Of a stretch of DNA of 64,000 bases, positions 1 to 64,000 are shown one piece after another; positions within the stretch are counted from its first letter, which is position 1, and each line of letters begins with the position of its first letter. The DNA is taken from the NCBI RefSeq assembly GCF_039233145.1, contig NZ_CP136419.1:780001-844000 (forward strand), written 5' to 3'. The position numbers and the translations under genes were made by a program. Source of the stretch: Moorella humiferrea (GTDB lineage Bacteria > Bacillota > DSM-521 > Neomoorellales > Neomoorellaceae). Under the pieces are notes generated by a model. It saw only the letters and a list, made by a program, of their open reading frames with translations, ran no database searches and was not told the DNA's origin.

Positions 1-1
1 T

Positions 2-505
2 CCCACTTTAGCGCGAATAGGCAGTTCCCTGTGGCGCTTGATGACCGATACCGTTTCCGGGCTGACGGGCAACTATAGGACGCCATGGAGTATCGGTATT
101 TCAACCGGCGAGGTGGCGGGAAGCGGTGCATTGACCTTCGACCGCAGCGGTAAAATCACCCTGGACACGGATAAATTGACCGCCGCTTTGCAGGCCGACC
201 CCCAGGCCGTGATGGCTATCTTCACCAATGACGGCAAAACCGGGCTGGCAGACAGGCTGGATACATATCTTACCTCCCTTGTCCGTTCGGGGGATGGTCT
301 TATCCCCTCCCGGGAGAAGTCCCTGCAGGACATTATGGACGACATCGACGACCAGATCTCTCGCATGGAAGACCGGCTGGCTATTAAGGAAGAGCAACTA
401 CGGCGGCAATTCACGGCCATGGAGCAGGCCCTGGCGGCTTTGCAGAGCCAGGGCAACTGGCTGGCCGGGCAGATTGCCGGATTGGGGGCCTACCAGAAAA
501 AGTAG
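2..505 (+). CDS. fliD: Flagellar filament cap protein FliD, C-terminal part (cut by window start)
   Basis: The reading frame is already open at base 2, so this is the C-terminal 167 or so residues of a longer protein and the in-window TTG/ATG codons near 38-41 are not its start. The segment has the FliD_C pattern: a GALTFDRSGKITLD-type strand followed by 'LQADPQAVMAIF', then a long amphipathic coiled coil (about residues 100-150 of the visible part) rich in Glu, Arg and Gln. FliD caps the growing flagellum and helps flagellin fold. It lies directly upstream of fliS, the usual fliD-fliS-fliT order. Identification rests on the C-terminal pattern and on context. Confidence 0.8.
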   Translation, partial: PTLARIGSSLWRLMTDTVSGLTGNYRTPWSIGISTGEVAGSGALTFDRSGKITLDTDKLTAALQADPQAVMAIFTNDGKTGLADRLDTYLTSLVRSGDGLIPSREKSLQDIMDDIDDQISRMEDRLAIKEEQLRRQFTAMEQALAALQSQGNWLAGQIAGLGAYQKK

Positions 506-648
506 CGTATAGGTCAACAAATTTACGTTCATAAAACGGAGAGGAAACGGCGATGAAGTGGTGAGGGTGAAGATAAACCCATTAAGCAATGTTTAACTAG
601 GCGAGTTGATGGCTGGAAAATGTTGTAGAACAAATCGAGGTGTAAGCC

Positions 649-1065
649 ATGTCCATTACCGACCCCTATCAGGCTTACCGGCAGAACCAGGTCCAGACTC
701 TATCCCAGGAAAAGCTGGTGCTGATGCTCTACGACGGCGCCCTGCGTTTCTGCCGTCAGGGCCTGGCGGCCATGGAGAAAAAGGATTATGCCGGGGCCAA
801 CGGCAGCCTGTGCCGTGCCCAGGATATTTTGAGCGAGTTGATGGTCAATTTGAATAGAGACGTGGGCGAGATTGCCGACAACCTTTATAAATTATACGAT
901 TTCATGTACCGTCATCTGGTGCAGGCAAACGTGAAAAAGAGCGCAGTTATGGTTCAAGAAGTAATGGACCTGCTGCAGCAGCTGCGCGATACCTGGGAAG
1001 AAGCTACAAGGATATATCATTCCCATGATTATCGAACCCGGGTCGGGATGAATCGGCAGGGTTAA
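649..1065 (+). CDS. fliS: Flagellin export chaperone FliS
   Basis: 138 residues, the usual FliS length. The N-terminus 'DPYQAYRQNQVQT' followed by 'LVLMLYDGALRF' is the classic FliS signature, and the rest is predicted all-helical. FliS binds the C-terminus of unpolymerised flagellin in the cytoplasm and delivers it to the FlhA export gate. The ATG at 649 has a GAGGTG Shine-Dalgarno seven bases upstream. The 143 bases between fliD and fliS hold no gene that I can support. The next gene starts two bases after the stop, so the pair is co-translated. Confidence 0.92.
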   Translation: MSITDPYQAYRQNQVQTLSQEKLVLMLYDGALRFCRQGLAAMEKKDYAGANGSLCRAQDILSELMVNLNRDVGEIADNLYKLYDFMYRHLVQANVKKSAVMVQEVMDLLQQLRDTWEEATRIYHSHDYRTRVGMNRQG

Positions 1066-1067
1066 AA

Positions 1068-1559
1068 ATGGACAAAGAAAAAGAAAAGGCCGCGAAGGAG
1101 CTCCTGCGCGCTTATTTACATGAAATAGAACTGGTGCAGGCGTGGCGGCGTAGTTTGCAGCAGCAGCGTCAATACATACAGACCGGCGCGTGGGAAGCCT
1201 TGAATAACTTTCTGGAAGAGTCGTTATCCATGAGGGTACTGTTGTCCGAGGCACGGCAGACTACCCGGCAGTTGGAAAAAAATCTCGCTTTAGTTGCAGA
1301 AAAAGAAGTTTCGTCATGGGAAAAAATTGAGCTCCTAACGCCGGAAACCCGTTGGGAACTGGCTAGCGCCTCCCGGCATCTGCGGACCCTATGGGAAGAA
1401 TGCCGGGAACTGCAGGAAGCTAATCTGAAAATTATGCAGGAAAACATGGTAAAGATTAAACTAGAGCTGGAACAGGTACAAACAGCCCGACAGATGGCCA
1501 GGGCTTACCGCCGTGAGTATAGAACCGCGGCGCCCCGGTGCCTGGACCGGCGATTATGA
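1068..1559 (+). CDS. FliT/FlgN-like flagellar chaperone candidate
   Basis: 163 residues, almost entirely helical and highly charged (many Glu, Arg, Gln), with no signal peptide or membrane segment. The start follows the fliS stop by two bases. In this position many flagellated bacteria carry fliT, a small helical chaperone for FliD, and FlgN (chaperone for hook-filament junction proteins) has a similar size and composition. I see no family-specific motif, so the chaperone role is inferred from position and coiled-coil character alone. Confidence 0.55.
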   Translation: MDKEKEKAAKELLRAYLHEIELVQAWRRSLQQQRQYIQTGAWEALNNFLEESLSMRVLLSEARQTTRQLEKNLALVAEKEVSSWEKIELLTPETRWELASASRHLRTLWEECRELQEANLKIMQENMVKIKLELEQVQTARQMARAYRREYRTAAPRCLDRRL

Positions 1560-1593
1560 CATAGAGAGAACCTATCATGGGCAGGGGGAGTCG

Positions 1594-1797
1594 ATGGGCG
1601 AACATATAGAGATAACCAAGATATCGAGCCGGGGCCAGGTGGTCATACCTAAAGAGATCCGGGAACACCTGGGTTGGGAGGCAGGGGACCATCTGGCCGT
1701 GGAACTGGATGGAGAAACCGTCATTCTGCGGCGCCTGCAGTTGGAAAGCCTGCGGCCGGAGAGAAGACGGCCGTTGAAGGTAGGTTTAATCAAATAA
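1594..1797 (+). CDS. AbrB/SpoVT-type DNA-binding protein
   Basis: 67 residues starting at ATG 1594 behind CAGGGGGAG. Residues 5-45 form a complete AbrB swapped-hairpin domain: 'TKISSRGQVVIPKEIREHL' followed by a 'GD.L.VELDGETVIL' strand pair. Such proteins are either transition-state regulators or antitoxins. No toxin (PIN or MazF) gene follows, so a stand-alone regulator is more likely. It sits between the filament-cap genes and the c-di-GMP leader of the large flagellar operon. Its frame could be extended upstream into the previous gene, but the clear Shine-Dalgarno supports this start. Confidence 0.8.
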   Translation: MGEHIEITKISSRGQVVIPKEIREHLGWEAGDHLAVELDGETVILRRLQLESLRPERRRPLKVGLIK

Positions 1798-1872
1798 CCT
1801 CGACTGCCGCCATTCTTTGGCCTCATTTTCAGTAATGCGCATTCCTGACAGGATGGTTGTTAGGTCCCACAT
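1786..1872 (-). CDS. Possible 28-residue ORF on the minus strand
   Basis: Weakly supported. On the minus strand a TGGTATAATA extended -10 promoter sequence (about 1894-1903) is followed by an ATG at 1872 and a 28-residue frame containing 'RITENEAKEW'. The frame overlaps the last 12 bases of the AbrB gene, convergently. I recognise no family. The rest of 1798-2050 shows no other coding signal. It could be a decayed gene end or a small protein. Confidence 0.25.
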   Translation of the reverse strand: MWDLTTILSGMRITENEAKEWRQSRLFD

Positions 1873-2051
1873 GCTTCCAAAGGTGGCTATGGCTATATTA
1901 TACCACGGTTGGCCAGCGAAATTTTTAAAGATTGGGAAGCCGTTCCCCAAGGGGGGGCGGTTTATTTTTTTTGGAGGAATTTTACCCAACCTGCAGGAAT
2001 TTGGCAAAACGTGTTGAATTAATATCGAAAATGCCAAGGTAAAATTTTCTT

Positions 2052-2196
2052 ACTCCGGGCGTCAAGGGCAAGCTCCCCGAAAGGGGATGCGCGCAAAGCC
2101 ATGGGTCTAAGGTCCGTGTCGCGCGGGGGTGGCGGTCCGGCAGGGCCTTTAACCTCCGGCGGACGGGCTATGACAGCCAGGCCGCCGTTCCCGGTT
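2052..2196 (+). promoter_or_regulatory. Cyclic di-GMP class I (GEMM) riboswitch aptamer
   Basis: The leader contains the GEMM hallmarks in order: AAGGGCAA, a GC hairpin capped by a GAAA tetraloop (2075-2086), GCGCAAAGCC, GGGTCTAAGG, then after an insert CTATGACAGCCAGGC. A closing helix pairs 2055-2059 (CCGGG) with 2190-2194 (CCCGG). A P3-type helix pairs 2112-2116 (GTCCG) with 2160-2164 (CGGAC) and encloses an extra GC-rich hairpin, so P3 is longer than usual. GEMM riboswitches upstream of flgB operons are established (for example in Clostridioides difficile). Here the aptamer sits 155 bases before flgB and should control the whole fla operon. Confidence 0.8.
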
Positions 2197-2205
2197 TGTG
2201 GAGTT

Positions 2206-2226
2206 GCCCGCCGGACGGGCTTTTCT
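2206..2226 (+). terminator. Riboswitch expression-platform terminator
   Basis: GCCCG (2206-2210) pairs with CGGGC (2216-2220) and is followed by TTTTCTT. Its left arm region (2208-2214) can instead pair with 2156-2162 (CCGGCGG), which lies inside the aptamer next to the P3 strand. An aptamer-dependent switch between antiterminator and terminator is therefore possible. This suggests that ligand binding, by sequestering 2160-2164, favours termination (OFF switch). That polarity is inference. Confidence 0.65.
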
Positions 2227-2350
2227 TATAGGACCAAAGTCCCAGGGGTATTTTAGGCCTAAAGGCCGATACCCATTTTCCCATAGAAATGCTAAAGTGG
2301 TAACCGTTGGAGAAAAATATCGTTTTTCCGGGAAAGAGGGAGAAAAATCC

Positions 2351-2749
2351 GTGTTTATGACGCCGGCCCTGTACGTCCTGGAGAAGGCCCTGGACGCGGC
2401 GACCTTGCGCCAGCGGGTCATCGCCCACAACGTGGCCAACGTTAACACGCCGGGCTTCAAGCGTTCTGACGTTTCCTTTGAAGAAAAGCTCGCCCGGGCT
2501 CTGGGAGTGGAGCCCGGGGTGGAGCTCTACCGCACCCATCCCGGCCACCTGCCGGCGGGAGGGCTGGAGCTTACGCCGGAAGTGGTCCCGGACAACAGCA
2601 CCACCATGCGCCAGGACGGCAACAACGTGGACATCGACCGGGAAATGGTCGACTTGGTCCAGAACAGCTTAAACTTTAACTTTGCCGTCCAGCAGTTGAA
2701 CGGCCGGCTGGCCATGCTGCGCTATGTGATTAACGAAGGGAGGCGGTAA
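2351..2749 (+). CDS. flgB: Flagellar basal-body rod protein FlgB
   Basis: 132 residues, the normal FlgB length, with the rod signature 'RQRVIAHNVANVNTPGFKRSDVSFEEKL' type N-terminus and a C-terminal helix 'NSLNFNFAVQQLNGRLAMLRYVINEGR'. It is a proximal rod subunit. The start chosen is GTG 2351, eight bases after GAGGGAG; ATG 2357 is an alternative. A longer in-frame extension upstream would run into the riboswitch terminator and is rejected. It is the first gene of the c-di-GMP-controlled operon, and flgC follows after two bases. Confidence 0.93.
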   Translation: MFMTPALYVLEKALDAATLRQRVIAHNVANVNTPGFKRSDVSFEEKLARALGVEPGVELYRTHPGHLPAGGLELTPEVVPDNSTTMRQDGNNVDIDREMVDLVQNSLNFNFAVQQLNGRLAMLRYVINEGRR

Positions 2750-2751
2750 GG

Positions 2752-3177
2752 GTGGAATTATTGCCGGCCCTGGCTATCAGCGCTTCCGGTTTGACGGCCG
2801 AGCGCCTGCGCCTGGATATTATTGCCAACAACCTGGCCAATATCAATACCACCAGGACACCTCGGGGCGGTCCCTACCGGCGGCAGGTGCCTGTTTTTGC
2901 AGAAAAGCTCCAGGAAGCCCTGAAACCTGCGGGCGCCCAATTTAAAGGGGCCGGGGTGGAGGTGGCCGCCATCGTGGAGGACAACACCCCGCCGCGCCGG
3001 GTGTACGATCCCTCCCACCCGGACGCCGGTCCCGACGGCTATGTGGCCCTGCCCAATATCAACGTCGTCAACGAAATGGTGGACATGATCACCGCCACCC
3101 GGGCCTATGAAGCCAACGTCACCGTTTTGAATGCGGCCAAAGCCATGACCCTGAAGGCCCTGGAGATCGGGCGTTAG
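2752..3177 (+). CDS. flgC: Flagellar basal-body rod protein FlgC
   Basis: 141 residues starting at GTG 2752, two bases after flgB. It has the rod/hook N-terminal motif 'RLRLDIIANNLANINTTRTPRGGPYRRQ' and the FlgC C-terminus 'NVVNEMVDMITATRAYEANVTVLNAAKAM'. Proximal rod subunit, exported by the flagellar type III apparatus without a cleaved signal. It is followed by fliE, the rod-MS ring adapter. Confidence 0.95.
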   Translation: MELLPALAISASGLTAERLRLDIIANNLANINTTRTPRGGPYRRQVPVFAEKLQEALKPAGAQFKGAGVEVAAIVEDNTPPRRVYDPSHPDAGPDGYVALPNINVVNEMVDMITATRAYEANVTVLNAAKAMTLKALEIGR

Positions 3178-3251
3178 AGACATGCATTAGCTATCGATGA
3201 ATCCTTCAGCCTGCCAGAAAACAGGATGTAACTTTCAGGAGGAAGAACATT

Positions 3252-3560
3252 ATGCTCCTTGCACCCACATCCCTTTTAACACCGGCGCCGCTGCAGGAGA
3301 TAGGGCGCAGTACGGCGCAACAAAATACGGCAGCGCCGGCAGAGAGCTTCGGCGCACTCCTCAAAGAAAAGCTGAACGAAATAAGCGCCCTGCAGCAGCA
3401 GGCCGATGTCCTCACCCAGGAGTACCTGGCCGGCCGTGTGGAAGACGTGCACGAGGTCATGCTGGCTCTGGAACAGGCCAATCTCTCCCTGCAACTGGCC
3501 GTTCAGGTGCGCAATAAGGTCGTGGAGGCCTACCAGGAAATTTCCCGCATGCAGTTCTAA
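3252..3560 (+). CDS. fliE: Flagellar hook-basal body protein FliE
   Basis: 102 residues. The C-terminal half has the FliE signature 'VHEVMLALEQANLSLQLAVQVRNKVVEAYQEISRMQF'. FliE joins the MS ring (FliF) to the rod and is exported early. ATG 3252 follows a CAGGAGGAAGAACATT ribosome site. The 108 bases between fliE and fliF contain no gene. Confidence 0.95.
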   Translation: MLLAPTSLLTPAPLQEIGRSTAQQNTAAPAESFGALLKEKLNEISALQQQADVLTQEYLAGRVEDVHEVMLALEQANLSLQLAVQVRNKVVEAYQEISRMQF

Positions 3561-3668
3561 AGCGCGCCGTCGACATGATGGGTGAAAGCCGAAGGTGGGG
3601 AGGCATATTGCTCTGGCGGCAATAGTAATTATGATTAGCATTAGATTCAGGCTTACCGGGAGCGGGCA

Positions 3669-5261
3669 ATGAAGTACGGACAGATTCTCACCAAGTTGAA
3701 AAATTTCTGGCAGGGCTTAACTCCCGGGCGGCGCTCGGCCCTGGTGGCCGTGACGTTGGCCGTCCTGCTGGGCGGCGCTTTTTTAATCCAGTGGCTCTTA
3801 AAACCCCAGTACGCGCCCCTGTTCACCAATCTGCAGCAGAGCGACGCGGCGGCCGTCGTGGAAAAATTGAAGGAAATGAAGGTGCCCTACCAGCTGGCCG
3901 GGGAAGGGACCACCATCCTGGTACCCAAGGAGCAAATCTATCAACTACGGTTGGACCTGGCCAGCGCCGGGGTATTAAACAGCGGCCGGGGCTTTGAGCT
4001 TTTCGACGAAAACAAACTGGGAATGACCGATTTTGAACGCAACCTGGACTACCAGCGCGCCCTGCAGGAGGAGCTGCGGCGTACCATCGTCTCCCTGGAC
4101 GAGGTAGAAGACGCCCGGGTGCACCTGGTGATCCCTCAGCCCAGTGTCTTCCTCCAGGAACAGCAGCCCCCCTCGGCGGCTATAATGTTGAAGCTCAAAC
4201 CCCTGTCCCGCTTAAAACCGGAACAGGTCAAAGGCATCATGGAGCTGGTGGCGGCCAGCGTGGCCGGCCTGAAGCTGGAGAACATCCGCGTCATCGATAT
4301 GTACGGCAACGTTCTGAGTGAGGGGCTGGCGGGGGATGAGAACGCCCCTGCGGGCCGCATCCGGCAGAATCAAATGGAACTCAAACGGCAGTTCGAGCGT
4401 GACCTGGAACAGCGGCTGCAGGCCGTATTGAGCCAGATCCTGGGCCCAGGCAAGGCTGTGGCCATGGTCACCGCCGATTTGAACTTTGACCAGCAGGAAA
4501 TCAAGCAGACGGTTTGGGGCAAGGAAGGCGCCCTGCGGAGCGAGCAGGTCAAAACCGAAACCGGCACCGCCGGAGGCGGTGCAGCGGGGGCGGCGGGGAC
4601 GCCGGCCAACACCCAGCCCCCCGTATACCAGGCGGTAAACCCGGCCGCGGGCAATTACAACAACTCCGATACCATCCGCAACTATGAGCTGGATCAGACG
4701 GAAACCCATACTATCGTCGCGCCCGGCCAGGTGCGGCGCCTTTCCACGGCGGTGGCCGTTGACGGGGCTGTCACTCCCGCCTTGAGAACCCAGATCCAGA
4801 ACATTGTCGCCGCAGCCATCGGCTTCGACCCAGCTCGGGGCGATCAGATCAACGTAGAGTCCCTTCCCTTTGATAACTCCATGCAGCAGCAGATGGCGGC
4901 GGAAATGGAGGCCCAGCAGCAGCGCCAGCAGCAGCTCCGCCGGTACTTGATGTGGGGTGGCGCCGGACTGGGAGGGCTACTCCTTCTGCTCCTCCTCCTT
5001 ATCGTCATCCTGCGGCGCCGGCGGCGGGCGGCGGTGCCGGCCATCCTGCCGGAACGTATGTTAGGAGAGAAGCCGAAGGCCGGCATGGAGGCCGCTGCGC
5101 CGGTGGCGCCCCTGATGGTAGAACCGGTGGAGCCGGTGGACGTAGAAAAGGTGCGCCAGGAGGCGGAACGCAAGGCTAAGATGGACCGCCTGCGGGACAT
5201 CATCCGCCAGCGCCCGGAGGACGCGGCGCTGCTTATCAGGGCCTGGCTGTCCGAAGATTAG
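3669..5261 (+). CDS. fliF: Flagellar MS-ring protein FliF
   Basis: 530 residues. One membrane helix lies near the N-terminus (about residues 22-44) and a second near the C-terminus (about 428-446, Leu-rich then RRRRR). Between them is the periplasmic ring-building region with 'APLFTNLQQSDAAAVVEKLKEMKVPYQL' and 'DYQRALQEELRRTI'. FliF forms the membrane ring on which rod, switch and export gate assemble. The C-terminal cytoplasmic tail should bind FliG, the next gene. A Gly/Ala-rich stretch near residue 300 matches the variable linker of the family. Confidence 0.96.
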   Translation: MKYGQILTKLKNFWQGLTPGRRSALVAVTLAVLLGGAFLIQWLLKPQYAPLFTNLQQSDAAAVVEKLKEMKVPYQLAGEGTTILVPKEQIYQLRLDLASAGVLNSGRGFELFDENKLGMTDFERNLDYQRALQEELRRTIVSLDEVEDARVHLVIPQPSVFLQEQQPPSAAIMLKLKPLSRLKPEQVKGIMELVAASVAGLKLENIRVIDMYGNVLSEGLAGDENAPAGRIRQNQMELKRQFERDLEQRLQAVLSQILGPGKAVAMVTADLNFDQQEIKQTVWGKEGALRSEQVKTETGTAGGGAAGAAGTPANTQPPVYQAVNPAAGNYNNSDTIRNYELDQTETHTIVAPGQVRRLSTAVAVDGAVTPALRTQIQNIVAAAIGFDPARGDQINVESLPFDNSMQQQMAAEMEAQQQRQQQLRRYLMWGGAGLGGLLLLLLLLIVILRRRRRAAVPAILPERMLGEKPKAGMEAAAPVAPLMVEPVEPVDVEKVRQEAERKAKMDRLRDIIRQRPEDAALLIRAWLSED

Positions 5262-5273
5262 AGGTGGGCATGA

Positions 5274-6284
5274 GTGGCGAGGCAGAAACCCCTTTCGGGC
5301 TTAGAAAAGGCGGCAATTTTCTTGATCGCCGTAGGGCCGGAGCTCTCTTCCCTGATATTAAAGCAGATGGGTCAGGAGGACATAGAGCGCATCACCTACC
5401 AGATTGCCAACACGACCTCCATCGACCCCGATACCATGCAGCAGATCGTGGACGAATTCCTGCAACTTAACGACGCCCAGATGTTTATCCTCCAGGGCGG
5501 CCTGAAGTATGCCCGTGAGGTGCTGGAAAAGACCCTGGGACCGGCCCGGGCGACGGAAATCATTAAAAAGCTGCTGGCTACGTCCAAAATACGCCCCTTC
5601 AACATGATCCGCAAGGCCGATCCCAAACAGCTAGTTAACTTCATCTACAACGAGCATCCCCAGACCATCGCCCTTATCCTTTCCTACCTAGAACCCGAGC
5701 AGGCGGCGGTGGTCCTGGGCGCCCTGCCGGACAAGATCCAGGCCGACGTGGCCAAAAGGATTGCCCTGATGGAGCGGGCCTCTCCGGAAACCCTGCGGGA
5801 GCTGGAGAGTATCATGGAACAGCGGCTGTCCTCCCTGGTGGATCAGGATTTCGCCGTTGCCGGTGGCGTCAAGAGCCTGGTGGACATCCTGAACCGGGCC
5901 GACCGCAGCACCGAGCGGACCATCCTGGAAGCTCTGGAGCAGGATGACCCTGAACTGGCCGACGAGATCCGCAAGCGCATGTTTGTCTTTGAAGACATCC
6001 TGACCCTGGACGACAATTCCATCCGCCGGGTCCTCAGGGAAGTCGATCTCAAAGACCTGGCCCTGGCCCTCAAGGCGGCCAGCGAAGAAGTGGCCAACCG
6101 CATTTACCGCAACCTTTCCAAGCGGGCCGGGGAAATGCTCCGGGAGGACATCGAGTACATGGGACCGGCAAGGTTGCGTGACGTGGAAGAAGCCCAGCAG
6201 CGCATCGTCCAGATCATCCGTCGCTTAGACGAAGCCGGCGAGATCATCATCGCCCGGGGTGGTGAGGATGCCATTGTGGTCTAG
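5274..6284 (+). CDS. fliG: Flagellar motor switch protein FliG
   Basis: 336 residues starting at GTG 5274, with AGGTGGG upstream. It carries the middle-domain EHPQTIA motif ('YNEHPQTIALILSYL') and the C-terminal torque helix with alternating charges ('DDNSIRRVLREVDLKDL') that contacts MotA. It couples FliF to FliM and generates torque at the cytoplasmic face. An overlapping short frame starting at ATG 5264 has no family match. The gene end overlaps fliH. Confidence 0.96.
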   Translation: MARQKPLSGLEKAAIFLIAVGPELSSLILKQMGQEDIERITYQIANTTSIDPDTMQQIVDEFLQLNDAQMFILQGGLKYAREVLEKTLGPARATEIIKKLLATSKIRPFNMIRKADPKQLVNFIYNEHPQTIALILSYLEPEQAAVVLGALPDKIQADVAKRIALMERASPETLRELESIMEQRLSSLVDQDFAVAGGVKSLVDILNRADRSTERTILEALEQDDPELADEIRKRMFVFEDILTLDDNSIRRVLREVDLKDLALALKAASEEVANRIYRNLSKRAGEMLREDIEYMGPARLRDVEEAQQRIVQIIRRLDEAGEIIIARGGEDAIVV

Positions 6285-7092
6285 GGTGTTGAAAAAGGCC
6301 GGGCCGGGCCGCGGGGAAAGGGTGATACCCCTGCGCCCCCTGGCGGCCGTATCTTTAGACGACGCCGGCGGGGGAGAGCCGAAGCCGGCAGGGGAAGGGG
6401 CCGCCGCTGAGGCGGAAGAACGGGAAACGGCCGCCCTTAAAAAAGCGGAGGCCATCCTGGAGGAGGCGCGGCGGGAGGCCCGGGCCATTAAAGAAGCGGC
6501 CGAAGCCGCAAGGCTTAAGGTCCTGGAGGAAGCCCGCGCTGCCGGGGAAGAAAGGGGTTACCGGGAAGGCCTCTCACGGGCTGAGGCGGAGGCAGCGGCC
6601 ATCCGCCAGGAGGCGGCAGCCGACCGGGAAGCCGCCCGCCGGGTTCTGGCCGAAGCGCGGCAGGCCTATAAGGAGATCCTTGAAGGGGCCGAAGGCGACA
6701 TCGTCGACCTGGCCCTGGCCGTCGCCGCCAAGATCCTGGGCCGGGAGGTGGAACAGCGGCCGGAAGCGGTGGTGGAAACGGCCCGCCGGGCCGTCCGCCA
6801 GGTGGCCGAGGGCCAGAATTACATAGTTTATGCCGCCCCGGAGGTAGCCGAACACCTTCGCCGTTACCGCGACGAACTTTTAAGGGAGGCGGCGCCGGGG
6901 GCGCGGCTGCAGGTCATCGCCGACCCGTCCTTTAAGGCCGGGGGGTGCCGTGTAGAGACGGAAAACGGCTTTATCGACGCCGGCTTTGCCAATCAACTGG
7001 AAGAGCTGAAAAAAATCTTTCGCGCCCAGCGTGAGGGAGCGGAAGCGCCCCCCGGGGCAAAGGATACCACCGTGGAGGGAGGCGAGCCGTGA
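6268..7092 (+). CDS. fliH: Flagellar assembly protein FliH
   Basis: 274 residues from ATG 6268, preceded by GGGGTGGTGAGG and overlapping the end of fliG; GTG 6259 is an alternative. The central region is an Ala/Glu/Arg-rich coiled coil, and the C-terminus has the V-ATPase-E-like fold pattern '[18 protein letters not shown]' and '[16 protein letters not shown]'. FliH holds and regulates the export ATPase FliI, encoded next. Confidence 0.92.
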
Positions 7093-8411
7093 GGCCGGCC
7101 GTAGACCTCACCCCCTACCGCAGGCTTTTAGCGACGGCCGACCTCTGGCGCCGGGGCGGCAAAGTCACCAGGGTGACCGGGCTGACCATCGAGGTGCGGG
7201 GACTTAAGGCCGCTATAGGTGAGCTGTGCCACATTTACAACAACGGCGCGGCTCCCGTCGCGGCCGAGGTGGTGGGTTTTAGGGAAGAGGTAACCCTCCT
7301 CATGCCCCTGGGGGAACTGGAAGGCATCGGCCCCGGGTGCCGGGTAATAGCCGCCGGTCACGGGCACCTGATACCCGTGGGGCGGGAGCTCATGGGAAGG
7401 ATCCTGGACGGCCTGGGGCGCCCCATGGACGGGCTGCCCCTTAAGGCGGAAGCCCTGCGGCCGGTCAACAACGTGCCGCCCAATCCTTTAGAGCGGCGGC
7501 GCATCAAGGAGGTCCTGGCCACCGGGATCAAGGCCATCGATGGCCTCCTCACCTGCGGCTGCGGCCAGCGGGTGGGCATTTTCGCCGGCAGCGGCGTGGG
7601 CAAAAGCACCCTGCTGGGGATGATCGCCCGCCACAGCACCGCCGACATCAACGTTATCGCCCTCATCGGCGAGCGGGGTAGAGAGGTGCGGGACTTTATC
7701 GAAGGCGACCTGGGTGAGGATGGTCTGGCCCGTTCCGTGGTGGTGGTCGCCACCTCCGACCGCCCGGCCCTGGTGCGCATAAAGGGGGCCTTTACGGCGA
7801 CGGCCATCGCCGAATATTTCCGCGACGAGGGGAAGAACGTCCTTTTAATGATGGACTCCCTCACCCGTTTTGCCATCGCCCAGCGGGAGGTGGGATTGGC
7901 CATCGGCGAGCCGCCTGCTACCCGGGGATATACCCCTTCCGTCTTCGCCGCCCTCCCGCGATTGGTGGAAAGGGCCGGCACCGCCGCCCGGGGCTCCATC
8001 ACCGGATTGTACACTGTGCTGGTGGAAGGGGACGACATGAATGAACCGGTGGCCGACACCGTGCGGGGGCTTTTAGACGGGCACATCGTCCTTTCCCGCA
8101 GGCTGGCGGCGGAAAACCACTACCCGGCCATCGACGTCTTGCAGAGCGTCAGCCGTCTCATGCCGGAGATAACTTCCCGGGAACATCAAAAGAAGGCCGG
8201 TCTCTTACGGGAGTTGCTGGCCGCCTACCGGGAAGCCGAGGATCTGATTGAGATTGGCGCCTATCAGCAGGGCTCCAATCCCAGGGTCGATGCAGCACTA
8301 AAGCATTACGAAGCCATCCAATCCTTCCTGCGCCAGGACGTGGAGGAATTTTACGACTTCGATACCGTCCTGGCCGGACTGGCATCTATTTTCAGCAACG
8401 GGGGCGCGTAA
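7089..8411 (+). CDS. fliI: Flagellum-specific ATPase FliI
   Basis: 440 residues, start GTG 7089 overlapping the fliH stop (GTGA). Walker A 'GSGVGKST' lies near residue 168, followed by '[20 protein letters not shown]', Walker B '[12 protein letters not shown]' and the '[12 protein letters not shown]' loop. These identify the type III export ATPase rather than F1 alpha/beta. It energises unfolding and delivery of flagellar substrates at the cytoplasmic export gate. Confidence 0.97.
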
Positions 8412-8413
8412 CA

Positions 8414-8848
8414 TTGGCCGGATTTCGCTTTTCCCTGGAGAAGGTGCGCAGCTACAAGGCATCCCTGGAGGAACAGCTTAAAATGCAGCTGGCCGCGGCC
8501 CGCCGCCGCCAGGAAGAAGAAGAAGGAAGACTGGCGTATTACCGGCAACTGCGGAACTGCCGTGAAGCCCCCTGGGGAGAACTGAGGGCGGACGATTTGC
8601 TCCAGGAAGCGGCGCTGTTGGAAGCCCTGGACGGCCGCATCCTTCACCAGGAGGAGAAGGTGGCCCGGGCCCGTCTGTCGGTGGAGGAGAAGCGCGACTG
8701 CGTACAGACGGTGATGCGGGAGAGGAAGGTTTTGGACCGCCTGCGCGACCGCCAACTGGCCGCCTATCTCTACGAGCAGGCCCGAGAGGAACAAAAACAG
8801 ATTGATGACGCGGCGGCCGTACGCTTCCAGAGCTGTTTCGGCAAATAA
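8414..8848 (+). CDS. fliJ: Flagellar export protein FliJ
   Basis: 144 residues, TTG start three bases after fliI. It is entirely a charged coiled coil with the FliJ opening 'FRFSLEKVRSYKASLEEQLKMQLA'. FliJ is the central stalk of the FliI hexamer and links it to FlhA. Size and position between fliI and fliK are typical. Confidence 0.88.
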   Translation: MAGFRFSLEKVRSYKASLEEQLKMQLAAARRRQEEEEGRLAYYRQLRNCREAPWGELRADDLLQEAALLEALDGRILHQEEKVARARLSVEEKRDCVQTVMRERKVLDRLRDRQLAAYLYEQAREEQKQIDDAAAVRFQSCFGK

Positions 8849-8887
8849 ACCTTTTCAATAAATATATCGTCAGGAGGAGGTGACAAA

Positions 8888-10258
8888 ATGACCGTCCAGG
8901 CCGTAAAAAAGATAGACGTGAAGCAGATTAAGGCGCGGGATCGGGACCGTTCAAAGGGTGATGGCGGCGACTTCGCCCTTTACCTGGCAGGACTGGTGCA
9001 GCAGAACCGTTCTACCCGTCCCGCTGAAAAAAGCGGTCCGGAAGGCGGCGCGGCCCGGGGTGTTGCGGATGGAACGGCGGAAGGAATGGGTGTGGGTAAA
9101 AGTACCGGGAAGGACGGTTCCACGACCGTAGCCGTTGACGGCCGTTATAGGAGTGCTGTCACCGGGATGAAGGCGGTGCCTCTGGTGCCCCTGGATGTAT
9201 TTTTACAGGGTGAGAACGGTGAAGAAACCGGAGCCGGGGTAAAGGCCGGCGTCAGTGGAGAACTCGTTGACCTTGCTGCCGGGGGTAGCGGGATAAAGGC
9301 GGGCGGTAAAGGGATGGCCTCTGCAATTATCCTGAAACGGGCGGCTGGAGGCTACGGGACGGAGACGGGGCTTAAGGCCGAAGCCCCTAGAGATGTCCTT
9401 AAACGCGAGGCTGAGGGCGCCGGGAAGAAGGTGGAGCTTAAGGCCGCAGGACGGCAGGGTTGGCCGGCGGCAATTGGGAACGACCCCCGGGGAAAACCTC
9501 AGGCCAGCAGTATGGCATTGATGGTAACGGCCCTTCACAAAGGCGAGGAAAAGGCGCCTGTTGCCGGCGGGGACGCGGCGGCAGCCGACGTCGATGTTAA
9601 AGGATATCCGGCGGCGGCTTCGCCCGATGGATTGAGCCGGGTAGTGTCGCCCTGGGAGAACAAGTTAAATGAAGCCGTATCGCCCCCTACCTTTCCCGAA
9701 CAGGGTTTTAAAGGCGACCATGGCGATGCAGGTAAAGGCAAGGATCCAGGTGGTACGGGGCTACATATACCCATTTCTGCATCCACCGGTTTAAAACCCG
9801 AAGCTTTACCCGCCGGCCAGGAAGTCAGTCTTCCTCTATTAAGGAATCTGCCGGAAATAACCGGTGCGGTGCTGGAGGTGGCGCGGGTGGCCCGGGCGAC
9901 GGGGCGGCAGGAGCTGGAGATACGCCTGCAGCCGGAAAACCTGGGGCACATGAAACTGACGGCCTCCATAATGGACGGCCGCTTGGTCGTCCACTTCCTG
10001 GTGGAAAACAGGGAAGCCGCCAGGATTTTACAGGCGGCGGTGCCGGATATGCGCCAGACCTTAGCCCAGCAGGGTTTCCACCTGGACCAAGTGTATGTGC
10101 AGGTTGGCGGCGAAGGAAGCGGCGGGTCCCAGGCCTGGGAGCAGGGAGCGCGGGAATGGGGTCCGAGGAGACCGCTGGGGCGTACTCCAGTACCGCCCGG
10201 GGGCGGCGAAGCGGGCATATCCGTGGGCTCATGGCACCGCTTCGATTACCTGGCTTAA
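8888..10258 (+). CDS. fliK: Flagellar hook-length control protein FliK
   Basis: 456 residues. The first 300 are low-complexity (Gly, Lys, Ala, Asp), as expected for the ruler part. The conserved FliK C-terminal domain is at about residues 335-410: 'LEIRLQPENLGHMKLTASIMDGRLVVHFLVEN' style, ending in 'GFHLDQVYVQVG'. FliK measures the hook and switches export specificity through FlhB. The Shine-Dalgarno CAGGAGGAGG precedes ATG 8888. Identification rests on the C-terminal domain and on order before flgD. Confidence 0.9.
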   Translation: MTVQAVKKIDVKQIKARDRDRSKGDGGDFALYLAGLVQQNRSTRPAEKSGPEGGAARGVADGTAEGMGVGKSTGKDGSTTVAVDGRYRSAVTGMKAVPLVPLDVFLQGENGEETGAGVKAGVSGELVDLAAGGSGIKAGGKGMASAIILKRAAGGYGTETGLKAEAPRDVLKREAEGAGKKVELKAAGRQGWPAAIGNDPRGKPQASSMALMVTALHKGEEKAPVAGGDAAAADVDVKGYPAAASPDGLSRVVSPWENKLNEAVSPPTFPEQGFKGDHGDAGKGKDPGGTGLHIPISASTGLKPEALPAGQEVSLPLLRNLPEITGAVLEVARVARATGRQELEIRLQPENLGHMKLTASIMDGRLVVHFLVENREAARILQAAVPDMRQTLAQQGFHLDQVYVQVGGEGSGGSQAWEQGAREWGPRRPLGRTPVPPGGGEAGISVGSWHRFDYLA

Positions 10259-10280
10259 ACCTTAGAAGGGGGAAAGGAAA

Positions 10281-10685
10281 GTGAACGTGGGCGGCGTGAC
10301 GGCTGTCGGAAATACTGCGGCGGCCGGCGTGACAAACACCGGCGGGCTGGGTAAGGATGATTTTCTTAAACTTCTGGCTGCCCAGCTGCGCAACCAAGAT
10401 CCTTTGAATCCCATGAGCAATACCGAATTCATCGCCCAGATGGCCCAGTTTAGCGTCCTGGAACAGATGTACAATCTCAACGAAAATTTTAGTCTCCTGC
10501 GGCAGGAACTGCAGGAAAGCATGATGCTCCAGGCGGTAAGCCTGATGGGCAAAGAAGTAACGGCCGTTTTAGATGATGAGGTCTTGACGGGAACGGTCGG
10601 TAAAGTTACCGCGACGACGGACGGGATTTTCCTGGAAGTAGGAGGGCGTCAAGTGCCCCTGGCGGCGGTTACGGAAATAAGCTGA
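10281..10685 (+). CDS. flgD: Flagellar hook assembly scaffold FlgD (short form)
   Basis: 134 residues from GTG 10281. The FlgD N-terminal domain is plain: 'GKDDFLKLLAAQLRNQDPLNPMSNTEFIAQMAQFSVLEQM'. The large Tudor/Fn-like C-terminal domain of enteric FlgD (about 230 residues) is absent, as in Bacillus-type short forms; a small 'GKEVTAVLDDEVLTGTVGKV' barrel remains. It acts as the temporary cap for hook growth. Next comes flgE. Confidence 0.93.
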   Translation: MNVGGVTAVGNTAAAGVTNTGGLGKDDFLKLLAAQLRNQDPLNPMSNTEFIAQMAQFSVLEQMYNLNENFSLLRQELQESMMLQAVSLMGKEVTAVLDDEVLTGTVGKVTATTDGIFLEVGGRQVPLAAVTEIS

Positions 10686-10721
10686 TTAATAAATTGGGTT
10701 TCATGAAAGGGGGAGTTTATC

Positions 10722-11567
10722 ATGATGCGTTCCCTTTATTCCGGCGTATCGGGCCTCCGTACCCACCAGCTGAGGATGGATGTCATCGGCGACAACATTG
10801 CCAACGTCAATACGGTGGGCTTTAAAAGGAGCGCCGTCACCTTTAAAGACGTGTTCTACCAGACCTTACGGGGCGGTTCGGCAGGAGACAGTGCTAACGG
10901 TATAGGCGGGACCAACCCCCAGCAGATCGGCCTGGGCGTCACTTTAGGAAGCATTGACGTCATCCATACCCAGGGCGCCGCCGCATCCACCGGCAACGGC
11001 ACGGATTTGATGATCCAGGGAGATGGGTTCTTTATTGTTGCCGATGCAAGCGGTAATGCTTATCTGACTAGGTCCGGGGCATTTCATTTCGATGATGAGG
11101 GTTATTTAGTAAATGCAGATGGATTTAAAGTAGCTAAAGACGCCACCTTTGATACTGATAAGATTACGGTTAATGACTATATAAAAATTGATAAAGATGC
11201 TCAAAGCTACAGCATAGATAAAGAAGGTAAAGTTAGCTTTATAGCAAAAGATGGAACTAATAACGATGGAACCAATAATCAAATTAAGCTGGCCAAAGTT
11301 ATTAACCCAGCGGGGTTAGAAAAAGTGGGCAGCAGTCTTTACAAATATACTGTGGCTGCTGGCGAGGCAACAGTAGGAGGTGCTGGGACTAAAGATACAT
11401 CTTTGGCCAATACCACCATCATCCCCTCGGCCCTGGAGATGTCCAACGTCGACCTGGCCCAGGAGTTTACCGACATGATCATCACCGAGCGGGGATTTCA
11501 GGCCAACGCCCGGACCATCACCACCTCCGACCAGATGCTCCAGGAACTTGTCAATCTGAAGCGTTAA
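10722..11567 (+). CDS. flgE: Flagellar hook protein FlgE
   Basis: 281 residues. The N-terminus 'MDVIGDNIANVNTVGFKRSAVTFKD' and C-terminus 'SNVDLAQEFTDMIITERGFQANARTITTSDQMLQELVNLKR' are the conserved D0 halves of the hook protein. The gene is shorter than many FlgE (about 400). The middle, roughly 11050-11405, is strikingly AT-rich, with AAA, GAT, TTA and ATA codons unlike the GC-rich ends, and encodes the Lys/Asp/Asn-rich surface domain. That suggests replacement of the exposed domain by recombination. The start could be either of two tandem ATGs (10722, 10725). Confidence 0.92.
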   Translation: MMRSLYSGVSGLRTHQLRMDVIGDNIANVNTVGFKRSAVTFKDVFYQTLRGGSAGDSANGIGGTNPQQIGLGVTLGSIDVIHTQGAAASTGNGTDLMIQGDGFFIVADASGNAYLTRSGAFHFDDEGYLVNADGFKVAKDATFDTDKITVNDYIKIDKDAQSYSIDKEGKVSFIAKDGTNNDGTNNQIKLAKVINPAGLEKVGSSLYKYTVAAGEATVGGAGTKDTSLANTTIIPSALEMSNVDLAQEFTDMIITERGFQANARTITTSDQMLQELVNLKR

Positions 11568-11605
11568 AAATAGGTGGAGCTTTATTTAAAGGAGGGCGGC
11601 AGGGG

Positions 11606-11815
11606 ATGATCAAGGTTACTACCCTGGATAAGCGGGAACTGGTCCTCAACGCCGAGCTCATCGAGCGGATAGAGAGCGTGCCCGAAACGGTCATCACCCT
11701 AACCAATGGCAAAAAGGTTTTGGTCACCCAAACGGTAGATGAAATAATAGACCGGGTCGTCGCCTACCGGCAAAGAACACTCCGGCCGGAGCCGGCCCGG
11801 GATGAGGTGGAATAG
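11606..11815 (+). CDS. flbD: FlbD/SwrD family flagellar protein
   Basis: 69 residues, ATG after AAGGAGGGCGGCAGGGG. The family pattern 'MIKVT.L...ELVLNAELIERIES.PETVITLTNGKKVLV' covers nearly the whole protein. In Bacillus the homologue SwrD raises motor torque. Here it sits directly before motA, which agrees with a role in motor function. Cytoplasmic, no membrane helix. Confidence 0.88.
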   Translation: MIKVTTLDKRELVLNAELIERIESVPETVITLTNGKKVLVTQTVDEIIDRVVAYRQRTLRPEPARDEVE

Positions 11816-11818
11816 AGG

Positions 11819-12634
11819 TTGCGGCGCATCGATTATATGACCGTGGCGGGTATCGTGGCGGGCATCGGCCTCATGGCGGGGTCTTTGATCATGGGAGGCA
11901 ACCCCAAACTGTTCTGGAACGTGCCTTCCCTGATGGTGACGGTGGGCGGGTCCTTTGCCGCCGTCCTGATTAATTTCAGCTTCCAGGATGTAAAAAACGT
12001 CTTTGGTACGGTGAAACAGGCCTTTACCACCGACCTTATGGACCCCGAAGAGTTGATCGAGCTTTTCGGCGAGCTGGCCCGCAAGGCCCGGCGGGAAGGA
12101 CTCCTGGCCCTGGAAGACGACGCCGATCGCCTGGACGATCCCTTTTTTAAGAAAGGCATTCAAATGATGGTCGACGCCATAGAACCGGAGACCATCAGGC
12201 AGATCCTGGAGACGGACATGGCCTACATGGCCCGCCGCCACGAGATCGGTCAGTCCATCTTTAAAACGTGGGGGAATCTTGCCCCGTCCTTCGGCTTGAT
12301 CGGGACATTAATCGGCCTGGTGCAGATGTTGGCCAAGCTGGACAAACCGGAGGCTTTAGGCCCCAGCATGGCCCTGGCCCTCATCACTACCTTTTACGGC
12401 GCCATTATGGCCTACATGATCTTCATTCCCCTAGCCGGAAAGCTGGGCTTGAGGAGCGAGCAGGAAATGATGCTCCACCAGATGATGCTGGAAGGGATTA
12501 TAGCCATCCAGTCGGGGGTCAACCCGCGCATTTTGGAAGAGCGCCTGCGTTCGTTCCTGCCGGCAAAACCCAAGGGGCGGCAGGCCGAGGGCGAGGACGT
12601 AGTGATGGGTGAAGCGGCCGATAGGCAGTTTTAG
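11819..12634 (+). CDS. motA: Flagellar motor stator protein MotA
   Basis: 271 residues, TTG start four bases after flbD. There are four membrane helices (about residues 5-25, 33-52, 148-170, 180-203). The cytoplasmic loop between helices 2 and 3 carries the conserved charged stretch for FliG contact, and 'LAPSFGLIGTLIGLVQML' with the family's Pro residues begins helix 3. With MotB it forms the ion-driven stator. Whether it uses H+ or Na+ cannot be told from sequence alone. Confidence 0.95.
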   Translation: MRRIDYMTVAGIVAGIGLMAGSLIMGGNPKLFWNVPSLMVTVGGSFAAVLINFSFQDVKNVFGTVKQAFTTDLMDPEELIELFGELARKARREGLLALEDDADRLDDPFFKKGIQMMVDAIEPETIRQILETDMAYMARRHEIGQSIFKTWGNLAPSFGLIGTLIGLVQMLAKLDKPEALGPSMALALITTFYGAIMAYMIFIPLAGKLGLRSEQEMMLHQMMLEGIIAIQSGVNPRILEERLRSFLPAKPKGRQAEGEDVVMGEAADRQF

Positions 12635-12657
12635 CATTGACGAAAGAAGGACGCATC

Positions 12658-13392
12658 ATGGCCCTAAAGGAGCGCAAAAAGGTTGAAGAAGGCGCGCCGA
12701 CGTGGATGATCACCTTTTCCGATCTGATGACCCAGTTGGTGGTATTCTTCGTCCTCCTTTTTTCCTTTTCCGTTTTAAATCAGCAGAAATTCCAGCGGTT
12801 CATCGCTTCCTACCAGGGCATGGGGATTCTCGACGGCGGCGTGTCGCCCATTGTGGAAACCGAGGCCGCCCCCTTGGATTACCCGGAGGTGGAAACCCCG
12901 GAGGAGGCCGCCGCTCTGGCGCGGGCCAGGGAAATGATGGAGACCTACCAGACGGTTAAAAATTTCCTTACGGAGAGCGGCTTAAACTCCATGGTGGAAG
13001 TGCGCTATGAAGAACAGGGTATCGCCCTGGACATCAAAGAGCGCATTCTCTTCGATTCCGGCAAGGCGGATTTGAAACCCGAAGCCAGGCGGCTTTTGGA
13101 TAAGCTGGCGGAGCTTTTGAGCCGCATTCCCAATGAAGTGCGCGTCGAAGGCTATACCGACAACCGGCCTATCCATACCATGGAATTTCCCAGCAACTGG
13201 GAATTATCTACGGCCCGAGCCGCCCGGGTGGTGCGCTACTTTATTGAGGAACACCGTCTTAAACCTGAGCGTTTTGTGGCCATAGGCTATGGAGAATATC
13301 GCCCCCTGTATCCCAACGACACCCCGGAACATATGGCGGAAAACCGGCGGGTGGTACTCATGATAGGTGTGGGCGGCAGAAACGGAAACTAA
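12658..13392 (+). CDS. motB: Flagellar motor stator protein MotB
   Basis: 244 residues from ATG 12658 behind GAAGGA; an upstream in-frame TTG (12637) is less likely. The single membrane helix 'WMITFSDLMTQLVVFFVLLFSFS' holds the ion-binding Asp22. The C-terminal OmpA/MotB peptidoglycan-binding domain has 'FDSGKADLKPEARRLLDKLA', 'VEGYTDNRP' and 'NWELSTARAARVV'. It anchors the stator to the wall. Confidence 0.95.
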   Translation: MALKERKKVEEGAPTWMITFSDLMTQLVVFFVLLFSFSVLNQQKFQRFIASYQGMGILDGGVSPIVETEAAPLDYPEVETPEEAAALARAREMMETYQTVKNFLTESGLNSMVEVRYEEQGIALDIKERILFDSGKADLKPEARRLLDKLAELLSRIPNEVRVEGYTDNRPIHTMEFPSNWELSTARAARVVRYFIEEHRLKPERFVAIGYGEYRPLYPNDTPEHMAENRRVVLMIGVGGRNGN

Positions 13393-13408
13393 AGGAAGAG
13401 GTGGAGAA

Positions 13409-13867
13409 ATGCCTCCCAGGGAAGAAACGGAAACAAAGGGAAAAAAAGGGCGGTCCTTGCTGACCGTCGTCATGTTGTTGCTCATCCTGGCCTTAAGCGG
13501 GGGATACGTTTACTACTTCTTTTTCGGGGGCAACAGGGGGGTAACGGCCGCCCCTGCCAGGCAGGCGCCGGCGGTGATGCAGAAAATGGCCCTGGAGCCG
13601 GTTGTCGTCAACCTGGCCGACCCCGGTCTGCGCCGTTACCTGCGGGCCAAGATCACCCTGGAGTACAGCGATACCCGGCTGACGGAAGAGCTCAATGAAA
13701 AACTCTACCGCATCCGCGACACTTTGATTTCCGTCCTGCGCAGCAAGAAGACCGACGACCTGCAGAATGAAGACGCTTTAAAGCGGGAACTCTTGACGGC
13801 CGTCAACGCCCAGCTTATGGGCGGTCAGGTCCAGGGCCTCTACTTCGAGGAATTTATCGTCCAGTAG
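13409..13867 (+). CDS. fliL: Flagellar basal body-associated protein FliL
   Basis: 152 residues from ATG 13409, after GGAAGAGGTGGAG. A short basic cytoplasmic tail, one membrane helix (about 20-41) and an external domain with 'LEPVVVNLADPGLRRYLRAKITLEYSD' are the FliL pattern. FliL forms a ring around the stator and supports torque. It lies between motB and fliN. Confidence 0.92.
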   Translation: MPPREETETKGKKGRSLLTVVMLLLILALSGGYVYYFFFGGNRGVTAAPARQAPAVMQKMALEPVVVNLADPGLRRYLRAKITLEYSDTRLTEELNEKLYRIRDTLISVLRSKKTDDLQNEDALKRELLTAVNAQLMGGQVQGLYFEEFIVQ

Positions 13868-13878
13868 GAGAATGGATT

Positions 13879-14253
13879 ATGTCCCTGACGAACGAAGAGA
13901 TTGAAAAGCTCCTGGCGGCCATGGCCGCCGGTGAAGACCGGCCGCGCATAGAGAAGGCCCGCTTTGCGCCCCTGAAGCCTGTTCCGGCCGCCGGCGTTAA
14001 GGGGAGTTTTAAACGGATCGCCGACATCCCTTTGCGCCTGGTGGCGGAGCTGGGGCGCAAGCGACTGCTGGTGAAAGAGATCCTGGACCTTAAAGAAGGC
14101 TCGGTCATCACCCTTGACAAACTGGCCGGGGAGGCGGTGGAAATCCGGGTAAACGGCATTAAGCTGGCCACCGGAGAGGTGGTGGTCGTCAATGAGTCTT
14201 TCGGCGTGAGAATCACCGGTCTGGCAGAGGTCAAGAAGGAAGGGCAGGATTAG
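13879..14253 (+). CDS. fliN: Flagellar motor switch protein FliN (short SpoA-domain protein)
   Basis: 124 residues. The C-terminal 75 residues are a SpoA/FliN domain: 'IPLRLVAELGRKRLLVKEILDLKEGSVITLDKLAGEAVEIRVNG' with 'EVVVVNESFGVRI'. It contributes to the C ring and to docking of FliH-FliI. A second FliN domain is encoded at the end of the operon in FliY, so the organism has two SpoA-type switch proteins in one operon. Confidence 0.9.
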   Translation: MSLTNEEIEKLLAAMAAGEDRPRIEKARFAPLKPVPAAGVKGSFKRIADIPLRLVAELGRKRLLVKEILDLKEGSVITLDKLAGEAVEIRVNGIKLATGEVVVVNESFGVRITGLAEVKKEGQD

Positions 14254-14255
14254 GT

Positions 14256-14633
14256 ATGGACCGCGATTTTGTCCTGGCCCTCCTGCGCCTGGCCGTTTTT
14301 CTGCCGTTAGTCCTGGCCCTGGCCTACGTTACGGTCCGCCTGGGCGCAGGGCGGGTCGGGAGCCGGATCGCCGGTCCGGGGAGGCTGGAAGTGGTTGAAA
14401 GGCTTCCCCTGGGCAGCAAAAGCGGCCTGGCGGTGGTCCGGTGCGGTGAGAGATATTTTTTAATCGGCCTGGGGGAAGGCGCACCGGTCTTCTTGACGGA
14501 ACTGCCGGACTACCCGGCGGCCGCGGCGGGGGAAATCCAGGCGTATCCTTTGAGTTATCTTGGGGAAGAGGAAGGGGAAAACGGCGCAATGGGGCCATGG
14601 GAAGCGCAGCGCCGTAAAAAACATGGAAATTAA
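14256..14633 (+). CDS. fliO: Flagellar biosynthesis protein FliO
   Basis: 125 residues, ATG two bases after the fliN stop. One N-terminal membrane helix is followed by a small beta domain 'GRLEVVERLPLGSKSGLAVVRCGERYFLIGL', the FliO pattern. FliO helps assemble the FliP ring of the export gate. Its 3' end overlaps the start of fliP. Confidence 0.88.
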   Translation: MDRDFVLALLRLAVFLPLVLALAYVTVRLGAGRVGSRIAGPGRLEVVERLPLGSKSGLAVVRCGERYFLIGLGEGAPVFLTELPDYPAAAAGEIQAYPLSYLGEEEGENGAMGPWEAQRRKKHGN

Positions 14634-15285
14634 CAACCTGCTTCAGACCGTCAATCCCCAGCAGTTGACGGATGCCGTTAAAATCCTGATCCTTTTAACC
14701 GCCCTGGCCCTTGTACCGGCCGCCCTGTTGCTTATGACTTCTTTTACCCGGATTATCATCGTCCTTTCCTTCGTACGCAGCGCCTTGGCCACCCAGCAGA
14801 CGCCACCCAATCAGGTGCTCATCGGCCTGGCCCTGTTTCTGACCTTTTTCATTATGGCGCCGGTGTATAAAGAGATTAAAGCCCAGGCCGTCGACCCCTA
14901 TCTGGCCGGCCGGATTACCCAGGAAGAGGCTTTGACGGTGGGAGCCAAACCCTTAAGGGAGTTCATGTACCGCCAGACGCGGGAAAAGGATCTGGCCCTG
15001 TTCGTACATATGTCGGGCATACCCCAACCCCGCACCAGGGATGACGTACCTATGCACGTCCTCATTCCGGCCTTCGTCATAAGCGAGCTGAAGACGGCCT
15101 TCCAGATGGGTTTTTTAATCTACATTCCCTTTTTAATCATCGATCTGGTAGTAGCCAGCACTCTGATGGCCATGGGCATGTTTATGGTACCGCCGGTGAT
15201 GATCTCTTTACCCTTTAAGCTCATGCTCTTTGTCCTGGTCGACGGCTGGTACCTGGTGGTGAAATCCCTGCTGGAAAGTTTTTAA
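14623..15285 (+). CDS. fliP: Flagellar export gate protein FliP
   Basis: 220 residues taking ATG 14623 as start (an upstream TTG at 14560 would add an unlikely charged tail inside fliO). Hydrophobic helices and conserved blocks 'LLMTSFTRIIIVLSFVRSALATQQTPPNQVL' and 'VLIPAFVISELKTAFQMGFLIYIPFLIIDLVVASTLMAMGM' are diagnostic. It forms the core pore of the type III export gate with FliQ and FliR. Confidence 0.95.
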   Translation: MEINNLLQTVNPQQLTDAVKILILLTALALVPAALLLMTSFTRIIIVLSFVRSALATQQTPPNQVLIGLALFLTFFIMAPVYKEIKAQAVDPYLAGRITQEEALTVGAKPLREFMYRQTREKDLALFVHMSGIPQPRTRDDVPMHVLIPAFVISELKTAFQMGFLIYIPFLIIDLVVASTLMAMGMFMVPPVMISLPFKLMLFVLVDGWYLVVKSLLESF

Positions 15286-15311
15286 TGAGAGCTAGGACGG
15301 AGGGGTAGATT

Positions 15312-15581
15312 TTGACCCAGGAATTTGTCATTCACCTGGCCCGGGAAGCCCTGACAACGGCCCTCTTGCTGGCTGCTCCGGCCTTGGTTTTAAGCCTCGT
15401 CGTGGGGGTGGGGATAAGCATTCTCCAGGCCACCACCCAGATCCAGGAGCAGACTTTGACCTTTGTGCCCAAGATTGTGGCCGTCATCCTGGGAACCCTG
15501 CTTCTGGGGTCGTGGATGCTGAATACCTTAATCCAGTTCACCGCCGGGATCTTCGGCAACCTCGCCGGTCTGGTGAAATAG
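15312..15581 (+). CDS. fliQ: Flagellar export gate protein FliQ
   Basis: 89 residues, TTG start after ACGGAGGGG. Two membrane helices with the conserved 'LSLVVGVGISILQATTQIQEQTLTFVPKI' block between them. Export gate component; fliR begins one base after its stop. Confidence 0.95.
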   Translation: MTQEFVIHLAREALTTALLLAAPALVLSLVVGVGISILQATTQIQEQTLTFVPKIVAVILGTLLLGSWMLNTLIQFTAGIFGNLAGLVK

Positions 15582-15582
15582 C

Positions 15583-16347
15583 ATGGACTACTTCAAAGGG
15601 GCGGAAGCCTTTTTACTGGTGCTGGTGCGGTCTACCTCCTTTTTCATAACGGCGCCATTTTTGGGCGTTCGCAGCGTACCGGCCCCGTTAAAGGCGGCCC
15701 TAGGGGTGCTGGTGGCCTTCCTCCTTTTTCCGACGCTGCCGGGAGATTATGCGGCGTATAGCGGCGGGGCCTTTGCCCTGGCCGTAGTGAACGAGGCCCT
15801 GGCCGGTCTGGCCCTAGGGTATCTGGCCAGCCTCATTTTCAGCGCCGTCCAGGTGGCCGGCCAGCTTTTAGATCTGAATATGGGCCTGGGGATGGCCAAC
15901 CTCCTGGATCCCCAGACCGCCTACTCCACCACCGTCCTGGGGCAGTTCTTTAACATCCTGGCCCTGCTCCTCTTTTTCCAGATGGACGGCCACCACACCG
16001 TGCTTTTGGCCCTGCAGGAGAGTTTTCGCCTTCTGCCTCTGGGAGGGGTGGGATTTGACGGGAGTATCATTCTGGCGGTGGTGAGGCTTTTTAGCGGCAT
16101 GTTCAGCCTGGCGGTAAGAATCGCTTCTCCCGTTATCGCTGTCCTTTTCATTGCCGATTTGACTTTAAGTCTCATCGCCCGCACCGTGCCCCAGCTGAAC
16201 GTTTTCATCCTGGGTTTTCCTTTAAAAATCGGCCTGGGCCTTCTGATTTTAATCGCCGTTCTGCCCATGCTGGCGACGGTCTGCGCCAACCTCTTCAGCC
16301 AGATGGAACACGACCTGGCCCTGATCCTAAGGAGCTGGCCGCGGTGA
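15583..16347 (+). CDS. fliR: Flagellar export gate protein FliR
   Basis: 254 residues with about six membrane helices and the FliR blocks '[22 protein letters not shown]' and '[28 protein letters not shown]'. It completes the FliPQR pore. The stop overlaps the flhB start (GTGA). Confidence 0.95.
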
Positions 16348-17423
16348 TAGGCCTAGGGATTAACCTCCAGCTCTTTGCCGAAGAGAAAACCGAGGAAGCA
16401 ACCCCCCACCGGCTCCAGGAAGTGCGCCGCAGGGGGCAGGCGGCCCGGAGCAACGACCTGACCGCCGCCCTGGTGCTCCTGGCCGTAATCCTTTACCTCT
16501 ATTGGCGGCGGCAGGCCTTTTACTTAAAGATGGCCGACCTTATGACTCATACCCTGGGGGAAGGCCTCAAGGAGAACCTGGATGTGGGGGCATTGATGGC
16601 CGTATTCTACCACCAGGCGGTAGAAATCGGCCTCCTCCTGGCTCCCGTCCTCCTGGTGGCGGCGGCGGTGGGCCTATTCGCCAATTTTGCCCAGGTGGGC
16701 TTCCTCTTTTCCCTGGACCCCATAATGCCGCGCCTGGAAAACCTGGACCCGGTTAAAGGGATGCAGCGCCTTTTCTCCCGTCGTGCCCTGATAGAGCTGG
16801 TGAAGAGCCTTTTCAAGGTAACGGCGGTGGGTTTCGTGGCCTGGGCCCTGGTTCGGGGTGAGTTAGACCGCCTGATAACGGTCGTCGATGCCGGGCTCCC
16901 CGCCGCCCTGGAAATGGTGGGGCGGCTCCTATACCGGGTGGGTCTGGGCGTGATGATCGTTTTCATTAGCCTCGCGGCGGTGGACTACCTGTTCCAGCGG
17001 CGCGAGTTCCAGCGCAGCATCCGCATGACCAGACAGGAAGTAAAAGAAGAATTGAAGCAAATGGAGGGCGACCCCCTGGTCCGGTCCCGCCTGCGGGAGA
17101 AGCAGCGGCGGCTGGCCCGGCACCGCATGATGCACGCCGTGCCGGAAGCCACGGTGGTCATCACCAACCCCGTTCACGTGGCCGTGGCCCTGCGCTACCG
17201 GGAAGGAGATAGGGCCCCGCGGGTGGTGGCCAAGGGGGCGGGGAGCATCGCCGAGCGTATTAAAGAAGTCGCCCGCCGCCACAACGTTCCCATCGTGGAA
17301 AACCCTCCGGTGGCCCGGGCATTGTACCGCCAGGTGGAGCTGGGCCAGGAAATACCGGTGGCCCTCTACCAGGCGGTGGCCGAGATCCTTGCCCAGATCT
17401 ACCGCCTGCGGGGAAGGATGTAG
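16344..17423 (+). CDS. flhB: Flagellar export specificity switch protein FlhB
   Basis: 359 residues. N-terminus '[26 protein letters not shown]' then four membrane helices and a cytoplasmic domain with '[28 protein letters not shown]'. The autocleavage site reads N275-P-V-H278 instead of the common NPTH, so the cleaving Asn-Pro bond and His are kept while Thr is Val. FlhB switches export from hook to filament substrates in response to FliK. A 261-base gap holding a structured repeat separates it from flhA. Confidence 0.95.
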
Positions 17424-17486
17424 CGGCATTTATAATTGGAGAACTGCTTCTGTCGACAAGCTGAACTAACTAAGTGTCTGATTTAT

Positions 17487-17657
17487 GGCTGGCATTTGTT
17501 TGTAGTGAGCGACTTGGTCCGAGGGGCTAAGGATTGGAGCCGGCGGAGCAGGAAGCCTGTTCATTGGCAATCCGCAGGCGATGAGCAGCGGTCCGAACCG
17601 AGGCGTCGTCCTGTCGGCGCGCAGCTTTTGAGCGGCGCAGGGACATATCCCGACATA
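17487..17657 (+). repeat. Structured intergenic element, copy A (leader of flhA)
   Basis: The flhB-flhA gap (17424-17684) holds no gene. It shares with the leader at 39732-39992 a 13-base 5' motif (17487-17499, GGCTGGCATTTGT), an identical 21-base block (17560-17580) and a further 59-base block (17588-17646) differing at only six positions. The first block ends an imperfect hairpin (17540-17548 with 17571-17579), and the second contains the small hairpin CGGT-CCGA-ACCG. The element ends about 40 bases before the flhA start, on the coding strand. It matches no RNA family that I recognise. Confidence 0.7.
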
Positions 17658-17684
17658 CCACTTTTTTGGAGGAAATACAGTTCT

Positions 17685-19757
17685 ATGGCGGCAAATACCG
17701 GCCTGTTGGGCGTCTTAAGGCGCCTCAACCCCTATAACGACATCCTGGTGGCGGCCCTGGTCCTGGGGGTGGTAATGCTCATCGTCGTCCCCGTCAGCCC
17801 CCTGGTCATGGACATCCTCCTCGTCGTCAACATCGGCGTCAGCATGATCATCCTCCTGACCACCATGTTCGTCGGCCGCAGCCTGGATTTTTCCGTTTTT
17901 CCGTCCCTTTTGCTGGTCGTCACCCTTTTCCGCCTGTCGCTAAACATTTCCTCCACCCGCCTTATCTTAAGCCGGGCTGATGCCGGCCATGTCATCGAAA
18001 CCTTCGGCAGCTTCGTGGTGCGGGGCAACTATATCGTCGGTTTTATCATTTTTATTATCATTACCATTATCCAGTTTATCGTCATCACCAACGGCGCCCA
18101 GCGGGTGGCCGAAGTGGCGGCGCGCTTCACCCTGGACGCTATGCCCGGCAAGCAGATGAGCATCGACGCCGATCTCAACGCCGGCCTTTTGACCGAAGAG
18201 GAAGCCAGGGCCAAAAGGCGCGAGCTCCAGCGGGAAGCCGATTTTTACGGCGCCATGGACGGCGCCAGCAAGTTCGTCCGGGGCGACGCCGTGGCCAGCC
18301 TGATTATTGTGGCCATTAACATCGTGGGCGGGCTGGCCATCGGCATGTGGCAGCTGAAGATGCCTTTCATGGAAGCCCTGCAGACCTATACCCGCCTGAC
18401 CATCGGCGACGGCCTGGTGAGCCAGCTGCCGGCCCTTATGGTGTCCACCGGCACGGGCATCCTGGTGACCCGTTCCGGTTCCGTTGACAACTTCGGCAAA
18501 GAGGTAATAGCCCAGCTGACGGGCTTTCCCCGCATCGCCGCCCTGGTGGCCGCCATCCTTTTCCTCATGGGGCTTTTGCCGGGAATGCCCCATTTGACCT
18601 TTTTCATCCTGGCCGGCGGCACCGGGTACGCGGCCTATGCCCTGGCCCGGGAGGAAAAATTGGAGGGACGGCGCCGTGAGGAAAGGGCTGCCGCCCAGAA
18701 GACGGCGCCGCGCCAGCCGGAAAACGTCTTAAGCCTTTTTCAGGTGGACCCCCTGGAGGTGGAAATCGGCTACGGCCTTATCCCCCTGGCCGACGAAAGT
18801 GCGGGCGGAGATCTTTTGGACCGTCTGGCCGCCGTGCGGCGTCAGTGCGCCACCGAAATGGGCATTTATGTCAGGCCCATCCGCATCCGGGACAACCTGC
18901 AGCTGCCCCCCAACAGCTACATCTTTAAGTTGCGGGGCGTGGAAGCGGCGCGGGGCGAAATCCAACCGAACTATCTCCTGGCTATGAACCCCGCCGGCAG
19001 TGAGGGGCCGCCGGAGGGAATACCAACCAGGGAGCCTACCTTCGGCCTGCCGGCCTGGTGGGTGCCGGCGGCCAGGCGCCAGGAAGCGGAGCTGGCCGGG
19101 TTTACCGTGGTCGACGCCACTACTGTACTCATCACCCATCTTACGGAGTTTATCAAGGCCCATGCTGACGAACTCATGGGACGCCAGGAAACCCGGGAGC
19201 TTTTAGACAAGGTCAAGGAAACCAATCCGGCAGTGGTGGAAGAGCTGGTACCCAACCTTCTATCCGTCGGCGAGGTGCAGAAGGTGCTGGCCGGTCTTTT
19301 ACAGGAACAGGTGCCCATTCGCGACCTCGTCGGCATCCTGGAGGCCCTAGCCGACGCCGCCCGTACCAGCCGGGATCCCGACTACCTCCTGGGGGCGGCG
19401 CGTCAGGCCCTGAGTCGTACCATCAGCCGCCAGTACGCCCGGGACGGCAAAATTACCGCCGTCACCCTCCATCCCCAGCTGGAGCAGAGGGTGGCCGAGG
19501 CCGTCCAGCCGACCTCCCAGGGGGCTTTTCCGGCCCTGGGTCCGGAGGAGGCCCGGGAGCTCTTGAACAGGGTGGGCCGGGCCGTGGAAAAGGCGGCCGT
19601 CGGCGGCGTCCAGCCGGTGCTCTTATGCTCGGCCAGGGTTCGCCTGCCCCTGCGGCGGCTGCTTAAACGCTCTTTTCCTTACCTGCCGGTTCTGGCCTAT
19701 AACGAGCTGGAACCGGGGATGGAAGTTGAAGCCGTGGAGGCGGTGAACCTGGCATGA
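17685..19757 (+). CDS. flhA: Flagellar export gate protein FlhA
   Basis: 690 residues from ATG 17685 behind TTGGAGGAAATACAG. An in-frame extension back to 17436 would translate the repeat element and is rejected. Eight membrane helices fill the first 320 residues. The FHIPEP signature region 'TLFRLSLNISSTRLIL' is present, and the large cytoplasmic domain that forms the nonameric ring and docks chaperones follows. The stop overlaps flhF. Confidence 0.96.
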   Translation: MAANTGLLGVLRRLNPYNDILVAALVLGVVMLIVVPVSPLVMDILLVVNIGVSMIILLTTMFVGRSLDFSVFPSLLLVVTLFRLSLNISSTRLILSRADAGHVIETFGSFVVRGNYIVGFIIFIIITIIQFIVITNGAQRVAEVAARFTLDAMPGKQMSIDADLNAGLLTEEEARAKRRELQREADFYGAMDGASKFVRGDAVASLIIVAINIVGGLAIGMWQLKMPFMEALQTYTRLTIGDGLVSQLPALMVSTGTGILVTRSGSVDNFGKEVIAQLTGFPRIAALVAAILFLMGLLPGMPHLTFFILAGGTGYAAYALAREEKLEGRRREERAAAQKTAPRQPENVLSLFQVDPLEVEIGYGLIPLADESAGGDLLDRLAAVRRQCATEMGIYVRPIRIRDNLQLPPNSYIFKLRGVEAARGEIQPNYLLAMNPAGSEGPPEGIPTREPTFGLPAWWVPAARRQEAELAGFTVVDATTVLITHLTEFIKAHADELMGRQETRELLDKVKETNPAVVEELVPNLLSVGEVQKVLAGLLQEQVPIRDLVGILEALADAARTSRDPDYLLGAARQALSRTISRQYARDGKITAVTLHPQLEQRVAEAVQPTSQGAFPALGPEEARELLNRVGRAVEKAAVGGVQPVLLCSARVRLPLRRLLKRSFPYLPVLAYNELEPGMEVEAVEAVNLA

Positions 19758-20905
19758 AGATAAAGCGCTATCTCGCCCGCGACATGCAGGAAGCATATCT
19801 CGCCATTCGCCGTGACCTGGGGCCGGACGCGGTGATCGTGGCCACCCGCCGGGTACGCCAGCCGGGCTGGCGGGGCTTTTTTCAGCCGCCCCGCCTGGAG
19901 GTCACGGCTGCCGTGGAGGAAGGCGAAGGGAGAACCCCTTCCCGGCCGCCCGGACCCGCTGCGCCTGGTCAGGGAGCCGGGAACGGAAGCGACACGGGCG
20001 GCAGGGCGGCGGGATATGGTGATGCCGGCGGCCGCGGCGGCCTGGAGGCCCTCCAGCGGGAATTGGCCGACATCAAGGCCGCCCTGCACCGCCTGGTCCG
20101 CCCCGCCCATTCCCAGCTTCCCGAACACCTGCAGGACCTGCGGCAGCGCCTGCTGGAACAGGAACTGGGAGAAGAAGTGGTGACCGCCCTTTTAAAGGGT
20201 TTAGAGGAGGCGGGACGGGAAGTTGTGGGAGAAGTGGTCTTAAGCCGCTTGAATGAGCACCTTGCACCCCTAATGGCGCCGTTTTCAGAAAAGCGGGTTC
20301 AGGCCTTTGTCGGCCCTACGGGTGTGGGCAAGACCACCACCCTGGCCAAGATCGCGGCCCGCTACAGCCTTTATCAAAATAAAAAGGTCGGGCTCATCAC
20401 CCTGGATACCTACCGCATCGGCGCCGTGGACCAGCTTAAGACCTATGGGGAGATAATGGGCCTGCCCCTGGAAGTGGCCATGACGCCGCGGGAGTTGCGG
20501 GCTGCTTTAGAAAACCTGCAGGGATGCGACGTGGTGTTGATAGATACCGCCGGCCGGGCGCCGGAAAATAAAGCCATGCTGGCGGAAACCCGGGGGTTCC
20601 TGGAAGTCGTACCCGACGCGGAAGTTTTCCTGGTGTTAAGCTGCGCTACGAGGCTTAAGGATCAGCTCCAGGCCGTTGATAACTTCCGGAGCTTGAAATA
20701 CGGCCGCCTTATTTTCACCAAACTGGACGAAACGAATTGCCCGGGTGCTGTCATGGCGGTGGCGGCGGCGGCAGGGGTGCCTGTGGCCTACCTAGCGACG
20801 GGACAGGACGTGCCCGACGACCTCGAAAAGGCGGAACCCTATCTCCTGGCCCGGCGCATATGGGAAGCGGTGGTGCAAGATGGATCAGGCGGCCGGGTTG
20901 CGTAG
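19754..20905 (+). CDS. flhF: Flagellar SRP-type GTPase FlhF
   Basis: 383 residues, ATGA overlap with flhA. A variable N-terminal part is followed by an SRP-GTPase NG domain: 'VGPTGVGKTTTLAKIAARY', 'DTYRIGAVDQLKTYGEIMGLPL', 'LIDTAGR' and 'TKLDE'. FlhF sets flagellar number and place together with FlhG, encoded next with a 26-base overlap. Confidence 0.95.
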   Translation: MKIKRYLARDMQEAYLAIRRDLGPDAVIVATRRVRQPGWRGFFQPPRLEVTAAVEEGEGRTPSRPPGPAAPGQGAGNGSDTGGRAAGYGDAGGRGGLEALQRELADIKAALHRLVRPAHSQLPEHLQDLRQRLLEQELGEEVVTALLKGLEEAGREVVGEVVLSRLNEHLAPLMAPFSEKRVQAFVGPTGVGKTTTLAKIAARYSLYQNKKVGLITLDTYRIGAVDQLKTYGEIMGLPLEVAMTPRELRAALENLQGCDVVLIDTAGRAPENKAMLAETRGFLEVVPDAEVFLVLSCATRLKDQLQAVDNFRSLKYGRLIFTKLDETNCPGAVMAVAAAAGVPVAYLATGQDVPDDLEKAEPYLLARRIWEAVVQDGSGGRVA

Positions 20906-21719
20906 GCTGGTGTCGGAGCGACGGCAGGACGCCGCGCGGGTTATTGCCATAGCCAGCGGCAAAGGCGGCGTGGGCAAGACCAACATCGCCGTGAATCTGG
21001 GGCTGATCCTTGCCCGCCAGGGGCGGCGGACCCTCCTTTTCGACGCCGATCTGGGCCTGGCCAACGTGGACATCCTCCTGGGGCTCATTCCCCGTTACAG
21101 CTTAAAGGACGTCGTCGGCGGAGAGCGTAGGTTAGAAGAAATCATCGTCTGCGGTCCCCACGGGCTTCTCTTGGTGCCGGGGGCTTCGGGCGTCCAGGAG
21201 CTGGCCGATTTGGCGCCGCCGATCCGGGACCGGCTTATAGGGGAGTTGACATCCCTAGCCATGGGACTGGACGTCATTCTGGTTGATGCCGGTGCCGGCA
21301 TCAACAGGACGGTGCTGAGCTTTGCGGCGGCCGCCGGCGAAGCTATTGTCGTGGCCATGCCCGAACCCACTTCCATAACTGATGCCTACGGCCTGATTAA
21401 AGGACTTTATCGTTTAAACGTAACCATGCATTTGCTCATCAACCGGGCGGGATGGACGGAGGGCCGTCAGGCCGCCGACCGTCTCCGGGGTGCCTGCCAA
21501 CGTTTTTTACAGCTGGATCTGCCCCTTTTAGGGATCATCCCTGAAGACCCCAGGGTGGGTCAGGCGGTGCGGCGCCAGCAGCCCTTCTGCCAGGCGTATC
21601 CCACCTGCCCGGCCGCCCGGGCCCTGGAAGAAGCCGCCGCGAGGCTCTGGGGTAAAGAACTTCCGCCGAACCGTGGCGGCGGCTTCTGGCAGCGCTTGAG
21701 CCGGCTGCTGGGCAGGTAG
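20880..21719 (+). CDS. flhG: MinD-like ATPase FlhG (YlxH)
   Basis: 279 residues. Deviant Walker A 'SGKGGVGKTNIAVNLG', 'DADLGLANVDILLG' and the FlhG-style start 'LRRLVSERRQDAARVIAIASGKGG' identify it. It activates FlhF GTPase and limits flagellar number. It overlaps the end of flhF, indicating translational coupling. Confidence 0.94.
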   Translation: MDQAAGLRRLVSERRQDAARVIAIASGKGGVGKTNIAVNLGLILARQGRRTLLFDADLGLANVDILLGLIPRYSLKDVVGGERRLEEIIVCGPHGLLLVPGASGVQELADLAPPIRDRLIGELTSLAMGLDVILVDAGAGINRTVLSFAAAAGEAIVVAMPEPTSITDAYGLIKGLYRLNVTMHLLINRAGWTEGRQAADRLRGACQRFLQLDLPLLGIIPEDPRVGQAVRRQQPFCQAYPTCPAARALEEAAARLWGKELPPNRGGGFWQRLSRLLGR

Positions 21720-21734
21720 GAAGGGAGGCTTATT

Positions 21735-22403
21735 GTGGCCAGACCGAATTTTATAGCTGTAAACCTGCCGGTAATAATTAAAACTTCCGGCAGGGACGTT
21801 CGTACCATCGTCCAGGATACCCGGGAAGACGGCTTTGCCGTCCTGGCGCCGGCAGGGGAGGAGGTGGTCCTCCTGCCGGGTGAGGAGATTTTGGTGGTCT
21901 GCAACCGCCAGGATGCCCGTTATGAATTTGCGACCAAGGTACAGCGTTTCGTGCCCGAAGAACCTCCCCTTTACTATCTGGCCTATCCCGAAGAATACCG
22001 GCGGATTCAGGTGCGCTCCCACGTGCGTGCCAGGGCGGCCCTGGACGTGCGTTACGCCCCCTGGCCCGCGGAAGACTGGCCCCACCGTCCGCCCCGAGCC
22101 TGTGCCAGGGGGGTGACGGTAGATATAAGCGGCGGGGGAGCCCAGCTGGTTCTGCGGGAACCCATGGTTCCCGGCGACCTCCTTTATCTCGAAATCTGCC
22201 TGCCGGGAAGCCGCCGCGCGCCCCTGCATCTTGCGGGCCGGGTAAAAAGGGTGGCCCCGAGGGAAATAGACGGCGAGAGGCGCTATGAAGTCGGGGTGGC
22301 CTTTGAAGCTTTGAGCGAGAGGCAGGAGGATGAAATCGTGGCCTTCGTCTTCCGGCGGCTGCTGGAAGAAAGGCGCCGGGGAGGCTGGGAACATGGCAGT
22401 TAG
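21735..22403 (+). CDS. YcgR/MotI-type PilZ c-di-GMP receptor
   Basis: 222 residues, GTG start after GGGAGGC. The N-terminal half matches the YcgR_2 beta domain ('TIVQDTREDGFAVLAPAGEEVVLLPGEEI'). The C-terminal PilZ domain has the c-di-GMP motifs RRIQVR (about residues 96-101) and D-I-S-G-G-G (about 132-137). When bound to c-di-GMP such proteins brake the stator. Its place between flhG and the sigma factor, in an operon led by a c-di-GMP riboswitch, points to two levels of control by one messenger. It overlaps the next gene by 11 bases. Confidence 0.87.
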   Translation: MARPNFIAVNLPVIIKTSGRDVRTIVQDTREDGFAVLAPAGEEVVLLPGEEILVVCNRQDARYEFATKVQRFVPEEPPLYYLAYPEEYRRIQVRSHVRARAALDVRYAPWPAEDWPHRPPRACARGVTVDISGGGAQLVLREPMVPGDLLYLEICLPGSRRAPLHLAGRVKRVAPREIDGERRYEVGVAFEALSERQEDEIVAFVFRRLLEERRRGGWEHGS

Positions 22404-23151
22404 GGACGGCGCCGTCTGGCAGGCCTACCTGGACCGCCGGGACGAAGATAGACGGCGGGAACTGGTGCTTAAATACCTGCCCCTGGTGAAACAGCAGGTG
22501 GGCCGCCTGGTCGTTAAACCGCCGCGGCACCTTGACCAGGAGGACCTGTTGGGCTACGGCATTGTCGGCCTCATGGAGGCCATCGACCGCTACGATCCTT
22601 CCCGCGGCGTCAGCTTTGAATACTTCGCAGCCATGCGCATCCGCGGCGCCATCCTCGACGCCCTGCGCCGGTCCCACTGGGCCCCCCGCACCCTGGTGGA
22701 AAGGCTGCGCCGGGTAAGCTCTGTATACCGGCGGCTGGAGCAGGTTCAGGGGAGCGACGTGAAGGACGAGGCGGTGGCAGCGGCGGCGGGTATAAGCGTG
22801 GAGGAACTCCACGACCTGCTGGAAAGGGGTTCCCAGATGGCCATCCTTTCCCTGGAAGACTTCCTTTTCGACCGGGAAGGGGAGGAAGGGGCCACCCGGG
22901 GGGAAATGCTCGCCGACCCTTTCAGCCCCGACCCCGCCGGGCGCTACGAGCAGAAGGAACTCCGCCGCGCCCTTATAGAAGGCCTTAAAGCATTGAACGA
23001 AAAGGATCGCCTGGTCCTTACCCTTTATTATTATGAAGGTTTAACGTTAAAGGAAATCGGTAAAATCCTCGGCGTCTCCGAATCCCGGGCCTGCCAGCTG
23101 CACGGCCGGGCCATATTAAACCTGCGCAGATACCTCGCCGATTTTATGTAG
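22393..23151 (+). CDS. fliA: RNA polymerase sigma-28 factor (FliA/SigD/WhiG type)
   Basis: 252 residues from ATG 22393. Region 2 'LVKQQVGRLVVKPPRHLDQEDLLGYGIVGLMEAIDRYDPSRGVSFEYFAAMRIRGAILDALR' type core and region 4 'YEGLTLKEIGKILGVSESRACQLHGRAI' are intact. It should drive late flagellar genes (flagellin, chemotaxis). I did not find a convincing sigma-28 promoter inside the window. Confidence 0.94.
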   Translation: MAVRDGAVWQAYLDRRDEDRRRELVLKYLPLVKQQVGRLVVKPPRHLDQEDLLGYGIVGLMEAIDRYDPSRGVSFEYFAAMRIRGAILDALRRSHWAPRTLVERLRRVSSVYRRLEQVQGSDVKDEAVAAAAGISVEELHDLLERGSQMAILSLEDFLFDREGEEGATRGEMLADPFSPDPAGRYEQKELRRALIEGLKALNEKDRLVLTLYYYEGLTLKEIGKILGVSESRACQLHGRAILNLRRYLADFM

Positions 23152-23162
23152 GTGATGGCAAA

Positions 23163-23531
23163 ATGGCCTATTTCTTGATAGTTACGGGCATCCTTCTCGT
23201 CGCAACATCGTTTTTGGCGGCCCTGAGGCTAAAAGATGGCCTTTCAGGTGAAAACGGCTCCGGTATCAGCACCGCCAATACCGAGCTATTTGTACGCCTG
23301 GCCGCCCTGCAAAGGGAGGTGGAGGCCCTGAAAAAAACCGTGGCGGAATTGCAGGATGAACTTTATCTGGTGCCGTCCGAAGAAGAACTTCCCGGTAACG
23401 CCGCACCTTATGGGGCCGTCGCTGAGCAAATCCGGCAGGCCCACGCCGCCGGGGAAAGCATTGAAAGCCTGGCGCGACGCTTCGGCCGGGGAAAGGGGGA
23501 AATAGCATTAATCTTAAACTTGAAACGCTAA
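23163..23531 (+). CDS. Small membrane/coiled-coil protein in SwrB position
   Basis: 122 residues. One N-terminal membrane helix (about 3-20), a coiled coil (about 38-65) and a C-terminal helix-turn-helix-like segment 'AGESIESLARRFGRGKGEIALILNL'. The order sigD then a membrane/coiled-coil gene resembles Bacillus sigD-swrB, but sequence similarity to SwrB is not evident to me. Function not assigned. Confidence 0.7.
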   Translation: MAYFLIVTGILLVATSFLAALRLKDGLSGENGSGISTANTELFVRLAALQREVEALKKTVAELQDELYLVPSEEELPGNAAPYGAVAEQIRQAHAAGESIESLARRFGRGKGEIALILNLKR

Positions 23532-23953
23532 AAGCCAGAAGTTCGTTTTTAACCCCCTTCGGCTTTGGATTGGGCCTTGGCCTTCTTCTTTCAGGAATGC
23601 TGCTGCTGCCTTTTCAGCGGGGACCAACCAGGGAGGAAATAATCGCCCGGGCGCGGGACTACGGCATGGTTTTCCGGGAAGAAGTAGTGCCCTTCGCGCC
23701 CTCCGCTTATCAAAGCCAATCAACCCCCGCGCAGGAAAAAGGGGAGGACCCCCGGGGCGAGGTGCTGGTTACCATTCCGGCGGGGGTGGGCCTCGAAGAG
23801 ATTGCCGCCATTCTGGAAGAAAAGGGTGTGGCCGCGGCGGCGGCCTTCGAAGCGGAGGTGCGCCGCCAGGGCGTAACCCAGAAACTCAAGGCCGGTTCCT
23901 ATTACCTGCCCGCCGGAGACATCAAGGAGATTATCAGGCGGTTGACCGGTTAG
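23507..23953 (+). CDS. Membrane-anchored protein with YceG/MltG LysM-like domain, probable ATT start
   Basis: The coding frame continues upstream of the first canonical start codon (TTG 23570), which lacks a ribosome site. An ATT at 23507 has GGGGG seven bases before it and gives a normal N-in topology: a basic stretch, then a membrane helix (Leu/Gly-rich, to about residue 35). The C-terminal part 'VLVTIPAGVGLEEIAAILEEKGV' and 'LKAGSYYLPAGDIKEIIRRLTG' matches the LysM-like subdomain of MltG, without the catalytic lytic transglycosylase domain. It overlaps the previous gene by 25 bases. Confidence 0.6.
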   Translation: MNLKLETLKARSSFLTPFGFGLGLGLLLSGMLLLPFQRGPTREEIIARARDYGMVFREEVVPFAPSAYQSQSTPAQEKGEDPRGEVLVTIPAGVGLEEIAAILEEKGVAAAAAFEAEVRRQGVTQKLKAGSYYLPAGDIKEIIRRLTG

Positions 23954-24002
23954 GCGGCAAAAGCAGGCTGCGGAGATTGAATGGATTTGGAGGATGCTAG
24001 AG

Positions 24003-24056
24003 GGCTGGCATTTGTCTGGTGCGAGGACCATGGAGGGATGCCGGACAATGCCGGTC
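24003..24056 (+). repeat. Structured intergenic element, short copy C (leader of flgF-like gene)
   Basis: It begins with the same 13 bases as copy A (GGCTGGCATTTGT, 24003-24015). It folds by itself: 24003-24012 pairs with 24047-24056 and 24014-24019 with 24041-24046, with one bulged T at 24013. This makes a stem of about 16 pairs with a 21-base loop. It lies 33 bases before the TTG start of the next gene. It lacks the 59-base core of copies A and B, so it is either a reduced relative or a chance match of the 5' motif. Confidence 0.5.
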
Positions 24057-24088
24057 GAAGATAAAGCTATTTTGGAGGGGGGATACTA

Positions 24089-24853
24089 TTGTTAAGGGGA
24101 TTATATCTGGCCGCTACCGGCATGGTGGTCCAGGAAATACGCCAGGACGTTATCGCCAACAACCTGGCCAACGCGACCACCGGCGGCTACAAGGCCCAAA
24201 CGGCCGCCGTGGGCACCTTTCCGGAGATGCTGCTGCAGCGCATGGAGGAGGGGCGGAGCGCTCCCGTGGGTTATTTTGCCCCGGGAGTTATGCTCGACCA
24301 GATCTATACCAACTTTGCTCCCGGTCCCCTGGAAGAAACGAATCGTTCTACCGATCTCGCCCTGATAGACGCCCCAGGGGAGACGCCGGCTTTCTTCACC
24401 GTGCAAGCAGGGGATACCGAGGCCTATACCCGCAACGGCTCCTTTCATGTCGACGCCCGGGGTTTTCTGGTCACTGCGGAAGGATATCCGGTCCAGGGTG
24501 AGCGGGGGGCCGTTTACGTCGGTACGGCCGCCTTCAAGGTCGACGGTGACGGCCGCGTGCTGGTGGACGGTCAGGTGATCGATAGATTACGGGTGGTGAC
24601 CTTTCCCGGGGAGAACTTGCAGCTCCTCGAGGGCCGGGGCGACGGTCTGTTTTACGCACCCGCCGGGGTCCAGCCTCTGCCGGCGGCAGCGCAAATAAAA
24701 CAGGGCTGGTTGGAAAGGGCCAACGTGGACTTGGCCCGGGAAATGGTGGACATGCTGGCCGTCATGCGTATCTATGAAGCCAATCAAAAGGCCATCCAGG
24801 CCGCCGACCAGACCTTGGGCAAGAGCGTCAACGAGGTCGGGAGCCTGCGTTAG
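24089..24853 (+). CDS. flgF: Flagellar basal-body rod protein, FlgF/FlhO type
   Basis: 254 residues, TTG start behind GGAGGGGGG. N-terminus 'LYLAATGMVVQEIRQDVIANNLANATTGGYKAQ' and C-terminus 'ANVDLAREMVDMLAVMRIYEANQKAIQAADQTL' are the paired rod-protein halves. With the next gene it gives the distal rod pair (FlgF/FlgG, or FlhO/FlhP in Bacillus). The exact paralogue cannot be settled from sequence alone. Confidence 0.88.
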   Translation: MLRGLYLAATGMVVQEIRQDVIANNLANATTGGYKAQTAAVGTFPEMLLQRMEEGRSAPVGYFAPGVMLDQIYTNFAPGPLEETNRSTDLALIDAPGETPAFFTVQAGDTEAYTRNGSFHVDARGFLVTAEGYPVQGERGAVYVGTAAFKVDGDGRVLVDGQVIDRLRVVTFPGENLQLLEGRGDGLFYAPAGVQPLPAAAQIKQGWLERANVDLAREMVDMLAVMRIYEANQKAIQAADQTLGKSVNEVGSLR

Positions 24854-24920
24854 GTGTTATTTTGGCAGAAGCCGGTGCAGCCAGCCGAGGGGGCTTATGG
24901 CATTCGAGGAGGGTTAACGA

Positions 24921-25703
24921 ATGATCGGCGCATTATGGCGGGGCGCCAGCGGCATGCTGGCCCAACAGCTCGCTGTAGACAGTCTGGCCAACGACGTGGC
25001 CAATGTTAACACCACGGGATATAAACAGGGGCGGGTGGAGTTTGCCGACCTCATTTACCGTCCTATCGAGGAAATGGGGATGCCCGTAAACCGTATCCCG
25101 GAGGCCGCAACGCCGCCGGCCCTGGGGGCGGGGGTAAGGGTCGCGGCAATGGAGAAAGACTTCAGCCAGGGATCTTTAATCCATACAGGGGACCCCTTGA
25201 ACCTCGCCGTCCAGGGAGAAGGATTTTTCGCCGTCTACAGCCCGGGGGGAGAGCGGTTTTTGACCCGGGACGGCAATTTCCACCGCGACGCCGACGGCTT
25301 TTTGGTCAACGCCCGGGGTTATTATTTAGACGTGCCCTTTTCCCTGCCTCCGGAGGCGGAGAACGTCACCGTCTCCCCGGACGGTACGGTAACGGCAGTA
25401 ATTGACGGGATGCCCCAGGTGCTGGGAAACATCGACCTTTACACCGTCCCCAACCCGTCCGGGTTGGAAGGGGCGGGCGACAACCTTTTCCGGGAAACGG
25501 CGGCCAGCGGCCAGGCTGCTGCCGGCAGGCCGGGAACCCAGGGATTGGGCACCATTCGCTCCGGCTATTTGGAGGCGGCCAACGTCGACCTGGCAGCCGC
25601 TTTAACCCGCATGATTATGGCCCAGCGGGCCTATGAGGTCAATGCCCGTTCCGTGCGGCTGGCCGACGAGATGTGGGGCCTGGCCAACAGCCTGCGGCGT
25701 TAA
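24921..25703 (+). CDS. flgG: Flagellar distal rod protein, FlgG/FlhP type
   Basis: 260 residues. N-terminus 'LAVDSLANDVANVNTTGYKQGRVEFADLIYR', central 'GDPLNLAVQGEGFFAV' and C-terminus 'ANVDLAAALTRMIMAQRAYEVNARSVRLADEMWGLANSLR' are FlgG-like. ATG 24921 follows CGAGGAGGG. It ends seven bases from the convergent gene on the minus strand. Confidence 0.9.
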   Translation: MIGALWRGASGMLAQQLAVDSLANDVANVNTTGYKQGRVEFADLIYRPIEEMGMPVNRIPEAATPPALGAGVRVAAMEKDFSQGSLIHTGDPLNLAVQGEGFFAVYSPGGERFLTRDGNFHRDADGFLVNARGYYLDVPFSLPPEAENVTVSPDGTVTAVIDGMPQVLGNIDLYTVPNPSGLEGAGDNLFRETAASGQAAAGRPGTQGLGTIRSGYLEAANVDLAAALTRMIMAQRAYEVNARSVRLADEMWGLANSLRR

Positions 25704-25709
25704 AAATCA

Positions 25710-26270
25710 TTAAGTGTTCGCCGTTCTGGCTATTAAGGCCAGGCCGCGCCGGGCGCCTTTGTGCCCTGGGTCCTGCTCCAGGACAAAGGCATATTCGCGC
25801 CGTGCCGCCTCGAGTTTACCCAGGAGCAGATAGGTGGTGCCCAAGTTGACCCGGCCTTCCAGGAAGCCGGGCTTAATCCGGCGCACGCGGGTGAGATGGT
25901 AGCGGGCGGCGTTGAGGTTGCGGTTGTAGAGGAAAAACGTGCCTAGGTTGAAGTGGGCCAGGTAGTTTTCCGGATTGTTTACCAGGCTTTTTTCCCACAA
26001 GGCGATGGCGTGACCGATGTCACCCTGCTGCCAGGCCAGGCACCCCAGGTTGAAAAGGGCTTCCCAGCTTGTCGGATTTATTTCTAACGCGGCCCGGTAG
26101 AAAAAGGCGGCAAGGAAGGAACGCCCGCGGGTTAAGGCGACGTTGCCGGCCCGCAGACAGAGGGCGGCCTGACATATGGATTTCGTTTCTTCGGCTTCAT
26201 GGGTGCAGACGGGACAGTACCGCCATCCAGGCGGCAGGGGCCGTCCGCAGAGGGAACAGTAAAGCATCAT
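25710..26270 (-). CDS. Zinc-ribbon TPR protein, reversed inside the fla/che operon
   Basis: 186 residues. A two-CxxC zinc ribbon lies at the N-terminus ('LYCSLCGRPLPPGWRYCPVC'), and four or so tetratricopeptide repeats follow ('PTSWEALFNLGCLAWQQGDIGHAIALWEKSL', 'NYLAHFNLG..'). It is the only gene on the minus strand between 2351 and 30827. Its own Shine-Dalgarno (GGGAGG) lies just upstream at about 26276. A protein-binding role is likely, but the partner is unknown. Confidence 0.8.
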   Translation of the reverse strand: MMLYCSLCGRPLPPGWRYCPVCTHEAEETKSICQAALCLRAGNVALTRGRSFLAAFFYRAALEINPTSWEALFNLGCLAWQQGDIGHAIALWEKSLVNNPENYLAHFNLGTFFLYNRNLNAARYHLTRVRRIKPGFLEGRVNLGTTYLLLGKLEAARREYAFVLEQDPGHKGARRGLALIARTANT

Positions 26271-26354
26271 ACAACCTCCCGGGATAAATTCCTGTTGTAT
26301 TATGCCCCGGCGGATGCTAAAATATGTAAGTTAACCAGAAAAATGAAGGAACGG

Positions 26355-26870
26355 ATGAATCGACCCATGCAGGCAGCTAGCAGCGTAGAAGAGATCAAAG
26401 TCGGTATAGCTGAGTGGCAGGTAAGTCGGGCTCCGGGACGCTTGCTCACCCTGGGCCTGGGTTCCTGCGTGGGGATCGCCCTGTACGATCCAGTCGCCCG
26501 GATAGGGGGGCTGGCCCACATTATGCTGCCCGACAGCAGCCAGTTTCAAGACAGGGGCAACCGAGCCAAGTTTGCCGATCTGGCCATCCCCGACATGCTG
26601 GAAGAAATGCTGCGGGGCGGTGCCAGGCGCGGCAGGGTGGTGGCAAAGATTGCCGGAGGCGCCCAGATGTTCACTTCCGGCGACCGGCACCTTTCTTTCC
26701 TCAATATAGGCCAGCGCAACACGGCCATGGTGCGGCAGACCCTGGAAAAGCTGGATTTACCCATTGTCGGCGCCGACACCGGGGGCAATTTCGGGCGCAC
26801 CATGATATTCGAGCTGGAAGACGGCGAGGTATACATACGCGTCATCGGCAAGCCTTTAAAGAAACTATAG
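26355..26870 (+). CDS. cheD: Chemoreceptor glutamine deamidase CheD
   Basis: 171 residues from ATG 26355 behind GAAGGA (ATGs at 26343 and 26367 are alternatives). The catalytic Cys and His motifs are intact: 'LGLGSCVGIALYDP' and 'GGLAHIMLPDS'; 'KIAGGAQMF' and 'GGNFGRTMIFELEDGEV' also match. CheD deamidates receptors and is regulated by CheC, which is encoded two genes on. With the reversed gene just upstream, this gene probably begins a new transcript or relies on read-through. Confidence 0.93.
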   Translation: MNRPMQAASSVEEIKVGIAEWQVSRAPGRLLTLGLGSCVGIALYDPVARIGGLAHIMLPDSSQFQDRGNRAKFADLAIPDMLEEMLRGGARRGRVVAKIAGGAQMFTSGDRHLSFLNIGQRNTAMVRQTLEKLDLPIVGADTGGNFGRTMIFELEDGEVYIRVIGKPLKKL

Positions 26871-26882
26871 GGCGGGAAGATC

Positions 26883-27656
26883 ATGGATTTTAACGAATTC
26901 AAGGGCCAGATCCACCGGCGCTTCGGCCTTTACCTGGACGGCTATAAAGAAACCCAGCTCAAAAGGCGCATCGACAGCCTCATGAACCAGCTGGGCATAA
27001 GGGATTATGCCGCTTATCTCCGCCTTTTGGGCGAGGACGCCGCTCAGTGGCAGCGCTTTATCGATAAGATCACCATCAACGTTTCGGAGTTTTTCCGCAA
27101 CCCTGAGATCTTCGCCCGGCTGGAAAGGGAAGTTCTACCCGGGCTTCTGGCGCGCCACAAAAGCCTTAAAGTGTGGAGCGCTGCCTGCGCCGACGGACCG
27201 GAACCCTATTCGGTGGCCATCCTCCTCGATGAGCAGGCGCCCATGGCGCGGCATAAAATCGACGCCACGGATATTGACGAGGGCGCCCTGGCCGCCGCCC
27301 GTCGCGGCGTGTACCCGCCGCGGGCGGTCCAGGCGGTTACTCCTGAGAGGCTAAAACGTTATTTCCGCCGGGAAGGAGAAAATTATGTCGTCAGCGAAAA
27401 AATAAAGGCTATGGTCAATTTTCGCCGCCACGATCTGCTTAAAGACCCCTTTCCCGGCGGTTATCATCTGATCCTGTGCCGCAACGTCGTCATCTATTTC
27501 ACCGCCGCCGCCCAATTAGAGCTTTACCGCCGTTTTTACCAGGCCCTGGCGCCCGGAGGAGTGCTCTTTATCGGCGCCACCGAAAGCCTCTTCCAGTACA
27601 GGGAACTCGGTTTTGAGAAGGTGGCGCCCTGGTTTTATCGGCGCCCCGGACTTTAA
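26883..27656 (+). CDS. cheR: Chemoreceptor methyltransferase CheR
   Basis: 257 residues. N-terminal helical domain 'HRRFGLYLDGYKETQLKRRIDSLMNQLG', SAM-binding Rossmann part with 'VWSAACADGPEPYSVAILLDE', and 'LILCRNVVIYFT' near the C-terminus. It methylates receptor glutamates. The motif is A-C-A-D-G-P-E-P rather than the usual CSTGEEPYS, a modest deviation in the SAM loop. No methylesterase CheB is seen in this window. Confidence 0.92.
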   Translation: MDFNEFKGQIHRRFGLYLDGYKETQLKRRIDSLMNQLGIRDYAAYLRLLGEDAAQWQRFIDKITINVSEFFRNPEIFARLEREVLPGLLARHKSLKVWSAACADGPEPYSVAILLDEQAPMARHKIDATDIDEGALAAARRGVYPPRAVQAVTPERLKRYFRREGENYVVSEKIKAMVNFRRHDLLKDPFPGGYHLILCRNVVIYFTAAAQLELYRRFYQALAPGGVLFIGATESLFQYRELGFEKVAPWFYRRPGL

Positions 27657-27704
27657 TCTATGGCAGATTGTGGCAGATTGCCGCCAGCCATGGAGGGAGG
27701 ACCT

Positions 27705-28325
27705 ATGGAACCCTGGGATAAACTCAACGCTCTCCACCTGGACGCCTTGAAGGAAATAGGCAACATCGGCGCCGGCAACGCGGCGACGGCCTTGGCCAGC
27801 ATGCTGGGTAGCCGCATCCAGATGACCGTGCCCCGGGCCGGGGTGCTGCCTTTGAAGGAAATTACGGCCTTGGTCGGCAATGAAGAGGATCCCGTGGCCT
27901 GCGTCGAATTCACCGTCGGCGGCCCGGCGCCGAGCAAGATTTTCTTTCTCCTGGACGCGTCCAGCGCCTATCTCTTGATCGATCTCCTCCTGGGCAAGCC
28001 CGCGGGAACTACTTCGGAGCTGGATGAAATGGGCCGCTCCGTCCTTACCGAGCTGGGAAACATCCTGGCGGGAACCTTTCTCAATGCCTTTGCCGATTTC
28101 TGCCGGCTGGAGTTTAAACCCAGCGTGCCCGCCTTTGCCTTTGACATGCTGGGGGCGGTGCTGAGCTCGGCCTTTCTGGAGGGGGGTTATTTTTCCGACC
28201 GCGCCCTGGTGATTGAAACCATGTTTTACAGCGAAGTGATTACCATCAGCGGCCATTTTTTCCTCGTGCCGGAAAACGCGGCCCTGGAAACAATCTTGCT
28301 TTCCCTGGGCCTGCAGATAGAATGA
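27705..28325 (+). CDS. cheC: CheY-P phosphatase CheC
   Basis: 206 residues from ATG 27705 behind GGAGGGAGGACC; an upstream in-frame ATG at 27660 is less likely. Both active-site helices of the CheC/CheX/FliY family are present: 'LDALKEIGNIGAGNAATALA' and 'GRSVLTELGNILAGTFLNA', each with E-x2-N. It dephosphorylates CheY-P and binds CheD. Confidence 0.93.
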   Translation: MEPWDKLNALHLDALKEIGNIGAGNAATALASMLGSRIQMTVPRAGVLPLKEITALVGNEEDPVACVEFTVGGPAPSKIFFLLDASSAYLLIDLLLGKPAGTTSELDEMGRSVLTELGNILAGTFLNAFADFCRLEFKPSVPAFAFDMLGAVLSSAFLEGGYFSDRALVIETMFYSEVITISGHFFLVPENAALETILLSLGLQIE

Positions 28326-28353
28326 AGTACAGATTTAACATGGAGGGAGAAGC

Positions 28354-28716
28354 ATGGGTAAGCGCGTGCTTGTGGTGGACGATGCCGCCTTTATGCGTAT
28401 GATGATTAAAGACATCCTGACGAAAAACGGGTACGAAGTCGTTGGAGAAGCCGACAACGGGCAGAAGGCCGTGGCCATGTACCAGGAACTGCGCCCCGAT
28501 GTAGTGACCATGGACATCACCATGCCGGAAATGGACGGTATAGCCGCCGTCAAGGCCATTAAACAAATCGATCCCAACGCCAGGATTATTATGTGCAGCG
28601 CCATGGGCCAGCAGTTGATGGTCATGGAAGCCATCCAGGCCGGAGCCAGGGATTTTATCGTCAAACCCTTCCAGCAGGACCGGGTACTCCAGGCCCTGGA
28701 GAAGGTTCTGGCCTAA
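28354..28716 (+). CDS. cheY: Chemotaxis response regulator CheY
   Basis: 120 residues, a single receiver domain: 'VLVVDDAAFMRMMIKDIL', phospho-acceptor Asp in 'VVTMDITMPEMDG', 'MCSAMGQQ' and Lys in 'IVKPF'. It carries the signal from the kinase to FliM. The cognate CheA and CheW lie outside the window. Confidence 0.96.
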   Translation: MGKRVLVVDDAAFMRMMIKDILTKNGYEVVGEADNGQKAVAMYQELRPDVVTMDITMPEMDGIAAVKAIKQIDPNARIIMCSAMGQQLMVMEAIQAGARDFIVKPFQQDRVLQALEKVLA

Positions 28717-28730
28717 AAGGTGGGGGATAA

Positions 28731-29702
28731 ATGGCCGACGTTTTATCCCAGGCCGAAATCGATGCCCTGCTGCAGGCCCTTTCCAGCGGCGAGGTTCCGG
28801 CGGAAGAATTTAAGGAAGAAAAAACGGCCAGGGTCAAAAAGTACGACTTTCGCCGGCCCAACAAATTTTCCAAAGAACAGCTGCGCACCCTTTATATGGT
28901 CCACGAGAATTACGGCCGCCTAGTGGCCAATTTTCTCTCGGCTTATCTTCGGGCCAACATTCAGATTAAAATCCTCTCGGTGGAGCAGATGACCTATGAG
29001 GATTTTATCCTCTCCCTGCCCACCCCGACATTGATGAACGTCTTTACCATGGAGCCTCTGAAGGGCTCGGCCGTCTTGCAGGCCAACATGAACTTTATTT
29101 TTCCCATTATCGACCTTCTCTTCGGCGGCCGCGGCGAGATGCCGCCCTTTATCAGGGAGCTGACGGAGATCGAGCTCCACGTCCTGAAACGTTTAAACGG
29201 CCGGATTCTGGAGCAGCTCCGCTATTCCTGGTCGGACATCTACAGCTTTACGCCCAAGCTGGAGGCCATGGAAACCAACCCCCAGTTTACCCAGGTAATA
29301 TCACCCAATGAAACGGTGGCCGTCATTACCTTGAACACCAGCGTGGCCGGGCAGGATGGCCTTTTAAACCTGTGCTTGCCCTATATGCTTCTGGAGCCGG
29401 TCATTTCCCGCCTGTCGGCCAGCCACTGGCTCGCCGCCGCCGCTGAAAGGGAAGGGGTGCCCGACCATCGGGCGGTAATCGAAGCTATATTAAAGGGAGT
29501 GCCGGTGGAGCTGACTGCCTACTGCGGCCGCACCCGGCTGCCGGTGCGGGATTTTATCCAGCTCCAGGTGGGGGACGTCATCACCCTGGAAAAGACGGTG
29601 GGACAGGACATGGAGCTTTACGTCGACGGGCACCTGAAATTTAAGGTACAACCCGGGGTGGTTGGGCAGAAAATCGCCGTCCAGGTAACGGAGGTGGTGT
29701 AA
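28731..29702 (+). CDS. fliM: Flagellar motor switch protein FliM
   Basis: 323 residues. The N-terminal CheY-binding peptide 'VLSQAEIDALLQAL' is followed by the middle domain ('KFSKEQLRTLYMVHENYGRLVANFLSAYLR' type) and a C-terminal SpoA domain ('GDVITLEKTVGQDMELYVDGHLKFKVQPG'). Its stop abuts the ATG of fliY. It is the main rotor of the switch. Confidence 0.96.
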   Translation: MADVLSQAEIDALLQALSSGEVPAEEFKEEKTARVKKYDFRRPNKFSKEQLRTLYMVHENYGRLVANFLSAYLRANIQIKILSVEQMTYEDFILSLPTPTLMNVFTMEPLKGSAVLQANMNFIFPIIDLLFGGRGEMPPFIRELTEIELHVLKRLNGRILEQLRYSWSDIYSFTPKLEAMETNPQFTQVISPNETVAVITLNTSVAGQDGLLNLCLPYMLLEPVISRLSASHWLAAAAEREGVPDHRAVIEAILKGVPVELTAYCGRTRLPVRDFIQLQVGDVITLEKTVGQDMELYVDGHLKFKVQPGVVGQKIAVQVTEVV

Positions 29703-30827
29703 ATGGATGAGTTTCTATCGCAGGAAGAAATCGACGCCCTTTTAAACGGAACCTTGGGACAACCGGAAAAGGATACGACGCTGACCGACCTGGAAAAGGA
29801 TACCCTGGGTGAAATCGGCAACATTGCCATGGGCAGCGCTGCCACGGCCCTTTCCCAGATCTTGAACAAACGGGTGCTCATCACGACGCCGGACACCAAA
29901 GTAATGACTCCAACCGACCTTTTTGCCTCCTTCCAGGTTCCTTACATCCTGGTGGAGGTTAATTTTACCGAAGGCTTAGAGGGGTCCAACCTGCTAATCA
30001 TGAAGGTCAGCGACGCTGCCGTCATCGCCGATCTGATGATGGGGGGCGACGGCAGGAACCCCTCGCCGGAACTCGATGAAATAAAGGCGAGCGCCGTGGC
30101 CGAAGCCATGAATCAGATGATCGGCAGCGCGGCCACCGCCATGTCGACGATTTTCCAGCGCAGCGTCAAAATAAGCCCGCCACGGCTGACCTCCATCAAT
30201 CAAGAAGAGGGGGGTTACAACCCGCCCTGGCCGCCGGAGCAGCCCATAGCGGTAGTCTATTTTAAAATGGAAATAGAAGGCCTCATTGACAGCCAGATCA
30301 TGCAGGTCATGCCCCTGGAGGTGGCCAGGGCCCAGGTGGAAATGCTCATGAACCCCGCGCCGCCGGCAAAGGAAGCGGCGGCCGCCCCGCAGCCGGACGA
30401 GATGCGGTCCGGCGGGGAGGAAGGGACGGCGGTCCCGGATTTTGGAGCGGCGGCCCCGGCGGCAGGGAAAGGGGCAGGCGGGGAACAGGCCGTGCCTCCG
30501 CCGGCACCACCAGCTTCACCCCAAGGGGTCAACGGGCGCCGGGGGGAGGTTTACGGCGCACCGACGCGCAACATCGATTTAATCCTCGACGTCCCCCTGG
30601 ATGTAGAAGTCATCCTGGGAACGGCCACGAAGCGTATCCAGGACATCCTGGCCCTGGGGCCGGGAGCGATAGTCGAGCTTGATCGTCTGGTGGATGAGCC
30701 AGTGCAGATCACCGTCAATGGCGTACCTATCGCTCAGGGAGAAGTGGTTGTCGTTAACGAAAATTTCGGCGTGCGTATAACCCATATTCTGGATCCCTAT
30801 GAACGGATAAACCACCTGCGGCAATAG
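29703..30827 (+). CDS. fliY: Flagellar switch phosphatase FliY
   Basis: 374 residues. N-terminal peptide 'FLSQEEIDALLNG', a CheC-like phosphatase domain with two active helices ('LGEIGNIAMGSAATALSQ' and 'AVAEAMNQMIGSAATAMS'), a Pro/Ala/Gly-rich linker (about residues 220-285), then a FliN/SpoA domain ending 'EVVVVNENFGVRIT'. It combines CheY-P removal with a C-ring role. It is the last gene of the fla/che block. Confidence 0.95.
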   Translation: MDEFLSQEEIDALLNGTLGQPEKDTTLTDLEKDTLGEIGNIAMGSAATALSQILNKRVLITTPDTKVMTPTDLFASFQVPYILVEVNFTEGLEGSNLLIMKVSDAAVIADLMMGGDGRNPSPELDEIKASAVAEAMNQMIGSAATAMSTIFQRSVKISPPRLTSINQEEGGYNPPWPPEQPIAVVYFKMEIEGLIDSQIMQVMPLEVARAQVEMLMNPAPPAKEAAAAPQPDEMRSGGEEGTAVPDFGAAAPAAGKGAGGEQAVPPPAPPASPQGVNGRRGEVYGAPTRNIDLILDVPLDVEVILGTATKRIQDILALGPGAIVELDRLVDEPVQITVNGVPIAQGEVVVVNENFGVRITHILDPYERINHLRQ

Positions 30828-30838
30828 GCAAAAATATA

Positions 30839-30862
30839 CCGGAAGGCTTAACAGCCTTCCGG
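30839..30862 (-). terminator. Terminator after the spore protein gene, possibly bidirectional
   Basis: A perfect 10-bp stem CCGGAAGGCT/AGCCTTCCGG with a TAAC loop. On the minus strand it is followed by TATATTTTT, so it ends the minus-strand spore protein gene. On the plus strand no T-run follows, though the hairpin may still stop the end of the fla/che transcript. Confidence 0.8.
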
Positions 30863-30872
30863 CGGGAGGCGG

Positions 30873-31052
30873 CTACAGCTGATTTTGCCTTACCATTTGT
30901 TCTGCTTTTTCAATGGCGAGCCGCACTAGGTTGCCGCACTGCCGGGAGGGGACGCCGCCCCATCCCTCCCTGACCACGGTGTCGTATACACCCAACTCCC
31001 GGGCCAGTTCATACTTCAAAGCATCGGACATAACCCCGCGCCTGCGAGCCAT
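30873..31052 (-). CDS. Small acid-soluble spore protein, alpha/beta type
   Basis: 59 residues from ATG 31052 with AAAGGAGG upstream; a longer in-frame version is rejected. The family pattern is clear: 'ALKYELARELGVYDTVVREGWGGVPSRQCGNLVRLAIEKAEQ' contains the germination protease region (E-L-A.E-L-G) and the conserved G-x3-S-R.CG-x-LV. These proteins coat DNA in dormant spores. It tells us that the host forms endospores. Transcription is probably by the forespore sigma factor, but no promoter is called. Confidence 0.93.
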   Translation of the reverse strand: MARRRGVMSDALKYELARELGVYDTVVREGWGGVPSRQCGNLVRLAIEKAEQMVRQNQL

Positions 31053-31150
31053 GATCAAGCCTCCTTTTAAGCCGTCCTCCCGTAAATTAGCTTCGACAGC
31101 AAAGGGCCGGGCCATACGAAGACATTAATGGAACGGGCGCTTAAATTTAA

Positions 31151-31175
31151 CAGGCCGGAATGTTTTCCCGGCCTG
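31151..31175 (-). terminator. Terminator after the glycine-rich stress protein
   Basis: Stem CAGGCCGG/CCGGCCTG with a nine-base loop. On the minus strand it follows the gene ending at 31189 and is trailed by TTAAATTT. Confidence 0.75.
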
Positions 31176-31188
31176 TTTAAAATTTAAA

Positions 31189-31680
31189 CTAGTGGATGCG
31201 CAGCCTTTCGGCACCGTGGTCCTTTAGGATGCGGTTGGCTTGATCGGCCTTCTTGTCGTCGCAGCGGACGGACACCAGGATTTTACCCTGCCGGACGTCA
31301 TTTTCGTATTCCCGGCCTTCGGCTTCGGGAATGCCCCAGTCGATGAGGCCGCCGGCGACGCCGCCCGTCGCGGCTCCGGAGAGCATGCCGGCGATGGGAC
31401 CGGCGGCGATGAGGGGACCTATTCCAGGGATGAAGAGGGCCCCTGCGCCAGCCGCCAGGCCGGCCAGTCCGCCCAGGACGCCGCCGGTAGCGACGCCGTC
31501 GCCGATGCCGCCGGCCTCAACGCCCATGTTAAGGCCGCCTTCCTGCCCTTCGCCGCCTTCCTTACCCTTATCGCGGGCCAGGATGGATATTTCCTTGTCA
31601 AAGCCGGCCCGGCGCAGGTCTTCGACGGCTTCTTTGGCTACCTGTTCATTGCTGAAGACGGCAACCACAGTTTTGGCCAT
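31189..31680 (-). CDS. YflT/DUF1269-like glycine-rich stress protein
   Basis: 163 residues. N-terminus 'AVFSNEQVAKEAVEDLRRAGFDKEISILARD' is the typical beta-alpha-beta unit of general-stress YflT-like proteins. A Gly/Ala-rich double hydrophobic hairpin (about residues 60-120) is followed by 'ILVSVRCDDKKADQANRILKDHGAERL'. It may be membrane-associated. The biochemical role of this family is not known. A Shine-Dalgarno GGAGGAACTGAC precedes the ATG at 31680. Confidence 0.75.
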   Translation of the reverse strand: MAKTVVAVFSNEQVAKEAVEDLRRAGFDKEISILARDKGKEGGEGQEGGLNMGVEAGGIGDGVATGGVLGGLAGLAAGAGALFIPGIGPLIAAGPIAGMLSGAATGGVAGGLIDWGIPEAEGREYENDVRQGKILVSVRCDDKKADQANRILKDHGAERLRIH

Positions 31681-31807
31681 GTCAGTTCCTCCTTATGGAA
31701 ATTACCAACTCGATCTTATTATGGCCTTTTCCTCCTACCGTATACGGGTATAATTAAAAGAAAAACTTGTTAAAAAACAATATTAGACTTTAAGGAGCAG
31801 GTACAAA

Positions 31808-32953
31808 GTGAACCGAGATTTTGACGTTATCGTCTGCGGCGCCGGTCCGGCCGGCAGCACCTGCGGCCGTCTGCTGGCCCGCCGCGGTGCCAGGGTATTG
31901 CTTGTAGATAAGGCCGTTTTTCCCCGCTATAAGCCCTGCGGCGGGGGCTTAACGGGCAAGGCCCAGGGTGAGCTGGAAAGCGGATGGGAAAATTTAGTAG
32001 AGGATGGGACCCGGGAGGTCGTTTTTTATCACCGCCAAAAAAATCCCCTCGTGATTACCTTTCCGGAACCCGTCATTCAAATGGTGAGCCGGGAAAGGCT
32101 GGATAACTGGCTGCTGGAAGGGGCCGCCGCCGCGGGCGCCGTCGTGCGCGACGGTTACAAAGTTGCGGCGGTGGTGGAGACGGCGCAAGGTGTTGAGGTG
32201 CGCGGGGCGGACGGAACAGCCTTCAGGGGACGGTTTCTCGTGGGGGCCGATGGGGCCCGGAGCCTGGTGCGCCGGAGCCTGCCCTTTGTTACAGGTGCGG
32301 CGGCAGGGGTGACCCTAGAATGCGAGTTAGAAGTGGAGGCAGGGCTGTTGGACCAATACCAGGGGAGGGTCTATTTAAGCTACGGCGGTATTCCTGCCGG
32401 GTACGGCTGGATCTTTCCCAAGGGCGATCACTTATCGGTGGGCATCGGCTCTTTTACCCGGCGGGTAAAGGGGCTGAAGGGCTACTTCCTCGATTTCTGC
32501 CGGGGAATGGGCCTAAAGGTACCTGAAGGAGTACGCTGCCGCGGTGCCGTTATACCCGCCGCCGACGGCAGGATCGGCGCGTTACATACCGCCCGGGCGT
32601 TGCTGGTCGGCGATGCCGCTGGCCTCGTTGATCCCTTTTCCGGGGAAGGGATTTATTATGCTTTAAGGAGCGGTCGCCTGGCGGCGGAAGTCCTCTATGC
32701 TGCCCTGGAAGGGCGGGAAAGGCTGGAAAATTACACCCGCAGGGTGCAGGAGGAAATCGCGCCTTCCTTGCATTATGCTGCGCGCATCGCCCGGGTGGTT
32801 TATGCCCTGACGCCGGTGGTCCACCGGCTGGTGACGGCCAACCCGGAGGTGGCTCGGCGCCTGGTTACCGTCCTTTTCGGTGCCGCTACCTATGAAGACC
32901 TCTGGCGCTATCTTGTGGAAAGATACGCCATCTTTCGGCGTTTCCATCATTAG
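31808..32953 (+). CDS. Geranylgeranyl reductase family FAD-dependent oxidoreductase
   Basis: 381 residues, GTG start behind AAGGAGC. N-terminal dinucleotide fold 'VIVCGAGPAGSTCGRLLARRGARVLLVDKA' and the family signature 'RYKPCGGGLTGKA', then 'FLVGADGARSLVRRSL' and 'LLVGDAAGLVDPFSGEGIYYALRSGRLAAE'. These match the GGR/digeranylgeranylglycerophospholipid reductase family of the PHBH superfamily. In bacteria, members reduce isoprenoid or quinone side chains or act on unknown substrates. It is 123 bases ahead of the hdr operon, so a functional link is possible but not shown. A TATAAT lies near 31747. Confidence 0.85.
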   Translation: MNRDFDVIVCGAGPAGSTCGRLLARRGARVLLVDKAVFPRYKPCGGGLTGKAQGELESGWENLVEDGTREVVFYHRQKNPLVITFPEPVIQMVSRERLDNWLLEGAAAAGAVVRDGYKVAAVVETAQGVEVRGADGTAFRGRFLVGADGARSLVRRSLPFVTGAAAGVTLECELEVEAGLLDQYQGRVYLSYGGIPAGYGWIFPKGDHLSVGIGSFTRRVKGLKGYFLDFCRGMGLKVPEGVRCRGAVIPAADGRIGALHTARALLVGDAAGLVDPFSGEGIYYALRSGRLAAEVLYAALEGRERLENYTRRVQEEIAPSLHYAARIARVVYALTPVVHRLVTANPEVARRLVTVLFGAATYEDLWRYLVERYAIFRRFHH

Positions 32954-33076
32954 CATTTTTTTATAACCGGCTTTTTGCAAAAAAAGGAGGAATCCGGACA
33001 TAAAGCAAGAATATTTAAAAGCAGTATTTTTATGACCGTTCAAGTTCTGGCAGGAACATGGGAGAGGGGGAATAAG

Positions 33077-33649
33077 ATGGAAAGGGTGGAACTGTCCGGC
33101 GTTCTAAAGGGTAACCGGGCGCTGAAGGAGCAGGTCGAAGCCGCCAGCGGCGTCGTTTTAAGCGACTGCTACCAGTGCGGCAAGTGCTCGGCCGGCTGCC
33201 CGGTGGCCTTTGCGATGGACTACACGCCGCGCCAGGTGATACGCCTCCTGCAGCTGGGCCTGGGAGAAGAGGCCTTGAAAAGCCGCACCCCCTGGCTCTG
33301 CGCCAGCTGTCAGGCCTGTTATACCCGCTGCCCCCGGGAAGTCAACCTGCCGCGGCTGATGGAAGCCGTGCGCCAGGAAGCCCGCCGGCGGGGGTTAATC
33401 AACGACAGGAAAGTAGACGTTTTCGATCAAGCCTTCCTGAAAAGTCTGGAGCGTTACGGCCGTGCCCATGAAATGGGCCTTATAATCCAGTACAATTTGC
33501 AGACGGGTCAGCCTTTTAAAGACGCCCTCATGGGGCCACCCCTGTTGTTAAAGGGCAAAATCAGCCCCTTCCCGGCGAAGATCAAGAACATTAACGAAGT
33601 AAAGGAGATCTTCGACCGGGTGCGGCAAAAAGGAGGTGGCGGGCATTGA
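33077..33649 (+). CDS. hdrC: Heterodisulfide reductase subunit C-like iron-sulfur protein
   Basis: 190 residues from ATG 33077 behind GGAGAGGGGG; an upstream in-frame start is rejected. Two [4Fe-4S] motifs: 'CYQCGKCSAGCPVA' and 'CASCQACYTRCPRE'. The rest, 'MEAVRQEARRRGLI' and 'YNLQTGQPFKDALMGPPLLLKGKISPFP', matches HdrC. It wires electrons from HdrA to the HdrB active site. The stop overlaps the hdrB start (TTGA). Confidence 0.92.
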   Translation: MERVELSGVLKGNRALKEQVEAASGVVLSDCYQCGKCSAGCPVAFAMDYTPRQVIRLLQLGLGEEALKSRTPWLCASCQACYTRCPREVNLPRLMEAVRQEARRRGLINDRKVDVFDQAFLKSLERYGRAHEMGLIIQYNLQTGQPFKDALMGPPLLLKGKISPFPAKIKNINEVKEIFDRVRQKGGGGH

Positions 33650-34545
33650 AGTACGCCTATTATCCCGGCTGTTCCCTGGAAGCCACGGCTAAAGAATACA
33701 ACCAGTCGGCCAAAATAGTGGCCAGGCACCTCGGCATCGAACTCTGGGAGATACCCGATTGGAGCTGCTGCGGGGCCACCGCCGCCCACAACAACGACCA
33801 CCTCCTGTCCCTGGCCTTGCCGGCACGTAATCTTGCCCTGGCGGAAGCCGAAGGTCTGGACGTGGCCGTGCCCTGCGCCGCCTGTTTCAACCGCTTGCGG
33901 GCCGCCGAGGAAGCCGTGCGGGAATCGGAGGACATGCGGGCGACCATCAGCGAAATCATCGGCCGCGACTACCGGGCCACTAATAGGACCCGCGCCCTTT
34001 TGGACGTCATGGTCAACGAAGTCGGCCTGGAGCGGATCAAAGAACAGGTGGTCAAGCCCTTGACGGGTTTAAAACTTGCCGCCTACTACGGCTGCCTCCT
34101 GGTGCGACCGCCGAAAATAACGGCCTTCGACGATCCGGAAGATCCCATGACCATGGACCGCCTGGTAGAAGTCCTGGGGGGAGAAGCCGTCCCCTGGTCC
34201 TATAAAACCGAGTGCTGCGGCGGGAGTCTCGCCACGGCCCGCACCGACATCGGCACGCGAATGATCTATCAGATCTTGCGCCACGCCCGTGACGCCGGGG
34301 CGGAGGGCATCGTCACCGCCTGCCCCTTATGCTTCCTGAATCTGGACATGCGCCAGGGACAGGCGGCGGCAGCCGGCGGCGACCGGTTCAATTTGCCCGT
34401 CTTTTACTTCACCGAACTAATGGGCATAGCCCTGGGCTACGCTCCGAAAGACCTGGGCCTCACCACCCATTTTGTTAACCCGCTGCCGTTCTTAGAGGCC
34501 AGGGACATTCTGCGACATCCCGCCACAAGGAGGGAAACGGCGTGA
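33646..34545 (+). CDS. hdrB: Heterodisulfide reductase subunit B-like (CCG domains)
   Basis: 299 residues, TTG start. Two CCG domains are visible: first 'YYPGCSLEATAKEYNQS', 'WSCCGATAAHNNDH' and 'CAACFNRL'; second 'YYGCLLVRPP', 'TECCGGSLATAR' and 'CPLCFLNLDMRQ'. In methanogen HdrB these bind the noncubane [4Fe-4S] pair that cleaves a disulfide. The natural disulfide here is not known; the host is unlikely to use CoM-S-S-CoB. It overlaps hdrA by GTGA. Confidence 0.93.
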   Translation: MKYAYYPGCSLEATAKEYNQSAKIVARHLGIELWEIPDWSCCGATAAHNNDHLLSLALPARNLALAEAEGLDVAVPCAACFNRLRAAEEAVRESEDMRATISEIIGRDYRATNRTRALLDVMVNEVGLERIKEQVVKPLTGLKLAAYYGCLLVRPPKITAFDDPEDPMTMDRLVEVLGGEAVPWSYKTECCGGSLATARTDIGTRMIYQILRHARDAGAEGIVTACPLCFLNLDMRQGQAAAAGGDRFNLPVFYFTELMGIALGYAPKDLGLTTHFVNPLPFLEARDILRHPATRRETA

Positions 34546-36524
34546 AGCGCGTCGGCGTCTTTGTCTGTCACTGCGGTACCAACATTGCATCGGTAGTCGA
34601 CGTCAAAAGGGTGGCCGAGGCCGCCAGGGCCTTTCCCGGTGTGGTCTACGCCACCGATTACCAGTATATGTGCTCCGACCCGGGCCAGGAGCTGATCCGC
34701 AAGGCCATTAAAGAGCATCGCCTGGACCGGGTGGTGGTAGCTTCCTGTTCGCCCCGGCTGCACGAGCCTACTTTCAGGAAAACCTGTGAAAGCGCAGGGG
34801 TCAATCCCTACCTCTTTGAAATGGCCAACATCCGCGAGCAGTGTGCCTGGGTGCACGCCAAAGACAAAGAGGGGGCGACCCTGAAGGCCATCGACCTCGT
34901 GCGGGCGGCGGTGGCCAAGGTCTGCCGCAATGCGCCCCTTTTGCCGGGAACCATTTCCATCACCAAACGGGCCCTGGTAATAGGCGGCGGTATCGCCGGA
35001 ATGCAGGCGGCCCTGGACATTGCCGACGCTGGCTATAAAGTGGTGCTTTTAGACCGCGAGCCAACCATCGGCGGCAACATGGTCAAGCTTGACAAGACCT
35101 TTCCGACCCTGGACTGTTCCGCTTGAATAAGCACGCCGAAAATGGTTGCTGCGGCGCAGCACCCTAACATTGAATTGATGACCTATGCGGAAGTAGAGAA
35201 TGTGGCCGGTTATGTGGGCAATTTCGAAGTGACTATCCGCAAAAAAGCCCGCTCGGTTGATCCGGTCAAATGCACCGGCTGCGGCACCTGTTGGGAAAAA
35301 TGTCCAACCAAAGTGGACAGCGAATTTGACCTGGGTTTGGGCAAACGTAAGGCCATATACCTGCCATTCCCCCAGGCGGTGCCGGCGGTGCCGGTCATTG
35401 ACCGCGAGCACTGCCGCCAGTTTACTAAGGGTAAATGCGGCGTGTGTCAAAAGGTCTGCCCGGCCAAGGCCATCGACTATGAACAGCAGGATGAAATCGT
35501 CACCGAAAAATTCGGGGCCATCGTCGTGGCAACCGGCTACGATCTCTTTAAATGGGAAGAGGTTTACGGCGAGTACGGCTACGGCAAATACCCCGACGTC
35601 ATAACGGGCATGCATTTCGAGCGCCTGAACAACGCCTCCGGGCCTACGGGTGGTAAGATCGTTAGGCCGTCAGATGGCAAAGAGCCCCAAACGGTGGTCT
35701 TCATTAAATGCGTAGGTTCCCGGGATGAAGCCAAGGGCAAGAGCTACTGTTCCCGGGCCTGCTGCATGTACACGGCCAAGCACGCCCATCAGGTGCTGGA
35801 GAAGATTCCCGGCGCCCAGGCCATCGTCTTCTACATGGACATCCGCACCCCGGGCAAGGCGTATGAGGAGTTCCTCCAGCGTACCGTCCATGAAGGGGCC
35901 GTTTACGTCCGGGGCCGGGTGAGCCGTGTCTTCCAGGAAGGCGACAAGCTCATCGTCCGCGGCGAAGATACCCTCCTTGGCCGCCAGGTGGAAGTAGCGG
36001 CCGACATGGTGGTCCTGGCCACGGCCATGGTGCCCAGCGCAGGTTGGGAAGAAGTGGCGAAGCTCCTGGGACTGCAGACGGATAAGGACGGCTTCTTCCA
36101 GGAAGCCCACCCGAAGCTAAGGCCGGTGGAAACCTTTACGGCCGGGGTATTTTTGGCCGGCGCCTGTCAGGGACCGAAGGATATTCCTGATACCGTTTCC
36201 CAGGCCAGCGCCGCGGCCGTTAAAGTGTGCCAGCTCTTTGCCAAAGACGAAATGGCCACCGATCCCATGATCGCGGCGGTTGATGAGAGTATCTGTGCCG
36301 GCTGCGCCATGTGTGAAAAGATTTGCCCATATAAAGCCATTTCCATGAAGACCATAACCGAACGGGTGGCCGGAAGGCAAGTCGCCCGCCGGGTGGCGGC
36401 GGTCAACAGCGGCCTCTGCCAGGGCTGCGGTGCCTGTTCGGTGGCCTGTCCGTCGAGTGCCATGAATCTAAAAGGCTTTACCAATGAACAAATCCTGGCG
36501 GAGGTGGATGCGGTATGCCTGTAG
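34542..36524 (+). CDS. hdrA: Heterodisulfide reductase subunit A-like flavoprotein, selenoprotein (Sec195 by UGA)
   Basis: 660 residues when the in-frame TGA at 35124-35126 is read as selenocysteine (residue 195). Upstream: '[20 protein letters not shown]', FAD fold '[30 protein letters not shown]', and 'TFPTLDCSA' just before the TGA. Downstream the frame resumes at once with '[26 protein letters not shown]', exactly where HdrA proteins have Cys. Further on are [4Fe-4S] motifs '[12 protein letters not shown]', '[10 protein letters not shown]', '[13 protein letters not shown]' and '[13 protein letters not shown]'. A hairpin with bSECIS features follows the TGA. HdrA carries the bifurcating FAD in the Mvh-Hdr complex. 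Calling two broken genes here would be wrong. Confidence 0.93.
35124..35163 (+). promoter_or_regulatory. bSECIS element and Sec UGA of hdrA
   Basis: TGA at 35124-35126. The hairpin pairs 35144-35146 with 35161-35163 and 35148-35152 with 35156-35160, with a single bulged U at 35147 and a GGC apical loop (35153-35155). Spacing from UGA to loop is 26 bases, and a G occurs in the first loop position. These features fit the bacterial SECIS model recognised by SelB. The hairpin lies within coding sequence. Confidence 0.85.
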
Positions 36525-36952
36525 CGGCTGCGGAAAAAGGCTGGGAGCCCAAAATCGTTGCCTTCTGCTGCCACTGGTGCGCCTACGCCGGCGCCGATCT
36601 CGCCGGCCTGAACCGGTTGCAGTACCCGGCCAACGCCCGTGTCATCCGGGTGCCCTGTTCCGGCCGGGTCAACCCCCAGTTTGTCCTGCGGGCCTTCCAG
36701 CGCGGCGCCGACGGGGTTTTAGTGGCCGGGTGACACCCCGGCGACTGCCACTATGTTAGTGGCAATTACTTCACCCGCCGCCGTTTCCTCTTGATGCAGC
36801 GGGTTCTGCAGTTCATGGGCCTGGAGCCGGAACGCTTCCAGGCACGCTGGGTGTCGGGTTCCGAGGGTCCGCGCTTTGCCGAGATCATCACCCAGATGAC
36901 CGAAGACATCCGGGCCCTGGGGCCCAACAGAAAGCTGAGGGATGGCGCATGA
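36515..36952 (+). CDS. flxD: MvhD/FlxD-like iron-sulfur protein, selenoprotein (Sec73 by UGA)
   Basis: 145 residues when the TGA at 36731-36733 is read as selenocysteine (residue 73). N-terminal '[25 protein letters not shown]' and '[30 protein letters not shown]' lead to the TGA, followed by '[20 protein letters not shown]'. In MvhD the motif is VAGCHPGDCHY, so the TGA replaces a cluster-ligand Cys. A perfect hairpin follows. The protein ends '[10 protein letters not shown]' with the stop overlapping the next ATG. It should bind a [2Fe-2S] cluster and pass electrons from FlxABC to HdrA. It overlaps the hdrA 3' end by 10 bases. Confidence 0.92.
36731..36764 (+). promoter_or_regulatory. bSECIS element and Sec UGA of flxD/mvhD
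   Basis: TGA at 36731-36733, then a perfect 8-bp stem TGCCACTA (36746-36753) / TAGTGGCA (36757-36764) closed by a TGT loop containing G. The loop starts 20 bases after the UGA, within the known bacterial range. The bulged U seen in the hdrA hairpin is not present here. Confidence 0.85.
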
Positions 36953-37857
36953 ATAGCATCCAGGAACAAATGCGTGCCCGGGCCAGGGAGCTCTTAACTG
37001 AAGGCACCGTACAAATGGTCATCGGCTGGGAAAAGGGCACCTTCTGGTACCTGTCGCCTCCGACCTTCGTCACCGCGCCGGAGGACTGCGACCGCCTGGT
37101 GTGGGACGAATTTTGCACTAATAATCTCGCCAAGTACCTCCTGGACTACAAGCACACGGAAGATAAAATCGCCATCTTCGTCAAGGGATGCGACGCGAGG
37201 GGCATTGTGCGTCTCCTCCAGGACAACCAGATCGACCGGGAAAGGGTCTACCTCATCGGCATTAAATGCCCCGGGGTGAAGGACGGTCGCCAGGCGGCCG
37301 CCCTGGGGGAAGAGAAGCGGAAAGAGGTGCCCCTGGCCGAAAAGTGCCGCTTCTGCACCCATCCCGAACCGGTGGTTTACGACGAGCTTTTGGTACCGGA
37401 CGGCGGGGAGGCCCTGCGGGAGGCGGCGGCCGCGGCGGAGGGCCGTTTCGCCGAGGTGGAGAAGGTAGAAGCCATGAATCCGGACGAGCGCTATGCCTTC
37501 TGGACGGCGGCCTACGACAGGTGCCTCCGCTGCTACGCCTGCCGCAACATCTGCCCGGCATGTAACTGCCGCGAGTGCATCTTCGATCGTTCTCAATCAG
37601 GCTGGTGCGGCAAGCAAATGAACAGGAGCGAGAATATGTTCTTTGCCATCACCCGGGCCATGCACGTGGCCGGGCGCTGTATCGAGTGCGGCGAGTGCGA
37701 GCGGGTCTGCCCGGAAGGGATACCCATCATGACCCTCAACAAAAAGATCATCAAAGACTTAAACGAGCTTTTCGGAGAATATGAAGCCGGAGTCGATCTA
37801 GAAGCCCTGCCGCCCCTGGGGCAGTACAAACTCGACGACCCGGACGAATTCCACTAA
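36949..37857 (+). CDS. flxC: FlxC-like iron-sulfur subunit
   Basis: 302 residues, ATGA overlap with flxD. N-terminal half resembles the F420-hydrogenase beta/FlxC fold ('IAIFVKGCDARGIVRLLQDNQIDRERVYLIGIKCPG'). Two cluster motifs are in the second half: 'CLRCYACRNICPAC' and 'CIECGECERVCPEGIP'. An extra 'CRFCTHPEP' and 'CNCRECIF' may hold further clusters. In sulfate reducers flxABCD-hdrABC couples NADH to ferredoxin and a disulfide; the same role is inferred here. Confidence 0.82.
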   Translation: MNSIQEQMRARARELLTEGTVQMVIGWEKGTFWYLSPPTFVTAPEDCDRLVWDEFCTNNLAKYLLDYKHTEDKIAIFVKGCDARGIVRLLQDNQIDRERVYLIGIKCPGVKDGRQAAALGEEKRKEVPLAEKCRFCTHPEPVVYDELLVPDGGEALREAAAAAEGRFAEVEKVEAMNPDERYAFWTAAYDRCLRCYACRNICPACNCRECIFDRSQSGWCGKQMNRSENMFFAITRAMHVAGRCIECGECERVCPEGIPIMTLNKKIIKDLNELFGEYEAGVDLEALPPLGQYKLDDPDEFH

Positions 37858-37872
37858 GAGGGAGGTGGGGAA

Positions 37873-38871
37873 ATGTTAAAGATCGCTAAAGATAAACTGC
37901 CGGAGCTCCTTAAGGCCTGGGCGATAAACGCTGCCGTTTTTGTGCCGCAAGAAAAGGGGGGGACGAGGGTTTTCCAGCCCTGGGACGGACAGCCCAGCCT
38001 TACCCTGGATGGCGGCAATACCCTGGAACCGCCCAAAGACTTATTCTTCCCCCGTACGGAAACCATGTACCGCTATGAAGTGCAGGGTAAGGAAGCCGGC
38101 GTAACGGAGATTCCCACCTTCGATGGGAAGATGGTGCTGGTAGGGGTTCGCTCCTGCGACGCCCGCAGTTTTTTAATCATGGACGACGTTTTTCTCACCA
38201 AAGGCTATGTCGATGAATTCTACCGCCGGCGGCGGGAAAATACCCGGGTAGTGGCCCTGGCCTGCACGCAAAACGCCCCCACCTGCTTTTGCACCTCCTT
38301 CGGCATCGACCCCGGACGGGCCGAAGGGGTAGACGTCCAGATGTGGCCGGTAGCAGACGGCTACCTGTTGGAACCAATAACGGCTGCCGGACGGGAACTC
38401 CTGGACCAGGCCGGGGAGCTTTTGACAGCAACTGATACCGCCCCACCGCCTGCGGCCGTACCGGGCCTCGTTGTAGATGTCACGGGTGTTACGGAAAAAC
38501 TGCAGGGGATGTTCGAACACCCCTACTGGACGGCCGTCAGCCGCAAGTGCCTAGGCTGTGGGGCCTGCACCTATCTTTGCCCCACCTGTCATTGCTTCGA
38601 CATCCAGGGTGAAAACCGGGGTAACAGCGGCTACAAGTTCCGCTGCTGGGACTCTTGCATGTTCTCGGAATACACCAGGATGGCCGGCGGCCACAACCCG
38701 CGGCCCTCGAAAAAGGAGCGTCTGCGCAACCGCTTCCTGCATAAGCTCCAATACTTCCCGGAACGGTACGGGAAATTTGCCTGCGTGGGCTGCGGACGCT
38801 GCCTGGACCGCTGCCCGGTAAATGTCGACATCACCCGGGTAATCCGTGAGGTCAAGGAGGTGGCCCTGTAA
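37873..38871 (+). CDS. flxB: FlxB-like iron-sulfur subunit (AsrA-type)
   Basis: 332 residues, ATG behind GAGGGAGGTGGG. It resembles anaerobic sulfite reductase subunit A and hydrogenase beta-like proteins: 'FPRTETMYRYEV', 'LVGVRSCDARSFLIMDDVFL', 'ALACTQNAPTCFCTSFG', then 'CLGCGACTYLCPTCHCF' and 'CVGCGRCLDRCPVN'. It carries electrons between FlxA and FlxC. The stop overlaps the flxA start (TAATG). Confidence 0.85.
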   Translation: MLKIAKDKLPELLKAWAINAAVFVPQEKGGTRVFQPWDGQPSLTLDGGNTLEPPKDLFFPRTETMYRYEVQGKEAGVTEIPTFDGKMVLVGVRSCDARSFLIMDDVFLTKGYVDEFYRRRRENTRVVALACTQNAPTCFCTSFGIDPGRAEGVDVQMWPVADGYLLEPITAAGRELLDQAGELLTATDTAPPPAAVPGLVVDVTGVTEKLQGMFEHPYWTAVSRKCLGCGACTYLCPTCHCFDIQGENRGNSGYKFRCWDSCMFSEYTRMAGGHNPRPSKKERLRNRFLHKLQYFPERYGKFACVGCGRCLDRCPVNVDITRVIREVKEVAL

Positions 38872-39698
38872 TGGCGGAAGCACCGGTCAACCCCCTGGTG
38901 CCCATGACGGGGCGCATCATTAAAATTGTGGAAGAAACCCCCGACGTTAAGACCTTCCACGTGACGACGGAGCAGGGCAAGCCCTTCACGCCTTTGCCGG
39001 GACAGCTGGCCATGCTTTCCCTCCTTGACGTGGGGGAAGCCATGTTCTCCATCACCTCCCAGGGTCCGGAACACCTGGAGCTGGCCATCAAAAGGGTGGG
39101 TATGCTCACCGACGCCCTCCATGAGGCTGAAGAAGGGCAGATGGTTGGCATCCGCGGTCCCTACGGCAACGGTTTCCCGGTGGAAGACCTCAAAGGCAAA
39201 GATATCCTCTTCATCGGCGGCGGCATCGGCCTGGCACCGGTGCGCTCTCTGATCAATTACTGCATCGAGCACCGGGAGGACTACGGCCACCTGTGGATCA
39301 TCTATGGCGCCCGTTCACCGGCCGACCTCTGTTTCAAGGACGACCTTTTCAACAACTGGCCCCGGGTGGAAAATTGCCGGGTGGACGTGACGGTGGACAA
39401 AGGCGACGCTACCTGGCAGGGTCATGAGGGCTTCGTGCCGGCCTTCGTGGAAGAGCTAAAACCGGACCCGGCGGGTAAAGTGGCCGTCACCTGCGGCCCA
39501 CCGATTATGATTAAATTTGTCCTCCAGTCCCTGGAGAAGCTGGGGTATAAGGACGACCAGATCATCACCACCCTGGAAATGCGCATGAAATGCGGCATCG
39601 GCAAGTGCGGCCGCTGTAACCTGGGAAGTAAATACGTCTGCCTGGACGGACCCGTCTTCACCCTGGCGCAGTTGAAGCAATTGCCGAATGAGTATTAA
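38871..39698 (+). CDS. flxA: FlxA-like FAD/NAD(P)H-binding oxidoreductase subunit
   Basis: 275 residues. FAD-binding barrel, then NAD-binding motif 'FIGGGIGLAPVRSLINYCI', 'IYGARSPADLCFKDDL', and a C-terminal [2Fe-2S] site C-x4-C-x2-C-x7-C ('KCGIGKCGRCNLG', then 'VC'). This is the PyrK/AsrB/FlxA class. It would accept electrons from NAD(P)H and is the entry or exit point of the Flx-Hdr complex. It is the last gene of the operon. Confidence 0.9.
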   Translation: MAEAPVNPLVPMTGRIIKIVEETPDVKTFHVTTEQGKPFTPLPGQLAMLSLLDVGEAMFSITSQGPEHLELAIKRVGMLTDALHEAEEGQMVGIRGPYGNGFPVEDLKGKDILFIGGGIGLAPVRSLINYCIEHREDYGHLWIIYGARSPADLCFKDDLFNNWPRVENCRVDVTVDKGDATWQGHEGFVPAFVEELKPDPAGKVAVTCGPPIMIKFVLQSLEKLGYKDDQIITTLEMRMKCGIGKCGRCNLGSKYVCLDGPVFTLAQLKQLPNEY

Positions 39699-39731
39699 GT
39701 CTCAAGTATAGTGAACGTAGATTATATAAAT

Positions 39732-39992
39732 GGCAGGCACATGTACCGGAGCCGTGAATAGCGGAGCGAAGGTCAAAAGGACAGGCGAGGTGAAGGATAC
39801 CGTTGCCGACGCTTAAGGCAAGCCTTGAGCACGCCTTTGAGAGGAGACAAAGGCCGACTCATAGAAAGATAAATGCCTGCGGAACCAGGAGCTTATTCAT
39901 TGGCAATCCGCAGGCGGCGTTGCAACGGTCCGAACCGAGCCGTCGTCCTGTCGGCGCGTAGCTTCTGAACGGCGAAGGGACATGGGCCTGCC
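39732..39992 (+). repeat. Structured intergenic element, long copy B (leader of PHP gene)
   Basis: The 309-base gap after flxA holds a 261-base element whose ends pair: 39732-39737 (GGCAGG) with 39987-39992, and 39740-39744 (CATGT) with 39980-39984. Inside are hairpins at 39833-39839/39848-39854 (GCCTTTG/CAAAGGC), 39875-39882/39908-39915 (GCCTGCGG/CCGCAGGC) and CGGT-CCGA-ACCG (from 39926). Blocks 39896-39916 and 39925-39983 match copy A (21 of 21 and 53 of 59 bases). It ends 15 bases before the next start codon. It could be a cis-acting RNA or a MITE-like repeat; I see no target duplication. Confidence 0.75.
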
Positions 39993-40007
39993 AAGAGGAG
40001 TTATACC

Positions 40008-40760
40008 ATGCCAGCAGACTACCATATCCACGGGCTGGCCCATGTGGGCCCGCCCCATACCGTAGAACGCCTTTTACCCTATGTAGAAGCGGCCAAAGCC
40101 GCGGGCCTTACGGAAATAGGCTTCGCCGACCACGACCGCTACCTGGAAGGGCTGGACTTTAACGTCTTTTCCGAACTAGAGCGGGTAACGGGGATGCCCG
40201 TCCGCGCCGGGCTGGAGATCGACTTCCGCCCGGAAAAAGACCACCGCCGGGAGCTGGCCGGACGTCCCTGGGATTATCTCATAGGTTCGGTCCATGCCAT
40301 CGGCAACTGGGATTTCGACCGTCCGGGACAGGAAGACGGTTTTAACGCCTGGGACATCGACGAGCTCTATACCGTTTATTTCAACCTGGTTGCCCAAGCG
40401 GCTTCAACCGGTCTTTTCCAGATTATCGGCCATCTGGACTTGATCAAAATTTACGGCCACCGGCCCCGTAAATCCGTGTTGACCCTGGCCGAGCCGGCCC
40501 TCAAGGCCGTAGCCGCCAGCGGCGCCGCATTGGAGGTCAATACAGCCGGCCTATTTAAGCCCGTGGGAGAAATTTATCCGGCCGCAGAAATTTTAGAGCG
40601 GGCCTTCAGCCTGAATATCCCCGTCACCATTGGTTCCGACGCCCACGCCCCCGGTGAAGTGGCCCGGGAAAGGGAGAGGGCGCGGCAGCTTCTGCGCCGC
40701 ATCGGCTACACCAGCCTGGCCACTTTTGCGCGCGGGGTTATGGCGACCGAATCGTTATAA
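40008..40760 (+). CDS. PHP-domain phosphatase, histidinol-phosphatase-like
   Basis: 250 residues. Metal-binding PHP motifs are in order: 'DYHIHGLAHVG', 'GFADHDRYLEG', 'RAGLEIDF', 'YLIGSVHAIGNWDFD', 'IIGHLDLIKIYG' and 'TIGSDAHAPGEV'. The spacing resembles HisK/HisJ-type histidinol-phosphate phosphatase, though other phosphoesterase substrates are possible. No other his genes are nearby. ATG 40008 follows AGAGGAG and the structured repeat. Confidence 0.82.
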   Translation: MPADYHIHGLAHVGPPHTVERLLPYVEAAKAAGLTEIGFADHDRYLEGLDFNVFSELERVTGMPVRAGLEIDFRPEKDHRRELAGRPWDYLIGSVHAIGNWDFDRPGQEDGFNAWDIDELYTVYFNLVAQAASTGLFQIIGHLDLIKIYGHRPRKSVLTLAEPALKAVAASGAALEVNTAGLFKPVGEIYPAAEILERAFSLNIPVTIGSDAHAPGEVARERERARQLLRRIGYTSLATFARGVMATESL

Positions 40761-40775
40761 AGACAATTTTGGTTA

Positions 40776-40804
40776 TTGACTCATTTCGTCCAGGCTGGTA
40801 TGAT
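40776..40804 (+). promoter_or_regulatory. Sigma-A promoter of orphan RNA
   Basis: TTGACT (40776-40781), 17-base spacer, TATGAT (40799-40804). Transcription would start near 40811. No gene with a ribosome site follows before two terminator-like hairpins. Confidence 0.75.
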
Positions 40805-40810
40805 GGACTT

Positions 40811-40933
40811 ACCAGCAGGTTGTCAAAGCGGGGGCTATCCATCCTTAACATATTATAGCCGTTCGCGTATCCCGGCGGCCTGGCTCAGGGCTACTCCACC
40901 CAGCCGGCTGCCGGATACGGGACGGCAGTTTTT
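40811..40933 (+). ncRNA. Candidate small RNA ending in a long GC hairpin terminator
   Basis: From the predicted start to 40933 lies about 120 bases with no credible reading frame. It ends in a strong hairpin: 40858-40862 with 40922-40926, 40866-40872 with 40913-40919, and 40874-40880 with 40906-40912, followed by AG and TTTTT (40929-40933). The 5' half (40811-40857) is less structured. It could be a free small RNA or a riboswitch-like leader whose gene is lost. I matched it to no known family. Confidence 0.5.
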
Positions 40934-41005
40934 GATAACTATCCCCTGGTTTCCTAAAAACGGCCGGAGCTCTTCGTTTACGTTCGGAGGGCCCCGGTAC
41001 CCTGG

Positions 41006-41034
41006 GTGGCAGCAATGTCTGCCACTATATTTTT
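41006..41034 (+). terminator. Second terminator of the orphan RNA region
   Basis: Perfect 7-bp stem GTGGCAG (41006-41012) / CTGCCAC (41019-41025) followed by TATATTTTT. It isolates the upstream region from the Mn2+ riboswitch promoter, whose first -35-like sequence overlaps its T-run. Confidence 0.75.
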
Positions 41035-41052
41035 GACAAATCTAAATAGGAC

Positions 41053-41081
41053 TTGACAGATTAGGAATGAGACTTTAACAT
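41053..41081 (+). promoter_or_regulatory. Sigma-A promoter of the Mn2+ riboswitch transcript
   Basis: TTGACA (41053-41058), 17-base spacer, TAACAT (41076-41081). The start would fall just before the aptamer. Another TTGACA at 41033 has no good -10 partner. Confidence 0.7.
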
Positions 41082-41090
41082 AAAATCGAA

Positions 41091-41218
41091 AAACAGCGGA
41101 CAAGGGGAGTAGCCCCGGAGTATTTCTCCGGTACCAGGTTCGTCAGCACGGCCGCCGGCCCGGGCCTGGTAGGCAACGCGCAAGACCTTCACCGCCCATG
41201 GGGCGATGGAGGTTTTTT
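41091..41218 (+). promoter_or_regulatory. yybP-ykoY manganese riboswitch with terminator
   Basis: The aptamer hallmarks are all present: AAGGGGAGTAGC (41102-41113), CGTCAGCACGG (41141-41151), and GCGCAAGACCTTC (41178-41190), with P1 pairing AAGG (41102-41105) and CCTT (41186-41189). The expression platform is a terminator: 41185-41197 pairs with 41201-41213 around the CGCCC/GGGCG core, followed by TTTTTT. P1 and terminator share 41185-41190, so metal binding should block termination and turn the gene on. The downstream gene is a cation antiporter, as expected for this class. Confidence 0.92.
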
Positions 41219-41275
41219 ATTTACCTCATGGTCAGGTGAAAGGGCTGCTGAAATTATAACAGAAGGGGAGAAACG

Positions 41276-42283
41276 ATGGTAGATGTAGTACTGCTTTTAA
41301 TCAGCCTGGGAGTTATTCTGGCGGGGGCGGAAGGGTTTACCAACGGTGTCGAATGGCTGGGCAAGAAGCTGAAATTGACGGAAGGCGCTGTGGGGAGCAT
41401 CCTGGCGGCAGTGGGCACGGCCCTGCCGGAGACGATGATCCCCATTGTGGCCATTATTTTCGGCGGCGGCGGCCACGCCGGTGAAGAAATCGGCATCGGC
41501 GCCATTCTGGGGGCGCCCTTTATGCTCAGCACCCTGGCCTTTTTCATCAGCGGTATCGCCGTCATCGCCTATCGCCACCGCCGGCCCAATTATCCCAAAA
41601 TGAATCTGGATACTAAAACCATGGGCCGCGATTTGAGTTTCTTTCTCCTCGTCTATACCGTAGCCGTGCTTGCTTCCTTCCTGGGGACCCATATCTGGAA
41701 GCAAATCATCGCCATTGGCCTGGTTATCGCCTACGTCACTTATGCCTATCTGACGGTGACCAACGGTCACACCCTGGAAGAAGGGGAGGAGTTAAACCCC
41801 CTCTACCTGGCCCGGAAGGCTGCAGAACCCTCAACGGCAATTGTGTTAGTTCAGGTATTTTTGTCCCTGGGACTGATTGTCGGCGGAGCCAGGCTCTTTG
41901 TTAACGGAGTGGAGGACCTGGCGCGGCTCATGGGAGTCCCGCCCTTTGTCCTGGCGTTAATCATCGCCCCCATCGCCACCGAGCTGCCGGAGAAATTCAA
42001 CAGCATCATCTGGATCGGCCGCGGCAAGGACACCCTGGCCCTGGGCAACATTACCGGCGCCATGGTGTTCCAGAGTTCGGTGATCCCGGCGGTGGGCATC
42101 ACCATGACTAGCTGGGAGTTGACCCAGGGGGCGTTGATCAGCGCCATTTTGGCCATTATTTCCGCAGGCCTGGTCTACCTCCAGATCCGTTCCAAGAAAT
42201 ACCTGACGCCCTATACATTAATTGGAGGCGGCGCCTTTTACAGCATCTTTGTCGTCCTGGTTATCGGCGGTTTTATTCGTTAA
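41276..42283 (+). CDS. CaCA-family cation antiporter under Mn2+ riboswitch control
   Basis: 335 residues, about ten membrane helices in two halves, each with an alpha-repeat motif: 'GSILAAVGTALPETMIPIVAIIFGG' and 'ALIIAPIATELPEKFNSIIWI'. This is the Ca2+/cation antiporter superfamily. A yybP-ykoY riboswitch directly upstream suggests it exports Mn2+ (or Mn2+ along with Ca2+), which is inference from the regulator. ATG 41276 follows AGAAGGGGAG. Confidence 0.85.
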   Translation: MVDVVLLLISLGVILAGAEGFTNGVEWLGKKLKLTEGAVGSILAAVGTALPETMIPIVAIIFGGGGHAGEEIGIGAILGAPFMLSTLAFFISGIAVIAYRHRRPNYPKMNLDTKTMGRDLSFFLLVYTVAVLASFLGTHIWKQIIAIGLVIAYVTYAYLTVTNGHTLEEGEELNPLYLARKAAEPSTAIVLVQVFLSLGLIVGGARLFVNGVEDLARLMGVPPFVLALIIAPIATELPEKFNSIIWIGRGKDTLALGNITGAMVFQSSVIPAVGITMTSWELTQGALISAILAIISAGLVYLQIRSKKYLTPYTLIGGGAFYSIFVVLVIGGFIR

Positions 42284-42316
42284 GGATTATAAAATAAGTC
42301 ACTAAGATTTATGCAG

Positions 42317-42344
42317 GGCCCGGTGTGCAGCCACCGGGCCTTTT
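42317..42344 (+). terminator. Terminator after the antiporter gene
   Basis: Nine-pair stem GGCCCGGTG (42317-42325) / CACCGGGCC (42332-42340) followed by TTTT. Confidence 0.85.
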
Positions 42345-42376
42345 AGTATACTAAAATTGGAAGGTGGTGACCCGGT

Positions 42377-43663
42377 ATGCCGCGGGTAGTCGTGGTCGGG
42401 GGCGGCTGGGCGGGCTGTGCGGCGGCCTTGGCCGCCCGCCGGGCTGGCGCGGAAGTGATTCTTCTGGAAAGAACGGATATGCTCCTGGGTACCGGACTGG
42501 TCGGGGGGATTATGCGTAACAACGGTCGTTTTACGGCGGCGGAAGAAATGATAGCTATGGGCGGCGGCGAACTGTTCGCCCTCTGCGACAGGGTGGCCCG
42601 GCACCGCCATGTTGACTTTCCCGGTCACCGCCATGCCTGGCTCTACGACGTGGCCCGCATCGAACCCCTGGTCCGGCAGACCCTGGCTGAAGCGGGTGTC
42701 GTGATTCATTTTCTAGGCCGGGTCACCGCCGTCAAAACGGCGGGGGAAAGCATTGAGGCAGTTGTTACCGAGGGGGGACGGGCGTACTACGGTAGTGTTT
42801 TCATCGACGCCACCGGAACGGCGGGACCGCCGGCCAACTGCCGCCGCTACGGCAACGGCTGCGCCATGTGCATTTATCGCTGCCCGGCCTTCGGCGGCCG
42901 CGTAGGCCTTGCCGCCCTGGCGGGGGTTAAGGAATATGCGGCTTTGAAGCGGGGCGGTGGCCGCGGAGCTTTAAGCGGTTCCTGCAAGCTCCACAAAGGT
43001 TCCCTTGCCCCATGGCTTGCAGCCGAACTGGAGGAAAAGGGGGTCGTCGTCCTGCCACTACCCCGGGATTGGCCGGATAAAAAGGAACTGCTGCAGCGCA
43101 AGGCCTGCCAGCAGTATGCCTTAAACGAGTATGCGGACAATATTGTCCTCCTGGACACCGGACACGCCAAACTCATGGCCCCCTTTTTCCCCCTGGAAGC
43201 CCTGCGCCGGGTTCCAGGGCTGGAAAACGCCCGCTTTGAGGACCCCTATGCCGGTGGTTCCGGCAATTCGGTCCGCTTCCTGGCTATGGCGCCGCGGGAC
43301 GATGCCTTAAAGGTGCAGGGCCTCAACAACGTCTTTTGTGCCGGGGAAAAGGCCGGCCCCTTCGTCGGCCATACCGAGGCCATCGTCACCGGGACTCTTG
43401 CGGGCCACAACGCAGTACGCTTCCTGACCGGCAGATCCCCGCTGATTTTGCCTTCTACACTTGCGTGCGGCGATATTATTAAATATACCCGCCTGCAGGT
43501 GGAAAAAGGTGACGGCCTTTACCAGCGCTTTACCTTTTCCGGGTCCCTTTACTTTGAACGTATGCAGGCCCTCGGGCTATATACCACCGACCGGGAAGTG
43601 ATCAGCAACAGGGTGGCGGACCTGGCCGGCATTTTTTCCGTACCGCTGCTAGGAAGGAAATAG
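42377..43663 (+). CDS. FAD-dependent oxidoreductase, MnmG/TrmFO-like
   Basis: 428 residues. N-terminal FAD fold 'VVVVGGGWAGCAAALAARRAGAEVILLER', 'VFIDATGTAGPP', and a C-terminal TrmFO-like segment 'NNVFCAGEKAGPFVGHTEAIVTGTLAGHNAVR'. The GidA-like FAD_oxidored family fits. A Cys-rich segment 'CAMCIYRCPAFGGR' after the first FAD part may bind an iron-sulfur cluster or act in redox chemistry. It is not a canonical tRNA methyltransferase TrmFO by its middle region. Substrate unknown. ATG 42377 follows GGAAGGTGG. Confidence 0.75.
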   Translation: MPRVVVVGGGWAGCAAALAARRAGAEVILLERTDMLLGTGLVGGIMRNNGRFTAAEEMIAMGGGELFALCDRVARHRHVDFPGHRHAWLYDVARIEPLVRQTLAEAGVVIHFLGRVTAVKTAGESIEAVVTEGGRAYYGSVFIDATGTAGPPANCRRYGNGCAMCIYRCPAFGGRVGLAALAGVKEYAALKRGGGRGALSGSCKLHKGSLAPWLAAELEEKGVVVLPLPRDWPDKKELLQRKACQQYALNEYADNIVLLDTGHAKLMAPFFPLEALRRVPGLENARFEDPYAGGSGNSVRFLAMAPRDDALKVQGLNNVFCAGEKAGPFVGHTEAIVTGTLAGHNAVRFLTGRSPLILPSTLACGDIIKYTRLQVEKGDGLYQRFTFSGSLYFERMQALGLYTTDREVISNRVADLAGIFSVPLLGRK

Positions 43664-43730
43664 GTGTCAGGCGCCGAATAATAAACATTGTTAAGCCGAT
43701 ATGAGATGCAATGCAAGGGAGAGGGGACCG

Positions 43731-44399
43731 TTGCTGGCAGAGCTGTTGGCCCTGTTTACCACCGCTTTTATGGTTGGGCTTTCCGGGGCGTTGATGCCCG
43801 GGCCGCTGCTTACCCTAACTATTGAAGAAAGCGCGCGCCGGGGAGCCGTTGCCGGTCCCCTTCTCGTCCTGGGCCACGGTTTGATGGAATTGCTCATGCT
43901 TTTTCTGCTTCTTTTTGGTCTGGGCGGCTTTCTGGCCCATCCGGCGGTGAGCAGGATCATCGCCTTCCTGGGAGGCGGTGTTCTCCTCTGGATGGGCGCG
44001 GGCATGTTGCGCAGCGCCCGGAGCGGCCGTCTGCAATTGGAACTCCAGGAAGATGGGAACGGTCCGAAGCTATCGCCGCGTCCGGTGTTCCAGACGGTGG
44101 CGGCAGGCGGTATAATCAGCCTGGCCAATCCCTACTGGCTTCTCTGGTGGGCGACCATAGGCGCCGCCTTTGTCGCCCAGGCGGCCCGCCTGGGAGCCGC
44201 CGGGATAGCCTTCTTTTTTGGGGGTCATATAATTTCCGATCTGGGATGGTACTCCCTTATTGCCTGCGGCGTGGCCGCCGGCAGGCGCCTTTTAGGCCGG
44301 CAGACCTACCACCATTTAATCATGATCTGCGGATTGTTCCTTATGGTTTTAGGCATTCTTTTTATAGGGGCCGGTTACCGCGGACCCGTCGGTTTGTAA
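43731..44399 (+). CDS. LysE family transporter
   Basis: 222 residues from TTG 43731 with GGGAGAGGGG upstream. Six membrane helices and the LysE/RhtB opening 'FMVGLSGALMPGPLLTLTIEESARRGAVAGPLLVLGHG', plus 'SLANPYWLLWWATIGAAFV'. Such proteins export amino acids or other small solutes. Substrate not evident. It is followed by a ylbF-type gene after 24 bases. Confidence 0.85.
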   Translation: MLAELLALFTTAFMVGLSGALMPGPLLTLTIEESARRGAVAGPLLVLGHGLMELLMLFLLLFGLGGFLAHPAVSRIIAFLGGGVLLWMGAGMLRSARSGRLQLELQEDGNGPKLSPRPVFQTVAAGGIISLANPYWLLWWATIGAAFVAQAARLGAAGIAFFFGGHIISDLGWYSLIACGVAAGRRLLGRQTYHHLIMICGLFLMVLGILFIGAGYRGPVGL

Positions 44400-44423
44400 A
44401 CGCTGAGGGGGTGATTTTAAAAT

Positions 44424-44801
44424 ATGGAAGTATACGACCGCGCCCATGAGCTGGCCCGGGCCTTAAGCCGCAGCGAAGAGTACGGCGATTATCGCCTGGC
44501 TAGGGCCAAGCTGGAAAGCAGTGCGGCCAACCTCGAGATGTTACGTGACTTTCGCCGGCGACGGCTGGAACTGGAGATGGCCCTGTTAAGGGGTCAAGAG
44601 CCGGACCCGTCCTTACGGCAGGCCCTGGAGGAAAGTTACCGCATCATCAGCCTCAACCCCACCATAACCGCTTATCTCGCTGCCGAAGAGCGGCTGGCCC
44701 GTCTGCTGGCCGATATCCAGAAAATACTATTTGACGCCATACCCGAATGGGGCAAAGATATGGTTGATAATGTTGACAATGAAAAGGACGCAAATCTATA
44801 A
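44424..44801 (+). CDS. YlbF/YmcA family protein
   Basis: 125 residues, helical, with the Com_YlbF pattern '[30 protein letters not shown]' and '[26 protein letters not shown]'. In Bacillus, YlbF with YmcA and YaaT tunes RNase Y and Spo0A phosphorylation. Here it stands alone, just before a PerR/Fur gene. ATG 44424 follows AGGGGGTG. Confidence 0.85.
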
Positions 44802-44832
44802 TATAATAATTAATAATAGTTATCAATAAGTG
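44798..44832 (+). promoter_or_regulatory. AT-rich promoter/operator region of the PerR/Fur gene
   Basis: The 41 bases before the regulator are almost pure A/T, in a GC-rich genome. They contain ATAATATAATAATTAATAAT and GTTATCAATAA, which resemble Fur/PerR boxes (TTATAATNATTATAA type) without a perfect match. Autoregulation is the likely role. Confidence 0.4.
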
Positions 44833-44842
44833 GTGAAGGCCG

Positions 44843-45244
44843 ATGGAAGCGCCGGGCAAGCGCATGACCAGACAGAAGAAACTAATCCTCGACATCTTAC
44901 GCAGCACCAAAACCCATCCAACCGCCGACTGGATTTACGCCGAGGCACGTAAAGTCCTGCCCGATATAAGCCTGGGTACCGTCTATCGCAATCTGGGGGT
45001 CTTAAAGGAAGCTGGCGAGATAATGGAACTCAATTACGGCAGCACCTACAGCCGTTTTGACGGCAACCCCGAAAATCATTACCATTTTGTCTGTCTGGAG
45101 TGCGGCCGGGTGACCGATGTAGATATGCCCGTCCACCGGGAGTTGGAGAAGGAGGCGGAAGAAAGCGGCTGCGGCAAGGTCAGCTACCATCGCCTTGAGT
45201 TTTACGGAGTTTGTCCGGAGTGCCGGCGGCAGAAAGGGGAATGA
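44843..45244 (+). CDS. perR: Fur-family regulator, PerR-like
   Basis: 133 residues. Winged helix 'TRQKKLILDILRSTKTHPTADWIYAEARKVLPDISLGTVYRNLGVLKEAGEI' type, metal-binding 'SRFDGNPENHYHFVCLECGRVTDVD', and two CxxC pairs (CLEC, CPEC) for the structural zinc. The pattern 'YSRFDGNPENHYHF' is closer to PerR than to Fur. It likely senses peroxide with Fe or Mn bound. ATG 44843 follows GTGAAGG. Confidence 0.85.
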   Translation: MEAPGKRMTRQKKLILDILRSTKTHPTADWIYAEARKVLPDISLGTVYRNLGVLKEAGEIMELNYGSTYSRFDGNPENHYHFVCLECGRVTDVDMPVHRELEKEAEESGCGKVSYHRLEFYGVCPECRRQKGE

Positions 45245-45248
45245 TGGG

Positions 45249-45273
45249 ACCGGGCGGGGAAGCCCGGTTTTTT
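45249..45273 (+). terminator. Terminator after the PerR-like gene
   Basis: Stem ACCGGGC (45249-45255) / GCCCGGT (45262-45268) followed by TTTTT. Confidence 0.88.
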
Positions 45274-45346
45274 GTTGTTAAAGGATTTACACTTTTCACC
45301 GAGAATTTAAATAAAAATACCAATTTTAAGCGCGAGGTGGGCGGCA

Positions 45347-47371
45347 GTGGCGGTTGAAGGCATCAGGGTCGAAGGGGAAACGGTGGAAGAAGCCGTTCGG
45401 AAGGCGGCAGAACTCCTGGGTATCCTGCCCGGGGAGGTTGCGGTGGAAGTCATTGATGCCGGCAGCCGGGGTATTTTGGGCTTCGGCCGCCGCAGGGCGG
45501 TTATTTTAGTCCGTCCCATGTTGGTAGATGGCTCGCCGTCGGAAGGGGGAGAGACGAACGGCGAAGGAACGCCGGTCATATTCGAAGATGCCGACGGCAG
45601 AGGAGAAGATATAGAGCAACCCGCCCACGCCTGGATAGAGGGCGGACGCCTTTACATAAAGGGAAATGAGCCGCCGGCCACTATCATTTGCGGCGCGCAT
45701 TTCGACTTGTATATTAACGGTAAGCGCGCCGAGGGAGAAGTTGCGGCACGCGAAGGCGATATCTTAACCATTACTCCCCGGGAGGAAGAAAGGACGGGCG
45801 AATGGCATTTGTCCGTAGCCAACGACGGTTTGACGGCAACGGTGACGGTTAAGCCCGGTTACAGGCGAACCTGGCGATTGCGGGATCAACTTCCTTCCGC
45901 CCGCCTGGAATTGATTGGTGAGCCGGAGGACATACCCGTACCGGCCGTCTCCCGGGAAGAGCTGCTGACAGAGCTTGAGCGCCTGCGGGTGGTATACGGT
46001 ATTGACGAAGAAGGGGTGCACCGGGTCTGCACAGCGACGGAGGAAATGCAGATAGTTGTTGCCCGGGGGCAGCCGCCCCTGCCGCCGGAAGACGGCAGGG
46101 TAGAATTTCTTTTTAATCCCAATGAAACGGTAAGAAGGGAAGTTGATGATGAGGAACGGGTGGACTACCGGGAACTGGTGGTGCGGGCCTCCGTTTCCCC
46201 CGGCGATCTCCTGGCTGTAAAGGTGCCGCCACGGCCGGGCCGCCCGGGGGTCGACGTCTACGGGAAAGAAGTCCCTCCTCCCGAACCTAAAGACGTCGAG
46301 TTGTTGAGCGGCAGGGGAACAGAAGTCGTCGAAGGTCTTCGCTGTATAGCCAAGGCCGAGGGCCGCCCCCAGTTTACCCAGCGCAAAGGGAAGGTTATCA
46401 TTGATATCGTTTCGGTTCTGGTCCACCGCGGGGACGTCGACCTCGCCTCCGGTAACTTGAAGTTTAAGGGCTCAATCGACATAACGGGCAATGTTTGTGA
46501 AACCATGACGGTGATCGCCAGCCAGGACATCAACATCGGGGGCGACGTCACCCAGGCCAAAGTAAAGGCCGGAGGTTCGATTGTGATTAATCGCAGTTGT
46601 ATAGGTTCCGTCATCACCGCCGGCGGCGTAAACAGCATTTACCAAAGCGCGGAACCGCTTTTAAGCGAACTGGCCGAGCAGCTTTCCCGCCTGGAAAGAG
46701 CCGCCGCTCAGGTGGAAGCGGAAGCGAAGGATAAGGGCCGCTTTCTGGCCATGAACACAGGTTACTTAATAGCCGTGTTGGTGGAAAATAAATTTAAAAA
46801 GCTCCCGTCTTTGACGGCCAGGCTGGCGGAACTAACCCGCCACGTCGAAGGGGAAGGAGAGGAACGTGAGCTGGTGCAACTTTGTATTGAGCTCTCCCGT
46901 TTTTTCGGCAGCCCTGCCGCCATGCAGAGCCTCGACCGGGATAAACTAGCCCGGCTGGTTGCCGCCGTGAAGGAGATGGCCGCCTATTGCCGGCAGATAC
47001 CTCGAGATGGGGGCAATGTAACTTTAAACTACGCCCTCAATAGTCAAATCAGGGCCTCCGGCTGGGTTAAGGTTAGCGGCCGCGGCTGTTTCAATACGGA
47101 GATCACCGCCGGTGACAGGGTGGAGGTGCAGGGCGTTTTCCGGGGTGGCAGCATTTACGCCGGGGGCAACGTGTTTATTAAAGAAATGGGTTCCAGCGGC
47201 GGCGCCAAAACTTTAGTACGGGTGGCCGAAGGCCGGTTAATCAAGGCCGCCAAGGTCTGGCCGAACTGCACCCTGCAGATCGGTAAGCGCCAGCGCTTGA
47301 TTGATAACGATGCGGAAAAGGTTATGGCCTACCTTAACGATGAAGGCGATATGATCCTGGGTGTGTTTTAG
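45347..47371 (+). CDS. Jag_N-FapA (DUF342) fusion protein
   Basis: 674 residues from GTG 45347. Residues 1-55 are a Jag_N-type domain ('GIRVEGETVEEAVRKAAELLGILPGEVAVEVIDAGSRGILGFGRR'). The FapA/DUF342 region follows with 'GVDVYGKEVPPPEPKDVELLSGRGTEV', 'GNLKFKGSIDITGNVCETMTVIASQDINIGGDVTQA' and a right-handed beta-helix pattern ('GGSIYAGGNVFIKEMG'), plus an inner coiled coil (about 440-470). DUF342 proteins often occur near flagellar genes; a polymer or scaffold role has been suggested. The Jag_N part suggests a membrane or RNA-linked partner. Confidence 0.85.
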   Translation: MAVEGIRVEGETVEEAVRKAAELLGILPGEVAVEVIDAGSRGILGFGRRRAVILVRPMLVDGSPSEGGETNGEGTPVIFEDADGRGEDIEQPAHAWIEGGRLYIKGNEPPATIICGAHFDLYINGKRAEGEVAAREGDILTITPREEERTGEWHLSVANDGLTATVTVKPGYRRTWRLRDQLPSARLELIGEPEDIPVPAVSREELLTELERLRVVYGIDEEGVHRVCTATEEMQIVVARGQPPLPPEDGRVEFLFNPNETVRREVDDEERVDYRELVVRASVSPGDLLAVKVPPRPGRPGVDVYGKEVPPPEPKDVELLSGRGTEVVEGLRCIAKAEGRPQFTQRKGKVIIDIVSVLVHRGDVDLASGNLKFKGSIDITGNVCETMTVIASQDINIGGDVTQAKVKAGGSIVINRSCIGSVITAGGVNSIYQSAEPLLSELAEQLSRLERAAAQVEAEAKDKGRFLAMNTGYLIAVLVENKFKKLPSLTARLAELTRHVEGEGEERELVQLCIELSRFFGSPAAMQSLDRDKLARLVAAVKEMAAYCRQIPRDGGNVTLNYALNSQIRASGWVKVSGRGCFNTEITAGDRVEVQGVFRGGSIYAGGNVFIKEMGSSGGAKTLVRVAEGRLIKAAKVWPNCTLQIGKRQRLIDNDAEKVMAYLNDEGDMILGVF

Positions 47372-47388
47372 CGATAGGGGGAAATGTG

Positions 47389-48069
47389 ATGCCTGAAAGC
47401 TGGGAGTTTTTACGTCAGGTGCCCGTATTTGCCGATTTGAGCCCGGAAGAGCTACAGCATATTGCCTCTTTAGCCTTGGTGCGGCGCTACCGCAAAAACA
47501 TGTATATATTTATGCAGGGCGAACCCGGGGACGCCATTTACTTCGTCAAAAAGGGGGCCATCAAATTATTTCAGGTCCTCGAGGACGGCCGCGAAAAAAT
47601 CCTGCACTTCGTTCGGGAAGGGGAAATCTTTGCCGAAGTTCTCCTTTTTGAGGGCGGGCCTTATCCGGCCACGGCTGAAACCCTGGAAGACAGCGAAGTG
47701 GGGATCATCCGTAATGCCGATATGGAAAGGCTCCTCAGCCGTCATGGGGAAATGGCCGTAAAGATAATCAAAGTTATGAGCCGGCGCCTGCGCCGGGCCC
47801 AGGAACACATCCGGGATCTGGCATTGAAAGGGGCCTACGGCCGCCTGGCCAGCACCCTGCTCCAGCTGGCCAAGGATTACGGGACGCCCCGGGCGGACGG
47901 GGTCACCATCGAGCTTAACTTAAGCCAGCAGGAACTCGCGAGCCTTATAGGCACTTCCCGGGAAACGGTGGCCCGCATTTTAAGCGATTTTAAACGCCTT
48001 GGGGCGGTTGGCGTAGAACGCCAGCGTATTACCATCCTGTCGCCCCAGAAGCTAAAGAACTGGGACTGA
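47389..48069 (+). CDS. Crp/Fnr family transcription regulator
   Basis: 226 residues from ATG 47389 (GTG 47386 also possible), after AGGGGG. Cyclic-nucleotide-binding barrel 'IFMQGEPGDAIYFVKKGAIKLFQ' and 'GEIFAEVLLFEGGPYPATAET', then a Crp helix-turn-helix 'LSQQELASLIGTSRETVARILSDFKRLG'. The N-terminus has no Cys cluster, so it is not an Fnr oxygen sensor. Effector unknown; targets not evident. Confidence 0.9.
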   Translation: MPESWEFLRQVPVFADLSPEELQHIASLALVRRYRKNMYIFMQGEPGDAIYFVKKGAIKLFQVLEDGREKILHFVREGEIFAEVLLFEGGPYPATAETLEDSEVGIIRNADMERLLSRHGEMAVKIIKVMSRRLRRAQEHIRDLALKGAYGRLASTLLQLAKDYGTPRADGVTIELNLSQQELASLIGTSRETVARILSDFKRLGAVGVERQRITILSPQKLKNWD

Positions 48070-48130
48070 GCCGCCGGGGCCGGATTATATGCCTTCCGGC
48101 AGGTAAATTATGCTGTTGGTACCGCAGCCC

Positions 48131-48160
48131 TTGCGAAAAATGCCTAAGGTAATATAAAAT
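48131..48160 (+). promoter_or_regulatory. Sigma-A promoter of the 42-residue gene
   Basis: TTGCGA (48131-48136), then TATAAAAT (48153-48160), giving a 16- or 18-base spacer depending on the -10 register. It is 39 bases before the small gene. Confidence 0.6.
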
Positions 48161-48198
48161 AATATTCAGAAGCTGTAGTTTAAGGAGGGTTAAACAGG

Positions 48199-48327
48199 AT
48201 GGATAGCCGGCAATCAACACCGGGCAGGCCGGAGGCCAACCAGGATTGGGTAGAGCGCCTGCAATGGCTCGGGATCAAAGTAGAAAAACCAGGGGATGAA
48301 AGGGACAAAGATACTCCCGGCATATAG
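48199..48327 (+). CDS. Small acidic protein, 42 residues
   Basis: ATG 48199 is preceded by AAGGAGGGTT at the right distance, and by a sigma-A promoter. The frame ends at TAG 48327 and a terminator follows 22 bases on, so it is a complete monocistronic unit. The peptide is hydrophilic, begins 'MDSRQSTPGRPEANQDWVER' and contains 'LQWLGIKVEK'. I recognise no family. Confidence 0.6.
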   Translation: MDSRQSTPGRPEANQDWVERLQWLGIKVEKPGDERDKDTPGI

Positions 48328-48348
48328 AAAAGGGAATGTTGATAATAC

Positions 48349-48386
48349 CCTGCAGGACCTTTTAGATGAAGACCTGCAGGTTTTTT
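48349..48386 (+). terminator. Terminator of the small gene
   Basis: CCTGCAGG (48349-48356) pairs with CCTGCAGG (48373-48380), followed by TTTTTT. Confidence 0.85.
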
Positions 48387-48444
48387 ACTTCTGTACCCTT
48401 TCGACGGCGATATGCTATCATGGAGGGTAAGGGGTGATGGTGAT

Positions 48445-49128
48445 ATGGAACGACGGCGCATTCTCGTGGCCGACGATGAAGGGGGCCTGCGCCAGCTGGT
48501 GCGCTTATACTTAGAAAAGGAAGGCATGGAAGTCGACGAAGCGGCGACAGGACGTCAGGTATTGGCGCGACTGGAGGGTGCTAAGTACGACCTCCTCATC
48601 CTGGATTTGATGATGCCCGACGGCGACGGCTGGAGTGTCTGCCGCGAGGTACGCCGGAAATCGGAGCTGCCGATTATTATGCTCACCGCTCGAGGTGAAG
48701 AAACGGACCGTTTGCTGGGCTTCGATCTGGGAGCCGATGATTATGTAGTTAAGCCCTTCAGCCCCAGAGAGCTGGTGGCCCGGGTAAAGGCCCTCCTGCG
48801 CCGGACCGGAGCTGGCCAGGCAGAGGACGGAGAGCTCCGCTTTCCCGGCCTGAGTATCAATATACCCGGCCGCGAGGTTAAGGTCGAAGGGCGGCCGGTA
48901 ACCAATCTGACGCCCAAGGAGTTCGATCTCCTCCTTTTTCTCGCCCGGCACCCGGGCCAGGTCATGAGCCGGGAAAGGATCCTGGAAAAGGTGTGGGGTT
49001 ATGATTTTTATGGTGACCTGCGCACCGTCGATACCCATATCAAAAATCTGAGAGAGAAGCTCGGGCGGGAACGGGGGTTCATTACAACAGTTTGGGGCGT
49101 CGGCTATAAATTTGAGGTGCAGAAATGA
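48445..49128 (+). CDS. OmpR/PhoB-family response regulator
   Basis: 227 residues from ATG 48445. Receiver domain with '[18 protein letters not shown]', phospho-Asp in '[13 protein letters not shown]', 'MLTARGEE' and '[20 protein letters not shown]'. A winged helix follows, '[34 protein letters not shown]'. The end overlaps the kinase gene by four bases. Target genes unknown. Confidence 0.93.
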
Positions 49129-50924
49129 TCAAGAAAAGTATTACCCTCAAACTGTGGCTTCTCCTCATTTCAACTGTGGCGGCCAGCCTGCTGGCCGTGG
49201 GCTTTTCCTTCCATCAACTGCTGGGCAGTCATTATTCCCGGCAGCAGGTGGAGGATATGCTGGCTGCGGCCAGGGCCATGGCCCAGAGCCTGGCAGGGGC
49301 GGAAGGCGGTAGCCTTTATAACCAGGCGGAAATCCTCGGCAAGGTGGCCGGTACCGGAGTAATCATCATTGACCGCAACGGGTTGGTGCTCTCCTGCACC
49401 GGCGACGGCGGCAGCATGGGCATGGGCATGCACATGGGCATGAGGATGGGACGCGGCTGGAATCGCCCTTCCCCTGAAAACGGAACCTGGCCGGTGGCCG
49501 GTATGCGTTTGAACGGTGATGAAGTCAGGGAAGTTCTGGCCGGGAACACGGTGGTCAAGCGGGGATATCAGGAGATCTTTAACAGCAGTATGCTCCTCGT
49601 CGCGGTACCCATCCAGGACGAAAGGGGTGTGGCGGGAGCGGTCATCCTCTTTGCTCCCGAGGCTTCCCTGGGGGCGGCCATGGCGGCCGTGGATCACCTG
49701 ATCCTCTATTCCGGTGCCGGGGTGGTGCTCCTGGCCACTCTGGTGGCCTTTTATGCCGCCCGGCGGGTCACCCATTCCCTGCGGCAGATGAGCAGTGCGG
49801 CCCGCAGGATGGCCCAGGGCGATTTCAGCGGTCGCGTGCCGGTGAAAGCGGAGGACGAGCTGGGACAGCTGGCGGCAAGCCTTAATTTTTTAGCGGAAGA
49901 ATTGGCAAGAACCATGGCCGCCCTGTCTCGGGAAAAGGAAAAGCTCGACCGGGTGGTCAAGGGGATGACCGACGGCGTGCTGGCCTTTAGCCTAAATGGA
50001 CAGGTTCTTTTTGCCAATCCCCAGGCGGAGAAGCTCCTGGGAATGCCCCTGCCCCAGGGGATGATGCTACCGGCGGAACTGTTTAAATTTCTGCGGACTG
50101 CCCTGGACGACGACGCCGGGGGCGAACTTAAATTCAGGGACCGCGTTTTTGCCGTGCGGGCGGCACCCCTGCAGGAGGATGGGGACGGGCAGGCGGCGGT
50201 GGCCATTATTCAAGATATCACTGAAACCAAAAAACTGGAACAATTCCGGCAGGAATTTCTGGCCGGCGTATCCCATGATCTGCGCACGCCCCTCACCTTT
50301 ATCCAGGGTTATGCCGAGGCCCTGGCGGACGGACTGGCCGCCGGGGAAAAGGAGCGGCAGGAATATATCAATATAATACTGGCCGAAGCCGTACGGCTGC
50401 GGCGCCTGGTAGACGATTTGCTGGAGTTGAACAAGATGGCCGCCGGCCAGCTGCCCCTGGAGATGGCCGTCATAGATGTGAAGGAACTCCTCGCCGGGGT
50501 AGTCCGCAAATTCCGGCCTTTACTCGCCGAACAAGGGCTGGAACTTGAGTTGGAGATGCCGCCGTCTTTGCCGACGGTTCGGGCCGATGCCGGGCGATTG
50601 GAACAGGTTATGACCAACCTTTTGGACAATGCCCGCAATCATACGCCGCCCGGTGGCAGGATCAAGGTGACGGCCGGGCAGGTCGATAAGGATATTAAAG
50701 TCAGCGTGATTGATACGGGCAGCGGTATTCCCGCGGAAGATTTACCTTATATCTGGGAACGCTTTTATAAAGTAGACAAGTCCCGTTCCCGCCGGGACGG
50801 GGGCAGCGGTTTGGGCCTGGCCATAGTCAAAAGCCTGGTGGAGGCCCACGGCGGCCGGGTAGAGGTAGAAAGCCAGCTGGGTAAAGGGAGCACCTTCAGC
50901 TTTTATTTGCCCTCGTCCCTGTAA
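49125..50924 (+). CDS. Sensor histidine kinase with Met-rich extracellular segment
   Basis: 599 residues. Membrane helix 1 (about 11-32), an external domain, helix 2 (about 190-210), HAMP ('[23 protein letters not shown]'), a PAS-like domain, HisKA with '[19 protein letters not shown]', and HATPase_c with '[16 protein letters not shown]', 'DTGSGIP' and '[13 protein letters not shown]'. Residues 98-108 of the sensor domain hold six Met spaced by Gly, His or Arg ([11 protein letters not shown]). Such runs bind Cu(I)/Ag(I) in other proteins. Metal sensing is therefore possible, not shown. Confidence 0.92.
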
Positions 50925-50938
50925 ACGATTTTACTTTA

Positions 50939-50967
50939 TTGACAGCGAAAAAAAATAAAAGTAAAAT
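50939..50967 (+). promoter_or_regulatory. Sigma-A promoter of the FmdB-like gene
   Basis: TTGACA (50939-50944), 17-base A-rich spacer, TAAAAT (50962-50967). A near-consensus promoter 45 bases before the gene start. Confidence 0.8.
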
Positions 50968-51011
50968 ACAATAAGGACCAGATAAACTGAGGCCAGTCGG
51001 GGGTGAAGGAC

Positions 51012-51206
51012 ATGCCTACCTATGATTTCCGCTGCCAGGAATGTGGCGAACGTTTTACCGTAAAGATGTCCTGGCAGGAAAAGGATAAAGCCACCTGCCC
51101 GGCGTGCGGCAGCCAGAAGCTGCAGCAGCTCTTTACCGGGATCACCATCCTGGGAGGCAGCAGCGGCGGTGGTTGTGCGGCGCCGTCGGGAAGCCGTTTC
51201 AGTTGA
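51012..51206 (+). CDS. FmdB-type zinc-ribbon protein
   Basis: 64 residues from ATG 51012. 'MPTYDFRCQECGERFTVKMSW' and 'CPACGSQKLQQLF' give the CxxC...CxxC ribbon of the FmdB/CxxC_CXXC_SSSS regulatory family; a Gly/Ser-rich tail with one Cys follows. The family is widespread, with ill-defined function. Confidence 0.85.
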   Translation: MPTYDFRCQECGERFTVKMSWQEKDKATCPACGSQKLQQLFTGITILGGSSGGGCAAPSGSRFS

Positions 51207-51221
51207 GGCGGTTAAGGATAG

Positions 51222-51247
51222 AGGGCCGGTGGCCCTTATTTTATTTT
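51222..51247 (+). terminator. Terminator after the FmdB-like gene
   Basis: AGGGCC (51222-51227) / GGCCCT (51231-51236) with a GGT loop, followed by TATTTTATTTT. Confidence 0.75.
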
Positions 51248-51250
51248 TAT

Positions 51251-51280
51251 TTGACACCCTGCCCTTTGTTAAGTTATGAT
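51251..51280 (+). promoter_or_regulatory. Sigma-A promoter of the TPR gene
   Basis: TTGACA (51251-51256), 18-base spacer, TATGAT (51275-51280), 21 bases before the start codon. Confidence 0.75.
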
Positions 51281-51300
51281 AGGCGGGGGAGTGAAATAAG

Positions 51301-52044
51301 ATGGGCATGATGTCTTCCCTGCGCCGGTTGGGGAAAAAGCGGCCGGTTTTAGGGATTTTGTTTGTAGTTGTCTTGAGTATAGGGTTGATAGGTAGCTATG
51401 CCATTTTCGCTTCGCCGCGGGGAGCGTCTACGGTACCGTCTGCCCAGGATGCGGCATCCGGCTCCGACCAGCAGGCCGAAGATCTGCAGAAGGCCGCCCA
51501 GGAACAAATCAACCAGCTGCAGGCGCAAATAAACAATTTGCAGCGGGAACTGCAGTCCCGGCCTGACGATAAAGACCTCCTCCTGCAGCTGGGCGATACT
51601 CAATACAGCCTGGGCACCATGTATTTATTTACCGGCGGCGATCCGGCCAAGGCCGGCGAAAGCTTCAAGGCAGCAGTAAGCAACTATCAGCAGGTGGTGA
51701 AACTAAATCCCCAGGAAAAGGGGATCTACCTGCGCCTGGCCGGAGCGGCCCTGTATGCTGGGGACGATAAGCTTGCGGAAGAAAACTTTCAGGCCGCCAT
51801 CAAGGCCGATCCCACCGATAATAATGCCCGCCTGAGTTACGGCATGTACCTGGCTTCCATAAAGGGTGACTTCCAGGGGGCCGTAAATCAGTGGCAGGAA
51901 ATTTTAAAAAACAACCCGGACAAAGAACTGGCCGATCAGGTACAGGAAATGATCAAGCAGGCCGAAGCGGCCCGGCAACAGCAGCAGGCAGGTGCAGGAG
52001 CAAGCGATCAGCCTCCAAACCAGGCCCAGCAGTCGCAGCAGTAA
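51301..52044 (+). CDS. Membrane-anchored TPR protein
   Basis: 247 residues. One N-terminal membrane helix (about 16-36) is followed by a coiled coil (about 55-85, Gln-rich). Then come several TPR units ('SFKAAVSNYQQVVKLNPQEKGIYLRLAGAALYAGDDKLAEENFQAAIKADPTDNNARLSYG' spans two repeats when split) and a Gln-rich tail. Probably an external scaffold protein. No family-specific function is evident. Confidence 0.8.
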   Translation: MGMMSSLRRLGKKRPVLGILFVVVLSIGLIGSYAIFASPRGASTVPSAQDAASGSDQQAEDLQKAAQEQINQLQAQINNLQRELQSRPDDKDLLLQLGDTQYSLGTMYLFTGGDPAKAGESFKAAVSNYQQVVKLNPQEKGIYLRLAGAALYAGDDKLAEENFQAAIKADPTDNNARLSYGMYLASIKGDFQGAVNQWQEILKNNPDKELADQVQEMIKQAEAARQQQQAGAGASDQPPNQAQQSQQ

Positions 52045-52066
52045 ACGGCGTTCCATAAAAGGCAAA

Positions 52067-52091
52067 GGACCAGCCGGCGAGCTGGTCTTTT
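52067..52091 (+). terminator. Terminator between convergent genes
   Basis: GACCAGC (52068-52074) / GCTGGTC (52081-52087) followed by TTTT on the plus strand. The other strand has CCTTT after the stem, so it may also serve the radical SAM gene. Confidence 0.8.
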
Positions 52092-52097
52092 GTTTAC

Positions 52098-53429
52098 CTA
52101 TTTGGCCAGGGAAGGCCGCGGTAAGGTAAAGTTGCCGGTACGAATTCTCTCCAGGAAATGATAAAAGCGCTTGCGAATATTTAAATTTAAAGCCCAGAGG
52201 ATGGGAGCGTGTTTTTTGACCAGTCCCAGGCGGCGGGAAATGGAGCCCAGGGAGTAAAATTCCTGCCAGGCCCAGTTAAAGCCTTCCTGGAGGGTCCTGG
52301 CGCTCATGTTTTTGGGCTCAAAGACGACCTTGCTGATGGTATACTCACGCCAGTCGTTGCAGGTAATGCGCCCTTCCCGCTCCATCGTTTCCCTTAAAGG
52401 CGTTCCCGGGAAGGGGGTGAGGATGCCGAACTGGGCCGCTTCCAGGCGGTTTTCCTGGGCAAACTTGACGGTCTGTTCAAAAACGCTTTCATCGTCTTCG
52501 TCAAGGCCGAAAACAAAGGCGCCTTCAATGGCAATGCCGTGGTCGTGGATCCTTTTGATGGCCTCCCGGTATTCCTCCACCCGGTTGACGGCTTTGCCCA
52601 CGGCCTTTAAATTACCGGGGGAAAGGGATTCAAAGCCGATGAAAAGGCCGATGCAGCCGCTGGCCGCAGCTAACCGCAGCAGATCTTCATCCCTTGCGAT
52701 GTTTAAAGATCCCTGGCTGAACCATTTAATTTTCCGCGGCAGGCGGGCCAATTCGGTGAAGAGACGGCGGGCGTAACCTGGATGGCCGACGATGTTATCG
52801 TCGATAAAGGCGATGACCTCGCCTTCCAACTCCGCAACTTCCTGGATTACATCCTCCACCGGCCGGAAACGGAAGCTTTTACCGAAGAAGCGGCTGACGG
52901 TGCAGAAGGAGCAGGCAAAGGGGCAACCCCTGGTCGTTTGGACCGTATCGGGAACCAGATAGCGGTCGCGGTTTAAAAGGTCCCGCCGCGGGTGCACCAT
53001 ATGTTCTAAGGAAGGGCGTTCTTCCGGACGGTAAACGGGCTTTAGTTTCCCATCTTCTAAATCGCTTAGAAGCTGCTGCCACAACCCTTCAGCTTCGCCG
53101 ACGACCACGGCGTCGGCGTGGGCGGAGGCTTCTTCCGGCAGGGCGGATGGGTGCATGCCGCCCAGGACCACCGTAGTACCCTTAGCCCGGAAGGCATCGG
53201 CTATTTCATAGGCCCGGGGAGCCAGGGCAGTCATGGCCGAAATGCCGACAAGATCGTACTTTGCATTATAATCAATATCGGTTAAACTTTCATCAAGGAT
53301 AGTTACCTCATGCCGGGGCGGCGTCAGGGCCGCCAGGGTGATTAAGTTAAGGGGCGGGAAAATCGATTTCTCCTTTTCGCTTTCCCACAGGGGATCATGC
53401 CAGGCCGGAGCGATTAAAGCGATTTTCAT
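52098..53429 (-). CDS. B12-binding domain radical SAM protein
   Basis: 443 residues from ATG 53429, with GGAGG upstream; longer in-frame starts are rejected. An N-terminal B12-binding fold ('KYDLVGISAMTALAPRAYEIADAFRAKGTTVVLGGMHPSALPEEA') precedes a radical SAM core with C-x3-C-x2-C ('TRGCPFACSFCTVSRFFGKSFR'). The tail 'FNWAWQEFYSLGSISRRLG' is typical of the B12-radical SAM subgroup that includes lipid-modifying enzymes such as hopanoid methylase. Substrate unknown. It is divergent from the sugar kinase gene. Confidence 0.88.
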   Translation of the reverse strand: MKIALIAPAWHDPLWESEKEKSIFPPLNLITLAALTPPRHEVTILDESLTDIDYNAKYDLVGISAMTALAPRAYEIADAFRAKGTTVVLGGMHPSALPEEASAHADAVVVGEAEGLWQQLLSDLEDGKLKPVYRPEERPSLEHMVHPRRDLLNRDRYLVPDTVQTTRGCPFACSFCTVSRFFGKSFRFRPVEDVIQEVAELEGEVIAFIDDNIVGHPGYARRLFTELARLPRKIKWFSQGSLNIARDEDLLRLAAASGCIGLFIGFESLSPGNLKAVGKAVNRVEEYREAIKRIHDHGIAIEGAFVFGLDEDDESVFEQTVKFAQENRLEAAQFGILTPFPGTPLRETMEREGRITCNDWREYTISKVVFEPKNMSARTLQEGFNWAWQEFYSLGSISRRLGLVKKHAPILWALNLNIRKRFYHFLERIRTGNFTLPRPSLAK

Positions 53430-53546
53430 TTTTAAACCTCCAATAAAAAGCATTTTAGCAATAATATGGCCCGCAATTTCAAGTATCATGTATACTTTCG
53501 CCAATACAATGACGAAATCCTGCAAAAATGGAAAGGAAGGGTAAAG

Positions 53547-54485
53547 TTGTGCCTTTTGGGTATAGATCTGGGCGGTACGACGATTAAAGCCGGACTTGTT
53601 GACTTGGAAGGACAATTATTGGTCAAGGCCCAGGTGCCGACGGGGGCCGGGGACGGGGCGGCGGCAGTTTTGGGGCGCATCGGCGCCCTTACCGACGAAC
53701 TTTGCCGCCGTTTAGGTATCACCAGAAAAGATTTAAAAGGGATCGGCATCGGTGTGCCCGGTTCGGTGGAAGGGGAAAAAGGGCTGGTTCGCCTGGCACC
53801 CAACCTTTTCTGGCGCGATTTTCCCCTAGGGGAAGAGCTATCCGCCAGGCTGGGCTTACCGGTGGCCGTCGACAACGATGCCCATGTGGCCGCCCTGGGA
53901 GAGATGTGGCGGGGAGCGGGGCGCGGTTTGCAATCCCTGCTGATGATTACCGTTGGTACGGGCATCGGCTCGGCCCTGATTATTAACGGCTACGTCTGGC
54001 GCGGTTTCTTCGGCTACGGCGCCGAGATGGGGCACGTAAAAATGCTGCCGGACGGTCCTCTCTGCCATTGCGGCGGCAGGGGGTGTCTGGAAACCCTGGC
54101 TTCGGCAACGGCCATGGTGCGCCGGTTCCGTGAATACCTGGCCGCCGGTCGGATTTCACGACTTCAGGACGCGCCCGGGCTGGGTGCCCGGGAAATATTG
54201 GCAGCGGCAGCCGGCGGAGATGAACTCTGCCTTCAGGTGGTGGATGAGGCTGCCTCTTTCCTGGGCAGGGCCCTGGCCAATGCCGCCCTCATTGTCGGGC
54301 CGGAAGCTGTTATTATCGGCGGCGGACCGGTGCAGGCCGGTGAAGTTTTTTTGGCACCCGTACGCAGCTACCTGACGGAAGCCCTGGGCGCCTGGCAAAT
54401 TAGACCACTGCCGGTTGTGGCGGCCGGCTTGAGAAATGATGCCGGCATAATCGGTGCCGCCCGTCTGGCTCTGCAATTAACGTGA
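53547..54485 (+). CDS. ROK family sugar kinase (glucokinase-like)
   Basis: 312 residues from TTG 53547, six bases after AAGGAAGGG; an upstream in-frame start lacks support. ATP motif 'LLGIDLGGTTIKAGLVD', 'GIGVPGSVEGEKG', 'VDNDAHVAALGE', 'ITVGTGIGSALIING' and the ROK zinc site 'CHCGGRGCLE' are present. It likely phosphorylates glucose or a related sugar. It has no helix-turn-helix, so it is an enzyme rather than a repressor. Confidence 0.9.
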   Translation: MCLLGIDLGGTTIKAGLVDLEGQLLVKAQVPTGAGDGAAAVLGRIGALTDELCRRLGITRKDLKGIGIGVPGSVEGEKGLVRLAPNLFWRDFPLGEELSARLGLPVAVDNDAHVAALGEMWRGAGRGLQSLLMITVGTGIGSALIINGYVWRGFFGYGAEMGHVKMLPDGPLCHCGGRGCLETLASATAMVRRFREYLAAGRISRLQDAPGLGAREILAAAAGGDELCLQVVDEAASFLGRALANAALIVGPEAVIIGGGPVQAGEVFLAPVRSYLTEALGAWQIRPLPVVAAGLRNDAGIIGAARLALQLT

Positions 54486-54512
54486 AGAAAAAATATTTAA
54501 AGCGGGAGGAAT

Positions 54513-54550
54513 TTGACATTGAATGTAGAATTAATACCATAACAATGGTA
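54513..54550 (+). promoter_or_regulatory. Promoter with overlapping inverted repeat upstream of the Tct transporter
   Basis: The 328-base gap 54486-54813 is AT-rich and has no gene. TTGACA (54513-54518) with a 16-base spacer precedes TACCAT (54535-54540), and that -10 is the left arm of a dyad TACCAT-AACA-ATGGTA (54535-54550). A repressor binding there would block transcription. A second weaker dyad, CCTTATA (54660-54666) / TATAAGG (54681-54687), lies downstream. The regulator is unknown. Confidence 0.45.
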
Positions 54551-54813
54551 AGACCACAGACGTCGGATGGAATAGGTGATAAAAAATGATTGGGCAGGCT
54601 AAAAGTTGGGGTCGAATGACCGTAGAAGATAATGGAACGACGAGGAGGAAGGAATTGAACCTTATATAATGAATATGTTGTATAAGGCCTCAAGAATGCA
54701 TTCACATACACAATTTAACATATAAAATAAAATGAAAGGAGGGGGTATAAAAGTTATAAATTAAAATGTTAATCATATTTTACCAAATATTAACTAAAAG
54801 GGGAGGAATGGGC

Positions 54814-55800
54814 ATGTTTAAGAAATCCCGTCGCCTGTTGGCGGGGATGGTCCTGCTGACGGCAGGAATCCTATTTATGGTAACCGGGTGCGGCAAGTCG
54901 CAGACCCAGAAAACTGCCGACAAGTATCCGGAAAAACCGATTACCTATCTTATAACCTTCGATCCCGGCGGCCAGTCGGACCGGGAGGCGCGGCGGCAGC
55001 AACCTTTACTGGAGAAGATCCTGGGGCAAAAAATAATAATTGATTACAAAGTCGGCGGCGGCGGCGCCGTAGGCTGGAGCGAACTGGCCCGCTCGAAACC
55101 CGACGGCTATACTATTGCCGGCTTCAACCTGCCCCACATAATCCTGCAGCCCATGCAGCAGGAAACGGGTTACAAGACCGAACAGATCGTGCCGGTGGCC
55201 CTTTTCCAATCGACACCCCTGGGACTGGCGGTTTTGAAGGACAGCCCCTATAAGACCCTGGAGGACTTCCTCAATGCAGCGAAACAAAAGCCAGGTGAAA
55301 TCTCCATCGGTGGTTCCGGTACCTTCTCCGGCCATCAAATGGCCACCCTGCGCTTGGAAAAGATGACGGGAACCAAATTTAAGTACGTACCCTTTACGGG
55401 TTCTGCCCCCCAGATGACGGCTTTCCTGGGCGGCCATGTTGATGCTGTTTTTGCCAACTCCGATGATCTGGTAAAGCAGAAAGATAAAATTCGCGTTCTG
55501 GCCTTTGCCAGCAATGAGCGTTTTGAAGCGTTTTCAGATGCCCCTACCTTTAAAGAAAAGGGTATCGACCTGGTGGAAACCATTGACCGGGGCGTTGCCG
55601 TACCGCCCGGAACACCGGATAACGTGATTAAAAAGTTAGAAGCCGCCTTCCTGGAAATTGCCAAGAATCCGGATATTCAGGCCCAAATGAAGAAAGAAGG
55701 CTTTGTGCCCATAGCCATGGGCCACGACGAGTGTAAGGCCTATATTGAAAAAATGACCGGTATTTATAAAGAAATTGTTGCCGGATTAAAAACTAACTGA
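54814..55800 (+). CDS. tctC: TctC/Bug-family substrate-binding lipoprotein
   Basis: 328 residues from ATG 54814, seven bases after GGGAGG (ATG 54808 is too close). A lipoprotein signal peptide ends in the lipobox 'VTGC' at about residue 24. The Bug fold motifs are 'PITYLITFDPGGQSDREARR', 'VGGGGAVGWSELARSKPDGYT' and 'GSGTFSGHQMATLRLEKMTG'. This family captures carboxylates outside the membrane for a TctAB permease, which is encoded next. Confidence 0.9.
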   Translation: MFKKSRRLLAGMVLLTAGILFMVTGCGKSQTQKTADKYPEKPITYLITFDPGGQSDREARRQQPLLEKILGQKIIIDYKVGGGGAVGWSELARSKPDGYTIAGFNLPHIILQPMQQETGYKTEQIVPVALFQSTPLGLAVLKDSPYKTLEDFLNAAKQKPGEISIGGSGTFSGHQMATLRLEKMTGTKFKYVPFTGSAPQMTAFLGGHVDAVFANSDDLVKQKDKIRVLAFASNERFEAFSDAPTFKEKGIDLVETIDRGVAVPPGTPDNVIKKLEAAFLEIAKNPDIQAQMKKEGFVPIAMGHDECKAYIEKMTGIYKEIVAGLKTN

Positions 55801-55818
55801 AAAGCCGGGTGATCGTTT

Positions 55819-56283
55819 ATGCGGACGCTACGGACGGCTGATATGGTTAGCGGCGTCCTGCTGGCAGCCATGGGCCTCTTGTCCGTTTTAGCTTCATTAA
55901 AAATCAAAGGGGTTACGGGGGAACATTTACACCCCCGTACCCTTCCTTATCTTTTAAGTTTGGTCGTTTTAATTACGGGCATTATCCTCTTTTTCAACGC
56001 CTGGCGGTACCGGGGCGAAGAGAGGATCGTTGACTGGCCGGACCGGGAAGGATGGAAGCGGATTGCCGTTTCCCTGATTGGCATAATAGTCTACATGCTT
56101 TTAATCGAGCCCCTGGGCTTTACGTTAAGCAGTTTTTTGTTCCTGTTTTTTTTAATCTGGTATCTGGGCCGGTATAATGTTCTGTTGATAATCCTTTTGG
56201 CCCTCGCCACTTCTGTAGTAATTTATTTCTTGTTTATCCAATTTCTTGGATTAACCTTCCCGGTGGGCCCCCTGGGCTGGTAG
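55819..56283 (+). CDS. tctB: TctB family membrane subunit
   Basis: 154 residues with four membrane helices; 'LKIKGVTGEHLHPRTLPYLLSLVVLITGIILFF' and 'LIEPLGFTLSSFLFLFFLIWYLGRY' match TctB. Small subunit of the tripartite tricarboxylate transporter. GTG-started tctA follows 12 bases after its stop. Confidence 0.88.
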   Translation: MRTLRTADMVSGVLLAAMGLLSVLASLKIKGVTGEHLHPRTLPYLLSLVVLITGIILFFNAWRYRGEERIVDWPDREGWKRIAVSLIGIIVYMLLIEPLGFTLSSFLFLFFLIWYLGRYNVLLIILLALATSVVIYFLFIQFLGLTFPVGPLGW

Positions 56284-56295
56284 GAGGCGAAGACG

Positions 56296-57804
56296 GTGAG
56301 TTTTTCCTGGAGTTATTTACTAAACGGTTTTTCCCAGGCTTTTACGCCCATGAATATCCTTTATGCCTTCCTGGGCAGCATAGTCGGTACCCTAGTGGGC
56401 GTTCTTCCGGGTATCGGCCCTACTTCGGCCATTGCCATCCTTTTGCCTTTAACGACGATTTTACCCCCCATTCCGGCCATCATCATGATGGCAGCCATTT
56501 ATTATGGAGCCATGTACGGCGGCTCGACGACGGCCATTGTAGTCAACATCCCCGGAGAGGCTTCGTCAGTACCGACGGCCATGGACGGTTACCAGCTGGC
56601 GCGGCAGGGCCGCGGCGGTCCGGCACTGGGTATAGCGGCTATATCATCATTTGTGGCCGGGACCTTAAGCCTGGTGGGCCTGACCTTCTTTGCCCCGCTG
56701 CTGGCCAATGTAGCCCTGGCCTTCGGTCCGCCGGAGTATTTTGCCTTAATGTTCATGGCCTTGAGTTTAGTAATCAGCCTTTCGGGCAAGGCCCTCTTAA
56801 AAGGCCTTATTGCCACGGCCCTGGGCCTTCTGGTAGCTATGATCGGCCTGGATCCCTTGACGGGTGAGGCCCGTTTGACCTTCGGTTCGGTTTCCCTGAT
56901 GGCGGGTATTAACTTTATCAGCGTCATCATCGGCCTTTTTGCCATAGGGGAAGTACTGGTCAATATCGAGCGGGCGGTGGCGGCAATTTATGAAAACAAA
57001 ATTCGTGACTGGCTCCCGACCCTCGAAGACTTGAAACACAGCTGGGGGGCCATGTGGCGTTCTTCGATAATCGGCTTTTTCCTGGGGCTTTTACCGGGTT
57101 GCAGCCCGGCGGTAACCACTTTTATCGCCTATGATGCCGAAAAGAAGATTTCCAAGCGCTCCCATCTTTTCGGCCATGGCGCCATTGAAGGGGTGGCGGC
57201 GGCCGAGGGTGCAAATAACGCTACCTGCAGCGGCGGTTTTGTGCCTTTATTTTCCTTCGGCATTCCTTCCGGGCCGGCCCTGGCCGTCCTCCTGGGTGGG
57301 TTCATGATGTACGGTCTCCAGCCCGGTCCCATGCTCTTTAAGGAAAATCCGGATTTAGTGTGGACGGTCATTGCTAGTATGTATTTGGGTAATCTAATAC
57401 TGCTCATTTTAAATCTCCCTCTGGTGGGACTCTGGGCGCGAATAGCTCTAATACCTTTCCCCATATTAGGTCCCATGATCATTTTGTTCTCGGTCATCGG
57501 CGCCTACAGCGTCCGTTTCCTGATGTTCGACGTATGGGTGGCCCTGCTTTTTGGAATTCTTGGCTATTTGATGCGTAAATTGGGCTTCCCCTTGGCGCCC
57601 ATGGTCTTGGCTACCGTCCTGGCCCAGATGCTGGAGACTTCCTTAAAGCAGTCCCTGGTGCTTTCTAGCGGTTCGCCTTTGATTTTCTTTACGCGGCCCA
57701 TTGCGGCGGCCTTTATGTTCCTGGCTATAATCATGATTGTATGGGGATTGTGGCTGCAGTTCAGCGGCCGGAGCGCCCAGCTGGCGGCCGATGAAAGTGA
57801 TTAA
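56296..57804 (+). CDS. tctA: TctA family large membrane subunit
   Basis: 502 residues from GTG 56296, about 12 membrane helices. The family signatures 'GVLPGIGPTSAIAILLPLTTILPP' and 'AIYYGAMYGGSTTAIVVNIPGEASSVPTAMDGYQLARQG' are intact; the repeat 'GLLPGCSPAVTTFIAYDAEKKISK' also occurs in the second half. It moves carboxylates using an ion gradient. Confidence 0.95.
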   Translation: MSFSWSYLLNGFSQAFTPMNILYAFLGSIVGTLVGVLPGIGPTSAIAILLPLTTILPPIPAIIMMAAIYYGAMYGGSTTAIVVNIPGEASSVPTAMDGYQLARQGRGGPALGIAAISSFVAGTLSLVGLTFFAPLLANVALAFGPPEYFALMFMALSLVISLSGKALLKGLIATALGLLVAMIGLDPLTGEARLTFGSVSLMAGINFISVIIGLFAIGEVLVNIERAVAAIYENKIRDWLPTLEDLKHSWGAMWRSSIIGFFLGLLPGCSPAVTTFIAYDAEKKISKRSHLFGHGAIEGVAAAEGANNATCSGGFVPLFSFGIPSGPALAVLLGGFMMYGLQPGPMLFKENPDLVWTVIASMYLGNLILLILNLPLVGLWARIALIPFPILGPMIILFSVIGAYSVRFLMFDVWVALLFGILGYLMRKLGFPLAPMVLATVLAQMLETSLKQSLVLSSGSPLIFFTRPIAAAFMFLAIIMIVWGLWLQFSGRSAQLAADESD

Positions 57805-57834
57805 CCCGGGAGGGAGCCAGCAAAAACGTTAACC

Positions 57835-57870
57835 ATCAGGGAAGCCTTAACTGGGGCTTCCCTGATTATT
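57835..57870 (+). terminator. Hairpin between tctA and the LarA-family gene
   Basis: Perfect 12-pair stem ATCAGGGAAGCC (57835-57846) / GGCTTCCCTGAT (57855-57866) followed by TATT. The short T-run may let some transcripts read into larA, so attenuation rather than complete stop is possible. Confidence 0.7.
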
Positions 57871-57901
57871 AGGCGGCTTGCAGCGCAAAGGAGGCTTTAA
57901 A

Positions 57902-59173
57902 TTGGCTAAAGTGAAAGTTCCTTACGGGGAAGGGTACCAGGTCGGCGAACTGCCGCCGGGGTTGAAAGTGTACGAAATAGCCCCCCGGAACGTAGCCGGG
58001 GTAAATGATGCCGTCGCTGAAATACGCCGGGCTCTGGAAAACCCCATCGGCAACAGGGGAATAGAAGAACTGCGCGGGGCAAAAAAAGTAGTCATCGTCG
58101 TCAGCGACTTGACACGACCGGTACCCAACGCCGTGATTTTGCCGGTGCTGTTGGAAAAACTGAATGCCATAGGCATCAAGGATGAGCAGGTCACCGTTCT
58201 GGTTGGAGCCGGGCTGCACCGCCCGGCACCGCCGGAAGAATTTCCCCTAATCGTCGGTCCTGAAGTTGCGGCCCGGGTCAGGGTCATAAGCCATGACGCT
58301 CATGCCCCGGGTGTTTTACAGCCCGTCGGTGTTTCCTCCCGGGGAACGCCCATCTGGATCAACAAACACTACCTGGAGGCCGACGGCCGCATCCTCGTAG
58401 GGATGATTGATCCCCACCAGATCGTTGGCTACAGTGCCGGGGCCAAATCCCTGGTCATCGGCTGCGGCGGTGAGGCTACCATTCGCGCCAACCATGCCCA
58501 CCTGGTGGAACCGGAGGCCGTTCTTGGGCGGGTAGAGGGCAACCCTGCCCGGGAGGATATTGATGAAATCGGCGGTCTGGTAGGTATCAACTTGATCGTT
58601 AACGTCATCCTGAACAATCGCAAAGAAATTGTTCGCGCTGTGGCCGGCCATTATCTGGAAGCCCACCGGGCCGGAGTGGCTGTGGCCCGAGAAGTATGCG
58701 AGGTTCCTGTTCCCGAAGTCGTTGATCTGGCCATTGTCTCCCCGGGCGGTTTTCCCAAGGACATCAACCTCTATCAAGCCCAGAAGGGACTTTATCACGC
58801 CACGCCGGTAGTAAAAGAGGGCGGGATCATCATCCTCTGCGCCGAATGCCGGGAAGGTGCGGGGGAAGAGCGCTTTGTCGCCGGGATGAAAGCCGGCGAT
58901 ACGCCCGAGGCGGTAATGGCCTCCTTCTGCAGCCGGGAGTTCGCCATGGGGTACCATAAAGCCTTTCTCTGGTGTCGTTCCCTGGTCCGCGCCAGGGTAA
59001 TCCTGGTCGGCAGCGGGGTGGACGAGGAACTAGCGCAGGTAATGATGGTCCGCAAGGCGCCGGACCTCCAGGCGGCAATCGTTCTGGCGCTACAGGAGCT
59101 ACCGCATGCCGGGGCGGTTGCTATTTTGCCCAAGGCCAATTCGACGATACCGGTATTGGTACGCAAATCTTAA
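57902..59173 (+). CDS. larA: LarA-family (nickel-pincer dependent) isomerase/racemase homologue
   Basis: 423 residues from TTG 57902 behind AGGAGGC. The LarA motifs are visible: 'VIVVSDLTRPVPNAVILPVLL', 'GAGLHRPAPPEEF', 'SHDAHAPG', and 'DPHQIVGYSAGAKSLVIGCGGEATIRANHAHL' with the Lys that binds the pincer cofactor and His ligands. Characterised members racemise lactate or epimerise other alpha-hydroxy acids. Placement after a TctCBA importer suggests that the imported substrate is a hydroxy acid; this is inference. The larB, larC and larE cofactor genes are not in the window. Confidence 0.85.
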   Translation: MAKVKVPYGEGYQVGELPPGLKVYEIAPRNVAGVNDAVAEIRRALENPIGNRGIEELRGAKKVVIVVSDLTRPVPNAVILPVLLEKLNAIGIKDEQVTVLVGAGLHRPAPPEEFPLIVGPEVAARVRVISHDAHAPGVLQPVGVSSRGTPIWINKHYLEADGRILVGMIDPHQIVGYSAGAKSLVIGCGGEATIRANHAHLVEPEAVLGRVEGNPAREDIDEIGGLVGINLIVNVILNNRKEIVRAVAGHYLEAHRAGVAVAREVCEVPVPEVVDLAIVSPGGFPKDINLYQAQKGLYHATPVVKEGGIIILCAECREGAGEERFVAGMKAGDTPEAVMASFCSREFAMGYHKAFLWCRSLVRARVILVGSGVDEELAQVMMVRKAPDLQAAIVLALQELPHAGAVAILPKANSTIPVLVRKS

Positions 59174-59195
59174 GTGTGGCAGGGGGTGAGGAGCG

Positions 59196-59393
59196 ATCCG
59201 GATATACCTGAACGGCAAGGAACTTCAAGTTGAACGGGGTACAACGGTGGCCGCCCTGCTCCAAAAGGAAGGGTTTCAGAACCCTGCCGCCACGGTGGCA
59301 GTTAACGACAGGGTGCTGCCGCGCCGGGAATGGCATTATCGCCTGGGCGAAGGCGACCGGGTAGAAATTATAATCCTCATGGATGGGGGTTAA
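59196..59393 (+). CDS. ThiS/MoaD-like sulfur carrier protein, apparent ATC start
   Basis: 65 residues, beta-grasp pattern 'RIYLNGKELQVERGTTVAALLQKEGF', 'ATVAVNDRVLPRREW', 'GDRVEIIILMDGG' with the C-terminal Gly-Gly required for adenylation. Homologues begin M-R-I-Y or M-K-I-Y, and here the aligned first codon is ATC at 59196, directly after GGGTGAGGAGCG. An in-frame TGA lies three codons upstream and no ATG, GTG or TTG is in frame before 59247. So it either starts at a rare ATC codon or lost its start. Possible roles are thiamin sulfur transfer or sulfur donation to a neighbouring pathway. Confidence 0.7.
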   Translation: MRIYLNGKELQVERGTTVAALLQKEGFQNPAATVAVNDRVLPRREWHYRLGEGDRVEIIILMDGG

Positions 59394-59460
59394 AGAAGGA
59401 AAAGGTGCGCCGGCGGCGAATTAAGTCCAGGTATCTTTTTAGCGGTAAAGGAGAATCGCC

Positions 59461-60549
59461 ATGCTTTTACCAGGGAACTTTGCGGCCGCCGGCATCGGCA
59501 GCCTGCCTTATCAGGAACCCGAGCCGGCCCTGGAACTCATTTTTAAGTATATGCCCCTTATACCCCACTGGCCCCAGTTGCCCCGGCGGGGCCATCAGGA
59601 GCACTTTGTTTACCAGAGCCTTTATCCCCTGGTCCGCCTGGGGTTAATAGATGATCGGCCGGGTGCAATGCCCGTCTTTACCGATGACGCCCCCGATTGG
59701 GCAGACAAACTTACGGCCTTTTACAGCCTTTACCTGGAAGCCGAGGCGGGCAGCGAGGAAGCCCTGGCTACCTTTGCTATTCCCCGGGAAGCTGGCTGCG
59801 GTTTTTATGCATTGATAGAATACCTCGAAGAAAAGGGTACCGGCAAAGCCCGCTATCTCAAAGGCCAGGTGGCGGGGCCGGTGAGCGCCGGCCTTTATTT
59901 GGGCAGCAGCTCCGGACGTAGCGCCTTTTACGACCCCCAGCTTAAGGACCTCATCGTGAAGACTACGGCCATGCAAGCCTGCTGGCAGGCCCGGGAACTG
60001 GGGCGTTTCGGGCTGCCGGTGCTGGTATTCGTCGATGATCCGGCCCTGGCCGCTTACGGTACCTCGACCCACGTGTCCCTGCAAAGAGAGGAACTGGTAG
60101 AAGCCCTGGCCGGGGTGGTAGCGGGCATCAGGGCAGGAGGCGGCTTCCCCGGCGCCCATTCTTGCAGCGGCGTAGAATGGCCCATCTTTTTCGAGGCCGG
60201 CTACCGGATTTTAAGCTTTGACGCCTACAGCTACTTTACCTCCCTTCAGGTTTTCGCCCCTCAGGTGGACGAATTTCTGGAAGATGGCGGCGTGCTGGCC
60301 TGGGGAATTGTACCCACCTCGGAGCAAGCCTGGCAGGAAACGCCGGCCGGCCTCGCCGCCAGGCTGAAAGATGCCGTTGAAGAGCTCGTTTTACGGGGTG
60401 TGGATAGAGGGCGCCTTTACCGCCAAGCCCTGGTGACACCCGCCTGTGGCACCGGCGTGCTCGATGTGCCCCTGGGTGAGCATATTTATAAATTGACGGC
60501 CGAGCTGGCGGAGCTTATGGGCCGGGAAACGGAACCTTCAGGCGAATAA
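59461..60549 (+). CDS. Core-type MetE-like / UROD-superfamily methyltransferase
   Basis: 362 residues, about half the length of full MetE. 'AAGIGSLPYQEPEPALELIFKY' is the usual opening; 'YLKGQVAGPVSAGLYLG', zinc-ligand pair 'HSCSGVEW' (H-x-C) and later 'PACGTGVLD' (Cys) match the MetE_C/core-MetE active site. Core-MetE enzymes transfer methyl groups from corrinoid proteins or other donors rather than methyl-folate. The methyl donor here is unknown. ATG 59461 follows AAAGGAGAATCGCC. Confidence 0.8.
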   Translation: MLLPGNFAAAGIGSLPYQEPEPALELIFKYMPLIPHWPQLPRRGHQEHFVYQSLYPLVRLGLIDDRPGAMPVFTDDAPDWADKLTAFYSLYLEAEAGSEEALATFAIPREAGCGFYALIEYLEEKGTGKARYLKGQVAGPVSAGLYLGSSSGRSAFYDPQLKDLIVKTTAMQACWQARELGRFGLPVLVFVDDPALAAYGTSTHVSLQREELVEALAGVVAGIRAGGGFPGAHSCSGVEWPIFFEAGYRILSFDAYSYFTSLQVFAPQVDEFLEDGGVLAWGIVPTSEQAWQETPAGLAARLKDAVEELVLRGVDRGRLYRQALVTPACGTGVLDVPLGEHIYKLTAELAELMGRETEPSGE

Positions 60550-60604
60550 GGGAGCAGAAAGGCAAATGATACAAGAAGGGGACGAAAAAACGTTCTATAA
60601 CCTT

Positions 60605-60635
60605 AAAACCCTCAGTTTTAGAGGGTTTTTCTTTT
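60605..60635 (+). terminator. Terminator before the mraZ cluster
   Basis: Nine-pair stem AAAACCCTC (60605-60613) / GAGGGTTTT (60621-60629) followed by TCTTTTTT. Confidence 0.9.
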
Positions 60636-60677
60636 TTAATGGCAGGAATTTTTATCCTAGCGGCGAATAATTATGTT

Positions 60678-60722
60678 GTGGTGTAAAGTGGTGTAATGTG
60701 GCGTGAAGTGGTAGGAAAGTGG
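60678..60722 (+). promoter_or_regulatory. MraZ box: five phased GTGG repeats
   Basis: GTGG occurs at 60678, 60688, 60698, 60708 and 60719, thus four steps of 10, 10, 10 and 11 bases, immediately before mraZ. MraZ is known to bind direct repeats spaced about one helical turn in front of its own operon. This array is the likely autorepressor site. Confidence 0.8.
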
Positions 60723-60723
60723 G

Positions 60724-61164
60724 ATGCCGCCCGTGTTCATGGGGGAGTTCCAGCACACCATCGATGATAAGGGAAGGCTGATTATCCCGGCGCGCTTCCG
60801 GGAGGGCCTGGGCGATAAATTTGTAATCACCAAGGGTCTGGACAACTGCCTTTTCGTCTATCCCATGAGCGGCTGGGCGGAAATGGAACAGAAACTGCGC
60901 AGCCTGCCCTTTACGCGGTCCGATGCCCGTGCCTTTGTCCGCTTTTTCTTTTCCGGGGCTACGGAATGTGAGCTTGACCGCCAGGGGAGAATACTGCTGC
61001 CGGCCAATTTAAGGGAATACGCCCGTCTGGAAAGGGAAGTGGTCATTGTGGGCGTGGCCTCGCGGGTGGAAATCTGGAGCCGGGCCCTGTGGGAGCAGTA
61101 CTGCCAGGAAACGGCGGCCCAGTACGAGGCCCTGGCCGAAAAAATCGTCGACTTTGACATTTAG
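60724..61164 (+). CDS. mraZ: Transcriptional regulator MraZ
   Basis: 146 residues from ATG 60724 after AGGAAAG; GTG 60733 would give the canonical V-F-M-G-E-F start and is an alternative. Two AbrB-like DxxxR units: '[13 protein letters not shown]' and '[13 protein letters not shown]'. MraZ represses the dcw cluster that starts with itself, and the phased GTGG repeats just upstream fit that role. Confidence 0.95.
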
Positions 61165-61175
61165 GGGTGGCTGCT

Positions 61176-62132
61176 TTGCCCTACGCTCACCAACCGGTGC
61201 TGTTGGCGGAAGTCGTCAGGTACCTTGAGCCGCAGCCCGGGGAGATTTTTGTCGATGCTACCGTCGGCGGCGGCGGGCACAGCTTCGCCATCGTTCCTCA
61301 CCTGCTGCCCGGCGGACGTTTGTTAGGGCTGGACCGCGACGCCGAGGCCGTACAGGCGGCAAAGGAGCGGCTGGCGCCCTTCGGCGAGGCGGTAGAAATA
61401 ATCGAAGGGAATTTTAAAGACCTGGATGTAATTCTGGCTTCCAGGGGTATTGGGGGAGTAGACGGCCTTCTCCTGGATCTGGGGGTGTCTTCCTATCAGC
61501 TGGACAACCCCGAACGGGGCTTCAGCTATCAGCACGAAGCCCCCCTGGATATGCGTATGGGGCGAAATGGAGATTTGACGGCGGCGACGCTGGTGAACAC
61601 CTGGCCGGAAGAACGCCTGGCCCAAATCATCTGGGAGTACGGCGAAGAGCGCTGGGCCAGGCGGATAGCCGCATGCATCGTCGCCGCCCGGCAAAGGGAA
61701 CCCATCACCACTACCACCCGTCTGGTTGAGATTATAAAAGCTGCAATTCCGGCCAGGGCGAGGAGGTCCGGACATCATCCCGCCAAACGGACCTTCCAAG
61801 CCCTCCGGATTGCCATAAACGGGGAATTGGACGCCTTAAAGACAGTTATGGCAAAACTGGAACAGATTTTAAATCCAGGCGGCCGGGTAGGGGTCATATC
61901 TTTCCATTCACTGGAAGACAGGATAGTAAAAAACGCCTTCCAGCTTTTGAGCGGCCGCTGTACCTGCCCGCCGGATTTGCCTGTCTGCATTTGCGGCCGG
62001 AGGCGGGTTCTAGAGCCAATTACACATAAACCGGTGACTCCATCTACAGCGGAAATTGCCGCCAACCCCAGGGCCCGGAGCGCCAGGCTCCGTGTGGCCC
62101 GGAGGGTTCTAAAGGAAAAGGATGGTGAATAA
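61176..62132 (+). CDS. rsmH: 16S rRNA (cytosine1402-N4)-methyltransferase RsmH
   Basis: 318 residues from TTG 61176, five bases after AGGGGTGG, giving '[14 protein letters not shown]'; GTG 61167 is an alternative. SAM site '[16 protein letters not shown]', '[31 protein letters not shown]' and '[15 protein letters not shown]' are diagnostic. It methylates the ribosomal P site. Standard second gene of the dcw cluster. Confidence 0.96.
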
Positions 62133-62135
62133 GCT

Positions 62136-62657
62136 ATGTTAGCAGCACCGGCGCAGGAACTGGCCTATAAGTTAGACGCGGTTCATAGACCGGCGGCAGG
62201 GGAGAGGAGACCCCGGCCGCGTGCGAAAGGGAAGCCCGGGCATAAAATTTTATTATTGGGCCTGGTACTGCTGGCAGTCGGCCTCGCCTTTGCGAAAACC
62301 TACCTGGCGGTGCAGGTGATAATCAAGGGATATGAACTGGAGGCCCTGAAAAAAGAAATCGATACTATACAAAAGGAAAATGAACGACTACAATTAGAGG
62401 TGGCCCGCTTGAAGGCACCGGAGCGGATAGCTTCCGTGGCAACCACGCGGCTGGGAATGGTGGAACCGCAGGAAGGCCAGCTCTGTTACGTTGCCGGGAA
62501 AACCGTGCCGGGGAAGCAGACGCAGGTGGCGACCTCCACACCACCGGAACCGGTGGAGGAAGCCGGGACACCGCCACGGCACTCCTGGCTGGCGGCCTTT
62601 TCCCAGGCCCTGCAGAAATGGCTGGAGCCGGCGCAGACGGCCGGGACGAATGGTTAG
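62136..62657 (+). CDS. ftsL: Cell division protein FtsL
   Basis: 173 residues. A basic cytoplasmic tail (about 1-40), one membrane helix (about 43-65) and an external leucine-rich coiled coil 'YELEALKKEIDTIQKENERLQLEVARL', then 'ASVATTRLGMVEP' common to FtsL/FtsB. The tail after residue 125 is Pro-rich. It links FtsB to the FtsWI synthase. Position between rsmH and a class B PBP supports ftsL. Confidence 0.85.
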   Translation: MLAAPAQELAYKLDAVHRPAAGERRPRPRAKGKPGHKILLLGLVLLAVGLAFAKTYLAVQVIIKGYELEALKKEIDTIQKENERLQLEVARLKAPERIASVATTRLGMVEPQEGQLCYVAGKTVPGKQTQVATSTPPEPVEEAGTPPRHSWLAAFSQALQKWLEPAQTAGTNG

Positions 62658-62726
62658 TACGGCCGCGCTCGGTTTGCCGGGCCTCTCCGGACGGGCGCCG
62701 GCGGGCCACGCCGAGGGGCGAAGGGC

Positions 62727-64000
62727 ATGGAGACAAATATCAATATCCGTAAACGCCTGGCATTTGTTTTTTTTCTTTTGGCCATGGGCCTTACAGCGGT
62801 TATATTCAGGCTGGCATGGCTGCAGCTAGTTAAAGGAAACGAGTTGCAGCAAAAGGCCCTGGAAAACCGCCTCAATCCCATGCCGGTGACGGCCCAGCGG
62901 GGGGTTATTTACGACCGCAACCGGCATGAACTGGCCATCAGCATCGCCACCGACTATATCGGCGCTTTTCCTCCGGAGATAAAGGAGTCGGGCAGGGCCG
63001 AGGAGATCGCCGCCAAATTAAGCGCCATCCTGGGAATACCGACCGATAAAATCCTTGAAAAAATAACCCGCAACACCGGTTTTGAATTTATCGAGCGGCA
63101 GGTAGAATTTGATAAGGCGCAAAAGATTAAGGATTTAAAGCTGCCGGGAATTGAAGTGGTGCCGGAAAGCCGGCGCTATTATCCCAACGGGATGCTGGCG
63201 GCCCATGTACTGGGTTTTGCCGGCATCGACAACCAGGGGCTGGAAGGCTTAGAGGCCATGTATGACAAAGAACTGTCCGGGGAGGACGGTAAAATCGTCC
63301 TGGAGTTCGACGCCCTGGGCCACGAAATTCCCCGTGCCACCCACCGCTATATACCTCCCCAGAACGGTCACAGCCTTGTCCTGACCATCGACCAGACCAT
63401 CCAGTATATAGCCGAGCGCGAGCTAGACAAGATCATGGCCAGCCCTACTAAACCCCGCAAGGCCAATATCGTCGTCATGGACCCGAAAACCGGGGAAATA
63501 CTGGCCATGGCCAGCCGTCCGGCCTTTGATCCCAACAACTACGGCAAATATCCCAACAGCGTATGGGGCAATCCCCTGGTCAGGGACGCCTATGAACCCG
63601 GTTCGGCCTTTAAGATTATTACCGCCGCCGCCGCCCTGGAAGAGGGCGTCGTCAGCCCCACGGATCGCTTTTACGATCCGGGTTATATTAAAGTGGGTCC
63701 GGATACCATAAACTGCTGGCTGCCAGGCGGCCACGGCAGCGAATCCTTTGTTGAAGGGGTCAAGAATTCCTGCAATCCCGTCTTCGTCCAGGTGGCCCTG
63801 AGGCTGGAAGAAAAGAAAGCCGGACTTTTTTATGATTACATCAAGGCCTTCGGCTTCGGCGCGCCCACTGGTATTGACATAACGGGCGAGGGAACGGGGT
63901 TATTGATCCCATTTAACGAATTAAAGCCCATTAACATTGCCACCATCGGCATCGGCCAGGGTATCGCCGTAACCCCCATTCAATTGATTACCGCCGTCGC
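62727..64000 (+). CDS. Class B penicillin-binding protein (FtsI or SpoVD), cut by window end
   Basis: The first 424 residues lie in the window. N-terminal membrane helix (about 10-30), PBP dimerisation domain with 'QRGVIYDRNRHELAIS', and transpeptidase domain with the active Ser293 in 'EPGSAFKII' (SxxK) and 'SCN' in 'KNSCNPVF' (SxN). The KTG motif lies beyond the window. Spore formers carry both a division FtsI and a sporulation SpoVD, often adjacent here; the PASTA region needed to distinguish them is outside. Confidence 0.9.
   Translation, partial: METNINIRKRLAFVFFLLAMGLTAVIFRLAWLQLVKGNELQQKALENRLNPMPVTAQRGVIYDRNRHELAISIATDYIGAFPPEIKESGRAEEIAAKLSAILGIPTDKILEKITRNTGFEFIERQVEFDKAQKIKDLKLPGIEVVPESRRYYPNGMLAAHVLGFAGIDNQGLEGLEAMYDKELSGEDGKIVLEFDALGHEIPRATHRYIPPQNGHSLVLTIDQTIQYIAERELDKIMASPTKPRKANIVVMDPKTGEILAMASRPAFDPNNYGKYPNSVWGNPLVRDAYEPGSAFKIITAAAALEEGVVSPTDRFYDPGYIKVGPDTINCWLPGGHGSESFVEGVKNSCNPVFVQVALRLEEKKAGLFYDYIKAFGFGAPTGIDITGEGTGLLIPFNELKPINIATIGIGQGIAVTPIQLITAV

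Follow-up and report, generated by a model that had tools for sequence, protein, structure and literature searches.

The window analyzed here is the 64-kb stretch at positions 780001 to 844000 (forward strand) of the 2.67-Mb single-contig genome of Moorella humiferrea (G000), the host genome. Ten other Moorella genomes (G001 to G010) were included, giving 11 in the comparison. Two intergenic gaps, the one between flhB and flhA and the one upstream of a PHP-domain gene (the PHP gap), contain related sequences, referred to here as copies A and B (Table 1). Neither gap showed a promoter or a terminator when scanned for them. A c-di-GMP-I riboswitch (Rfam RF01051, 53.3 bits) is located at window positions 2057-2189 (+), 5' of the flagellar gene region.

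Table 1. Features of the two gaps and their neighbouring genes, in window positions
Feature	Position	Strand	Remarks
flhB	16344..17423	+	5' neighbour of copy A; Pfam PF01312, E 3e-125
Copy A, part 1: 5' terminus of F2 (GGCTGGCATTTGTTTG...)	17487..17526	+	37/40 identical to F2 at G000:861773-862023
Copy A, part 2: 3' half of F1	17529..17654	+	87% identical to the full F1 at G000:1055551
flhA	17685..19757	+	3' neighbour of copy A; Pfam PF00771, E 4e-271; ATG at 17685
NAD-binding/DHODB-type iron-sulphur oxidoreductase subunit	38871..39698	+	5' neighbour of copy B; Pfam PF00175, PF10418
Copy B, full F1	39732..39992	+	75.5% identical to F1 at G000:1055551; row 1 of the 33-copy alignment
Copy B closing helix, 5' arm (GGCAGGCACATGTACC)	39732..39747	+	pairs with 39977-39992; alignment columns 11-24/262-275
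Copy B closing helix, 3' arm (GGGACATGGGCCTGCC)	39977..39992	+	pairs with 39732-39747; alignment columns 11-24/262-275
PHP-domain gene	40008..40760	+	3' neighbour of copy B; Pfam PF02811, E 1.5e-17; ATG at 40008

The two copies were 90% identical over 62 nt (17585-17646 versus 39922-39983) and 83% identical over 42 nt (17539-17580 versus 39875-39916), the shorter block including an identical stretch of 21 nt, TTCATTGGCAATCCGCAGGCG. In a genome-wide comparison, the match between them had an E value of 2.7e-27, which far exceeds chance. An earlier note on this DNA had reported such shared blocks, lying in the same order and orientation and shortly followed by a start codon in each gap, and the alignment and the positions of the two ATG codons agreed with that description. 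It had also reported a common 13-base motif at the 5' ends, but the two sequences were found to lack homology. The one in copy A, GGCTGGCATTTGT, forms the end of a repeat from a second family, F2, whereas GGCAGGCACATGT in copy B is the 5' arm of F1 itself. The likeness of the two motifs is therefore a coincidence. Copy A is a chimera in which the 5' end of F2 is joined, from 17529, to the 3' half of F1, and its F1 part aligns with the full F1 that G009 and G003 each carry between flhB and flhA. It has no closing helix because the 5' half of F1 was lost. When folded, the full F1 at G000:1055551 gave a z score of -8.7, and copy B (39740-40000, without its first 8 nt) gave -4.3, with the closing helix and internal hairpins that the note had described. 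Copy A alone gave -1.35, and 19 of 200 shuffled sequences folded as well as it did, so that no stable fold is left.

F1 consists of a core of about 237 nt (about 231 to 238 nt across copies) with complementary arms of about 8 to 16 nt. Within the arms, the inner part (ATGTCCC/GGGACAT) is conserved, and the outer parts vary by locus and covary. Three intact copies besides copy B are present in G000. With the full copy at 1055551-1055831 as the query, intact F1 was detected at 928813, 2445210, and 819741 (copy B), and damaged F1 was detected at 797529 (copy A), 2180310-2180474, 861611-862140, 2419082, and 949307. At least seven further places in G000 therefore hold F1 or pieces of it, and its occurrence before both flhA and the PHP gene, which the note took for a leader common to the two, is incidental. 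We collected and aligned 33 distinct, near-full copies, dispersed as those of a miniature inverted-repeat transposable element (MITE) are. Like MITEs, F1 is short (<600 bp) and non-coding; no conserved peptide was found in it, and no reading frame was open across all copies. BLAST searches of 61 genomes detected F1 in 10 of the 11 from Moorella and in no genome of the remaining 50. When 84,980 species genomes were scanned for the F1 sequence pattern, the only hits were Moorella mulderi, M. stamsii, and a single Clostridia bin, and no F1 was found in viral contigs by the pattern scan or in phage and plasmid collections by BLAST. The Rfam search yielded no F1 match at the gathering threshold and nothing credible at permissive thresholds, in agreement with the earlier remark that no known riboswitch or RNA family fits. 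Assignment to a riboswitch or dedicated leader class was considered and rejected: the copies do not show the always-sense association with related downstream genes, and no aptamer or RNA family matched. Nothing relevant on Moorella repeats or MITEs was found in the literature searched, and F1 appears to be uncatalogued as a repeat family.

Two other dispersed families occupy similar places. F2 is present at about ten further places in G000 besides copy A, and its range is wider than that of F1 (20 of the 61 genomes). At G000:C1:861611-862140 (L171:112-641), F2 is nested within a split F1; this nest adjoins an apparent sigma-factor gene. The third family, F3, is about 310 nt long (for example, L148:90-407, which is G010:C1:924919-925236). 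It had at least 55 matches in G010, where 40 of 177 candidates were scored, and 42 to 44 matches in G005 and G006. The sequence GCGACTTGGTNCGAG is common to F3 and F2. An element-borne ribosome-binding-site motif, TATTTTCGGAGGA, has four exact occurrences in G000, including G000:C1:1168737, 2168455, and 2397888, and at least two of these occurrences adjoin F2 copies. By a hand count that assumed an origin near position 1, 28 of 35 F3 copies in G010 lie on the presumed leading strand. At 20 F3 loci examined in the same genome, 17 copies were in the sense orientation relative to the downstream gene, including four of the seven on the lagging strand. As to replication-strand versus transcription bias, these counts are suggestive only.

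Next, the orthologous gaps were compared across the genus; some sites are referred to by working labels (uvrC, arg, sig, and ecf) taken from neighbouring sequence. The flhB-flhA gap contains F1 in G002, G003, and G009 (a full copy in the last two), F3 in G010, a solo palindrome beside a piece of F3 in G001, another sequence in G007, and none of the three families in G004, G005, G006, and G008. In the PHP gap, F1 is in the sense orientation in G000 and antisense in G002 and G009, F2 is present in G001 and G004, and F3 is present in G005, G010, and probably G006. This gap is empty, with about 12 nt between the genes, in G003, G007, and G008. The uvrC gap holds F1 in G003 and F2 in G001. It is cleanly empty in G002, G009, and G004, where the sequence reads straight through the insertion point of F1 and F2 and contains no palindrome. 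The filled uvrC site has extra non-core sequence beside F1, about 65 nt on the left and 25 nt on the right, and with such flanks present no clean target-site duplication could be defined in the filled/empty pairs. The sister genomes G002 and G003 are 97% alike at the fourfold sites of flhA, and their F1 copies in the flhB-flhA gap are 78% alike; this gap has therefore been refilled. Thus, insertion is polymorphic between orthologous gaps at the flh, PHP, rib, and uvrC sites and others, as is the case for MITEs.

The orientation of F1 also differs between species. The arms and 40-nt flanks of the arg site have the same orientation in G000 and G009 (score of 35 in the same orientation versus 3 when flipped), whereas the core is reversed (185 flipped versus 28 in the same orientation). 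Therefore, the core was inverted in place. Species also differ at the sig site, where the core is reversed along with about 20 to 40 nt of its flank (flank score of 32 versus 13). Both orientations are found at the rib, PHP, and ecf sites as well, with flanks too diverged to separate inversion from re-insertion. Decayed forms include 5' truncations such as copy A, internal deletions, and solo palindromes, the last consisting of GGTGGGGATATGTCCCCACC or its CATA mirror. The solo 20-nt GGTGGGGATATGTCCCCACC without a core, in most cases with the extended flanks of F1, was seen at L139:204-223 (G001), L257, L278, L255, L260, and L269. Both core inversion and the formation of solo palindromes could proceed via the arms, by template switching or recombination at the hairpin base, at 4-nt direct repeats (TCCC/GGGA).

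Some further observations were made at individual loci. In L235 (G009) and L239 (G004), the upstream gene is joined at its end to a truncated F1 remnant, and a TAG within this remnant (GTAGTCC) apparently closes the reading frame of that gene. In G009, a gene for an IS110-family transposase (PF01548, PF02371; L052:1750-3270) adjoins a hairpin, AGCCCCCCATGGGGGCT. L062, from the same genome, has the same start of the flank after the F1 site as L052, as if the AGCCCCCCATGGGGGCT hairpin were the target of this transposase. It is the one transposase encountered, and it does no more than adjoin F1 sites.

To what extent pairing is maintained was assessed with the alignment. The RNAalifold consensus has 57 pairs, 14 of them with double changes. 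When counted over the named structure, 97.2% of the cells were paired, versus 93.5% in shuffles and 32 to 45% in slid controls. Double changes were observed in 76 cells, versus 18.5 in shuffles. Covariation was found in 10 of the 14 pairs of the closing helix, also between copies at one and the same site: the arms at ribA-ribH are GGCAGGG/CCCTGCC in G000 versus GGTAGGG/CCCTACC in G001, and those at sig are GGAGG/CCTCC in G000 versus GGTGG/CCACC in G003. Among 1,714 cells of the long helices, the 31 G·U pairs were not in excess of the 25 A·C; two short helices, which do rest on G·U, were left out of this count. Therefore, selection on RNA is indistinguishable here from correction of the arms at the DNA level. 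Small inversions at hairpins are well known in plastid genomes. It is quite possible, if a little short of an even chance, that the covariation arose in this way, by template switching between the inverted arms as in the core flips, rather than by selection on a folded molecule. The equal rarity of G·U and A·C, the core inversions and solo palindromes, which show the arms interacting at the DNA level, and the plastid precedent all favour such correction. However, double changes were also seen in internal pairs, such as columns 81/209, 58/231, and 85/203, although they may represent a few subfamily events. Correction of this kind would account for the covariation alone and does not conflict with F1 being a MITE-like repeat.

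The genomic context of 30 copies was determined from coding-bias gene calls. Twenty-eight of them lie between co-directional genes, 21 in the sense and 7 in the antisense orientation; by site and orientation, with later sites counted, the ratio was about 17 sense to 5 antisense. In the ribA-ribH gap of G000, F1 is antisense. Many recent copies have identical arms and a 3' flank that ends with CTATTTTCGGAGGAG, about 35 nt past the arm and directly before a start codon, and they seem to bring their own ribosome-binding site. At ribA-ribH, the F1 core is 88% identical, versus 53% at fourfold sites. The flh copies of G003 and G009 are 94% identical versus 93%/90% at fourfold sites, and the PHP copies are 95% identical versus 98%, so F1 at these two places evolves like fourfold sites. 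A role in mRNA is therefore possible but not general.

These data bear on the view that F1 acts as a generic structured element of mRNA, for processing or stability, which arrived as a mobile sequence, is under selection in any operon that contains it, and was kept as its hairpin separates or protects cistrons. In its favour are the predominance of co-directional and sense positions, the covariation of the closing helix with its excess of double changes and compensatory arms at ribA-ribH and sig, and the conservation of the ribA-ribH core. The bcr1-bcr3 repeats of Bacillus cereus, often transcribed in untranslated regions and operon gaps according to a study of that group (PMC3446304), provide a parallel. 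However, the pairing lacks a clear RNA-strand signature, F1 in the flh and PHP gaps follows the fourfold sites, and its frequent loss, truncation, and inversion speak against a strong requirement. Overall, we consider this view rather unlikely. In favour of a conserved, riboswitch-like leader coordinating flhA with the PHP gene, one 64-kb window contains two stretches that are similar, structured, and alike in orientation, each closely followed by a start codon. Yet copies adjoin many unrelated genes in both orientations, F1 is absent or inverted before flhA and the PHP gene in relatives, copy A has no closing helix, and Rfam offers no match, making such a leader extremely improbable.

The conserved part of F1 often ends at TATGTCCC...GGGACATA, outside which the complementary arms are locus specific. 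This arrangement, like the solo palindromes in relatives, could reflect mariner/IS630-like transposition into the central TA of palindromes that already existed, the arms being target sequence. But the empty uvrC sites of three species contain no palindrome, copies at the same site alter both arms together, and the solo forms retain TATG or CATA because of the 4-nt direct repeats inside the arms; we regard transposition into palindromes as highly improbable.

Taken together, the F1 copies very probably represent a non-coding, hairpin-forming interspersed repeat of Moorella with the behaviour of a MITE-type non-autonomous element, copy A being a decayed copy with an F2 end and copy B a full one. 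We favour the MITE-like reading because the gaps are polymorphic, F2 is nested in F1, the core has been flipped, and solo palindromes and truncations are common. Of the two readings proposed in the earlier note, that of a mobile non-coding repeat is upheld by the copy number, polymorphic sites, nesting, inversion, and decay, whereas that of a cis-regulatory leader tying expression of the export gate to some other process is contradicted by the absence, replacement, or inversion of F1 in relatives. The signs of a MITE named in that note were borne out as to the occurrence of both orientations; target-site duplication was not demonstrated. Counting against a MITE is that the outer arms are not of fixed sequence, which is unusual for terminal inverted repeats recognized by a transposase. 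Likewise, no autonomous transposon with these arms, and no transposase that would mobilize F1, came to light among the loci inspected. F1 would have spread through a transposase acting in trans and, where it lies inside an operon, would be carried in the mRNA as a stable hairpin spacer. Such a spacer may affect the expression of flanking genes, but it is no sensor dedicated to flhA or the PHP gene. F1 is most likely a passenger hairpin in operon gaps, and nothing connects it to flagellar export. The sense bias and the conservation at ribA-ribH are, nevertheless, more than a neutral relic need show. A bolder idea, which we find quite improbable, is that F1, F2, and F3 form a guild of modular, invertible intercistronic hairpins moved and flipped by a dedicated enzyme. 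In the sense orientation, and in some cases with a ribosome-binding site borne by the element, they would tune the ratio of the cistrons of an operon. If so, swappable parts would dominate the operon gaps of Moorella.

These results end a false lead, as the flhA and PHP "leaders" are not to be studied as a common regulator. They document a genus-wide, apparently uncatalogued repeat in orthologous empty, filled, inverted, and decayed states, which make the spread, flipping, and role gain of small hairpin repeats in operons testable, and they give annotators a means to mask such gaps in Moorella, an acetogen genus.

In prokaryotic MITEs such as Correia/NEMIS of Neisseria and the pneumococcal RUP, the terminal repeats are of fixed sequence and a TA target is duplicated in a defined way; in contrast, the arms of F1 vary by locus, and a clean target duplication was not found in its filled/empty pairs. 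F1 resembles these MITEs (reviewed in PMC10969869) in being short, non-coding, intergenic, and polymorphic between relatives, with inverted ends. Families of stem-loop sequences, catalogued in 40 bacterial genomes (PMC2267715), are likewise repeated intergenic sequences with a common fold; Moorella is unmentioned in the main text of that catalogue. In style, F1 seems nearest to bcr1-bcr18 of the B. cereus group. According to PMC3446304, bcr1-bcr3 are called MITE-like and are often part of untranslated regions or operon gaps, some bcr repeats fold conservedly, and, as in Moorella, one lineage harbours several unrelated, genus-limited families of intergenic non-coding repeats. F1 differs in being longer than bcr1, in forming a single long rod that variable arms close, and in its inversion in place, and it has no known sequence link to these repeats. 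F1 is a new family of a known kind, that of interspersed, structured, MITE-like intergenic repeats.

Follow-up and report, generated by a model that had tools for sequence, protein, structure and literature searches.

Between two genes of Moorella humiferrea lies a promoter followed by hairpins and two terminators, with no evident gene among them, and this raises several questions: does such a unit make a small RNA of its own? Is it what is left of the control region of a gene that has been lost? Or does it serve to end the transcript of its upstream neighbor?

The locus and its setting

The unit was analyzed within a stretch of 64,000 nucleotides (hereafter the window), corresponding to positions 780001-844000 of a genome that consists of a single contig of 2,671,946 bases. 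Its neighbors are a PHP-domain gene (40008-40760) upstream and a sodium/calcium exchanger gene (41276-42283) downstream, both of them in the same direction as the unit. Given that the exchanger gene has its own promoter and a manganese-type riboswitch upstream, and that the neighbors share this direction, the unit is not simply the exchanger leader. The elements of the region are the following (positions are those of the window):

40776-40804, plus strand: promoter TTGACT-17-TATGAT with an extended -10 (TGG at 40796-40798), from a motif scan against shuffles
40794-40816, unstranded: perfect 7-bp inverted repeat GCTGGTA-N9-TACCAGC, read from the sequence
40811-40933, plus strand: predicted small RNA, short form of ~123 nt, its start placed 7 bases after the -10 and its end at the T5
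40811-40857, plus strand: predicted 5' region of 47 nt, containing CCAUCCUU (fold of 40811-40935)
40811-41034, plus strand: predicted long form of ~225 nt, on read-through (z -5.0 to -5.2)
40858-40926, plus strand: GC-rich first hairpin of -48.1 kcal/mol (z -6.35; stability reached by 0 of 500 shuffles)
40929-40933, plus strand: T5 of the first terminator, two bases after the hairpin (rank 1 of 193 tracts of at least five T)
40963-40998, plus strand: middle hairpin (stretch 40960-41000, z -3.4; 2 of 500 shuffles as stable)
41005-41034, plus strand: second terminator, hairpin 41005-41026 plus T5 41030-41034 (simple terminator scan; 41003-41028, z -3.4)
41053-41081, plus strand: riboswitch promoter TTGACA-17-TAACAT (motif scan)
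41093-41249, plus strand: Mn2+ riboswitch leader (yybP-ykoY, RF00080), 20.1 bits, under the cut-off of 45

The riboswitch promoter thus follows directly on the second terminator, as the preliminary description of this region had it. The unit resembles the RF00080 leader next door in being structured, in having a promoter and a terminator of its own and in lying on the same strand, but it lacks the GGGGAGTAGC core of that leader, any RF00080 match and a gene before its terminators.

A promoter of its own and a candidate operator

The near-consensus promoter with a 17-base spacer that had been proposed is present, and it is unique of its grade in the window. TTGACT (40776-40781) and TATGAT (40799-40804) are separated by 17 bases, with a TG one base ahead of the -10 element, and this is the sole site on either strand of the 64 kb that combines a TG extension with 10 or more matches out of 12, for a mean of 0.1 in the background of 20 dinucleotide shuffles of the window. 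Without regard to the extension, both strands hold 53 promoter-like sites with at least 9 of 12 matches (shuffle mean 26) and 15 with at least 10 (shuffle mean 3.6).

The inverted repeat straddles the -10 element and the predicted start and resembles a repressor site, which makes it a possible operator. This brings in an alternative reading, in which the unit would be a remnant control region, i.e., the promoter, the operator and the attenuator-like terminator of a lost gene, which may still yield a short RNA without function. The position of the repeat speaks for it, but no second site for the pattern (CTGGTATGATNNACTTACCAG) is present in the genome when up to 3 mismatches are allowed.

Hairpins and terminators

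About 120 bases ending in a strong GC hairpin with T5 had been described downstream of the promoter, and both elements are there. The first terminator ranks above all the other tracts of at least five T in the window when the 20-75 nt immediately preceding each tract are compared for stability, and the stretch 40851-41000 (plus strand) has, for its G+C, the highest stability of 5108 overlapping 150-nt stretches from both strands. The second and third most stable of these lie elsewhere, at 51176-51325 and 21601-21750 (both plus strand). The opposite strand of the first hairpin is also stable (z -4.4), so the stem alone leaves the strand unfixed, and it is the promoter and the T-tract that fix it. 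For the whole unit, the plus strand reaches z -5.0 (40810-41036) or -5.2 (40811-41036), and the other strand z -3.4. A simple terminator scan of 39000-43000 listed only the second of the two terminators, presumably because the stem of the first is long and bulged, and the terminator-like sites in that region, 4 in number, do not exceed the shuffle mean of 4.6.

The second terminator, reported at 41006-41034, begins one base earlier and is weaker than the first: its hairpin alone reaches -13.0 kcal/mol (z -3.4, a stability matched by 3 of 500 shuffles), and its rank of 6 among the 193 tracts depends on -35.2 kcal/mol, a value reachable only by including the preceding hairpin at 40963-40998. The latter is an addition to the elements described before. 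Read on the minus strand, this middle hairpin is followed by a T5 at 40956-40960 (rank 19 of 193).

When the RNA stops at the first terminator, its 5' 47 nt are predicted to be mostly unpaired, with one weak hairpin in the fold of 40811-40935. When it is folded past 40950, a long-range helix (40811-40950) closes around a bulge; this helix is not significant, since shuffling the flanks of the first hairpin gave an equally good or better fold in 219 of 1000 cases. The significant structure consists of the three local hairpins. As a separate observation, both T-tracts run on as TTTTTGA(T/C)AA (40929-40938 and 41030-41039), and TTGTCAAA at 40820-40827 is able to pair with either of them, which by our estimate is close to chance level. 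The alternative pairings TTGTCAAA/TTTGACAA and CCACCCAG/CTGGGTGG were discarded on a similar estimate, two perfect 8-base pairs being about what chance provides in 371 bases.

Hairpins placed ~100 and 245 nt past the stop codon of the PHP gene, on its strand, could also be tandem intrinsic terminators of the transcript of that gene, the promoter being fortuitous; intergenic terminators are, after all, ordinary. Against this stands the fact that just ahead of these hairpins lies a promoter unmatched in grade elsewhere in the window, and the same slot in congeneric genomes bears on it as well (see below).

Coding potential

Is there, in spite of its apparent emptiness, a gene in the unit? Its longest frame (40776-41036) is open for 86 codons from a TTG at 40776, or for 79 from an ATG at 40800, which leaves room for a small protein of 78-86 residues. 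That ATG, however, falls within the -10 element, and the codon score of the frame (-0.26 per codon over 40800-41033) falls short of all the pieces sampled from six neighbor genes (minimum 0.07), in a comparison that favors those genes because the codon table was built from them. Nor does the frame match any Pfam family at E 1 or any protein in viral contigs, and a search of 249 genomes gave no convincing relative: the matches in 8 other genomes appear only at E 0.0009-0.0065 and 18-21 bits, most of them with internal stops. A small protein is thus highly improbable, and the description of the unit as one without a gene is borne out. The remnant reading is touched too, since no trace of a gene is left in the frames tested and two more hairpins still follow the attenuator-like one, the last of them with a T5.

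Known RNA families

The family of the candidate RNA had been called unknown, and Rfam agrees: nothing in the unit scores at or above the gathering threshold, the only sub-threshold hit being the microRNA mir-3017 (E 2.9). In the window as a whole, the only Rfam match above cut-off is a c-di-GMP-I riboswitch at 2057-2189 (53.3 bits).

A closed shape like that of 6S RNA (RF00013) was entertained and then discarded. It had been suggested by the way in which the read-through form folds at minimum energy, as a long hairpin bearing a large bulge on its 5' side, but the unit has no RF00013 match up to E 5, its closing helix does no better than shuffled flanks, and the 6S RNA of this genome lies elsewhere, at 1742656-1742841 (107.5 bits), exactly one 6S RNA above cut-off being found in each of 11 out of 11 Moorella genomes.

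Intergenic trans-acting small RNAs of bacteria have their own promoter, an open 5' region for pairing and a strong terminator hairpin with a U-tract. In its sequence signals the unit is like them, having its own promoter, no coding signal, a predicted open 5' region and a hairpin with a U-tract; it differs from them in belonging to no known family, in having no homologue among the genomes searched and in that its target is only conjectural.

Conservation and the slot in relatives

The preliminary description had put forward a self-contained candidate small RNA whose hairpins should be conserved among relatives. Its anatomy stands, as does the absence of both a coding signal and a known family, but conservation of the hairpins was not found in the genomes searched. 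A DNA search (BLAST) of 60 relatives plus the own genome matched 1 of 61, the own one, and no convincing match to the unit appeared in 10 congeneric genomes. In a sample of the phylum, 204 of 398 genomes (the own included) gave some match at E 0.5, none of them a convincing homologue: the best after the own covers 23 bases (100%, E 1.1e-4, locus L020), and the non-self matches are short and scattered over the query, as are the short or weak matches of the 11 loci aligned from that sample (L020-L029, L033). With a single-sequence covariance model and stricter filters, only the own genome fell below E 0.2 in the set of 40 relatives plus own, four others of these 41 coming at E 0.22-0.99, and the same approach over 25 loci and the window yielded nothing convincing, nor did one exact 21-base pattern of the unit in viral contigs.

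A young RNA need not be conserved to count as one, but the absence of conservation lowers the claim of function; conversely, missing conservation does not show missing transcription. It leaves two readings, a young RNA gene specific to the species or the remnant of a control region, and is itself one of the points in favor of the latter.

The place of the unit in related genomes is informative in this regard. Relatives broadly retain the order PHP gene, riboswitch, exchanger gene, and in a survey of 16 loci, the own included, the end of the PHP gene and the riboswitch core were both found by script in 14, the exceptions being L009 (no PHP gene in the stretch covered) and L016 (no riboswitch core). 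The slot between them measures 343 nt here, 59-251 nt in 9 relatives of the genus and 15-124 nt in 4 other members of the family. A separate second promoter was found only here and in 0 of the 9 measurable Moorella relatives, all of which (9 of 9) returned the riboswitch promoter that served as positive control for the scan; the latter was found in 0 of the 4 other family members. In L010 there is a second 9/12 promoter site, which overlaps its riboswitch promoter. Nor do the 9 genus slots hold any hairpin-plus-T tract as strong as the first terminator, the best being -28.2 kcal/mol with a T4 (L008) and five of the 9 either lacking a tract of at least four T or showing at most traces of structure upstream of it. 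The longer slot, together with a second promoter and a strong terminator seen only here among the slots surveyed, indicates that the unit lies in DNA specific to this lineage, as far as the genomes compared go.

The survey weighs differently on each alternative. The PHP gene would generally need no terminator of this strength, since none is found in the 9 congeneric slots, and we regard tandem terminators of its transcript as unlikely. Extra lineage-specific DNA is what a remnant control region would leave, a reading that we hold to be about equally unlikely on the balance of the points given above and in this section. It is also what the insertion of a palindromic or mobile element would bring, and the hairpins are stable on both strands, as expected from such an element. 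Nevertheless, the unit is present in a single genomic copy (one match at E 0.001, the second, of only 23 bases, at E 0.05), the phage and plasmid collections hold no match to it, and no flanking duplication is evident among the repeats found, all of which makes an inserted element improbable.

Two further observations concern this slot. Three relatives (G005, G010 and G006) carry in it a different conserved element, GTTAAAT...GTAATATTTAA, of ~100 nt and with an inverted-repeat-like frame (L010 1107-1326; L011 1108-1322; L012/L044, L044 being also one of nine loci, L039-L047, that were used out of a set of 80). Its consensus fold over the three sequences reaches -24.7 kcal/mol, and in 6 of the 40 pairs both partners have changed. 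The second concerns the riboswitch core GGGGAGTAGC, which precedes the exchanger gene in the own locus and in 14 of 15 relative loci (L003-L015 and L017; not L016). None of the 15 reaches the Rfam cut-off for RF00080, and up to E 1 the matches are limited to L005 (25.5 bits) and L006 (22.5 bits). The manganese-type riboswitch before the exchanger is thus a diverged branch, to which the Rfam model gives low scores.

Candidate targets

The open 5' region holds CCAUCCUU, which is complementary to AAGGAUGG. A search of the whole genome with one 14-base seed pattern, up to 2 mismatches being allowed, yielded 20 matches, the unit itself included, and the reversed control yielded 8. A few of the matches fall at start codons, including those of hpf-, nusA-, glyS- and rsmA-like genes (names assigned by eye), and are not separable from a Shine-Dalgarno-like background; such matches are to be expected of a seed that looks like a Shine-Dalgarno complement. 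Two of the matches (G000:C1:1858713 and 2095845; L147, L148) lie in identical 50-base stretches and so belong to a sequence repeated in the genome. Compared with 120 start regions of the window, the duplex with nusA is ordinary (-15.9), those with rsmA (-23.6) and hpf (-24.4) are among the best 5%, and that with glyS (-29.8) lies beyond the background minimum of -27.6; these energies are not counted as evidence, since all four genes were picked from a whole-genome search.

A small-RNA gene of one species?

We favor, with a probability of roughly one half, the reading of the unit as an autonomous small-RNA gene, seen so far only in this Moorella genome. In that case, the RNA polymerase would start at ~40811 from the strong extended -10 promoter and produce a transcript of ~123 nt, in which 47 nt of mostly unpaired RNA precede a GC-rich hairpin of 69 nt and a U5 at which transcription would end. 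On read-through, the transcript would extend to ~225 nt and stop at the second terminator; this terminator would, in addition, keep the downstream riboswitch unit shielded. The open region, with its CCAUCCUU, would most likely act in trans on mRNAs near their start codons; that it does so is a tentative proposal, clearly less probable than the RNA gene itself. A more specific version is improbable: a newborn species-specific RNA whose open CCAUCCUUAA would mask the start regions (UUAAGGAUGG) of translation-related hpf-like and nusA-like genes, its promoter being gated by a repressor at GCTGGTA/TACCAGC.

The promoter, the hairpins, the T-tracts and the lack of a coding signal are read directly from the DNA, and from them we infer transcription, its start and its end, and the pairing with mRNAs. 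What argues for an RNA gene is that the only promoter of its grade is followed, ~50 nt past the predicted start, by the strongest hairpin-plus-T5 of the window, in its most stable 150-nt stretch out of 5108, with a z-score on the plus strand beyond that of the other strand and no coding bias. What argues against it is the lack of a convincing homologue, a slot that is shorter and devoid of a second promoter in 9 of 9 congeners measured, terminator-like sites that are not in excess in the 4-kb neighborhood and a target search that is not discriminating.

Searches of the literature gave no work devoted to small RNAs of Moorella, co-mentions at most. The payoff is modest, as the unit would be an object of a common kind and not a new one, of local interest until the RNA is detected. 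If it is transcribed, it would be a small-RNA gene of one species, missing at the same place in close relatives with syntenic flanks, and would thereby offer a case for the origin of bacterial small RNAs.
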